A stretch of DNA of 39,394 bases, taken from NCBI GenBank assembly GCA_913051775.1, contig CAJXCL010000014.1, positions 1-39,394 on the forward strand. The letters run 5' to 3'. This DNA is from an uncultured Nitrospirota bacterium. GTDB lineage: Bacteria; Nitrospinota; Nitrospinia; CAJXCL01. A program made the translations under genes and the position numbers. Every line of letters begins with the position of its first letter. Position 1 is the stretch's first letter. The notes beneath the pieces were generated by a model. It made no database searches. It saw only the letters and a list, made by a program, of their open reading frames with translations, and was not told the origin of the DNA. Positions 1 to 39,394 of the stretch are shown one piece after another.

Positions 1-1
1 G

Positions 2-454
2 CCATATCTTGGAAAATTTACGACTCAGTGGGACATTATTACACCGCCGTTCTCAGAAACAATTGATGATATCTACCAGTCAATTGATTTTGCTAAAAAG
101 CTTGACGCGGATTTTGCTCAATTTACCATTACAACCCTCTATCCCGGCACACCTTTATACTATGAGGCAATGGAAAAAAAGGTAATCGACTCGGATGTGT
201 GGAGGAGCTTTGCCATCAACCCTAATCCGGACTTCACTCCCCCGAGGTGGGATTTGACAATCGATAGAAATATTTTGGTTGAATTGCTTCATCACTGCTA
301 TAAAAGTTTTTATTTGAGACCGGGGTATATTGGAAAACAACTTTTAAAAATTAGAAGCTTCAAGGAATTCAATTCAAAAACGACAGCAGGTTTCAGTTTA
401 TTATATAACCAGGTAGCAACAAAAGTTGGACTGAAAAGTAATGAGATTAAGTAA
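2..454 (+). CDS. B12-binding radical SAM protein, C-terminal part (partial)
   Basis: Only the carboxy-terminal 150 residues are inside the window; the reading frame is open from base 2. The segment DFAQFTITTLYPGTPLY is the hallmark of the end of the radical SAM barrel in cobalamin-binding radical SAM proteins (BchE/HpnJ-like, tetrapyrrole or lipid methylation and hydroxylation families). It is followed by the usual helical tail (HCYKSFYLRPGYIGKQLLK). The family's Gly/Pro-rich strand that normally precedes the IDFAKKL helix is not obvious here (ITPPFSETIDD), so a small frameshift near the window edge cannot be excluded. The CxxxCxxC cluster and the B12 domain lie upstream of the window, so the substrate cannot be inferred. 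Family assignment is fairly safe; exact function is unknown. Confidence 0.7.
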   Translation, partial: PYLGKFTTQWDIITPPFSETIDDIYQSIDFAKKLDADFAQFTITTLYPGTPLYYEAMEKKVIDSDVWRSFAINPNPDFTPPRWDLTIDRNILVELLHHCYKSFYLRPGYIGKQLLKIRSFKEFNSKTTAGFSLLYNQVATKVGLKSNEIK

Positions 455-559
455 ACCGCTTGCCACGCGCACGCCAGGGCAAAAGCGCTGTTTTCCTCCT
501 GTTCTTCCGTTTCATTATAAGCATGACTATAATCCGCATCTTGAGTTAGAGGAAAGAAA

Positions 560-1546
560 ATGTTTTCTATGTTGACAAAAAAAAATATTAAAAAGGCGGT
601 AGCGCTTTCGATAACCCTTCTGCTTCTCTACCTTATTTACAGCAGAATTGATTTGCAGGTTTTTTACAGGAATATAATTAACATAAATGTTTTCTACCTG
701 TTCTGGGCGCTATCATTGTTCCCAGTTATCTCCATAATTAAAGCCTATCGCTGGAGATTTATTCTTGGGGATGGGATAAGCGCTTCTTACTTTACCGTGC
801 TAAAGGTTTTAATGGCTGGCTCCGTGTTTAACCTGTTTGCCCCGTCGAAACTTGGCGATTTTTCACGCGTATATTTCTGTAGGAAAGAGCTCTCTAACGA
901 CACTCATAGAATATTTAACTCTGTGGTTGTAGAAAAAATATGTGATGTATTCGCGTTATGCCTTATCTGCCTGGTGAGCCTGAATTTTGTAAATGTAAAC
1001 TACAGTATCAAAATCTCAATACTAATTTTCTCTCTCATTCTTTTTTTTACCATTCTCATAATTATCAGCGTGGACTTTCATCGGTTCGAGTTTCTAAATA
1101 GAATTTTTGAAAATATAAAATTAATAGAAATATTTGATGATGCGCGGAAACTGAAAAAAGAGCTCAAAAACAACAAAAATTTTTTTTCAAAAATATTTAT
1201 AATATCCATCTTATACTGGTATATAGTGCTTTTCCAGGTTCATATGTTCTTTCTAATGTTTAATTTAAAAGCTTCCTTTGTGTTGGTTGTCAGCCTGGTT
1301 CCGATGGCTCTTTTTATCGGCATGATTCCTATTACCCTTAGTGGGATAGGGACAAGAGATGTAGCGTTGATTTTTCTTTTTTCAGGTTATTTTTCTTCTG
1401 AAATTATGGCTGCAATTGGAATTTTATGCTCTTCACGATACCTGGTCACTTGTTTAATAGGATTACCATTTTTTCTTAACCATTACTTCACAGAAAATCA
1501 AATTGAACCTCCGGTCGGCAAAACCTCCAGGACTCTTCAAACATAA
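560..1546 (+). CDS. Flippase-like integral membrane protein (LPG synthase TM / UPF0104 family)
   Basis: A 328-residue protein with about eight hydrophobic helices. The conserved core LMAGSVFNLFAPSKLGDFSRVYF and the later IPITLSGIGTRDVALIFLF are typical of the lysylphosphatidylglycerol-synthase transmembrane family (AglD/HpnL-like). These proteins are thought to move lipid-linked intermediates or are of unknown function. The start is well supported: an AGAGGA Shine-Dalgarno lies a few bases before ATG 560. The upstream radical SAM gene on the same strand ends about 100 bases away, so an operon of lipid-modifying enzymes is plausible. A second, diverged member of the same family lies at 25051. 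The specific substrate cannot be told from sequence. Confidence 0.75.
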   Translation: MFSMLTKKNIKKAVALSITLLLLYLIYSRIDLQVFYRNIININVFYLFWALSLFPVISIIKAYRWRFILGDGISASYFTVLKVLMAGSVFNLFAPSKLGDFSRVYFCRKELSNDTHRIFNSVVVEKICDVFALCLICLVSLNFVNVNYSIKISILIFSLILFFTILIIISVDFHRFEFLNRIFENIKLIEIFDDARKLKKELKNNKNFFSKIFIISILYWYIVLFQVHMFFLMFNLKASFVLVVSLVPMALFIGMIPITLSGIGTRDVALIFLFSGYFSSEIMAAIGILCSSRYLVTCLIGLPFFLNHYFTENQIEPPVGKTSRTLQT

Positions 1547-1551
1547 AGAAC

Positions 1552-1582
1552 AAGTAATGCTTTGCAATGCAAAGCATTACTT
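1552..1582. repeat. 15-bp perfect inverted repeat around a single central base
   Basis: Two 15-base arms, AAGTAATGCTTTGCA and its exact complement, flank one central A. The element begins six bases after the stop of the flippase-like gene. There is no T-run on either side, so it is not a textbook intrinsic terminator. It may still form a 3'-end hairpin that protects or terminates the upstream mRNA, or be a dimeric protein-binding site. Confidence 0.7.
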
Positions 1583-1854
1583 CATAGAAATACTCCAAAC
1601 TTCTACCATACCTATTAACTTGGATTTCACAATTCAGCATACAAATTACCCTAAATTTCCATAATAATCCTTGTAAATGGTTAATTTTATATGTTTTAAT
1701 TATTGAGGGACATGGCAGTAGAAACTTTTCATTGCCATGAATTTTCAATGGGTTACGGCGAACAGCGAAGACCGGGTTAATTGGGTAATATTTTCATTTT
1801 GGCATTTTAGTTTTCTGTTACTTTTGTTAATCTCAATGTCTGACGCCAACTTGA
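1583..1854. other. Intergenic stretch before folC, no gene seen
   Basis: With the palindrome at 1552-1582 this makes a 308-base gap. The only structure I see is a small hairpin at about 1711-1741, with CATGGCA paired to TGCCATG. A minus-strand open frame overlaps the end of the flippase-like gene and shows no family features, so it is not called. Confidence 0.5.
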
Positions 1855-3168
1855 ATGTCTATTATTATGTCACAATACAGAAGAATAATTGAACGGCTTT
1901 TTAGGCTTAATGAGCACGCAGTAAAACTTGGCCTTGAAAATATTTCAAAACTCCTGAAATATCTTGACAACCCTCACAAAAGATTGAATACCATCCATAT
2001 AGCAGGAACAAACGGGAAAGGTTCCACAGCTTTTTTTTTAAATTCCATTTTCAATACCGCCGGGTATAAGACAGGTGTTTATCTATCCCCTCATCTCATC
2101 GATATCAGAGAAAGAATCATTATTGGAAATGACTGGATACCGGAGAAAAAATTTACTGAATTAACAGAGTATATTTTTCATCTCATGAAAAAGGAAAAAT
2201 TATCTGTCACATTTTTTGAATTTGTTACTGCGTTAGCCTTTCTTTATTTTTTTCAGGAAGAGATAGATATAGGTATTATTGAAGTTGGTCTTGGGGGAAA
2301 ACTGGACGCTACTAATGTTTTAACTCCTATGGTTAGCGTCATTACTGAAATTGACTTAGAACATACACACTATCTTGGTTCTTCTATTAGAAAAATAGCA
2401 GCGGAGAAAGGGGGAATTATTAAAGAGGGAGGAACGGTTTTCACTTCTGCTGAAAATGAAGAAGCAGTCGATACAATAAAAGATATTGCAAAAAAAAAGA
2501 AAACAACCTATTTTCAATTTGGAAAAGATTTTGTAATAGAGGATGCTGATAAAGAATTATCGCTAAATGCTAAAAAATTACTCTTACCTCAAACATTCTC
2601 TTTAAGGTTTAGAGAGTATGAGTTTAAAAAATTGGCAATAAAAACTGCGGGTACTTATCAAATCAAAAACAGTTCCACAGCAGTTGCCGTTGCCCTTTAT
2701 TTAAATGAGAAATATAAGGCAATCAATGAAAATTCTATTTGTAAAGGTTTAAAAAACACCAAAATACCATGCCGAATGGAACTTATGCAGAAATCACCTC
2801 AGATAATACTGGATGCAGCACATAACTTTCAGGCTATCCAGATCCTTATAGAAAATACTCCCCTATTTTTTACTTATAGCCGACTAATAGTTCTGCTTGG
2901 AATATTAGATGACAAGGACTATAAAAAAGTAATTAAAGTGCTTTCATCTGAAACAGATACATTTATAATGACAAAGCCAAAGACAGAAAGAGCATTATCG
3001 GCCCGCTTGCTAGAGAAAGAGGCCTCCGCCTTTAATGCAAAAATTTTTGTTGAGACAGAAATTTCGAAGGCTTTAATTAAGGCAAAGAAAGTTGCTGACC
3101 CAGACGATCTTATTCTTGTTACCGGATCTTTTTATACTGTTGGGGAAGCGTTGTTTGAGTTATCCTGA
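1855..3168 (+). CDS. folC: Bifunctional folylpolyglutamate/dihydrofolate synthase
   Basis: A 437-residue Mur-ligase-type enzyme that adds glutamate to dihydropteroate or tetrahydrofolate using ATP, in the cytoplasm. Visible landmarks are the P-loop GTNGKGS at residues 51-57, the VGLGGKLDATNV segment near 145-155 (usually VGLGGRLDATN), the KGGIIK segment near 185-190 (family K.GII) and the C-terminal-domain motif ILDAAHNF. Length is normal for the family. ATG 1855 and ATG 1867 are both possible starts; neither has a clear Shine-Dalgarno, and the second gives the more typical MSQYRRIIERL beginning. A repeat-bearing spacer and nadC follow on the same strand. Confidence 0.95.
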   Translation: MSIIMSQYRRIIERLFRLNEHAVKLGLENISKLLKYLDNPHKRLNTIHIAGTNGKGSTAFFLNSIFNTAGYKTGVYLSPHLIDIRERIIIGNDWIPEKKFTELTEYIFHLMKKEKLSVTFFEFVTALAFLYFFQEEIDIGIIEVGLGGKLDATNVLTPMVSVITEIDLEHTHYLGSSIRKIAAEKGGIIKEGGTVFTSAENEEAVDTIKDIAKKKKTTYFQFGKDFVIEDADKELSLNAKKLLLPQTFSLRFREYEFKKLAIKTAGTYQIKNSSTAVAVALYLNEKYKAINENSICKGLKNTKIPCRMELMQKSPQIILDAAHNFQAIQILIENTPLFFTYSRLIVLLGILDDKDYKKVIKVLSSETDTFIMTKPKTERALSARLLEKEASAFNAKIFVETEISKALIKAKKVADPDDLILVTGSFYTVGEALFELS

Positions 3169-3191
3169 TTTTTTTCCAATACTCTTTTTAT

Positions 3192-3316
3192 CCACGAAAC
3201 ACGCGAAAGACGTGGGGAAAATAATTTCGTGTCATTTCGTCTTTTTTTTGGACAATAAAAGGAGTTTATTGAACTGCTAACGGTTTTCTTCGTGCTCGTC
3301 GTGTCCTTCGTGGTTA
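3192..3316. repeat. Inverted pair of CCACGAA..CACG repeats (MITE-like)
   Basis: CCACGAAACACGCGAAAGAC at 3192-3211 is mirrored by CGTGTCCTTCGTGG near 3299-3313, and related TTCGTG/TTTCGT motifs lie between. The core CCACGAAGGACACGAA recurs at 14127 and 22013 in this window, always between or at the edges of genes. The two outer copies here face each other across about 80 bases, like terminal repeats of a small non-autonomous element. No coding capacity is visible between them. Confidence 0.6.
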
Positions 3317-3387
3317 AAAATCCTTTTATTATTACCAATAACCGAGAATAGCTATACCAGTTTTTAATCTTCTTTTGCATAATAAAC

Positions 3388-3396
3388 TGATATAAT
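3388..3396 (+). promoter_or_regulatory. Extended -10 promoter of nadC
   Basis: TGATATAAT is an exact extended -10 (TGn plus TATAAT). No good -35 lies 17 bases upstream, as is usual for extended -10 promoters. The hexamer ends ten bases before the nadC ATG, so the expected start of transcription is within about five bases of the start codon. That leaves no room for a ribosome binding site. Confidence 0.55.
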
Positions 3397-3406
3397 TTCC
3401 TTAATC

Positions 3407-4246
3407 ATGAAAAATTCGATTGACTTTAAAGGTCTTGAAAAGTTTATTAGAGAAGCTTTAGAAGAAGACATCGGTACGGGGGATATTACTACAAATGCTG
3501 TAATTTCCGATAACGAAGTAACTGTAGGAAAAGTTATAGCAAAAGAAGATTTAATTCTTTGCGGACTTAATATTTTTGAATATGTTTTTCTTTGCCTGGA
3601 TAAAAACATCAAGATTGATCCGAAGCATGCCGATGGTGAAAAAGTTAAAAATAGAAGCACCCTGCTCACTTTTTCAGGAAGTGCTCGTTCTCTTTTAGCT
3701 GGTGAACGAGTTGCTTTAAATATTCTGCAAAGACTTAGCGGAATAGCTACTCTAACAATGAAGTTTGTTGAAAAGGTTCCTTCTACCGTAAGTGTCCTTG
3801 ATACGAGGAAAACAACACCTGGTATGAGGGCTTTGGAGAAATACGCTGTCCGTTGCGGAGGTGGTACAAATCATAGATTTGGTCTTTATGACGCTGTCTT
3901 AATCAAAGATAATCATATTAAAGCTGCCGGTTCAATTTCCAAAGCAGTAGAAAAGGCACGAAAAAACATTCCCCCTCTGCAAAAAATTGAGGTTGAAGTG
4001 AAAAATGCGGAAGAAGTGAAAGAAGCGCTTCGAATGGAATGCGACATTATAATGTTGGATAATATGTCACCCGAACAGGTAAAAGAAGCGGTAAAAATCA
4101 TTAATAAAAGGTCCAGAATTGAAATATCCGGTAATATTGGATTGAGCAACATCCAAAAAATTGCAAGTGAGGGGATAGATTATATATCTGTTGGAGCTTT
4201 AACGCATTCGACGCCAACCGTGGATATTTCAATGGTTTTTGACTGA
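3407..4246 (+). CDS. nadC: Nicotinate-nucleotide pyrophosphorylase (quinolinate phosphoribosyltransferase)
   Basis: Converts quinolinate and PRPP to nicotinate mononucleotide, CO2 and pyrophosphate in de novo NAD synthesis. The 279-residue length is normal. Diagnostic segments are EDIGTGDITT near the start, ERVALNILQRLSGIAT, the active-site block DTRKTTPGMR with EKYAVRCGGGTNHR, VLIKDNHI, and the barrel end EISGNIGLSNI and ISVGALTHS. No nadA or nadB is in the window. The ATG has no Shine-Dalgarno and lies just after an extended -10 element, which suggests a leaderless message. A strong intrinsic terminator follows at once, so it is probably transcribed alone. Confidence 0.97.
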   Translation: MKNSIDFKGLEKFIREALEEDIGTGDITTNAVISDNEVTVGKVIAKEDLILCGLNIFEYVFLCLDKNIKIDPKHADGEKVKNRSTLLTFSGSARSLLAGERVALNILQRLSGIATLTMKFVEKVPSTVSVLDTRKTTPGMRALEKYAVRCGGGTNHRFGLYDAVLIKDNHIKAAGSISKAVEKARKNIPPLQKIEVEVKNAEEVKEALRMECDIIMLDNMSPEQVKEAVKIINKRSRIEISGNIGLSNIQKIASEGIDYISVGALTHSTPTVDISMVFD

Positions 4247-4247
4247 A

Positions 4248-4273
4248 GCATCTATAGAAGATGCGTTTTTTTT
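4248..4273 (+). terminator. Rho-independent terminator after nadC
   Basis: Six-base stem GCATCT/AGATGC with a five-base loop, then one G and eight T residues. It begins two bases after the nadC stop codon. Confidence 0.85.
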
Positions 4274-4320
4274 AGCCACAAAGAGTGCAATAATATTTTC
4301 ATTTAGGGAAAGAAAATTAG

Positions 4321-4394
4321 TGGCGGTGCAGGGAATTGAACCCCGGACACTACGGATATGAGCCGTATGCTCTAACCATCTGAGCTACACCGCC
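4321..4394 (-). tRNA. tRNA-Met (CAT), elongator type
   Basis: Read on the minus strand, a 74-base cloverleaf closes fully. It has a seven-pair acceptor GGCGGTG/CACCGCC with discriminator A, D stem GCTC/GAGC, anticodon stem TACGG/CCGTA with loop CTCATAT, and T stem CGGGG/CCCTG with one G-T pair around TTCAATT. CCA is not encoded. The acceptor starts with a G-C pair and the anticodon stem lacks three consecutive G-C pairs of the GGG/CCC type, so it is not the initiator. Anticodon CAT could also be lysidine-modified isoleucine tRNA, but the other CAT tRNA in the window fits that role better. Confidence 0.9.
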
Positions 4395-4509
4395 TTTATG
4401 TGATTTTTGTTTAAAGTTTCATTATTACATGATGGAGAGCAAAACCTCAATATTATTTTAGATTTGGCATTTGCGAAATCTTGAGATGTTTAGCTGAAAT
4501 TAAGCGTTT

Positions 4510-5355
4510 TTAAGGAAGGGATTTAGCGCAGCGGAAACCATAAATGTTTAATTTTACATCCGGATAGTTTCTAATTCTTTTTGTAGTTGAAACGTTGTAA
4601 ATTTTATTTACCCATGAGCCTCCCCGTAGGACTTTATAAATGCCTGATTTTGGCCCCCGTGGATTTATTTCCGGGCTTTTCTTATAGTAGTTAGGACCAA
4701 ACCAATCCTCGCACCATTCCCAAACGTTTCCTGCCATGTTGAATGCCTTATAAGGGCTTCTCCCCAAAAAGAAACTATCAACAGGTGAGGTGTATTCAAA
4801 ATCATCCGCTGTTCCATGAATATTCAAGTAGATGGTTTGATAAATATTTTCCCGATCGTTTCCCCATGGCCAGATAAAACCTTCTGTCCCTCTTGCTGCT
4901 TTTTCCCATTCTGCCTCAGTAGGAAGCCTTTTATGAGCCCACTTGGCATAAGCGGCTGCGTCTTCCCAGCTCACTCCGACTACCGGGTGGTCAGGCTCAT
5001 TAAATCTTTCGTCATACCAGTATTTTGGAATAGAGTGTCCGGTTTCCTGCAGAAATATTTCATAGTCCCTGTTGCTTACTTCATACTTGTCAATGAAAAA
5101 ACCCTTAACATATACTTGGTGTGCCGGTTTTTCTTCTTCTGCCAAAGAATCGTCATTTCCCATTACAAAATAACCATCAGGCACATATACCATGCCATCC
5201 GGAATTTCTATACCTTCCGGAACTTGGATTACTTCAGAAGTTTCTGCTTCATCATAAATTGTTATATCTTCTGTAAATTCCTCGGCAATAAGAGGGTAAG
5301 AGAATAAAAAAATAGTTATAAATAAAAAAATAAATATTGTCGAATTATATTTCAT
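4510..5355 (-). CDS. Secreted SUMF1 / formylglycine-generating-enzyme-fold protein, probably non-catalytic
   Basis: A 281-residue protein with a signal peptide (hydrophobic residues about 7-24, then AEE) and one SUMF1 domain. Fold landmarks are PDGYFVMGNDD, FFIDKYEVSNRDYEIFL, HPVVGVSWEDAAAYAKWA, KRLPTEAEWEKAARG, NMAGNVWEWCEDWF, KVLRGGSW and the terminal YGFRC. The two active-site cysteines of true formylglycine-generating enzymes should lie between RGGSW and GFRC. That stretch here has no cysteine, so sulfatase activation is unlikely. Many bacterial members of this fold are binding or scaffold proteins. Its start codon lies at the edge of a structured repeat, and a repeat-rich lipoprotein gene is just upstream on the same strand. 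The actual ligand is unknown. Confidence 0.85.
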   Translation of the reverse strand: MKYNSTIFIFLFITIFLFSYPLIAEEFTEDITIYDEAETSEVIQVPEGIEIPDGMVYVPDGYFVMGNDDSLAEEEKPAHQVYVKGFFIDKYEVSNRDYEIFLQETGHSIPKYWYDERFNEPDHPVVGVSWEDAAAYAKWAHKRLPTEAEWEKAARGTEGFIWPWGNDRENIYQTIYLNIHGTADDFEYTSPVDSFFLGRSPYKAFNMAGNVWEWCEDWFGPNYYKKSPEINPRGPKSGIYKVLRGGSWVNKIYNVSTTKRIRNYPDVKLNIYGFRCAKSLP

Positions 5356-5357
5356 AA

Positions 5358-5457
5358 GGCGGAGAGTCTCCGTAACCGAATGGAGCTTCCGCTCCGGTGA
5401 ACAAACAAAAAAACTTCTTCAAAAAACAAGCTTTTATATAGTAATAGTATAAAACTA
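5358..5457 (-). repeat. R1 repeat, copy A (minus orientation)
   Basis: On the minus strand this copy reads TAGTTTTATACTATTACTA, an A/T-rich linker, then GAGCGGAAGCTCCATTCGG and a second hairpin GGAGACTCTCC. It matches copy B at 28386-28481 almost throughout. The first three bases, TAG, are the stop codon of the upstream lipoprotein gene, and the far end lies two bases before the ATG of the SUMF1 gene. The element therefore fills the whole space between the two genes. Confidence 0.75.
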
Positions 5458-7890
5458 CATATCCCAAAACAATCCCCAGTTTTTTCTATTTAATACTCGG
5501 CTGTTTTTTTCTCCGTTGGAATAACTGTCCACACCTTCTGCGTCTACATGCAGTCCGATACTTCCTGCTTCATGGGAAGAAGAAAAATTTCCTGAACCCG
5601 GACCACCGTCAGAAACATATTTGTCGTTTCCCTTGCGATCATACAATATTCCAATTCCTGTCTCATTTCCGAACCCTTGAACCAAAACTCCTCCTTTATA
5701 AAAATCATCTCCATCGTTGTCTATTAGGACACCAGTCCCAAAATCGTGTCCGCACCCCTGGCCTACACCGAATGTAGAAACATAGTGGTCATTTCCTTTT
5801 TCGTCGATTAAAGTTCCGATTGAAACATGTATGCCTGCCCCCTGAGAATACCTGCCGGATATGTAGAGATCATCACCTTCTTCATCAACAAGCGCTCCAA
5901 AGGCATACCAGTAGCTTGCCCCTTGTCCGAAATAATCGCTTATATAAACATCATTTCCATTTTGGTCGTATACCAGGCCTATTCCCCCGGATGATCCAAC
6001 AGAGGTGTTGATAGGCCGCAATCCAAAACCAAACCCTTGGGCAAAACTCTCTGTCGCATTTTCAGGGTCACGGAAATCAGGATATTTTCCTCCTGCGAAC
6101 ATATAATCCGAACCATCGGCTTCAATGATTCCCCCTATCCCTTTCGTCAAGCCAATGCCCTGTGCGTAACGATCGGCCAGGTATAGATCATTGCCTCCAC
6201 CCTCTAAAATAAAACCCATGCCAAAAAGACCTAAACCCTGAACAGAAGATTTTCCGGAATATTGATCGTCTCCGTCAAGATCGATCAGAAATCCGGTTCC
6301 TAAAATACCGATACCCTGGGATAAATCTCGAGAAGTATAAATATCATCACCAGACAGGTCTATCAGAACACCTGTTCCCAGTATTCCACTTCCTTGAGTG
6401 AAAGATTGAGTGGATATGTATTTGTCATTTCCAGAAAGATCCACAAGAATAGAGAGAGGATCGTTCTGTGTAGATGATCCTGCATTATTGTAGTAAATGT
6501 CGTCTCCCCCCAAATCAATTATGACTGCGCTATTTTCCCAGTAAATAGTTTGACCATATCCGCCGATGATAATCCGGCCAATTTCTGTTTTTTTGTTTAA
6601 AATTACATCACCGGACACGATATCGGTTTGATCAATATCGGAAACAAAAAGCTTTTCTTTAGATATTTTGAGATTTTTTAATCGTTCAATAGTATTTGCG
6701 TCAAAAACGTGGAGCATAATCTGGCTGGAATAAAATAATTTTTCGTAATCTACTTTTAAAGCTAATTTTAAAAACCGAAGTAATTCTTTTTCTTCTTCAT
6801 CAGTTATTTTTTTGTTTGTTTCTCCATCGGTTTTCACAGTAGTGGACGGCAAGTAAATTTTTGAGTATAAAAAAAGAAAATCCATTTCCTCTTTGGTTAA
6901 TTTTGAGAATGCCTCCTGTCTAATAGAGGAGGCATTTAGAAGGAGTTGCAGCAGGCTACCAAGAAAAGTATCTAAAGATAGCTCCGATGGAAATTTAAAC
7001 AACTTTTTTGGTGAATAATCCACATCAATTTTTTTAGCCGTAAAATTTAATAGTTCGGAAAAATTTCGATCAACCGGACTAAAATATTTTTTTAATTGAC
7101 CCGTTAAATTACGAGTAAGTATAGGGGTGTGTAGAGGATGGTTCAGGAGGTAATTTACTTCTCCTAATCGAAATAGATTATGATTATTAGGATCAAAACG
7201 ATAACTTACAATATCAGCGCTTTTCTTTTTGATTAAATCGGACACTTCATAATAACTGGACAACATTTGCTGTTGTTTTAAAGTTTTTTCAAGTAACGAT
7301 TCCCTTGCGGGGATAGTCTTTGCCAGGTTTTTGTAGTCTGCCATTGGGACGGGCGCTTTAGGCATCTTCCCTAAACCTAGCTTAATATTTTTTATAATTT
7401 TATTTCTTAGGATTGTTAAAGTCACGCTTGAACCGGGAGAATGCCGTTGAATTTCCCTTACAAATTCTCCGGAGAGGGAGGCGCCAAGGCGAGGCAAAAT
7501 AGTTTTTTCATTTAGTTTAAGAATTATATCATCTTTTTTTAGCCCAAATTTTTCGGCTGGGGAGTTTTCAATGACATACTGAATCAAAAGTTGATTTTCT
7601 TTAGTTTGCTTTTTTGTGTCATTTTTGTTGTCTCTTTCGATCAAGCTAACGCCAAGCCAACCTTTTTCAACTTTTCTACGGTTGAAATCCGGGTTTTTAG
7701 AAAGCGGTTCTTTAACTGAAAATATCGAATTATAGCTTAAATCTTTTACATCTATATTTTGATTTGAGGATAAAACAGTATAAGGTCTTGCTTTCAATGA
7801 GGTTTGGCAACCTGAAAGAGAAAGTAAAACTATAACTGTAAATATTGCAAAAAAATAAGAGATTTTTTCATGCATTTCAATTTTCAACAT
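5455..7890 (-). CDS. Lipoprotein with PDZ domain and twelve tandem GDDxY repeats
   Basis: An 811-residue exported protein. Residues 10-28 form a lipoprotein signal with lipobox LSGC (Cys28). A PDZ domain spans about 77-173 (GWLGVSL, ENSPAEKFGLKKDDIILKLN, SPGSSVTLTILRN). A helical, charged middle follows (about 185-430). Residues 455-792 hold twelve copies of a repeat of about 26 residues with core (L/V)xD..G(D/N)DxY followed by QGxGxxG. The glycine and aspartate pattern suggests a beta-solenoid that may bind calcium, a distant analogue of RTX repeats; this is inference. PDZ plus repeats suggests an outer-membrane or periplasmic scaffold or protein-handling role. A start at M6 is also possible. 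I do not recognise a named gene. Confidence 0.8.
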   Translation of the reverse strand: MLKIEMHEKISYFFAIFTVIVLLSLSGCQTSLKARPYTVLSSNQNIDVKDLSYNSIFSVKEPLSKNPDFNRRKVEKGWLGVSLIERDNKNDTKKQTKENQLLIQYVIENSPAEKFGLKKDDIILKLNEKTILPRLGASLSGEFVREIQRHSPGSSVTLTILRNKIIKNIKLGLGKMPKAPVPMADYKNLAKTIPARESLLEKTLKQQQMLSSYYEVSDLIKKKSADIVSYRFDPNNHNLFRLGEVNYLLNHPLHTPILTRNLTGQLKKYFSPVDRNFSELLNFTAKKIDVDYSPKKLFKFPSELSLDTFLGSLLQLLLNASSIRQEAFSKLTKEEMDFLFLYSKIYLPSTTVKTDGETNKKITDEEEKELLRFLKLALKVDYEKLFYSSQIMLHVFDANTIERLKNLKISKEKLFVSDIDQTDIVSGDVILNKKTEIGRIIIGGYGQTIYWENSAVIIDLGGDDIYYNNAGSSTQNDPLSILVDLSGNDKYISTQSFTQGSGILGTGVLIDLSGDDIYTSRDLSQGIGILGTGFLIDLDGDDQYSGKSSVQGLGLFGMGFILEGGGNDLYLADRYAQGIGLTKGIGGIIEADGSDYMFAGGKYPDFRDPENATESFAQGFGFGLRPINTSVGSSGGIGLVYDQNGNDVYISDYFGQGASYWYAFGALVDEEGDDLYISGRYSQGAGIHVSIGTLIDEKGNDHYVSTFGVGQGCGHDFGTGVLIDNDGDDFYKGGVLVQGFGNETGIGILYDRKGNDKYVSDGGPGSGNFSSSHEAGSIGLHVDAEGVDSYSNGEKNSRVLNRKNWGLFWDM

Positions 7891-7897
7891 TCCATAA

Positions 7898-7926
7898 ATT
7901 ATGTCAAATTTTTTTGTTCTGGTTAA
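7898..7926 (-). promoter_or_regulatory. Putative promoter of the PDZ-repeat lipoprotein gene
   Basis: On the minus strand: TTAACC, 17-base spacer, then CATAAT preceded by TGA (extended -10). The -10 ends seven bases before the ATG at 7890, so a transcript from it would start at or next to the start codon. Confidence 0.45.
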
Positions 7927-8016
7927 AGTTTGATAAAACCCTTTGCAATATAATTTAGAAGAAAAGAGATATAGTAAAATGGGATGCTACAGAAGTTTGT
8001 TTAAGATTTGGTACAA

Positions 8017-8089
8017 TGGGCCCACCAGGGATCGAACCTGGGACCTACCGGTTATGAGCCGGTGGCTCTACCATCTGAGCTATAGGCCC
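8017..8089 (-). tRNA. tRNA-Ile2 (CAT, lysidine type) likely; tRNA-Met possible
   Basis: A 73-base cloverleaf on the minus strand. Acceptor GGGCCTA pairs with TGGGCCC (one T-G pair), discriminator A; D stem GCTC/GAGC; anticodon stem ACCGG/CCGGT with loop CTCATAA; T stem CCAGG/CCTGG around TTCGATC. The acceptor and the CTCATAA loop in a G-C-rich stem resemble isoleucine tRNAs whose CAT anticodon is converted to lysidine by TilS. It lies 46 bases after the rpoD stop on the same strand and could be co-transcribed. CCA is not encoded. Confidence 0.85.
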
Positions 8090-8134
8090 AAACAAATGCT
8101 GGATTACGTTTATACCGTTAAATTCTATAATCTA

Positions 8135-9865
8135 TCAACTTTCAACAAAACAGCGTAATTTTTTACTTCGACTCGGATGTCGCAGCTTTCTCAAGGCTTT
8201 GGCTTCAATCTGCCGAATTCTTTCTCGTGTAACATCGAAATCCTGACCTACCTCTTCCAGAGTGTGTTCAGAAGCTAAACCGATCCCAAACCTCTTTCTA
8301 AGTACTTTTTCTTCTCTTGCAGCTAAAGTCGTAAGTATATTTGCGGTTTGATCTTTAAGGCCTATTTTAACTACTGTTGACAAAGGAGAAACAACTTTTT
8401 TATCTTCTATAAAATCTCCAAGATGACTATTTTCTTCCTCTCCTATTGGAGTTTCAAGAGAAATAGGTTCTTTTGCTATTTTTAATACTTTTCTTACTTT
8501 ATCTATTGGTAGTTTCATTTTTGCTCCTATTTCCTCCGCTGTGGGTTCTCTGCCAACCTCTTGAACAAGCTGCCTGGAAGTCCTATTTAGCTTGTTAATT
8601 GTTTCTATCATATGAACAGGAATTCTAATTGTTCTTGCTTGATCGGCAATAGCCCTTGTTATGGCTTGACGAATCCACCATGTAGCGTAAGTACTAAATT
8701 TATATCCTCTCTGGTATTCAAACTTATCTACAGCTTTCATCAGACCAATGTTTCCTTCCTGAATTAAATCGAGAAACTGGAGTCCCCGGTTTGTGTACTT
8801 TTTAGCGATACTGACAACTAACCTTAAATTTGCTTCGGCTAACTCCCTCTTGGAATATTTACTTTTTATTTTACCGTCATTAATAGCTCGGACTATTTTT
8901 CTTAATTCTTCCTGAGAGATTCCAGTTGTTTGTTCTATTTTTTTAATTTTTAGCTTTGCACTTTTCTCTTTTTTCTCTAAATCAATAAACCTTGTTTTTG
9001 TTAATTTTATATCATTTTTCAAAGAGATATTTTTTTGCTTTTTCCAGTTATTTGTAATTTTTTTTATTTCAGAGATAGGTAGCCCCAGCTCGTTTTTAAT
9101 TTCGTCGATAACTAGTTGATGTTCCTGAAAATATTTAACATGTTTCCTGATTATCTCTATAAATGCATCTATTTGTTCACTGCATAGATTAATTTCACCA
9201 ACCTTTGCTGCTATTTCTTCCCTGTATTTGTTTCGTTCAGTTTCTAATTTTGCCTGAGCTTTAACAGACGGCAACTTACAAAGGTTCGCATTAATTTTTG
9301 ATAATTTAGTATTAAGTGGCTTTATCTTTTTTAAGATAGAAATTACGCGCTTATATTCTTGTTTTTCTTTTTTGCCGCTTGCTTCGTCAAGGTCATTCCA
9401 TTTCACGAAATACTGTATTGGAATCTCCTCGTTTTTAATTAAAGGTTCCAGTTGGAGTAATTTAGTCGTTGTAATGGGGCAGCAAACAACATTATCAACC
9501 ACTTCCATTTGTCCTTCTTCTATCCTCTTCGCAATTTCAATTTCTCCTTCACGAGACAAAAGGGGTATGGACCCCATTTCTCTTAAATAAAGTCTTACTG
9601 GATCGTCAATTGTTGAAATGCTGTCACTCTCAAGATTACCCTTCAATGTGTTAGGTTTTGATAAAGAGGATTTTTTACCTTTTGGGCTTTTGTTTACAAG
9701 TTCTATCTCCATTTCACCAAAGAATACCATAATGTCGTCGATTTGATCGGGTGAAACTACATTCGGAGGTAATGCACTATTTACCTGATCATAAGTAAGG
9801 TAACCTTTTTCTTTTCCAATAGTAATAAGCTTATTTATCTCTTCCGCTTTATTTATCTTTTTCAT
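8135..9865 (-). CDS. rpoD: RNA polymerase primary sigma factor (sigma-70)
   Basis: A 576-residue housekeeping sigma factor. Region 1.1 is in residues 15-60. Region 1.2 is 87-120 ([22 protein letters not shown]). A long charged, helical non-conserved region follows. Region 2 begins near 340 with [25 protein letters not shown] and the -10-recognition helix [15 protein letters not shown]. Regions 3 and 4 end with the helix-turn-helix [29 protein letters not shown]. It lies 71 bases downstream of dnaG, the standard macromolecular-synthesis arrangement. The near-consensus hexamers at the promoters called here agree with a sigma-70 of ordinary specificity. No strong Shine-Dalgarno precedes the ATG. 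Confidence 0.98.
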
Positions 9866-9936
9866 AATTTATTTTTCGAACTCCCAATATTATTTGCTGC
9901 TTTATTATTAATATATATTTAACAGACTAAAAAGGT

Positions 9937-11718
9937 TTAAACACCCTGTAAATCTTTTAAGTCCTTGTCTAATTTTTGAAACTCAGCAACTTTTTTAGAA
10001 TTAACTGCTTCGATCCTTTGTTTTATAAGATTTTCAACATCTTTTTGTTTTGCCTTTTTAAAGATTGATTGGATGCAATCCTCCAGCACCTTATCAGGCT
10101 TATCAAATTCTATGGTTTCCATTAAAAGTTCTGTGACAATTTTTCTGACCTTTTCAATAGGTATTAGCTCCACAATTTTTTGTGGTGATAGATGTTCTTT
10201 GGGAATGTTCATGCCAAAAATAAATTCAACAGCCTCTTTTAAAATGTTGTCAGTAAAGTGGTCTGAATCAATCTTTCTCTTTACTTTTTCAATATTCTCA
10301 GGATGTAGAATGATCAACCTTACAAGGTTGCGCTCACTCCAGGCAGAAACTTTTTTCTCAATTTTCACTTCTATTTTCGAATCGATTTTAGTTTTCTTTG
10401 TTTCACACTTCTTTTTTAGCTGATCTTGAAGCGACTGCTGAGACACCTGGAAAAGCTCTGAAATTTTTCTAATGTATTCTGATCGCTCAATACTATTTTT
10501 AATTTTTGCCAAATAAGGCATTAAAGTGCTTAAACCTCTAAGTTTTTCTTCGAGCGAATTTAAATTAACTTTACCGACAATTTTATTTGCCAGATATTCT
10601 ATAAACAGTTCTGATTTATTTATTTTTTCGTTTAATTGTGCTAATCCAAACTGGTTAATAAAAGTATCCGGGTCCGTATTTTCTGGCAAATCAACCACTT
10701 TAATATTCAAACCATATTCCAATAAAACCTCAAATCCTCTGGTTGCAGCTTTATGGCCTGACTCATCAGAATCAAAGAGGAGTAAGACATTGTTCGTATA
10801 TCGTTTAATCAAACCCGCTTGCTTAGTTGTAAGTGCAGTTCCACAAGTAGCAAGTACGTTTTCAAAGCCATGCTGGTAAAGAGATATTAAATCAAAATAG
10901 CCCTCAACAATTATTACAAAACCTTTTTTTCGGATGCTTTCTTTGGCAATATTATATCCAAATAATATTTCGCTTTTATTATAAATGAAAGATTCAGGAG
11001 AGTTAATGTATTTTGGAATTTTTTCATTGTGGCTGATGTCCCTGCCGCCAAAACCCCGAATTTTGTTATCAAGACCTATGATAGGAAAAATAATCCTATC
11101 TCGAAACCGGTCATAACACCCTGTTCCAGATTCTCTTAATATTACCAAACCTATTTTTTTCAAATCTTTGAAATTAACATTTTTTTTCCTGAAATGCTTC
11201 AAAAGAAGATCCCAGTCCTTATTAGCGTAACCAATTTGGAACTTTTTAATGGTGTCAGAAGAAATATTTCGTTTTTGAAGGTAATCTTGAGCTGATTTTC
11301 CGCATCCTTTAAACAGGTTTTGATGAAAATATTCCGCTGCAAGCCAGTTTAGCGTAAAATATTTTTCTTTTTTGTTGGCTTCTGAGCTGTATAAGTACTT
11401 CCCCATGCTACCATGAACCTCTGTAGGAACAGCAATTCCATATCTCTTGCCTAAATGGGTGACAGCTTCAGGAAATGAGAAATTGCTGAACTTCATTAAA
11501 AAAGAAAAAACATTTCCACCTTCACCGCAGCCGAAGCAGTGATAAATTTGCTTTTCCGGGCTCACGCTAAAAGAAGGAGTTTTTTCCGAATGAAAAGGAC
11601 ATAAACCGAGAAAGTTTTTCCCCGATTTTTTAAGAGGGACATATTCTTCAATAATTTCAACAATATCAGAAGTTGATCTGATTTGTTCAAGTATGCTATT
11701 GGAGACAAAACCCGTCAA
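9937..11718 (-). CDS. dnaG: DNA primase
   Basis: Makes RNA primers at the replication fork with the DnaB helicase, which is encoded at 33300 in this window. The 593 residues hold an N-terminal zinc ribbon with C40, H43, C61 and C64 (CPFH, CFGC), a catalytic core with FPIIGLDNKIRGFGGR and the TOPRIM motif VIIVEGYFDLISLYQHG, and a helical C-terminal helicase-binding part. The most upstream plausible start is a TTG at 11718 with AAGGGG about eleven bases before it; no ATG occurs before the zinc ribbon. A damaged rpsU lies between promoter and dnaG. Confidence 0.97.
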   Translation of the reverse strand: MTGFVSNSILEQIRSTSDIVEIIEEYVPLKKSGKNFLGLCPFHSEKTPSFSVSPEKQIYHCFGCGEGGNVFSFLMKFSNFSFPEAVTHLGKRYGIAVPTEVHGSMGKYLYSSEANKKEKYFTLNWLAAEYFHQNLFKGCGKSAQDYLQKRNISSDTIKKFQIGYANKDWDLLLKHFRKKNVNFKDLKKIGLVILRESGTGCYDRFRDRIIFPIIGLDNKIRGFGGRDISHNEKIPKYINSPESFIYNKSEILFGYNIAKESIRKKGFVIIVEGYFDLISLYQHGFENVLATCGTALTTKQAGLIKRYTNNVLLLFDSDESGHKAATRGFEVLLEYGLNIKVVDLPENTDPDTFINQFGLAQLNEKINKSELFIEYLANKIVGKVNLNSLEEKLRGLSTLMPYLAKIKNSIERSEYIRKISELFQVSQQSLQDQLKKKCETKKTKIDSKIEVKIEKKVSAWSERNLVRLIILHPENIEKVKRKIDSDHFTDNILKEAVEFIFGMNIPKEHLSPQKIVELIPIEKVRKIVTELLMETIEFDKPDKVLEDCIQSIFKKAKQKDVENLIKQRIEAVNSKKVAEFQKLDKDLKDLQGV

Positions 11719-11773
11719 CAGCCAATTACCCCTTATAAGTGTAAAAAATGCCTCTGTAGTTTAGACAGTTATT

Positions 11774-11905
11774 TATGCGGCGCGATTTTTTTCTTTTTTA
11801 GTTTTATATCTGGCTTAACGTATCCCGCTCATTTTTTATTTCGGTAAAAATACCGATTTTTTTGAATTGCTTTTTAAACGCTTTAAAACAATTTCGAACG
11901 ACCAT
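11774..11905 (-). pseudogene. rpsU: Decayed rpsU (ribosomal protein S21) remnant upstream of dnaG
   Basis: On the minus strand an ATG at 11905, with AGGG four bases before it, opens 33 codons containing FKAFKKQFKKIGIFTEIK. This closely follows the S21 pattern F..A...FKK..EK.GI..E.K.RE. The frame then hits TAA at 11804 and again at 11798, yet the same frame goes on with KRKKSRR, the basic tail expected of S21. The amino-terminal NES/NEP segment also looks shortened. The position, just before dnaG and rpoD, is where rpsU normally sits. It is therefore best read as an rpsU that has lost its carboxy half, though a truncated 33-residue product could still be made. Confidence 0.6.
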
Positions 11906-12202
11906 TTTCCCTTGCCTTAAATGAGGGATAAAAAATAATTCCCCCTCAAAGCAATTATTTATGACTGCTCTAAGAAGCTGTTTTTATTTATCTAATAAGA
12001 ATTTATGGTGCAAATGGTGTAAGAAGAAGTTTTTAATATGAATGATGTTTAACTCTTAATACTATTAAATCATCTGAAAAATGTCAAGAATTTTAATTTA
12101 AAATTTATAATTATTTACTCAATTATGTTCATTTTAATGGCACCTATTTTATCAAAAACTTATGATTGGTTTTTATCGTCATAGGCAGATACGTAGGATG
12201 AA
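11906..12202. other. Leader and promoter region of the dnaG-rpoD operon; otherwise no gene
   Basis: This spacer contains the minus-strand promoter at 12059-12087 and its untranslated leader. No conserved protein is visible on either strand between the rpsU remnant and the small open frame at 12203. Confidence 0.5.
12059..12087 (-). promoter_or_regulatory. Sigma-70 promoter of the (rpsU)-dnaG-rpoD operon
   Basis: On the minus strand: a perfect -35 TTGACA, a 17-base spacer and -10 TAGTAT. Transcription would start near 12052, about 150 bases before the rpsU remnant and 330 before dnaG. It is the closest match to consensus in the window. Confidence 0.7.
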
Positions 12203-12331
12203 ATGGCTTGCAGGATAGGGGCAGTAGTCGCCCTGTTGCATATGTGTCTACCAGTTCTCTCTGAAAAAAAGAATCTCACTAACCAATTAATTGTAATGGT
12301 GACTCTGATTAAAGAGATGTCTCGGGCATAA
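12203..12331 (+). CDS. Possible 42-residue small protein, unidentified
   Basis: A short open frame begins with ATG after AGGA at good Shine-Dalgarno distance. It has a hydrophobic first half (GAVVALLHMCLPVL) and a mixed second half ending in IKEMSRA. I recognise no family. It lies in the long space before thiC on the same strand, more than 200 bases upstream. It could be a real small membrane peptide, the remnant of a larger gene, or chance. Coding status is uncertain. Confidence 0.2.
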   Translation: MACRIGAVVALLHMCLPVLSEKKNLTNQLIVMVTLIKEMSRA

Positions 12332-12530
12332 TTCCAAAGATAATCAAAATTATGAAGAAAAGGACACGTTTTAACATTTAAAGCTCCCTATTATTTTATA
12401 CGGCATGTTAGTAATGGACTTTAATGCTAAACTTGTGCAAAAAAAACAAAACGATAAAGTCAATAAACATAATAAGATAATAAATTTAAAAATAAATTGT
12501 ATTTCCTGGTTTCATATGCCTCAATTATTC

Positions 12531-12559
12531 TTGACTCTTTTCCTGATCTTGCCTACACT
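12531..12559 (+). promoter_or_regulatory. Sigma-70 promoter directly before thiC
   Basis: TTGACT, a 17-base spacer and TACACT. The -10 ends six bases before the thiC ATG at 12566, so transcription is expected to begin on or next to the start codon. No THI-box (thiamin pyrophosphate riboswitch) is seen between this promoter and the gene; there is no space for one. Confidence 0.5.
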
Positions 12560-12565
12560 CAATTT

Positions 12566-13840
12566 ATGAGTACACAATTAGCAATCGCGAAAGCCGGTAA
12601 AATTTCTTCTGAAATGAAAGAAGTAGCGGAGTCTGAAAAAACTACTCCGGAATCAATAAGAGAAAAAATTTCCGAAGGAAAAGTTGTTATAACAAAAAAC
12701 ATCCAACATGAGATAAAACCCCTCGGAGTAGGAGCAGGTTTACGAACCAAGGTCAATGCCAATATTGGTTCTTCCATGGATGACGCCAGTCTTCAAAAGG
12801 AATTGGAAAAGTTGGATGTGGCTGTTAGAGCTGGGGCTGATGCCATAATGGATTTAAGTACTGGCGGAAATATTAACGCGATTAGAAAGGCAATTATAAA
12901 AAAATCAAAGGTACCTGTTGGAACCGTTCCTATTTATCAAATTGCCTGTGAGAATATTATAAACAAGCGCTCCCTTATGGAAATGACAGGCGAAGATATG
13001 TTTGAAATAATTGAGCAGCACGGTAGGGAAGGGGTAGATTTTATTACCGTCCATTGCGGAGTTATTCAAGAATCAGTAAAGCGTTTGGATGATGAAGGAA
13101 GGCTGCTGAATATAGTTAGCCGTGGTGGTTCGATGTTGGCTAAATGGATGAAATATCATAAAGAAGAAAACCCTCTCTATGTCCAATTCGATAGGCTGCT
13201 GGAAATAGCAAGGGAATGTGATATGACCCTGAGTTTAGGTGACGGCCTCCGTCCTGGCTGCCTTTCGGATGCAACAGATCGGGCCCAGGTTCAGGAGACG
13301 ATTATTTTAGGCGAATTGGCACAGAGGGCAAAAAAGGCGGACGTTCAGGTGATGATTGAAGGTCCGGGGCATATGCCGATGGATCAGATTGCCGCGAATA
13401 TTGTTTTGCAAAAAAGGCTGTGCCACGATGCCCCGTTTTATGTGCTGGGACCACTTGTGACGGATATTGCTCCGGGTTATGACCACATTACATCCGCAAT
13501 TGGTGGAGCAATCGCGGCTATGGCAGGAGCGGATTTTTTGTGCTATGTAACCCCTTCAGAACACCTCCGACTCCCTGAGCTGAATGATATTAAAGAGGGT
13601 GTCATAGCAGCAAAGATTGCCGCACATGCCGCTGATATTGCTATAGGGATTCCCGGCGCGATAAAAAAGGATAATTATATGGCTGAAATGAGAAAAAAGC
13701 TTGATTGGGAAAAACAGTTTTCTACGGCACTTGATCCGGAAAAAGCGAAGATGTTGAAAAAATCCAAACAGACATCGGAGGATGACACATGCACGATGTG
13801 CGCATCACTTTGTTCCATAAAAATTGGGAATGAGTTGTGA
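12566..13840 (+). CDS. thiC: Phosphomethylpyrimidine synthase (HMP-P synthase)
   Basis: A radical SAM enzyme converting aminoimidazole ribotide into hydroxymethylpyrimidine phosphate, the pyrimidine half of thiamin. The start at 12566 gives the typical beginning MSTQLAIAKAGKISSEM; the longer open frame from a TTG at 12497 adds unrelated residues. At 424 residues it is the short form. Conserved blocks include TKVNANIGSS, DLSTGGNI, VPIYQ, DFITVHCGV, SRGGSM, LSLGDGLRPGC, EGPGHMPMDQ and LGPLVTDIAPGYDHI. The carboxy end carries the cluster cysteines 409, 412 and 416 (CTMCASLC). Its stop overlaps the thiS start by four bases (GTGA), indicating translational coupling. Confidence 0.97.
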   Translation: MSTQLAIAKAGKISSEMKEVAESEKTTPESIREKISEGKVVITKNIQHEIKPLGVGAGLRTKVNANIGSSMDDASLQKELEKLDVAVRAGADAIMDLSTGGNINAIRKAIIKKSKVPVGTVPIYQIACENIINKRSLMEMTGEDMFEIIEQHGREGVDFITVHCGVIQESVKRLDDEGRLLNIVSRGGSMLAKWMKYHKEENPLYVQFDRLLEIARECDMTLSLGDGLRPGCLSDATDRAQVQETIILGELAQRAKKADVQVMIEGPGHMPMDQIAANIVLQKRLCHDAPFYVLGPLVTDIAPGYDHITSAIGGAIAAMAGADFLCYVTPSEHLRLPELNDIKEGVIAAKIAAHAADIAIGIPGAIKKDNYMAEMRKKLDWEKQFSTALDPEKAKMLKKSKQTSEDDTCTMCASLCSIKIGNEL

Positions 13841-14043
13841 AGATAATTGTTAATGGGAATGAGAAAAACATGGATGAGGGAGCAGACCTCATTGATCTTT
13901 TAACACAATCCAAACTCAATAACGACAAACCGGGAGTGGCCGTAGCGATAAATGATGATGTGATTTCAACATCAAAATGGAAAAATATAAAACTGAAACA
14001 AAATGACCGTATAGAGATTATCCGAGCCGTTCAGGGAGGATAA
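13837..14043 (+). CDS. thiS: Thiamin biosynthesis sulfur carrier protein ThiS
   Basis: A 68-residue ubiquitin-fold protein ending in the required Gly-Gly (RAVQGG), which is adenylated and thiocarboxylated to donate sulfur for the thiazole ring. The start is GTG at 13837, overlapping the thiC stop; there is no better start. Its usual partners ThiF, ThiG and ThiH or ThiO are not in the window, so the thiazole branch must be encoded elsewhere. The next 110 bases hold two intergenic repeats before thiE. Confidence 0.93.
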   Translation: MKIIVNGNEKNMDEGADLIDLLTQSKLNNDKPGVAVAINDDVISTSKWKNIKLKQNDRIEIIRAVQGG

Positions 14044-14050
14044 AATCATT

Positions 14051-14080
14051 TTGACAGGATTAACCGGGTGGACAGGATAA
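14051..14080. repeat. TGACAGGAT..GGACAGGAT repeat
   Basis: TTGACAGGATTAACCGGG is followed by TGGACAGGATAA, a tandem of the ACAGGAT unit. The inverse form recurs at 20610-20637 (TCCATCCTGTTCATCCTGTC). It lies eight bases after the thiS stop. Confidence 0.65.
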
Positions 14081-14126
14081 ATAAAAAGAACCTCAGCGTA
14101 GCTTCGCCGCAACCAAAATATATTTG

Positions 14127-14152
14127 ACCACGAAGCGCACGAAGATCACGAA
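14127..14152. repeat. CCACGAAG..CACGAAG..CACGAA repeat
   Basis: Three tandem ACGAAG-type units, the same family as 3192-3316 and 22013. It overlaps the earliest possible reading frame of thiE and probably explains the odd MTTKRTKITN-like extension that appears if the TTG at 14124 is used. Confidence 0.6.
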
Positions 14153-14153
14153 T

Positions 14154-14786
14154 TTGATATTGGATCAATTAGATAAAAAACTTCCTTTCTTATACTTTAT
14201 TGCCAACCGAAAGCTTTGCCATCCTAAACCTTTTGAAGAAGTAATCTCAGAAGCGTTAGACTCAGGGATTCGTTTTATACAATTACGTGAAAAAGATTTA
14301 AACTCACGTGATTTGCAAATCCTTACGGAAAAAATAAAAACCTTGACCAGTAAATACAAAGCGATACTTCTTATCAATGGGAATGTAGATGTAGCGTTAG
14401 CTGTGGACGCGGATGGAGTGCATTTACCGGAAGCAAGTATGCCCGTTGCAGAGGTTAGAAAGCGACTTGGGAATAATAAACTAATAGGGAAATCAATCCA
14501 TCTTCCCCTTTCTTTAAGTGATGGCGACTATAACTGCATCGATTTTGTTACTCTCAGCCCTGTATTTAATCCCGGTGAAAAAGATTATAGCCCTGAAACT
14601 ATTGGCATAGAGCGTCTGAAGGAAATTGTCCCGGCACTCCCGGTTTCTGTTTATGCCCTTGGTGGAATCAAACCAAACCACATTATCGAATTAAAAAGGG
14701 CAGGGGCTTCAGGTATCGCTGTCTCAAGCGGGATTATGAAAGCAGATGATATAAAAAATAAAGTTGAAGAATATTTGAAAGCTTGA
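14154..14786 (+). CDS. thiE: Thiamin-phosphate synthase family protein (ThiE/TenI)
   Basis: TIM-barrel enzyme joining the pyrimidine and thiazole phosphates into thiamin phosphate. Landmarks are GIRFIQLREKDL, ALAVDADGVHLPEA, LIGKSIH, DFVTLSPVF, PVYALGGIK-like VYALGGIKPNHI and GASGIAVSSGIM. HLPE and GKSIH replace the usual HVGQ and GVSTH, and TLSPVF replaces GPxFxT; these resemble TenI-like members, so catalytic identity is not certain. I chose the TTG at 14154 (210 residues, normal length) because the earlier TTG at 14124 reads through an intergenic repeat. TTG 14160 is a third option. It is the last gene of the thi cluster. Confidence 0.85.
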   Translation: MILDQLDKKLPFLYFIANRKLCHPKPFEEVISEALDSGIRFIQLREKDLNSRDLQILTEKIKTLTSKYKAILLINGNVDVALAVDADGVHLPEASMPVAEVRKRLGNNKLIGKSIHLPLSLSDGDYNCIDFVTLSPVFNPGEKDYSPETIGIERLKEIVPALPVSVYALGGIKPNHIIELKRAGASGIAVSSGIMKADDIKNKVEEYLKA

Positions 14787-15389
14787 AGTTAATCCGCGCA
14801 ATCGAAGCTCGTCGCAGCAAAGTTGCGAGGAATCTTCAGTGTAGAGTATTATTTTATTTTAAGTTCGTTCGCTAGCTTAGCAGCAAGCTGTGAGGAATGT
14901 GCTCGCTAAACACTATCAAGTCGTCGTAGATATTCTTCTGTGGGTGTATTTGCGAAGCTAAAATCCGCCAAATCAGAATTCTATTATAAATTTCCCCTTT
15001 TCTAACGGAAAATAACAACCCCTAGGCCCCCTTTAGTAAAGGGGAATTTGGGTCAATGACAAATTATTTTGACTAATGGAATAGTAGAGCTAACCGCTTT
15101 GCAATCAAAAGGAATTTATTTATCAGGATTTTACTTTCCCATTGATTTAACGATTTGAATCAATGCATTTTCTACCAAGCCAATATAAAGCATTTTTCAT
15201 TCTATTATTTTAAGACGTCTGGTATAGAAGTTATGTTAAGAAGTTGTCATCCAGGACTTGATTGGGAATCGATTAATACTTGCTCTCCTTGAATATTCTC
15301 AGCAAAATTGATAGCATGAAAATTAATAACACACACATTATGAAAATAAGCCAAAACATTTCTGCAACCGTATAAGCCACCTTAAGAAT
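14787..15389. other. 600-base intergenic region with degenerate repeats
   Basis: No gene is seen. Two diverged copies of a motif GCAGCAA..TGYGAGGAAT occur at 14804-14834 and 14867-14900. A C/G-run element of the CCCCTTT..AAAGGGG kind lies around 14991-15056. The last 100 bases lead into apbE without an obvious promoter. Confidence 0.5.
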
Positions 15390-16400
15390 TTGAACAAAAG
15401 CCTAAAGACATTTTCAATATATTTAATATTTTTTTTCTTTGTCGGATGTGATTCGCAGGATGCAAAACTAATCAAAGAAACTCGTTTTTTAATGGGGACT
15501 TTATTTGATATCACCGTTTCACACCCTGACGTAGAAGAGGCAAGGAAGGCGACTGATAAAGCGTTTGATGAAATTCAGCGTATCGAATGGCTTACAAGCA
15601 ATTTTAGTTCAAAAAGCGAAATAACGAAAATTAACCAAAACGCGGGTAAACTGGCTTATCCAGTTAGCGAAGAACTATACATATTATTGCAAAAATCCAT
15701 TCAGTATTCACAGCTTGCAAACGGGACATTTGACATTACCATTGGTGCGATACAGGACCTTTGGAAATTTGAAAATGAAATAAGAACAGTACCGGCCACG
15801 GAAACCATAATTCGCTTGCTTCCATTAGTTGATTTTAGGAATATTTTGTTAGAAGAAAATCATCATGTGAGATTAAAAATAGAGGGAATGAAAATTGATT
15901 TTGGAGCTGTTGCTAAAGGTTACGCAGTTGACAGAGGAATAGATGTACTTAAGAAATATAATATAGATAATGCTATCTTAAACGGGGGAGGAGATTTAAA
16001 GTCTATCGGTGAAAAGAGTCCAGGGGTTCCTTGGAAAATTGGGGTCAGGCATCCCTGCAAACCATCCGATGTGATTGCTTCTTTAGATGGTAAAAATAAT
16101 GCTATCGCGACTTCAGGAGATTATCAGAAATATTTTGTTAAAGATGGCATACGGTATCATCATATATTAAATCCGGTAACGGGTATGCAGGCACAAGGGT
16201 TGCAGAGTGTAACGATTATAGCGAAAGAGGCAATGTTTGCAGATGCAATGGCAACGGCTGTTTTTGTAATGGGCGCTGAGCAGGGAATGAAATTTGTTAA
16301 ATCTCAAAGCCAATTAGAAGGGGTAATTATTACAGCTGACGGAAAAAAAATTGTTTCAAGCGGTCTTAAAGGAGAAATAGAGTTTCATGACGATAACTAA
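15390..16400 (+). CDS. apbE: FAD:protein FMN transferase lipoprotein (ApbE)
   Basis: Attaches FMN covalently to threonines of exported flavoproteins such as Rnf/Nqr subunits and FMN-binding domains. The 336-residue protein has a short lipoprotein signal (IYLIFFFFVGC). ApbE landmarks are ETRFLMGTLFDITV, DFGAVAKGYAVDRG, NAILNGGGDLKSIG, IATSGDYQKYF, HHILNPVTG and MFADAMATAVFVMG. The start is a TTG at 15390 without a strong Shine-Dalgarno; no ATG occurs before the mature domain. Its 3' end overlaps the next gene by 14 bases. The apbE, NusG-domain-II and Gx transporter order is a recurring unit in bacteria linked to periplasmic flavin. Confidence 0.92.
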   Translation: MNKSLKTFSIYLIFFFFVGCDSQDAKLIKETRFLMGTLFDITVSHPDVEEARKATDKAFDEIQRIEWLTSNFSSKSEITKINQNAGKLAYPVSEELYILLQKSIQYSQLANGTFDITIGAIQDLWKFENEIRTVPATETIIRLLPLVDFRNILLEENHHVRLKIEGMKIDFGAVAKGYAVDRGIDVLKKYNIDNAILNGGGDLKSIGEKSPGVPWKIGVRHPCKPSDVIASLDGKNNAIATSGDYQKYFVKDGIRYHHILNPVTGMQAQGLQSVTIIAKEAMFADAMATAVFVMGAEQGMKFVKSQSQLEGVIITADGKKIVSSGLKGEIEFHDDN

Positions 16401-16755
16401 AGGTGACAAAATTTTGATCGCAATTGTGCTGGCCGTTAATCTGCTGAGTATTCCTTTTATTTTTGCTGTGCAGAAAGAGGGGGTCGATGTTATTGTTGAG
16501 GCGGATAATAAGTTAATAGGAAAATACTCTCTTAAAAAAAACCAACTGATTTCTACTTTAGGTCCCTTAGGGATCACTGATATTGAAATAAAAGACGGGC
16601 AGGTCAGGATAGCTCAATCCCCCTGCTTGCACAAAGTATGCATAAAAATGGGATGGATAAAGCACTCAGGGAAAATTGCCGCATGTGTTCCGAATAAAGT
16701 CGTAATCCGTGTTTCAGGGGAGAACTTAAACGGCATGGATGCGGTTGTGGGGTGA
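16387..16755 (+). CDS. NusG domain II-containing membrane-anchored protein
   Basis: A 122-residue protein with one amino-terminal membrane segment (ILIAIVLAVNLLSIPFIF) and an exported NusG_II domain. The domain shows the paired motifs SPCLHKVCIKMGWI and IAACVPNKVVI; the three cysteines are characteristic. It is not the transcription factor NusG. Its role is unknown, but it is repeatedly found between ApbE and a Gx-type transporter. The ATG lies inside the end of apbE (14-base overlap), so the two are translationally coupled. Confidence 0.85.
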   Translation: MTITKGDKILIAIVLAVNLLSIPFIFAVQKEGVDVIVEADNKLIGKYSLKKNQLISTLGPLGITDIEIKDGQVRIAQSPCLHKVCIKMGWIKHSGKIAACVPNKVVIRVSGENLNGMDAVVG

Positions 16756-16769
16756 TTAGCTTCAGGCCT

Positions 16770-16831
16770 TCAGCAATCAGCAAAAAATAGAATATTATTT
16801 ATTTAGCTGAAATCTGTTAGCTGATTGCTGA
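16770..16831. repeat. 12-bp inverted repeat TCAGCAATCAGC / GCTGATTGCTGA
   Basis: Perfect arms at 16770-16781 and 16820-16831 with a 38-base A/T-rich loop. Neither arm is followed by a T-run. It fills the space between the NusG-II gene and the Gx transporter gene, which would otherwise be a continuous operon. Confidence 0.7.
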
Positions 16832-16864
16832 CCGCTTACGAAGAATAATTTTTATGCAAAAAAT

Positions 16865-17416
16865 ATGATCGATACAACTCAAGACACCAGAAAAATAGTA
16901 TACATTTCCCTCTTAGTTGCCATGAGTGTTGTTCTACATACTTTAGAACAAATGATTCCCCTCCCTTCACCCTGGATAAAATTTGGAATATCAAATATTG
17001 CGACTCTTCTGGCATTAGTGTTATTAGGTTTTAAGGAAGCAATAATTGTTACTTTGTTAAGGGTTCTGATCGGTTCAATTCTTTTTGGCACGTTTCTGAG
17101 TCCAACTTTTATGCTCAGTCTCATGGGGGGGGTATCCAGCGCTATTGTAATGGGAGTGTTCTATAAATTTTTCCCGCGATATTTCAGTTTAATTGGCATA
17201 AGCCTTTTCGGGGCATATGCTCATACTACTGTTGTAATAATACTTGTATATTATTTCATAATTCATCATAAGGAACTTTTCTATCTTTTACCTGTGTTCC
17301 TATTTTTTTCTGCTGTTACAGGAATTATTAACGGTATCATTGCCAATAAACTGGTAATGAAAGTTATAGAAGAAAAAGTCTTGGGTTTAAATTTACTGCA
17401 AAAAGATTATTATTAA
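16865..17416 (+). CDS. Gx transporter family protein (Hpre_diP_synt_I family)
   Basis: A 183-residue protein with five to six membrane helices. The family signature is at its start: LLVAMSVVLHTLEQMIPLPSPWIKFGISNIATL and the following LLGFKEAIIVTLLRVLIGSILFG. Older annotation calls this family heptaprenyl diphosphate synthase component I, but it has the form of an ECF-type substrate-binding membrane protein. Next to ApbE and NusG-II, transport of a flavin or quinone-like compound is a reasonable but unproved guess. No polyprenyl synthetase gene is adjacent. Confidence 0.8.
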   Translation: MIDTTQDTRKIVYISLLVAMSVVLHTLEQMIPLPSPWIKFGISNIATLLALVLLGFKEAIIVTLLRVLIGSILFGTFLSPTFMLSLMGGVSSAIVMGVFYKFFPRYFSLIGISLFGAYAHTTVVIILVYYFIIHHKELFYLLPVFLFFSAVTGIINGIIANKLVMKVIEEKVLGLNLLQKDYY

Positions 17417-17430
17417 AATATTTTAATAAT
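17409..17430. repeat. 22-base all-A/T perfect palindrome over the Gx stop codon
   Basis: ATTATTAAAAT followed by its exact complement. It covers the TAA of the Gx gene at 17414-17416. Pairing would be weak; a terminator role is doubtful because no separate T-run follows. Confidence 0.6.
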
Positions 17431-17447
17431 TGATGATAGCCAAAAAA

Positions 17448-18374
17448 ATGAAATCGTCAAAACGATTTAAACTCTGAAATTTTTTATTTTTGTCATTCAT
17501 GATCCACCTGATTATTGTAGAAGCAAATGGTCATTGGTTGATGGACAAAAAAAAGCAAGCTATTCCTATTCAGGTGAAATTTATTAAGCCGGAAGTAAAA
17601 AAAAATGAGAATTTAAAAAAGATAGAAGAAGAAATTGTTGCTATCTCTAAACCGAAAAAAATGGAAAAACCAACTACTCCGGAAATACTGTCAGAATATA
17701 ATAGTAAAGCTCATGGTAATAAGAGCATAGTTCAAAAAGGTAAATATAAATCTAGAGAAACTCTCTTGCCACAAAAAAAATCAAAACTCAGGGCCGCTGT
17801 CAAAAAGAAAACGATAAAAAAGAAAATAAGGGAGAAGAAAATTCTTATTACAAAAAAAGTGGCTGAAAAATAGGAATTAAAAGAGAAAGAAAAAAATCCT
17901 ATGGTTCTTAAAGGATTATTTAAACAGGAGGAAGATCTAGAAAAAAATGAGACGAAAAATCAAAATTCTCTGTTTAAAGGGTTTGATCCTGAGAAATTCG
18001 CGAAGATGGATACGAGAGATAAAGAAAACGAATCAGATACCGAAACTGTTTCTCTTGATTCACAGGAATTTAAATACGCTTCTTATTTTTCAAGTATAAA
18101 AAGACAGATCGAATCAGTCTGGTCTTATCCTGAACAGGCTGCCACAAGAGGCTTGCAACGTCAACTTCTTTTACAGTTTATACTTGACCGGAGCGGTAAA
18201 CTGGTTGACATTTCTTCGGTTATTTCTTCTGAACACGAAATTTTTGATAATGCCGCGCTTGATGCTGTAAAAACTGCCTCTCCATATAATCCGTTTCCGG
18301 AAAAAATACAAGAAAATAAATTAAAGATTATCGCTTCATTTAAAAACAAGCCTTTTTATACCTCCTATAAATAA
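17448..18374 (+). pseudogene. tonB: tonB-like gene with two in-frame stops (TGA, TAG)
   Basis: From ATG 17448 one frame runs 308 codons with two interruptions: TGA at 17475 (codon 10) and TAG at 17871 (codon 142). Across them the product has full TonB layout: a short cationic start MKSSKRFKL, a membrane helix NFLFLSFMIHLIIV directly after the TGA, a Lys/Glu/Pro-rich periplasmic linker, and a TonB_C domain near residues 205-305 (IKRQIESVWSYPEQA, FILDRSGKLVDISSV, NAALDAVKTASPYNPFP). Each stop is one substitution from a sense codon; TGA may replace TGG. No frameshift is seen. TGA and TAG end other genes here, so general recoding is unlikely. A fresh pseudogene, consensus error or suppression are the options. 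ExbB/ExbD are not nearby. Confidence 0.7.
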
Positions 18375-18430
18375 ATCTATACTATTGCTCTGTAAAACTT
18401 TCTTTCCAGAGTGGGATACTCCACATGCTG
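18374..18430 (+). repeat. R1 repeat, copy D (partial)
   Basis: CTATACTATTGCTCTGTAAAA begins right after the tonB stop and matches the R1 5' box. A hairpin GAGT-GGGAT-ACTC follows at 18409-18421, in the place where copies A and B have GAGC-GGAA-GCTC. The paired bases change together. Confidence 0.6.
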
Positions 18431-18522
18431 TCCCATTTCAGGAAGATTTTTCATTTGTAACATCGAACATCTAATATTGCGCTCCAAAAAATAATACAGT
18501 TTGTCCTCTTAAATAATTATGA

Positions 18523-20529
18523 TCAGATTATTTTCCTAATATAATCCCGAATCTCCGCAAGTGGAGTGCCAGGATGAAAAAATCTTTGCACACCTGTTAA
18601 CTTGAGTTCAGCAAGGTCTTTTTCAGGGATGATTCCGCCGCCGATTACTTTGATATCCGACCTGCTTTTCTCATTTAACAATTTAATAACACTCGGAAAC
18701 CATGTTTTGTGTGCTCCTGACAAAATACTTATACCGATAACAGCAGCCCCTTCCTCAATAGCCTGCTCAACAATTTCTTCAGGCGTTTTGCGAAGTCCGG
18801 TATAAATTACATCAAAACCGCTATCCTTTAAAAATTTTACAAGAATTATTACTCCCCTGTCATGCCCGTCCTGTCCTACTTTACTGATAAGGATCTTTTT
18901 TTTCTTTTTGATATACTTTCCTTTTTTAGGCCAATAGGGTTCCTTATAAGTTCCGTAAACACCTTTCAGGGCGCTGCAAATCTCCCCGACTGTGACATAT
19001 AATTTAACCGCTTCTATAATAGGCGGCATAATGTTTTCTCTCTTCTCCGCTTTTTTTTTCAAATCTTCTAATGTCTTTTCAACTTTCCTGTTTTCTCTTT
19101 CTTTTTTTACTCGGGTAAGTCTTTCAATCTGACGTTTTTCAATGAGAGAATCTATTTTCAGGGTTTCCACAGGGTATTCTTCTTCAGAGATAAAATCATT
19201 AAGGCCTACAATTATCCGTTCCTTTTTATCAATTTCCTTCTGATAAGAATAAGCAGCCTCGTGTATTTCTTTTTGAGGGAATCCTTTTTTAATGGCTGCT
19301 GTCATGCCGCCCATGCTGTCCAGTTTCTTAAAATATTTATAAGCCTCTCCTTCCATCTGATTCGTGAGTGACTCCACATAATAGGAACCCCCCAGCGGAT
19401 CAATTGTATTTGCTACCCCGCTTTCATGCGCTATTATCTGCTGGGTTCGTAACGCAATAGTAGCCGCTTTTTCGGTTGGAGTGGCAAAAGTCTCATCCAT
19501 TGAATCGGTGTGGAGCGATTGCGTACCGCCAAGCACCCCTGCTAATCCCTGAATAGCTACTCTTACAATGTTATTATAAGGCTGCTGAGAAACAAGACTG
19601 CATCCCGCTGTCTGGGTATGAAACCGTAAAGCATAAGATTCCGAATTTTTGGGCTTGTATCTCTTTTTTATCTCTTTCGCCCATATCCTTCTTGCCGCCC
19701 TAAACTTTGCTATCTCCTCAAAAAAATCATTATGGGAATTGAAAAAAAAAGAAAGTCTTGGGGCGAATTCATCTATTTTAAGACCTGCTTTGACCACTTC
19801 CTCCACGTAAGTCAGTCCGTTGTACAAAGTGAAAGCAAGTTCCTGAACAGCAGTGGAACCCGCCTCTCTAATATGGTATCCGCTTATACTGATGGGGTGC
19901 CATTTCGGCATATGTTTTGAAGAATAAATAATAGTATCGGTAATAAATTTTAGATGTGGCTCCGGTGGATATATCCACTCTTTTTGGGCGATGAATTCTT
20001 TTAAAATATCATTTTGAATTGTGCCTCCAAGATTTTTAAGTTTTACACCCTGCTTCATTGCCGTAACAATATACATGGCGAATAAAACCGCGGCCGGAGC
20101 GTTTATAGTCATGGACGTGGTAACTTCCCCTAAAGGAATTCCATCAAAGAGGGTTTCCATATCTTTCAGCGTATCAATGGCAACCCCGCACCACCCTACT
20201 TCACCGGCAGATAACGGGTCATCGGAATCGCATCCCATCAAAGTTGGGAGATCAAAGGCGACACTCAAACCCATCTGCCCATGCTTGAGAAGGTATTTAA
20301 ACCTTTTATTTGTCTCCTCAGCAGAGGCTAAACCCGCGAACTGTCGCATGGTCCACATCTTTCCCCTGTACATGGTAGGGTAAATGCCGCGAGTAAATGG
20401 GTATTCTCCCGGTAAACCAATCTCTTTCTGGTAATTGGTTTTTTTTATATCAGAGGGAATATACAGCCTTTTAATTTTCTGGTTGGAAAGGTTTTTAAAT
20501 TTTTTCTTTTTTTTTCTTTTTTTGTTCAT
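18523..20529 (-). CDS. Methylmalonyl-CoA mutase-type acyl-CoA mutase, single chain with B12 domain
   Basis: Adenosylcobalamin-dependent carbon-skeleton mutase, probably interconverting methylmalonyl-CoA and succinyl-CoA. The 668 residues contain a TIM-barrel catalytic part ([103 protein letters not shown]) and a cobalamin-binding domain with DGHDRG at 554-559 (axial His), SILSG and GGG. Many relatives have these on two proteins; here they are fused. Tyr in TMYRG fits methylmalonyl rather than isobutyryl substrates. The start has a very lysine-rich ten residues. An acyl-CoA dehydrogenase gene lies upstream on the same strand. No MeaB chaperone or epimerase is in the window. Confidence 0.92.
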
Positions 20530-20609
20530 TGGAATTAAGTATTAAACAGGATAAATATGATTATTTTTAAAAAGTCTCGTTCCATTTGCCTTTTAACTCC
20601 ATATGATAA

Positions 20610-20637
20610 ATCCAGTCCATCCTGTTCATCCTGTCAG
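20610..20637. repeat. TCCATCCTGTTCATCCTGTC repeat
   Basis: Tandem ATCCTGT units in the space between the acyl-CoA dehydrogenase and mutase genes. It is the inverse form of the 14051 repeat, and a further ACAGGATAAAT unit sits at about 20545. Confidence 0.65.
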
Positions 20638-20649
20638 AAAGAGGTTTTA

Positions 20650-21786
20650 TTATTTCAACAATTCTCTTGCAATAACAATTCTCTGTATTTCCGATGTCCC
20701 TTCGCCTATCTCACAAATTTTTGCGTCCCTAAAGTACCTTTCCACGCTGTATTCTGTTATGTAGCCGTATCCTCCATGTATTTGAACAGCGTTATTAGCG
20801 CACATTACAGCGGTTTCCGAAGAAATAAGTTTTGCCATAGAAGCCTCTTTTGTAAATTTTTCTCCTTTTGTTTTCAGGTAAGCTGCTCTTTGTGCCAGAA
20901 GCCTTGCAGCGTCTATTTTCGCGGCCATATCGGACAGCTTCCATTGGGTTGCCTGAAACTCTTTTATCAGTTTTCCGAACTGTTTTCTTTCTTTTGCGTA
21001 TTTCAGACTTGCCTGTAAGGATGCTCTTGCAATCCCTATGGCCAGAGCTGAAATACCGATTCTGCCGGCGTCAAGAATCTCCATGGTCTGGTTAAAACCT
21101 TTATTCACTTTACCTATAAGATTTTCTTCAGGGAGTTTGAGATTATCTATAAAGACTTCTACCGTATCACTGCCTCGTAAACCTAATTTGTTGAGCTTTT
21201 TTCCTATTTTCAATCCTTCTGTGTCTTTTTCAACAATAAAGGCGGACACTCCTTTTGTGCCTTTTGACTCATCTGTTTTTGCCAGAATAACAAAAGTATT
21301 CGCGCGGGAACCATTTGTTGTAAACAGTTTTTGTCCGTTAAGGTTCCAGTTGCTGCCGGATTTCTTTGCTGTGGTTTTCATGGAACCCGCGTCGCTGCCA
21401 GAGGAAGGTTCCGTAAGTGCCCAGGCCCCTATTTCTTCCCCTTTTATAAGAGGAGGCAAAAATTTATTTTTCTGTTCCTTATTTCCAAAAAGAAAGATAT
21501 GGTTTGTGCAAAGGGTATGGGCTAGAATGGTCAGGGCGACCGATGCGTCTGCAGCGGCAATTTCTTCAATAGCAGCAATGAAACTTGAGTAATCGAGTCC
21601 TGATCCACCAAACTCTTCAGGGAAAGGTATTCCGAATAACCCCATCTCTGACGTTTTTTGAAGGATATCTTGGGGAATAGCTGCTTTAACATCAATCTCA
21701 CAGGCAATCGGCTTAATCTCTTTTTCGGCAAACTTTTTTACTGTATCAACAAGGAGCTTTGTTTCTTCTGAATGGTCGAAATCCAT
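20650..21786 (-). CDS. Acyl-CoA dehydrogenase (short/branched-chain type)
   Basis: FAD enzyme that introduces the alpha-beta double bond into acyl-CoA, passing electrons to ETF. The 378 residues show the N-terminal helical domain, the middle-domain block GAWALTEPSSGSDAGSMKT and LNGQKLFTTNG, and the C-terminal QFGKLIKEFQATQWKLSDMA, QIHGGYGYITEYSVERYFRDAK and GEGTSEIQRIVIARELL. Glu362 in that last block is the expected catalytic base of the butyryl/short-chain subgroup. It is about 120 bases upstream of the mutase and in the same direction, suggesting shared use in branched amino acid or propionate-related metabolism. Exact chain specificity is not readable. Confidence 0.93.
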   Translation of the reverse strand: MDFDHSEETKLLVDTVKKFAEKEIKPIACEIDVKAAIPQDILQKTSEMGLFGIPFPEEFGGSGLDYSSFIAAIEEIAAADASVALTILAHTLCTNHIFLFGNKEQKNKFLPPLIKGEEIGAWALTEPSSGSDAGSMKTTAKKSGSNWNLNGQKLFTTNGSRANTFVILAKTDESKGTKGVSAFIVEKDTEGLKIGKKLNKLGLRGSDTVEVFIDNLKLPEENLIGKVNKGFNQTMEILDAGRIGISALAIGIARASLQASLKYAKERKQFGKLIKEFQATQWKLSDMAAKIDAARLLAQRAAYLKTKGEKFTKEASMAKLISSETAVMCANNAVQIHGGYGYITEYSVERYFRDAKICEIGEGTSEIQRIVIARELLK

Positions 21787-22091
21787 AGCAATTTAGTTGT
21801 TGGTTTTTAGTTATTAGTTGTTGAATAAAAAATTTCCAGTCAACTTAGATTAAATTAAATTGACACTGATTTCCACCCCCCCCCTTGATAGGGAGGATTT
21901 AAGGGGGGGCAAAAACTTTACAGAGCTAAGCTTTGCTAAAAAAACAACGTTTCGCAGATTAGTAGTACGAAGAACATTAATAACACTAAGGTCAAGAAGA
22001 ATAAATTCTTTTATTCGTGTCCTTCGTGGTTAATAATAAAAAATAACGGTTGAGGCCAAAGGCAGTTTTTTGCTGTACCGTGGTAAAAAAC
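21787..22091. other. 305-base intergenic region with two repeat types
   Basis: A C-run/G-run element lies at 21873-21909 (nine-fold C run, TTGATAGGGAGGATTTAA, then a seven-fold G run). A CACGAAG-family copy lies at 22013-22033. A fragment GGTTGAGGCCAAAGGC at about 22047 recalls one end of repeat R2. No gene is seen. Confidence 0.55.
22013..22033. repeat. TTCGTGTCCTTCGTGGTTAA repeat
   Basis: Same core as the copy at 3299-3316, nearly base for base. It lies downstream of the dinB stop. Confidence 0.65.
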
Positions 22092-23156
22092 CTATAGCTT
22101 CAGAGAAAGCTGTTTTGAATTTCCTTTTTTATCTTTTGTTTTTAATCGGGCGCCGAGGCCGAGCAGTCGAATAGGGAGGTTCCGCCTTTTTATGCCTTCC
22201 TCAAGCAGAGCCCAGAAGTTTTTTCCATTGAGTTCAATCAGTCCACGCTCAACCGTAGTCGATTTAAAATCGGAGAACTTCACTTTCACAAAAAGTGTTT
22301 TAATATCCTGCTCTTTTATATCTTTTCTTTCAAACCGTTTTAGAAACCTTTTATATAGCATAGGGAGTTGTTCTTTGCATTCTTCGTAGTCCCGGAGGTC
22401 ATGGGAAAAGGTTTTTTCTATGCTTAAAGATTTCCTCTCTTTTGAGGTAACCACTGGTCGATCATCTTTGCCCCTGCAAATACCGTATAGATGATTTCCA
22501 AAACTTCCGAAATGCGAACACAAATCGTTTATCGAGAGCTTCTGCAGGTTTCCGCAAGTTTTTAAACCGATTTTTGCCATCTTTTCCGCCGTTACTTTCC
22601 CTACTCCCAATATCCTTTGAACCGGAAGTTTTTTGATAAAATTATCGACTTTATCCGGTGTGATGACGAACTGCCCGTTCGGCTTTTTCCAATCGCTTGC
22701 TACCTTGGCAAGAAACTTATTTGGAGCTATCCCTGCTGAAGCGGTAAGTCCGGTTTTATCAAAAATAAGTTTGCGAATCTCCGAGGCGATGAGGGTTGCG
22801 CTCCCTTTAAAATGATTCGAACCTGTGACATCAAGATAGGCTTCATCAAGAGAAAGGGGTTCCACCAGGTTTGTAAACTCGTGAAAAACAGCCCGGATTT
22901 TTCTTGATTCTTCCACGTATTTTTTCATATTCGGATGGACAATAATAAGGTTTGGGCAGAGCTTTTTGGCTCGTGCTGACGATATAGCGGAGTGGACTCC
23001 GAATTTACGGGCTTCGTAATTCGCGGCGGAAATCACACCTCTTGTGGATGGATCACCACCCACTGCCAGGGGGCGGTTATGGAGCGACTTATCATCCCGC
23101 ATCTCAATGGCAGCATAAAAGCAATCCATATCAATATGGATGATTTTTTTTACCAT
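22092..23156 (-). CDS. dinB: DNA polymerase IV (Y-family)
   Basis: Error-prone translesion polymerase. The 354-residue protein begins with IIHIDMDCFYAAIEMRD (first catalytic Asp) and has SLDEAYLDVT (second Asp-Glu pair), GIAPNKFLAKVASDWKKPNGQ and the helix-hairpin-helix ILGVGKVTAEKMAKIGLKTCG, then the little-finger domain. The final QLSLKL resembles the sliding-clamp-binding motif QLxLxL. Its ATG at 23156 has no Shine-Dalgarno. A TTGACA lies upstream but its -10 partner is poor, and no LexA-type operator is obvious. It follows panD on the same strand after 72 bases. Confidence 0.95.
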   Translation of the reverse strand: MVKKIIHIDMDCFYAAIEMRDDKSLHNRPLAVGGDPSTRGVISAANYEARKFGVHSAISSARAKKLCPNLIIVHPNMKKYVEESRKIRAVFHEFTNLVEPLSLDEAYLDVTGSNHFKGSATLIASEIRKLIFDKTGLTASAGIAPNKFLAKVASDWKKPNGQFVITPDKVDNFIKKLPVQRILGVGKVTAEKMAKIGLKTCGNLQKLSINDLCSHFGSFGNHLYGICRGKDDRPVVTSKERKSLSIEKTFSHDLRDYEECKEQLPMLYKRFLKRFERKDIKEQDIKTLFVKVKFSDFKSTTVERGLIELNGKNFWALLEEGIKRRNLPIRLLGLGARLKTKDKKGNSKQLSLKL

Positions 23157-23228
23157 GCTTTTTTGACGGGTACTTCATATTTATGTCAAAAAAATAACTT
23201 TTAGGAGGGAACCATCACATCAAAGTAT

Positions 23229-23603
23229 TCAGTTGAAATCCGCTTTAATGTTTGTGGAAAAAGTTATATTATCTGTTTTTACGTAGATGATTTTCGGTTC
23301 GATATTTTTGGCTCTCTGTTCTTCCATGACAGCGTACGAGGCAATGATAATCCGATCTCCGATACCGACCTTCCGGGCGGCGGCTCCATTAACTGAAACG
23401 GTGCCGCTTCCGGTAGGGGCTTTTATTGTGTAGGTCACAAACCGGTTGCCATTATCAATGTCATAGATTTGTACCTGCTCGTATTCCAGGATGCCGGTTA
23501 ATTCCATCAACTTTTCGTCTATCGCAATGCTTCCTTCGTAATTAACGTTAGCGTCAGTCACAATTGCCCTGTGTATTTTTGCTCGAAGCATTATTCTTTG
23601 CAT
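23229..23603 (-). CDS. panD: Aspartate 1-decarboxylase (pyruvoyl enzyme)
   Basis: Makes beta-alanine for pantothenate and coenzyme A. The 124-residue precursor carries the self-cleavage site YEGSI, with Gly24-Ser25 giving the pyruvoyl group. Other family blocks are MLRAKIHRA, NGNRFVTYTI, GTVSVNGAAARKVGIGDRIII and a slightly longer tail. The ATG directly abuts the prfB stop codon, and its Shine-Dalgarno AAGGAG is the last codons of prfB, so expression is coupled to prfB translation. panBC are not in the window. Confidence 0.97.
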   Translation of the reverse strand: MQRIMLRAKIHRAIVTDANVNYEGSIAIDEKLMELTGILEYEQVQIYDIDNGNRFVTYTIKAPTGSGTVSVNGAAARKVGIGDRIIIASYAVMEEQRAKNIEPKIIYVKTDNITFSTNIKADFN

Positions 23604-24720
23604 TTAGGTCACTCCTTGAGTTTCTATGCTGTGCATAAGATAGGTTTCAATAAATGTATCTATATCTCCGTCCAGGATCGCGTCCACTTTTCCCGATTCT
23701 ATTTTTGTTCTGGTATCCTTTACCATGCGATAGGGGTGCAGAACGTATGACCTGATCTGGCTTCCCCAAGCAATGTCTTTTTTTTCACTTTCAATAGCGT
23801 TTAATTTTTCTTTTTGTTTTTCCTTTTCAACTTCATAAAGCCTGGATTTCAAAACTTTCATAGCCGAGCTTTTGTTTTTATGTTGAGATCGCTCATTCTG
23901 ACAGCTTACAACAATCCCCGTCGGGATATGAGTAATACGAATGGCGGAATCTGTTTTATTAACATGCTGTCCGCCTGCTCCACTTGCCCGATAGGTATCG
24001 ACCTTTAAATCTTTTTCGTCGATTTCTATATTAATGTCGTCTTCAATTTCCGGGAAAGTATAAACCGACGCGAAGGAAGTATGGCGTCTTTTATTAGCGT
24101 CAAAAGGAGAAATTCGAACTAGCCGGTGCACTCCTCTTTCTGCTTTTAGATATCCGTATACAAAATCACCCTTTATTTCAACTGTAACACTTTTAACACC
24201 TGCTTCTTCTCCCGGTTGAAAATCAATAATTGAACTTTTAAAACCTTTTCTTTCACACCACCTTAAATACATCCTCAGCAGCATTTCCGTCCAGTCCTGA
24301 GATTCCGTGCCGCCGGCTCCGGAATGTATGGTCAGGAAAGCGTTACCGTCGTCATGCTCCTCTGAAAGCATGGTCTTTATTTCGAACTGGCTTAGGTTAT
24401 TTGAAATATTTTTTAAGTCGTTTTTTAATTCTTCCAAAGAAGACTTATCGCCTTCGTCCAGCATCTCCAGTAATTCTTTGGTGTCGTTACACTGTTCGCG
24501 AATTTTATTCCATGTTTCCGGATAATAAGCAAGGGCTTTTCTTTTTTTTAATACGTCCTGTGCTTTCGAGCTGTCATTCCAGAAACTCGGTGAAGCCATT
24601 TCATGTTCAAGTTTTTCTATTTCTTTATTTTTTGTTTCCAAGTCAAAGAAACCCCCGGAGTTTTTCGAGTTTTTTAACGGCCATCTCTAACTCTCTCTTA
24701 ATTTCTTCTTCATTTTTCAT
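23604..24720 (-). CDS. prfB: Peptide chain release factor 2, with programmed +1 frameshift
   Basis: Terminates translation at TGA and TAA. The gene starts at ATG 24720, eight bases after GGAG, and reads 25 codons (MKNEEEIKREL, then LEKLRGFL) to an in-frame TGA at 24645-24643. The site is CGGGGG-TTT-CTTTGAC: an internal Shine-Dalgarno and CTTTGA slippery stop, the classic autoregulated RF2 frameshift. After a +1 slip on CTT the frame continues D-LETKNKE to 23604, giving 371 residues. Later landmarks are the stop-recognition segment SPFDANKRRH and the catalytic GGQ in RASGAGGQHVNKTDS. Ordinary gene finding would wrongly begin at the TTG at 24641. panD follows without a gap. Confidence 0.96.
24642..24657 (-). 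promoter_or_regulatory. prfB programmed frameshift site
   Basis: On the minus strand: GGGGG, three bases, then CTTTGAC. The ribosome pauses at the poorly decoded TGA when RF2 is scarce, and the upstream G-run pairs with 16S rRNA to push the +1 slip. This is the known RF2 feedback loop. Confidence 0.93.
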
Positions 24721-24920
24721 CTGTTACTCCTGCAAGGAAATAATAAAATTTAAATTATATTATATAATTTATCGACTTTATAGTAAACCTATTAAAAGCC
24801 ATTATTTTTTTACATACTCCGCAATGAAGTATATAATGCTTGATTATTTTTGTTTAACCCATGTTATACGTAAATATTTTGTTTGTTTTAAGCTGGTAAA
24901 AACATTCATGCAAAAGAGAC

Positions 24921-24995
24921 CTTTCGGCAAGCTCAGGGTGACAGGTGGTGTCCTCATGGTGATATTACAATGTGTCATGCTGAGCCTGCCGAAGC
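24921..24995. repeat. Inverted repeat CTTTCGGCAAGCTCAGGGTG / CTGAGCCTGCCGAAGC
   Basis: Left arm 24921-24943 and right arm 24973-24995 are near-complementary over 23 bases (about 19-20 matches) with a 29-base centre. The arms read as ...GCAAGCTCAGGGTGACA and TGTCATGCTGAGC..., a form I know as a common small repeat in several phyla. It falsely extends the next gene upstream in an open frame beginning at 24970. Confidence 0.75.
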
Positions 24996-25050
24996 ATTAT
25001 CATATAGTACACGTATAACTTGGGTTAAAGTTAAACTCTACCGGGTTCTT

Positions 25051-26055
25051 ATGAGTAAAACAAAAATTGTCCTCCTGTTTATCGGTCTTTTCATACTATA
25101 TTTTTTAGTAAAGAAAATCGGTTTGACGGCAATAACAAATCAAATAATATCAATGGGCTGGGCGTTTCTGTTTTTAATGTTTTTCCCCATTTTCATCCAG
25201 TATGTTCTCTTTGCCCTGGCATGGCAGTATTCTCTCAATGGCAGGATTCCAGGTTTTATGAAAATATTTTTTGCCAACATCGCGGGGGATTCTGTGAGTT
25301 ATATTTTGCCGGGAACGGTGATAGCAGGTGAACCTTTAAAGGCATTTTTTTTAAGACACCATGCCGGTATGTATTCTTCCACTGCTTCCGTAATCATTTC
25401 AAAAACAACACGAGCCATAAGCATGGTCGTGTTTGTGGTTATCAGCCTGATTGTTTTCCTTTATTTCTATCAGATGCCCGTGGTTGTAGAAACCTCGCTT
25501 GGAGTTGCTTTAGCTTTGCTTTCTACCGGAATTTTAATTTTTCTTTATCTCCAGAAAAAAGGGATATTTGCCAACCTTATTTCATGGGCAGATTTTATTA
25601 AACTCCCCGAGTGGGTTAACAAAAAGAAAACAAATTTTATACGGGAAAAAGGGAACCATCTTCTTAAATTAGACGAGCACTTAATTAATTTTTACAAAAC
25701 AGAGTCCAGTCGTTTTTATTTTTCTGTGACTGTGAGCATCATCGGCTGGCTAATTGGCGCGATTGAAATCTACTTTTTCTTAAAGTTTCTCGGAATGCCG
25801 GTCAGCCTGATGACAGCCCTGGCCATTGAAGCTTTATCACTGGTGATCAATACATGTTTTCTCTTTATGCCTGCGGGGGTAGGAACTCAGGAAGCGGGAA
25901 AGGTTTTTATTTTCAAAATGCTGGGGATGCTGGCGGAAACCGGTCTTACCATAGGACTTTTAAGGCGTATGAGGGAGCTTGTCTGGACATTTATGGGACT
26001 GGGAGTTTGCGCATTTTATAAAACCACAGAACCGGTTAAACAACAGATAACGTAA
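25051..26055 (+). CDS. Flippase-like integral membrane protein (LPG synthase TM / UPF0104 family)
   Basis: A 334-residue protein with about eight membrane helices. Its N-terminal half has FANIAGDSVSYILPGTVIAGEPLKAFFLRHH and its C-terminal half has FLFMPAGVGTQEAGKVFIF, both conserved in the family. I start it at ATG 25051 (MSKTKIVLLFIGLF); an earlier open start at 24970 translates repeat DNA. Only 59 bases separate it from a CDP-alcohol phosphatidyltransferase gene on the same strand, so the pair may build and move a particular lipid. It is the second member of this family in the window (see 560). Confidence 0.8.
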   Translation: MSKTKIVLLFIGLFILYFLVKKIGLTAITNQIISMGWAFLFLMFFPIFIQYVLFALAWQYSLNGRIPGFMKIFFANIAGDSVSYILPGTVIAGEPLKAFFLRHHAGMYSSTASVIISKTTRAISMVVFVVISLIVFLYFYQMPVVVETSLGVALALLSTGILIFLYLQKKGIFANLISWADFIKLPEWVNKKKTNFIREKGNHLLKLDEHLINFYKTESSRFYFSVTVSIIGWLIGAIEIYFFLKFLGMPVSLMTALAIEALSLVINTCFLFMPAGVGTQEAGKVFIFKMLGMLAETGLTIGLLRRMRELVWTFMGLGVCAFYKTTEPVKQQIT

Positions 26056-26114
26056 ATCTTCATTAAACCATCGAAAATAATCTCTTCGCAGAGACTCCGC
26101 TGGATTTATAAAGA

Positions 26115-27332
26115 ATGAACAAAATACTTGTTATTCTTCTTTCAGATCCTGTTTCCGTTGAATACCTCTATTTTAGCCTAATCGCTGGACGTACATTTAT
26201 TGAGCGATTATGCTGGATTTCAAAAAAAGCGGGATATAAGGACGCAATAGTTTTATATGATAGTAATTCTGATGGTCTAAAGAAATTATTAATTAACGCA
26301 CCGGGTCAGGTCTTCCCATCCTTAGAAAAAGCCTCAGCCGGTTCTGAGTCAACTTTTGTTTTTCTCAAACCGGATATTTTTCCAACAAATGACTTTTTAA
26401 AAAACCTACTTCTACCGGATAAAAAAGACACTTTGTATTTGACGGGAGAGAACTCACCTGTAATAGTCATCAGCGCATCGGATATCTCCCGGTTGTCACA
26501 AATGTTAAGTTCCAAGTCAAATATTGATTCGTTGCAGGAAACACTAAGTAAAAAATATCCTTTTGTTACGTTTGATTTGGATAATAGAAAATTTCATACG
26601 ATAAAGGATCATGGAGATATTTCCCATGTAGAAAAGAGCTTGTACCGAGACCTGATAAAGGAAACAGATGGCTTGATGGCTCGACATTTCAACCGAAAAA
26701 TTTCATTAGCAATAACGGGCCAACTGATAAATACTTCTATAACTCCAAACCAGATGAGCCTGGTTAGCATTGGGATAGGTTTAATAGGGGCGCTCCTTCT
26801 TTCTTTTCCAATAATCTCACTACAGGTTTTTGGCGCGTTACTTTTTCTTTTTCATTCAATTACGGATGGATGCGACGGCGAACTTGCCCGTTTGAAATAT
26901 ATGGAGACTCGCTGGGGAGGATTGTTGGACTATTGGGGTGATAACATAGTTCATACCGCTGTCTTTTTGGGTATTGGTATTGCGTGGGAAAAGGCAACTG
27001 GCTCAATGATTGCGTTATGGTGCAGCGGTTTTGCCATAGCCGGGTCGGTTTTGACTGCCGGTCTGGTATATGTCATGACAATGAGGTCAGGGAAAGATGA
27101 TGGGCCAGTCTATACTTCCACAAGCTGGAAACAAAAAAAAGACAGGTGGGTTAATATAGCGGATTTTTTGTCCCGGCGTGATTTTATTTATCTTGTCGTG
27201 ATTCTCGCAATATTTGGGAAACTCCACTGGTTTCTTATCCTCGCCGCAATCGGAGCGCCTGCATTCTTTCTATTTACCCTTTGGAACAATTTCAGCAAGA
27301 TTCCTATTAAGAATATTCCAAGGGATCCTTGA
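26115..27332 (+). CDS. CDP-alcohol phosphatidyltransferase with N-terminal extra domain
   Basis: A 405-residue protein. Residues about 251-277 carry the family metal-binding motif in the form DGCDGELAR, eight residues, G, three residues, D, three residues, D ([10 protein letters not shown]), surrounded by six or so membrane helices from about 205 on. The first 180 residues are soluble and may be a degenerate nucleotidyltransferase-like domain, as in fused inositol-phosphate cytidylyltransferase/phosphotransferase proteins; I see no intact catalytic motif there. Likely product: a phospholipid or inositol-type lipid head-group reaction; substrate unknown. Its end overlaps the convergent queC gene by 26 bases. 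Confidence 0.8.
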
Positions 27333-27993
27333 GGCCGGCATCAAGAAAGCCTTTTAACCTGAGGAGGCAGGAATCACATCTCCCGCAAGGTTTTCCGGAT
27401 GAGATGGGATCATAACAGGAATGGGTTAAGCTAAAATCCATACCAAGAGATACTCCTTTTTTTATAATTTCAGCCTTGCTCATATTGATTAAAGGGGTGT
27501 GAATTTTAATTTTTGATTTTCTTTCCACTCCTGCTTTCGTAGCGATGGAAGCCATCTGTTGAAAAGCTTCTATATATTCAGGACGGCAATCAGGGTAACC
27601 GCTGTAATCAATAGCGTTGACTCCGATAAAAATATCTTCAGCCTCAATGATTTCCGCCCATCCTAATGAAAGAGATAAAAAAATAGTATTTCTTGCTGGT
27701 ACATAAGTTGAGGGAATGCCATGAGAGATATCTTTTTCATTTCGATCTTTTGGTACGGGGATGGAATCGGTAAGAGCAGAACCGCCAAACTTTCTTAGAT
27801 CAATATTCACTACCAGATGTTTTTCCGATTTGAATAATCCTGCTATTTTTGCGGCTTTTTCAAGCTCGAAGGAATGTCTTTGACCGTAATTAAAAGAGAT
27901 CGCGTAGGTGTTATACCCCTCATTTTTTGCTATGGCCAGAGTGGTGGCTGAATCAATGCCTCCGCTGAGTAATACAACCGCTTTCAATCCCAC
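27307..27993 (-). CDS. queC: 7-cyano-7-deazaguanine synthase
   Basis: Converts carboxy-deazaguanine to preQ0 with ATP and ammonia on the way to queuosine. The 228 residues begin with the PP-loop [17 protein letters not shown]. They contain [44 protein letters not shown], and end with the zinc site SCYDP...[11 protein letters not shown]. The start is GTG 27993. It overlaps the 3' end of the small gene upstream by ten bases, so the two form an operon. No queD, queE or queF is in the window and no preQ1 riboswitch is seen. Confidence 0.97.
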
Positions 27994-28187
27994 TTATTTT
28001 TTTCTTTATGTTTTTCAATTTCTTTATGAAGTATTCTCAAATGTTTTCTATAATCCTGCGTCATCATCGTATACATTGCCCGACAGCTATCATCATTGGC
28101 GTCTTCGAGTCCCTTTTTGCATAGAGAAACGGCTTCGTCAAGATATTCAATTGCTTTTCGGATGTTGTTATTAAATTCCTTGCTCAT
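27984..28187 (-). CDS. Small charged helical protein, unidentified
   Basis: A 67-residue protein from ATG 28187 ([23 protein letters not shown]). It is rich in charged residues and predicted helical, ending KHKEKNKWD. The open frame extends further upstream to 28313, but that part translates repeat R2, so I reject it. Its stop overlaps the queC GTG. I recognise no family; a ferritin- or rubrerythrin-like two-helix fragment or a regulator of queC are only guesses. A promoter-like element lies ten bases before the start. Confidence 0.65.
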
Positions 28188-28197
28188 ATTGAGGCGT

Positions 28198-28227
28198 AAT
28201 ATATCATAGTGTTGCCTTTGGTTGCAA
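28198..28227 (-). promoter_or_regulatory. Putative promoter of the small gene-queC operon
   Basis: On the minus strand: TTGCAA, an 18-base spacer and extended -10 TGATATATT. The -10 ends ten bases before ATG 28187, the same geometry as at nadC. The -35 lies at the edge of repeat R2. Confidence 0.45.
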
Positions 28228-28304
28228 CCATAATTAGGTAAGGAAAACCGAATTGGACGGTTTCCGAATGAAAGCCGCCCGAAGGGTTGAGGCCATGGAT
28301 GGCC
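28221..28304 (-). repeat. R2 repeat, copy 1 (minus orientation)
   Basis: On the minus strand it reads GGCCATCCATGGCCTCAA, then GCGGCTTTCATTCGGAAACC, then AATTCGGTTTTCCTTACC and TAATT. It matches copy 2 at 36398-36480 over its whole length with few changes. Each third can form a short hairpin. It lies upstream of the small gene-queC operon. Confidence 0.75.
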
Positions 28305-28385
28305 GATAAGCAAAAATGATTTGCCACAAAGTCACAAAGAGAATAATGATAAGAAGATAGTAGTATTCAAACAGGTAATGTATCA
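28305..28385. other. Spacer between repeats R2 and R1, no gene
   Basis: Contains GCCACAAAGTCACAAAGAG, a variant of the CACGAAG repeat family, and A/T-rich sequence. Together with the flanking repeats it makes the 377-base gap between the small gene and rlmB, in which I see no gene. Confidence 0.5.
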
Positions 28386-28481
28386 TAGTTTTATACTATT
28401 ACTCTGCAAAAGTTTATTCTTTTTAATTTATTTATTTGCTCACCAGAGCGGAAGCTCCATTCGGCTGCGGAGCCTCTCCGC
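28386..28481 (+). repeat. R1 repeat, copy B
   Basis: TAGTTTTATACTATTACTCT and GCAAAAG, an A/T-rich linker, then hairpin GAGC-GGAA-GCTC (28446-28457), CATTCGGCT and a second hairpin GCGGAG-CCT-CTCCGC. It is the most complete copy and the best match to copy A. Confidence 0.8.
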
Positions 28482-28564
28482 TTTGGGGACCCTTTAGATG
28501 AAATCGTTTCTGTTCCCTCAATAAAAACATTAAATGCAGAGAAAAATTTGGAGTGAAATGCGCT

Positions 28565-29320
28565 TCAGGGTGAATTTGTTTTTTGTTTTAGAATCTCATA
28601 AAACAAAATAGCAGCTGCGCAGGAGACATTTAAGGAGTTTATATGGCCTGACTGGGGAATAGAAATAACCTCATCACAGTTTTTTTCTATTAGAGGGCGA
28701 AATCCTTTTCTTTCCCCGCCTAATACCAGGGCGATTGGCCTTTTAAAATCACAGGTAAAGCAGGATTTTTTTGAATCCTGTTTTGCGCCGATTATCCAGA
28801 ACCCTTTTTTTTTTAAAATAAGGATGGTGTTCAGAGTATTGGACACCCTGCTAATAAGCATATATTCCACAGCCCCGGCAGAACTTTTTGAGACTGCCGG
28901 TGTCAAATCCGCAGCCCGATTTTTAGGAATGATCACTCCTCTAATGCCAAGGACTTCAGCAGACCGGGTAATAGAACCGAGGTTTCTTGGGTCTTCAAGG
29001 TGATCGAGCACAACCAGGACAGGATTGGGCTCTTTCTCAAACGCGGCCTCAATCATCTCTTCAACAGAGACCAGTTCTTTATTTGAAACAATCCCTGCTA
29101 TTCCCTGGTGTTTATCCCCAGGACAAATCTGTTGGAATGTTTTTAAATCGACAGATTTAAATTTAATTCCATGAGCTTTTGCCAGCTGAATTATTTTATC
29201 AATCTCTTTATTTTTTCTTCTGTTTGAGATGAAAATTTTTAAAATGCGGCGCTGCCGGGATTTTAGCGCTTCTAATATTGGATTGATCCCGTAAATAATA
29301 TTTGATGAAGTTTTTTTCAC
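28565..29320 (-). CDS. rlmB: 23S rRNA 2'-O-ribose methyltransferase RlmB (SpoU family)
   Basis: Methylates the ribose of a guanosine in 23S rRNA (G2251 in E. coli numbering). The 251 residues have the amino-terminal substrate-binding domain (YGINPILEALKSRQRRI) and a SPOUT knot domain with VLDHLEDPRNLGSITRSAEVLGI, VSKSSAGAVEYM, IALVLGGERKGF and IPQSGHINSLNVSCAAAILFYE. Start is GTG 29320. It lies downstream of cysS on the same strand with a 75-base gap, a common pairing. A strong Shine-Dalgarno is absent. Confidence 0.95.
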   Translation of the reverse strand: MKKTSSNIIYGINPILEALKSRQRRILKIFISNRRKNKEIDKIIQLAKAHGIKFKSVDLKTFQQICPGDKHQGIAGIVSNKELVSVEEMIEAAFEKEPNPVLVVLDHLEDPRNLGSITRSAEVLGIRGVIIPKNRAADLTPAVSKSSAGAVEYMLISRVSNTLNTILILKKKGFWIIGAKQDSKKSCFTCDFKRPIALVLGGERKGFRPLIEKNCDEVISIPQSGHINSLNVSCAAAILFYEILKQKTNSP

Positions 29321-29395
29321 TTATAATCTCAAAGACCAAGTTTCGGACATAGGAGAAGCGGCTTAAGAACAGGCGCCTGCACCCTGCCACCTGCG

Positions 29396-30838
29396 TCATA
29401 ATTTAATTTTCCATATGGTTTTTTCAGCTTTGTCTTCCAAGACAACCCCTTTTTTATTTAGCCCTTCTCTTATTTCGTCGGCTTTTTGCCATTCTTTGTT
29501 TTTTCTTGCTTCTGTTCTGGCGTTTATCATTTCTTCAATCTGATTTTTATTTAATCCAAGTTCAGTTATTCTTTTTTCTTTGAAATTTTCTAAGAATCCG
29601 GATGGTTTATCTAAAAATAATCCAAGAACTTTCCCTATTCTTAAGATTGCTTTTTTCCCCTCGCCAAGCTTTTTCTTCAAACCATCTGCATCGTTGCATT
29701 TTTTTGTTTTCAATTGGTCTTTAATAGAATTAAGTTGTCTTAAAAATTCGTTTAAATGGCCTAAAGCTAATGCCGTATTAAAATCATCATCCATAGCAGA
29801 CTTGAATTTCTCCATGATGTCGCTATCCGGTTCAAATGTGTTGTCAGGTACCAGTCCATTCATTAAATCCAGAAATTCATAAAAACGATGGAGTACAATG
29901 CCTGCTTCATTCAGGTTTTTATTCGAGAAATCGATGGGACTCCTGTAATGATTGGAAAGTAAAAAGAGTCTGATTGCTTCAGGCGGATATTTTTTCATGA
30001 CCTCCCGGATTGTAAAAAAATTTCCAAGGGACTTGGACATCTTTTCCTTGTTTATATCCACAAATCCGTTGTGTATCCAATAATTAATCGGTTTTTTTCC
30101 AGTTGCACCCTGGGATTGGGCGATTTCATTTTCATGATGCGGGAAAATCAGGTCCTTTCCTCCACCATGAATATCAAAGATTTCACCAAGATACTTTTGT
30201 GACATGGCGGAACATTCTATATGCCAGCCGGGGCGTCCCATACCCCATGGACTTTCCCACGCAGGTTCACCGGGCTTACTATCTTTCCATAAAGCAAAGT
30301 CAAGAGGGTTATTTTTTTTTTCATCAATTTCTACTCTCACCCCTGATTGAAGCTCGTCAATTTTTTTGCCTGAAAGTTTTCCATAATCCTGGAAACTTTC
30401 AACGGAATACATAACATCCCCACTCGCCTGATAAGCATGTCCTTTATCTATTAAGCGCTTAATCATATCAATCATTTCAGGGATATGTTCCGTAGCTTTC
30501 GGTTCATGGGTGGGAGTCTTAATCCCTATGCTATTCATATCCTCATAAAAAGTTTTAATATATCTTTTGGAAATTTCATCACAGCTTGTTTTTTCTTTGT
30601 TTGCCCTATTTATAATTTTATCGTCCACATCCGTAAAATTACGAACATAAATAACTTTGTAACCGACAAACTGCAGGTAGCGGTAAATAACGTCAAAAAC
30701 TATACAGGCCCTGGCGTGCCCGATGTGGCAGAGGTCGTACACGGTGACGCCACATACATACATTGTTACACGGTCTTTTTCCAGTGGAGTAAAAAGCTCC
30801 TTTTGCCTGCTGATGGAATTGTAAATTTTTAAGCTCAT
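29396..30838 (-). CDS. cysS: Cysteinyl-tRNA synthetase
   Basis: Class I synthetase charging tRNA-Cys. From ATG 30838 (MSLKIYNSISRQKELF) it has 480 residues. Landmarks are zinc ligand Cys29 in MYVCGVTVYD, HIGH at 38-41 with HARACIVFDVIYRYL, DVDDKIINRA, GMGRPGWHIECSAMS, DLIFPHHENEIAQS and KMSKSLGNF near residue 267, followed by the helical anticodon-binding part. An open frame starts eight codons earlier at a TTG (30862) but lacks support. It heads the cysS-rlmB pair. Confidence 0.97.
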   Translation of the reverse strand: MSLKIYNSISRQKELFTPLEKDRVTMYVCGVTVYDLCHIGHARACIVFDVIYRYLQFVGYKVIYVRNFTDVDDKIINRANKEKTSCDEISKRYIKTFYEDMNSIGIKTPTHEPKATEHIPEMIDMIKRLIDKGHAYQASGDVMYSVESFQDYGKLSGKKIDELQSGVRVEIDEKKNNPLDFALWKDSKPGEPAWESPWGMGRPGWHIECSAMSQKYLGEIFDIHGGGKDLIFPHHENEIAQSQGATGKKPINYWIHNGFVDINKEKMSKSLGNFFTIREVMKKYPPEAIRLFLLSNHYRSPIDFSNKNLNEAGIVLHRFYEFLDLMNGLVPDNTFEPDSDIMEKFKSAMDDDFNTALALGHLNEFLRQLNSIKDQLKTKKCNDADGLKKKLGEGKKAILRIGKVLGLFLDKPSGFLENFKEKRITELGLNKNQIEEMINARTEARKNKEWQKADEIREGLNKKGVVLEDKAEKTIWKIKL

Positions 30839-30916
30839 GTTTAAATTTCTAAAAGGTATCAAGGATCGGTTTGCAGGGTTCAGTTCTATTAATTTCCATT
30901 AACCATTAACTAATAA

Positions 30917-31294
30917 CTATTTCTTTTTCCCGCGCGGCTCTGCAAAGCGCCACCGCGGATGTTTTTTTTTGATGTAATTTAAAAGTTCATCATAGTTATT
31001 AAAATATTCAGAAAAATCATAGTCACCGGTATCTTCACATGAATCAGTGTCGTGATTGCGACAGACGGAAAATCTTTTGTCATAAATTTTGCAGCGGTTG
31101 TCTTTTTTTAGAAATTTGCAGCGGGAGGCAAAATTAATGTGCCATATCTTTCGGTCAACATAAAAAGAAATATTTTTATGGGCAATTAACCACAAATTAT
31201 ATTCATGGTCTTTCCGGGTTTCCGGAGTGTCTATTTCCATAGAAGTATATAAACAACATTTTGCGGGTTTGCAGCTATCACATTTTGAAGACAT
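30917..31294 (-). CDS. YkgJ-family cysteine cluster protein
   Basis: A 125-residue protein with eight or more conserved cysteines: CDSCKPAKCC near the start, then CKFL...CKIYDKRFSVCRNHDTDSC. This is the putative zinc/iron-chelating family (YkgJ), of unknown biochemical role. The spacing CKIYDxRxxxCR is diagnostic. AAAGG lies eight bases before the ATG. It is upstream of cysS on the same strand with a 78-base gap. Confidence 0.85.
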   Translation of the reverse strand: MSSKCDSCKPAKCCLYTSMEIDTPETRKDHEYNLWLIAHKNISFYVDRKIWHINFASRCKFLKKDNRCKIYDKRFSVCRNHDTDSCEDTGDYDFSEYFNNYDELLNYIKKKHPRWRFAEPRGKKK

Positions 31295-31565
31295 AATAAT
31301 AACCTTTCATATTATTAGATGTTAGATGGGACAATATATTAATGCTTCAGGTATAATTTTTCAATTATTTAATTATAAACCCAAAAAATTATGCTGTAGT
31401 TGATTTCTCCCTGTAATGAAGCATACTTTTCGTGATAGTTGGTAAAAAGGGAAAAAGCAAACTAAGTTTGTATTGTATTTTCTTTTAATGCACAACGTAC
31501 AATTTATATAAGCAGAATCCCTCGCTGGTGAAGGGCTTCTTTATTGTTTTAGCTATAATTTTTTT
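31295..31565. other. Intergenic region between divergent YkgJ gene and PilZ pseudogene
   Basis: No gene is seen. A TATAAT hexamer at 31554-31559 lies six bases before the old PilZ start codon, the same spacing as the thiC promoter, but no -35 matches well. Confidence 0.4.
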
Positions 31566-32189
31566 ATGGTATTTGATCCAAAAAAGTTCTGGTAACAAGC
31601 TTTTCTGTTGTTAATATTAAAAAAAAGCCATATGCGGGTGTAGTATCTGGTAAATATGAAGAAGATGGATATTTTGTCGATTGACCTGACTGGATCAAAT
31701 AGTGCTTGGGTCAATGCTGGACAGCATATGCACGGTACAATGTATTTCAGATGAGGGACTGGCTTATAAATTTATATGCAGGCTACTGAGCAACAAAGTG
31801 CCACATATTGGTTTTTCATATGCTTCAGGAGAGTTGCATGGAGTTAATGTAAGGAAGCATCCAAGAATATCTGTTTTGTTCTGGGCACCCATTCTGGAAC
31901 CTGTTAAAGAGGATGGAAAGGCGATATTAAAGCTGGTTGGAGAAGTCAGTATTGTGGATATGAGTGAGGGCGGATGCAGGATTATGACAAATAATAAGTA
32001 GAAGGTTAATGATACGATTTATCTTTCATTCGAATATCAAGAGGGAAAAGAACCCTTTAGTTTTGAAGGAAAATCAGACAGGTTAGACCTGCGCCTCATG
32101 GTTTAACCTATTACGGTGTGTAATATGATGACCATAAGCCCGTCTTTTTAAAATCAGTTCAAACCATCATTGAAAATCCGCAACTTTGA
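31566..32189 (+). pseudogene. PilZ/YcgR-type c-di-GMP receptor gene, multiply disrupted
   Basis: Joining three frames reconstructs a YcgR-like protein of about 205 residues. MVFDPKKF is followed by VNIKKKPYAGVVSGKYEEDG, a shift near 31677, then IDLTGSNSAWVNAGQHMHG, a shift near 31755, then EGLAYKFICRLLSNKVPHIG. Next come the PilZ motif RKHPRI (RxxxR-like) and DMSEGGCRI (D.S.GG). A TAG at 31999, a further shift near 32072, the segment KIRQVRPAPHGLTYYGV, a TAA at 32121, and the tail YDDHKPVFLKSVQTIIENP complete it. At least three frameshifts, probably a fourth near 31590, and two stops make it non-functional. In life it would have bound cyclic di-GMP. It ends two bases from the convergent alr stop. 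Confidence 0.88.
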
Positions 32190-32190
32190 G

Positions 32191-33300
32191 CTATGTATAA
32201 ATTCTGGTTGTTCTATTCCCTATGCCGCAAAGGATCTCATATGGGATAGTATTGGTTTTTTCGGACAGGTCTTTGGCCTGAATCTCTTTCCTACCCTGCT
32301 TACCGATCAAAACTACTTCGTCACCAATTGAAACATCGGAAATCCCGGTTACGTCTATCATAGTTAAATCCATGCAGACGCGGCCAACTTGTGGTGCTGA
32401 TTTTCCATTAACCAATACGCTGATTTTATTGGAAAGAAGTCTGTCATACCCGTCGGCATATCCGACCGGTATGGTTGCGATAACGCTGTCCCTTTTTGTT
32501 ATAAAGGTTCCTCCATAACTTATGGGTTTTCCTTTTTGAATATGGGATACTTGAATAATCCGGGTTTTCCAACTCAATACCGGTTCGGTATCCAGATCAT
32601 TTCGTTTGTCGTCAAAAGGAGAAATTCCGTAAAGGAGGATGCCGGGCCTTACCATATCAAAGTGTGATTCAGGGAAATCAATAATTCCGGCGCTGTTGGC
32701 GCAGTGAATGATCGGAAAAGAAATCCCGGTTGCCTTTAAGTCTTCAACAAGCGCATTCAAGGTTTTTATTTGCATGTTTGTGAATGCCTTTTTGTTTTTG
32801 TTAAAGGCCGATGCCAGGTGAGTCATTAACCCTTCAAAAACAAAAAATTCCGTGCCATTGTATTGACTTATAAAAGAAAAGGTTTCTTTCGGATTAAACC
32901 CTAGTCGCCCCATGCCGGTATCTACTTTTAAATGAACTTTTATCTTTTTTTTCTTTCTTTTAGCGGCTGCATGGAGAGCAGCGGCAACCTCTTTTGAATA
33001 AATAACTGTTGAAAAATCGTAATTAAGGAATATTTTTATTTGATCTTTTGTGATGCCACTCAGGATCAAGACAGGCAGTTTAATTCCAGCGTTTCTTAGT
33101 CCGACGGCTTCAGGAAGATTTGCCGCACCTAACATTTCTACTCCATCTGCTTCTGCCTGGCGGGCAATCATTGCAGAACCATGGCCATAGGCATTAGCCT
33201 TTAATACCGCCATTATTTTAGTAGATGGTTTTAATCGGTTTTTTAAAAAACGGAGATTATGTGAAAAGGCTTTTAGATTAATTTCTGCGTAGCTGCCCAC
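32191..33300 (-). CDS. alr: Alanine racemase
   Basis: PLP enzyme making D-alanine for peptidoglycan. The 369 residues start with MGSYAEINLKAFSHNL. Lys34 in VLKANAYGHG binds PLP. Other marks are KVDTGMGRLGF, HCANSAGI, MVRPGILLYGISP, the catalytic-Tyr region PISYGGTF, IPVGYADGYDRLLSN and VGRVCMDLTMIDVT. The start is GTG 33300, whose first bases overlap the TAG stop of dnaB by one base, so expression is coupled. It is the last gene of the rpsF operon. Confidence 0.97.
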   Translation of the reverse strand: MGSYAEINLKAFSHNLRFLKNRLKPSTKIMAVLKANAYGHGSAMIARQAEADGVEMLGAANLPEAVGLRNAGIKLPVLILSGITKDQIKIFLNYDFSTVIYSKEVAAALHAAAKRKKKKIKVHLKVDTGMGRLGFNPKETFSFISQYNGTEFFVFEGLMTHLASAFNKNKKAFTNMQIKTLNALVEDLKATGISFPIIHCANSAGIIDFPESHFDMVRPGILLYGISPFDDKRNDLDTEPVLSWKTRIIQVSHIQKGKPISYGGTFITKRDSVIATIPVGYADGYDRLLSNKISVLVNGKSAPQVGRVCMDLTMIDVTGISDVSIGDEVVLIGKQGRKEIQAKDLSEKTNTIPYEILCGIGNRTTRIYT

Positions 33301-34703
33301 TAAATTTCTTCGTCACCCATGCCAGCATAGTTTTCGAAACAAGGATATTCTTTAATAAATGCAGCTTTGAATTCTCCAGTCGGACCGTTTCTTTGTTTCC
33401 CTATAATAATTTCTGCTATTCCCGCATTTTCTGTATCGTGTTTATAAACCTCTTCACGAAATAGAAAAACGACTACATCCGCGTCCTGTTCTATAGAACC
33501 AGATTCCCTTAGATCGGAAAGTTGAGGTGTTTTGCGGTCTCTACTTTCCACTGCGCGGCTCAATTGAGAAAGGGCAACAACAGGGACATTCAGTTCTTTG
33601 GCTAATTCTTTAAGCGATCGGGTAATTTCAGAAACTTCCAACTGTCTGCTTTCAATTCTTCCCATACCCCGCATCAATTGTAGGTAGTCAATTATTATAA
33701 GACCGAGGTTATTATTCTGTTCTGCCTGTAGTCTTCTTGCCCTTGCCCGGATATCCAGGGCGGTTAAACCGGGGGAATCATCAATAAAAATAGGGGCGTC
33801 ACTTAGTGTTCCCGCTGCCCTACTTAGAGGTGGCCAATCAGATTGGGCAAGAAATCCTGTTCTTACTTTATTTGAGCTTACCCTCCCCTCAGCGCACAGC
33901 ATCTTGATCCCTAACTGTTCTTTAGACATTTCAAGACTGAAAATTGCAACGGGAATTTTCTCTTTCACGCCTACATGGCGGGCAATATCCATGGCAAACG
34001 TCGTTTTACCCATACTGGGGCGGCCTGCGATGATAATCAAGTCAGATCGCTGAAGCCCAGCAGTCATCTCATTAAATTTCTTAAAACCAGTCGGAACTCC
34101 GGTGACAAGTGTTTTTCTATCAAAAAGTTTTTCAATCGAATCAAAACTATTTTTTATAACAGTATTGATATCATAAAAACTCTTTTTTATTTTTTTTCCT
34201 GCGATTTCGAAAATGGATTTTTCACTTTCATCAAGAAGGTCATTGACTTCCCTCTGGTCCTCATAACTTTTCGTAACAATATCAGTGGCTGTGCTGATTA
34301 GATCTCGTAGAATTTTTTTCTCTCTGATGATTTTACAATGATAGGCAACGGCTGCGGATGTCGAAATGGCTTCTTCCAGCTGACTGAGATATTCAACCCC
34401 GCCCACTGTCTCAAGCTCATTATTTTTTCTCAGTCTTTCTGAAAGTGTGAGAAGGTCAATGGGTTCACTCATTTCAAAAAGCTCCACCATTGCCTTAAAT
34501 ATTTTATGATGAGGACTCCGGTAAAAATCATCAGCCTCAATTACTTCCAGTGCCTTAGGAAGGGCGTCGTTACTTTTAAAAATAGCGCCTAGGACAGATT
34601 GCTCGGCTTCTAGGTTGTGCGGAGGAAGTTTGTGGAGGGACATATCGTCAATTGTTTTATTGTTCGTACTTACTTTATTTTCTAAAATGACGCCTTGGGG
34701 CAT
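33300..34703 (-). CDS. dnaB: Replicative DNA helicase
   Basis: Hexameric helicase of the replication fork. The 467 residues have an N-terminal domain beginning LPPHNLEAEQSVLGAIF and a RecA-type motor with Walker A AGRPSMGKTTFAMDIA, FSLEMSKEQL, Walker B LIIIDYLQLM, EITRSLKELAKELNVPVVALSQLSR and DLRESGSIEQDADVV. Length is normal and no intein is present. ATG 34703 adds twenty residues before the conserved part; M21 is an alternative. It lies 160 bases after rplI in the same operon, and it acts with DnaG and Ssb encoded in this window. Confidence 0.97.
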   Translation of the reverse strand: MPQGVILENKVSTNNKTIDDMSLHKLPPHNLEAEQSVLGAIFKSNDALPKALEVIEADDFYRSPHHKIFKAMVELFEMSEPIDLLTLSERLRKNNELETVGGVEYLSQLEEAISTSAAVAYHCKIIREKKILRDLISTATDIVTKSYEDQREVNDLLDESEKSIFEIAGKKIKKSFYDINTVIKNSFDSIEKLFDRKTLVTGVPTGFKKFNEMTAGLQRSDLIIIAGRPSMGKTTFAMDIARHVGVKEKIPVAIFSLEMSKEQLGIKMLCAEGRVSSNKVRTGFLAQSDWPPLSRAAGTLSDAPIFIDDSPGLTALDIRARARRLQAEQNNNLGLIIIDYLQLMRGMGRIESRQLEVSEITRSLKELAKELNVPVVALSQLSRAVESRDRKTPQLSDLRESGSIEQDADVVVFLFREEVYKHDTENAGIAEIIIGKQRNGPTGEFKAAFIKEYPCFENYAGMGDEEI

Positions 34704-34863
34704 TTGTTTTGCTCTTGCGAATGTACGTTAACCTTTGTTAATACTTTTATAGCTCTCAAAATGAAAAAGATGAACTCAAATGAAAAAAAGTATGATAGTG
34801 AATAGAGAAATATAAATTAAATCTACATTTGTTGGCAAGTAAAAAATGATAGACTATATGAAA

Positions 34864-35310
34864 TTATTCTTCTTTATCGACTTTAATACTTAAAGTGCAG
34901 GGAACATCCGGATGAATTTTAATGGAAACCGTAAAAGAGCCCAAATTTTTTATAGGGTCATTAAGTAATATTTTCTTTTTATCGATATTGAATCCCTTTG
35001 CATTCAAAAATTCAGCAATATCATGGGAAGTTACAGATCCAAAAATCTTGTCGCTTTCCCCGGCTTTTCTTTGAAAGCAAATTTCTTCCGCCAATAATTG
35101 ATTAACAATGGATTCTGCCTCTGTTTTGTCTTTTTCAAGCCTAGCCAGGATTATCTTTTTCTTTTGGTCAATAACCGATTTATTGTAGCCCGTAGCCTGA
35201 AGAGCCAGCCCTTTGGGAATCAAGTAGTTTCTTCCATAGCCATCGGCTACTTCAACCTCATCGCCGTAAGAACCTAAATTTCTTACATCATTTTTTAAAA
35301 TTACCTTCAT
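34864..35310 (-). CDS. rplI: Ribosomal protein L9
   Basis: 148 residues of the 50S subunit. The start MKVILKNDVRNLGSYGDEVEVADGYGRNYLIPKGLA is diagnostic, followed by the long connecting helix and the C-terminal domain (DKIFGSVTSHDIAEFL). A GGAGG Shine-Dalgarno sits at ideal distance. It follows yybS by 16 bases. Confidence 0.98.
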   Translation of the reverse strand: MKVILKNDVRNLGSYGDEVEVADGYGRNYLIPKGLALQATGYNKSVIDQKKKIILARLEKDKTEAESIVNQLLAEEICFQRKAGESDKIFGSVTSHDIAEFLNAKGFNIDKKKILLNDPIKNLGSFTVSIKIHPDVPCTLSIKVDKEE

Positions 35311-35326
35311 ATTTCCTCCTGTTAAA

Positions 35327-36286
35327 TTATATTGTGTTGTTACCGGAACATTTTAGTTTTCTGAAATCCGCCCATGAATCAAAAACTCCTATTAAAATTA
35401 CAAGAAGTAGTAATAAAGGTTGGATAAATATAAGGCCATAAATGATAATCTTTAAGAATAAAGGAAAAGTCTTTTTCCTCATATAAAGTATAACAACAGC
35501 GATTCCCTGGTAAAAATAGATCATAAGAGAAATAATCAAGAAGTTCAGTCCAATAATATTTAGGCTCTTCGCGGGAATGAGAAGCATTACTCCTGAAAAG
35601 ATAAAGAGCCATATCATGTATTCATTAGCAGACCACTTTTCAAGATCGGAGCTTTCGAAGTAGCTACTATTTCCAATATATTTATTCCAGACCATTTTTA
35701 CCAGCACATAATTTAGAAGAACTCCAACAGTGGAGCTCACTATCATCCAGGCAGGAATGGAGCTTATAAAGGCCGATGCCAATTTTTCTGAATATAGCTT
35801 GATGTTATCAATTTCGCTGTCGGAGATTCCAATTTGGCGGTACGCATTTATAGAAGAGGCCATACTTTGCTTTATTTGCTCGGTCATAAAGGAACTCAGG
35901 TTTATGTCTTTAACCAGAAGAAATACATAAATTAACACTCCCCCCAGCAGAAAAGAAGCCCCTACACTATACAACACTATTTTATCAATAGAATAATTTC
36001 TACGAATTGATTCTGCCATTATTACGGCGATAAGCCCGTATTCAGCAAAAAAGACAAGGCTAATCTGCACATTTATAAAAAGGAATAATATAATTGCCAC
36101 AATTATCGAACTTATAAATCCTGTTCTTTGGCCTCGATAGAGATGTGCCAAAATAATAGGAACAGGGCAGAAAATGCTGAATAGAATTCCCAGAGGAGGC
36201 AGGAAAATAGCTGCTGAAAAAAGAACCATTGATAAAATTGCCGGAAATGCAACCTCTCGAATATTTATACTGCTAGTGGTATTCAT
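35327..36286 (-). CDS. YybS-type membrane protein (DUF2232)
   Basis: A 319-residue protein with about eight membrane helices. The family is conserved between rpsR and rplI in many Gram-positives and deltaproteobacteria-like lineages, and position here is exactly that. Segments such as LGILFSIFCPVPIILAHLYRGQRTGF and the late LNIIGLNFLIISLMIYFYQGIAVV fit DUF2232. I choose ATG 36286 (MNTTSSINIREVAFP); an open TTG start at 36310 lies at the border of repeat R1. Function is unknown; some members resemble ECF-type or lipid-related membrane proteins. Confidence 0.82.
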   Translation of the reverse strand: MNTTSSINIREVAFPAILSMVLFSAAIFLPPLGILFSIFCPVPIILAHLYRGQRTGFISSIIVAIILFLFINVQISLVFFAEYGLIAVIMAESIRRNYSIDKIVLYSVGASFLLGGVLIYVFLLVKDINLSSFMTEQIKQSMASSINAYRQIGISDSEIDNIKLYSEKLASAFISSIPAWMIVSSTVGVLLNYVLVKMVWNKYIGNSSYFESSDLEKWSANEYMIWLFIFSGVMLLIPAKSLNIIGLNFLIISLMIYFYQGIAVVILYMRKKTFPLFLKIIIYGLIFIQPLLLLLVILIGVFDSWADFRKLKCSGNNTI

Positions 36287-36308
36287 AAATGCAAGTTTGA
36301 TAATAGTC

Positions 36309-36390
36309 AATAAAGCTTTTATACTATTATTCTGTAGAAGCTTTTTTTTTGAGAAAGCTTTTTTTTGTTCTTCAGAGCGGAAGCCCTATT
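36309..36390 (+). repeat. R1 repeat, copy C (diverged)
   Basis: CTTTTATACTATTATTCTGT and AGAAG, then A/T-rich linker with three AAGCTT units, then GAGCGGAAGCCC. It starts where yybS begins and is followed directly by repeat R2. The AAGCTT...AAGCTTTTTT parts could act as a terminator on the plus strand, where no gene precedes. Confidence 0.65.
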
Positions 36391-36397
36391 TGATTTT

Positions 36398-36480
36398 GGC
36401 CATCCTTGGCCTCAATTTTCGAGCGGCTTTCCTTCGGAAACCGTCCAATTAGGTTTTCCTTACCGAATTGGATGGTTGCG
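36398..36480 (+). repeat. R2 repeat, copy 2
   Basis: GGCCATCCTTGGCCTCAA, then GCGGCTTTCCTTCGGAAACC, then AATTAGGTTTTCCTTACC and GAATT. It is the full-length partner of the copy at 28221-28304. It lies between rpsR and yybS, inside the otherwise conserved ribosomal operon. Confidence 0.75.
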
Positions 36481-36628
36481 GCGCCTCGCTGCTTTATGGG
36501 TTAAGGATCATGGGGCCTAGATCAAGAAAAAGCAACATTTGACCCACGACCCTTGTCCCCTGACCCAAATCCATAAATTTTCTTATGGCAATTAATTCGT
36601 TTTGGTTGTTGCAGGAACCTTCTACCGC
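36481..36628. other. Remainder of the rpsR-yybS spacer, no gene
   Basis: With R1 copy C and R2 copy 2 this makes a 340-base gap inside an operon that is usually tight. No protein or terminator is visible in the remaining bases. A GACCC-rich stretch (TTTGACCCACGACCC and CCCTGACCC) looks like a further degenerate repeat. Confidence 0.45.
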
Positions 36629-36874
36629 TTATGCGGTAAACGGCACCAGTGCAATATTACGCGCTCTATTAACAGCTGTGGTTACCATTCGTTGGTGTTT
36701 AGCGCAATTGCCAGAAATGCGTCTTGGGATAATCTTGCCTCTTTCTGAAATCGTGGTGCGAAGAATTTTTACATCTTTATAATCTATCCAATCCATTTTA
36801 TCATTACAAAACCGGCATACCTTGGCAACCATGTAAGTTTTTGATGATGGTCTTCTTCTTTTCTTATATTTCAT
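36629..36874 (-). CDS. rpsR: Ribosomal protein S18
   Basis: 81 residues. [15 protein letters not shown] is followed by [17 protein letters not shown], then [21 protein letters not shown] and [15 protein letters not shown]. The CxxC plus a later Cys suggests the zinc-binding form. GGGGGG lies just before the ATG as a strong Shine-Dalgarno. It follows ssb by 24 bases. Confidence 0.98.
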
Positions 36875-36898
36875 TAACCCCCCGTAAATAGAGCATGA

Positions 36899-37318
36899 TT
36901 AAAACGGAACATCTCCTTCAGTTTCCGGTTTTTCAATGGTAGAGTCACTTTTGGTTTCAAAAGCGCCGTTATTTTTAGGTACTTTGGATAAAAACTGGAC
37001 GCTGGTAGCTACTACTTCATGTTTACTTCTTTTTTGTCCTTGTTCTGTTTCCCATGAACGAAAATTAAGCCGTCCTTCAACATAGGCTGAACTGCCTTTA
37101 TTCAAATATTCAGAACAAAGCTCAGCCAGTTTCCCCCAAACCGTAATATCTATAAAACATACTTCCTCTTTCCATTCATCGTTCTGCTTATACCTTCGGT
37201 TTGCGGCAAAACCAAAACCGGCAACTGCAGACCCGTTAGCCGTAAATCTCAGTTCAGGATCTCGTGTTAAATTTCCTAATAAAAAAACCTTGTTAATCTC
37301 TGGTCTAACTCCTGCCAT
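36899..37318 (-). CDS. ssb: Single-stranded DNA-binding protein
   Basis: 139 residues with an OB fold in the first 110 (NKVFLLGNLTRDPELRFTANGSAVAGFGFA, FIDITVWGKLAELCSEYLNKGS, VEGRLNFRSWE), a short linker and the acidic tip EGDVPF that binds partner proteins. A GGAG site lies before the ATG. It sits between rpsF and rpsR as usual. Confidence 0.98.
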   Translation of the reverse strand: MAGVRPEINKVFLLGNLTRDPELRFTANGSAVAGFGFAANRRYKQNDEWKEEVCFIDITVWGKLAELCSEYLNKGSSAYVEGRLNFRSWETEQGQKRSKHEVVATSVQFLSKVPKNNGAFETKSDSTIEKPETEGDVPF

Positions 37319-37345
37319 GGTTCAGTCTCCTATAGTAGCTTCTTT

Positions 37346-37756
37346 TTATTTTTTGCTGTTATTTGTATTCTCTAATTCGTGATTGTTATCAGAATTACTG
37401 TTAGCTTTTGAAACAGCAGTGGTTCTATCGGTACTATTCTCCGGTAAAGGAACAGAATCAGTTTGTCTTTTGAAATCGGTAACTTTGATAGTTAGAAACT
37501 TAATAATATGCTCTGATAATCGGTAGAATTTTTCAAGGGGATTAATAAGTTTTACCGGAGCCTCGAGTCTGACTAAGACATAGTAACCCTGCGTATGTTT
37601 TTTGACGGGATAGGCTAATCGTTTTTTTTCCCAGCGCTCGGTCTCAAGAACTTTTCCACTATTTTTTGTGATCAGTTCTTCAACCTTTTTTATAGTTTCA
37701 TCTTTGTCAGTATCAGGCAGGTCTGGTGCGAGTATAAATATAGATTCGTATTTCAG
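37346..37756 (-). CDS. rpsF: Ribosomal protein S6, starting at CTG
   Basis: 136 residues of the 30S subunit, partner of S18. The frame reads KYESIFILAPDLPD after the start, then KKVEELITKNSGKVLETERWEKKRLAYPVKKHTQGYY and FYRLSEHIIKFLTIKV, all typical of S6, with a Ser/Asn-rich tail. No ATG, GTG or TTG exists at the amino terminus: an in-frame TGA lies three codons before CTG 37756, and AGGAGG is nine bases upstream of that CTG, ideal spacing. It is the first gene of the rpsF-ssb-rpsR-yybS-rplI-dnaB-alr operon. Default ORF calling misses this gene. Confidence 0.93.
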   Translation of the reverse strand: MKYESIFILAPDLPDTDKDETIKKVEELITKNSGKVLETERWEKKRLAYPVKKHTQGYYVLVRLEAPVKLINPLEKFYRLSEHIIKFLTIKVTDFKRQTDSVPLPENSTDRTTAVSKANSNSDNNHELENTNNSKK

Positions 37757-37765
37757 GTTATTTCA

Positions 37766-37810
37766 CCTCCTCTCGGTCAAAGGCCCTAATTAAAAAATTA
37801 GAGCGAGGGT
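37766..37810 (-). promoter_or_regulatory. rpsF Shine-Dalgarno and leader hairpin, possible S6:S18 autoregulatory site
   Basis: On the minus strand CCCTCG (37809-37804) can pair with CGAGG at 37775-37770, the last bases of which belong to the AGGAGG site. Between them CTAATT/AATTAG forms an inner stem. The helix would partly hide the ribosome binding site and carries a CCG next to it. S6:S18 complexes are known to bind a CCG-containing motif in rpsF leaders; whether this one qualifies is inference. Confidence 0.45.
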
Positions 37811-38034
37811 TTCATTTAAGCGAAAAAGAATATTTGTCGCTATTTTCACATAGCCAAAGAAATAAATCAAGGAAGATTTCAGGAAACTTAAATTCGTTTT
37901 ACTCTGCAATGGAAATAATGGTTTTAGTAAATTGGAAGAATAAGCTCTTGTTTATATATTATTTTCATTATTTCCGGGAGGAAGAGCCGGGAGGAGTTTG
38001 AATAAAAACCTTAATCTCAATATGTTGTAGAAGT
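37811..38034. other. Space between the aminotransferase gene and rpsF leader
   Basis: Both neighbours are on the minus strand. It must hold the rpsF promoter or lie in a read-through region; I find no convincing -35/-10 pair. A direct repeat CCGGGAGGA occurs at about 37976 and 37990. No gene is seen. Confidence 0.4.
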
Positions 38035-39144
38035 TTAGGTAGATTCAAGAAATTCTTTTACTGTCTTTATTACGTAAGTAATTTCTTTTTCTTTTAATTC
38101 CGGGAACATTGGTAAAGATAAAGTCTTTTGCGAAATTTCACTGCTTACCGGAAAATCTTCTGCCGAAAACCCTAAATACTCGAAAGATTTCTGCAGATGG
38201 ATTGGAATGGGATAATGAATGGCAGAAGATATGCCGCGGTTATTTAAAAATTTCCGGCACCCTTCCCGGTTGTTTATCAAAATTGTATAGAGATGATATA
38301 CGTGTTTGTTGTAATGCTCTGTATAAGGAGTTACAACGTTGCAGTTGGAGAGAAGCTTATTATACCGCTGTTCTGCATGTTCGATTCTCATGTTGTTCCA
38401 TTGATCAATATACTTCAACTTCACTCTTACTATAGCGGCTTGAAGGGTGTCAAGCCGGCTGTTAAAGCCAATCAAATCGTGGAAGTATTTTTCTTTACTC
38501 CCATGAACTCTTAATATTTTAACCTTATCAGCTATTTTTTCGTCGTTGGTAAAAACCATTCCCCCATCACCGTAAGCGCCAAGATTTTTTGACGGGAAAA
38601 AACTTGTACAACCCGCGTCTCCGAAAGTTCCCAGTTTTTTATTTTTATATTCTCCCCCAAAAGCCTGAGCAACATCTTCAACTACTTTTAACTGGAATTT
38701 TTTGGCAATTTCTAAAATTGGTTCCATCTCAGCTGCCTGCCCGTACATATGAATGGGAATAATTGCTTTAGTCTTTTTTGAAATTTTCTCCTCAACTTTT
38801 ACCGGATTAATATTAAATGTTTTGGGATCGATATCAACAAAAACCGGAACAGCTCCGCAGTATGTGATAGCCTCACATGTGGCAATAAAAGTAAATGGGG
38901 TGGTAATGACTTCATCTCCGGAACAGATTCCGCAGGCCAAAAGAGCAAGGTGGAGGGCGTCAGTTCCAGAGGCCACTCCAATAGCATAATTAACATTCAA
39001 ATACTGCGCCGCTTCTTTTTCAAGAGCAGTTACATCAGGCCCTAAAATGAATTGCCCGCTATCCAGAACCCCGTGGACTGCAGCGTCAATTTCATTTTTA
39101 ATGTTTTGATACTGGAGATTAAGATCTACCAATTTTATGTTCAT
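38035..39144 (-). CDS. DegT/DnrJ/EryC1/StrS-family aminotransferase
   Basis: PLP aminotransferase acting on nucleotide-linked keto-sugars, as used for LPS, capsule or glycan amino sugars. The 369 residues show VDLNLQYQNIKNEID, SGQFILGPDV, GVASGTDALHLALLA, DEVITTPFTFIATCEAI, IPIHMYGQAAEM, VVEDVAQAFGGEY and the PLP lysine Lys186 in SFFPSKNLGAYGDGG. The rest is FNSRLDTLQAAIVRVKL and YHLYTI. The ATG lies five bases after the lptD stop, so the two are in one operon; a role in surface glycan synthesis is consistent but not proved. Confidence 0.93.
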   Translation of the reverse strand: MNIKLVDLNLQYQNIKNEIDAAVHGVLDSGQFILGPDVTALEKEAAQYLNVNYAIGVASGTDALHLALLACGICSGDEVITTPFTFIATCEAITYCGAVPVFVDIDPKTFNINPVKVEEKISKKTKAIIPIHMYGQAAEMEPILEIAKKFQLKVVEDVAQAFGGEYKNKKLGTFGDAGCTSFFPSKNLGAYGDGGMVFTNDEKIADKVKILRVHGSKEKYFHDLIGFNSRLDTLQAAIVRVKLKYIDQWNNMRIEHAEQRYNKLLSNCNVVTPYTEHYNKHVYHLYTILINNREGCRKFLNNRGISSAIHYPIPIHLQKSFEYLGFSAEDFPVSSEISQKTLSLPMFPELKEKEITYVIKTVKEFLEST

Positions 39145-39149
39145 AATAC

Positions 39150-39394
39150 TTACAGGTTTTTATGCAGAAGTTCTTCGGATATCTTTTTGCCGATAGACCC
39201 TATTCCTTTAAGAGTAAATAAAAAGAAAAACTTATTTTCTCTTTGTTTGTCTCCGTTAATATGATTGTTTCGGTTTATAAAATCAAAAGAGATGTCCCAA
39301 CATTGCGCGGAATATTTTAAACTAAAATCATTTTCTATGAATTCGTTATTTAATTCGTCATAGCGGGCGCTGTATTTAGCCCTCCATCCTTTTT
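39150..39394 (-). CDS. lptD: LptD (LPS-assembly outer membrane protein), C-terminal end (partial)
   Basis: The last 81 residues of a beta-barrel protein that inserts lipopolysaccharide into the outer membrane. It is read on the minus strand into the window edge; no start is inside. The segment has WRAKYSARYDELNNEF, LKYSAQCWDISFDFI, and the terminal FFLFTLKGIGSIG, matching the LptD barrel end with its conserved CW and LKGxG. It shows the organism makes LPS. The downstream aminotransferase is five bases away. Confidence 0.82.
   Translation of the reverse strand, partial: KGWRAKYSARYDELNNEFIENDFSLKYSAQCWDISFDFINRNNHINGDKQRENKFFFLFTLKGIGSIGKKISEELLHKNL

Follow-up and report, generated by a model that had tools for sequence, protein, structure and literature searches.

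A probable pseudogene of the operon-linked rpsU upstream of dnaG in an uncultured Nitrospinota bacterium that keeps a second, intact S21 gene

Does the short stretch ahead of dnaG in this genome hold what is left of rpsU, and has the cell, if so, lost ribosomal protein S21? The question arises from a contig of 39,394 nucleotides (the window, that is, the whole stretch of DNA analysed here), in which a first-pass annotation had taken a 33-codon ATG frame for a remnant of rpsU. The location, which it had assigned to the macromolecular synthesis operon, is well founded: dnaG and rpoD lie directly downstream of the relic, and in E. coli this operon is headed by rpsU (PMC9578407). With the rpsU of an rpsU-dnaG-rpoD operon the relic shares position, orientation and S21 sequence. 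However, it no longer has a start codon or a continuous reading frame, whereas relatives in the families f4 and f6 keep the gene intact.

From six dnaG-linked rpsU genes (type A) of relatives in the same class a DNA profile was derived. It gave a single significant match in the window, at 11946-11781 on the minus strand (nhmmer, E=1.8e-11; runner-up E=1.4), which covers the Shine-Dalgarno sequence, the start and most of the gene. A frame-tolerant protein-to-DNA alignment recovered 53 S21 positions at 11927-11772 with a score of 105.7, compared to 25.4 +/- 5.8 (maximum 47.8) for 110 other segments of the window and 26.7 +/- 4.7 (maximum 40.6) for 200 Markov resamplings of the region. Altogether, the homology extends from 11946, in the Shine-Dalgarno sequence, to 11772. 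Among 1902 six-frame fragments of the window, the three reading frames of this site took ranks 1, 2 and 3 in a search with the type-A protein profile, and the top matches of the 33 residues in 77 genomes of the class were mostly S21 genes adjacent to dnaG. Together with the synteny of the relatives, these searches bear out that a decayed rpsU occupies the usual position of this gene ahead of dnaG.

The 33-residue frame by itself would be a poor guide. Its S21 likeness is real but weak (PF01165: 14.1 bits, E=0.039, profile positions 14-34; NCBIfam TIGR00030: E=0.053), and comparable weak matches elsewhere in the class turned out to be spurious, as one would expect if the likeness had arisen by chance in a lysine-rich, AT-rich spacer. 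This explanation can be regarded as ruled out by the E-value of the DNA profile, by a frame-tolerant score far above both control maxima and by the presence of four successive S21 pieces in the correct order at the expected genomic position.

Three losses of one base each, all within about 80 bases, separate these four pieces, and no start codon is left (Table 1). The translation reads PSFKAREN!SFEIVLK!FKKQFKKIGIFTEIKNER!YVKPDIKLKKKKIAPHK, where ! stands for a codon with one base missing. With the start changed to TAT and the frame interrupted three times, the element is a pseudogene of the bS21 family and not a working member. Judged by the sequence of one assembly, the whole-gene remnant of the operon rpsU is thus a true pseudogene. 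It can be assigned to type A, as it lies on the same strand as dnaG, about 50 bases upstream of it, and scores 105.7 for type A vs 71.8 for type B. None of the four pieces contains an internal stop codon; therefore, the loss of type-A rpsU may be recent. When two of the pieces were joined in the proper frame, with an X at one break, the PF01165 score rose to 29.6 bits (E=5.5e-7; curated cut-off 27 bits), whereas reading through the two TAA codons behind the 33-codon frame lowered it from 14.1 to 11.1 bits. These TAA codons do exist as had been annotated, but the S21 tail said to follow them in the same frame does not: the true tail, YVKPDIKLKKKKIAPHK, is in another frame, and the resemblance of the same-frame one is to be taken as a coincidence of lysine-rich composition.

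The beginning of the 33-codon frame has a similar explanation. Its ATG at 11905, proposed as the start of rpsU, shares bases with what was the Asn codon of the REN-E motif, well inside a homology that begins at 11946. What had been described as a good Shine-Dalgarno sequence, AAGGCAAGGG, once coded for Lys-Val-Arg; it is GAGGGGGA that corresponds by homology to the true one of the relatives. From the alignment to the relatives' rpsU, ATG and apparent Shine-Dalgarno sequence are therefore former coding sequence (KVRENE motif). This makes it scarcely credible that the frame encodes a working short peptide, be it a mini-S21 or a leader peptide that regulates dnaG, as its ATG behind a purine-rich stretch just upstream of dnaG might suggest. 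Its S21 match is moreover limited to the short part of the profile given above, and the relatives carry the whole gene and no separate frame of such a kind. Programmed -1 frameshifting on the A AAA AAT that precedes the third break was also considered and rejected, since the shifted frame hits a TGA immediately and three breaks would have to be overcome. The case teaches that decay can create an illusory short frame with an apparent Shine-Dalgarno sequence.

Could rpsU be unbroken in the organism, and the breaks be errors of assembly or sequencing? The DNA comes from a draft of 107 contigs (2.05 Mb), and the S21 residues flanking the breaks are well preserved. However, such errors would have to explain both the missing start and three one-base losses crowded into about 80 bases, with no long homopolymer at any of these sites, next to dnaG (593 codons), rpoD (576) and thiC (447), which are without any break. 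The tail of the relic is, in addition, shorter than that of the relatives' S21. We regard this alternative as very improbable and the site as a decayed gene.

Table 1. Features of the rpsU relic and its neighbourhood (positions in the window)
Feature	Position	Strand	Basis
rpoD, intact, 576 codons	8135..9865	-	Pfam
dnaG, intact, TTG start, 593 codons	9937..11718	-	Pfam; alignment with relatives
Pseudogene of dnaG-linked rpsU (type A), lost start codon through stop codon	11769..11930	-	nhmmer and frame-tolerant alignment
Piece 4, YVKPDIKLKKKKIAPHK, then TAA	11772..11822	-	Profile searches and frame-tolerant alignment
33-codon ATG frame MVVRNCFKAFKKQFKKIGIFTEIKNERDTLSQI, then TAA-AAC-TAA; not a gene, ATG inside old coding sequence	11804..11905	-	
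One-base loss 3	11823..11824	-	Frame-tolerant alignment
Piece 3, FKKQFKKIGIFTEIKNER; core of the 33-codon frame	11825..11878	-	Pfam, type-A profile, frame-tolerant alignment
One-base loss 2	11879..11880	-	Frame-tolerant alignment
Piece 2, SFEIVLK (S21: SFENALR)	11881..11901	-	Type-A profile and frame-tolerant alignment
One-base loss 1 (two-base codon)	11902..11903	-	Frame-tolerant alignment
Piece 1, PSFKAREN (S21: PGIKVREN)	11904..11927	-	Frame-tolerant alignment
Former start codon site, now TAT	11928..11930	-	Aligned with ATG/TTG of relatives
Relic of rpsU Shine-Dalgarno sequence, GAGGGGGA, homologous to relatives' GGAAGGGGGGAT	11940..11947	-	DNA profile and leader alignment
Promoter-like site TTGACA-17-TAGTAT, upstream of relic	12059..12087	-	10/12 matches
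thiC, 447 codons, divergent, upstream of relic, unbroken	12497-13840	+	

The loss of S21 itself, which the first-pass annotation had considered, did not occur. A search for a second copy revealed an intact rpsU elsewhere in the same genome (G000:C6:34286-34441; Pfam 64.1 bits, E=2.2e-17). It encodes 61 residues from a TTG, has a cold-shock-like gene upstream and belongs to type B, a second S21 paralogue type that is common in the class (frame-tolerant scores 196.0 for type B vs 113.2 for type A). Because this intact paralogue is present, the S21 protein is not lost; the cell keeps S21, and a new mechanism is unnecessary. We consider it very likely that type-A rpsU decayed after it had become redundant, that type B supplies S21 and that the relic is left in the leader or spacer of dnaG-rpoD. 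The ancestral lineage would have possessed two S21 genes, type A as the first gene of the rpsU-dnaG-rpoD operon and type B at another site. Since either type could presumably supply S21, selection on type A would have lapsed, and type A, deprived of its start codon and of three single bases, would then have ceased to encode S21. To judge from its intact frame, type B should be the working S21 today, and the dead type A would be part of the dnaG-rpoD leader or spacer, depending on a presumed use of promoters.

Among relatives of the same class, an intact rpsU ahead of dnaG is kept in family f4 (G003, G006), where the two genes follow each other directly, and in f6 (G008, G011, G015, G019), where a further gene lies between them; this gene we take to be yqeY-like, judging by its sequence and by what is known of the operon order. 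Two S21 genes are present in most f6 genomes and a single one, linked to dnaG, in those of f4, while in f5, f7 and f8 the S21 copies are located away from dnaG. One f6 genome, G013, shows a different kind of damage: its dnaG-linked rpsU (L117:2999-3130, minus strand) is cut after about 27 codons and fused to the Shine-Dalgarno sequence of the next gene. The short repeat AAAAGG, present in a congener, points to a deletion between repeats. G013 also carries an intact type-B rpsU. As this truncation and the relic in the window are independent, the operon rpsU was put out of action on at least two occasions in the presence of type B, and in both genomes the redundancy provided by type B may have permitted it. 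Four other candidates for decayed S21 genes (G028:C204, G032, G066, G037) gave no S21 signal with lineage profiles and were rejected as chance matches. In G001 (family f2, 90% complete genome) no S21 gene was found at E<=0.01, owing either to missing sequence or to true absence.

The leaders of type-A rpsU (L003-L008, L117) have a very strong Shine-Dalgarno sequence, GGAAGGGGGGAT or GGAAGGAGGGAT. In most of them another GGAGG and a start codon lie about 20-30 bases upstream, and the frame begun there overlaps the rpsU start. These Shine-Dalgarno sequences recall the extended one of the autoregulated rpsU in Flavobacteriales (PMC9976891).

More than one S21 gene per genome is known from other bacteria. 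Francisella has three bS21 genes, all usable by ribosomes, of which one is in the macromolecular synthesis operon with yqeY (PMC9578407). Gain and loss of bS21 paralogues are described as relatively frequent, and the copy number varies between close relatives (PMC9976891). Here, likewise, rpsU copies are redundant; different is that a readable relic remains and that the operon copy died and not a dispersed one. The relic is thus an instance of an already described process, relaxed selection on a redundant bS21 paralogue. Being readable, it documents that the operon rpsU can die where a second S21 paralogue is present.

The remnant had also been tied to leaderless genes in the window. All counts on this point use starts guessed from the longest ORF. 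In about 430 kb of the window genome, 24% of the genes have an SD-like 4-mer at some early start vs 10% mid-gene; in relatives the values, from small samples, are 36-51% vs 11-19%, and the signal of the window genome is the weakest among nine genomes of the class sampled. In 221 ATG-start genes its Shine-Dalgarno motifs form a clear positional peak at -8 to -15; a sharp TATAAT peak does not appear at the leaderless distance (about 10-13 bases before starts). The pattern of a leaderless genome, a -10 element near the starts with weak or no Shine-Dalgarno sequence, was not found. Families f7 and f8, which have only copies away from dnaG, use Shine-Dalgarno sequences at 46-48%; therefore, the poverty in these motifs cannot be put down to the loss of type A alone. 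That the S21 types differ in handling Shine-Dalgarno messages and the switch to B alone helped the lineage to become poor in them appears very improbable. A 16S rRNA, whose 3' end would show whether the anti-Shine-Dalgarno sequence (CCUCC) is changed, was not found in the assembly of the window genome, and a pattern for the 16S 3'-end matched 0 of 40 genomes and is uninformative.

Upstream of the relic, the strong promoter of the first-pass annotation is there as a sequence (Table 1), but promoter-like sites are without clear excess in the region (6 found vs 4.3 +/- 2.4 expected). This site, itself not above chance for the region, may now serve dnaG. A terminator-like hairpin at 11942-11977 on the minus strand, just upstream of the relic, overlaps the old Shine-Dalgarno sequence; it could affect dnaG transcription or be due to chance. 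Between 11700 and 12600, Rfam gave no TPP riboswitch upstream of thiC, even at E<=1. The nearest named DnaG to that of the window genome is about 50% identical and comes from Deltaproteobacteria/Desulfobacterota; for the DnaG of families f5 and f7 the nearest named ones are 53-59% identical and belong to Nitrospinota.
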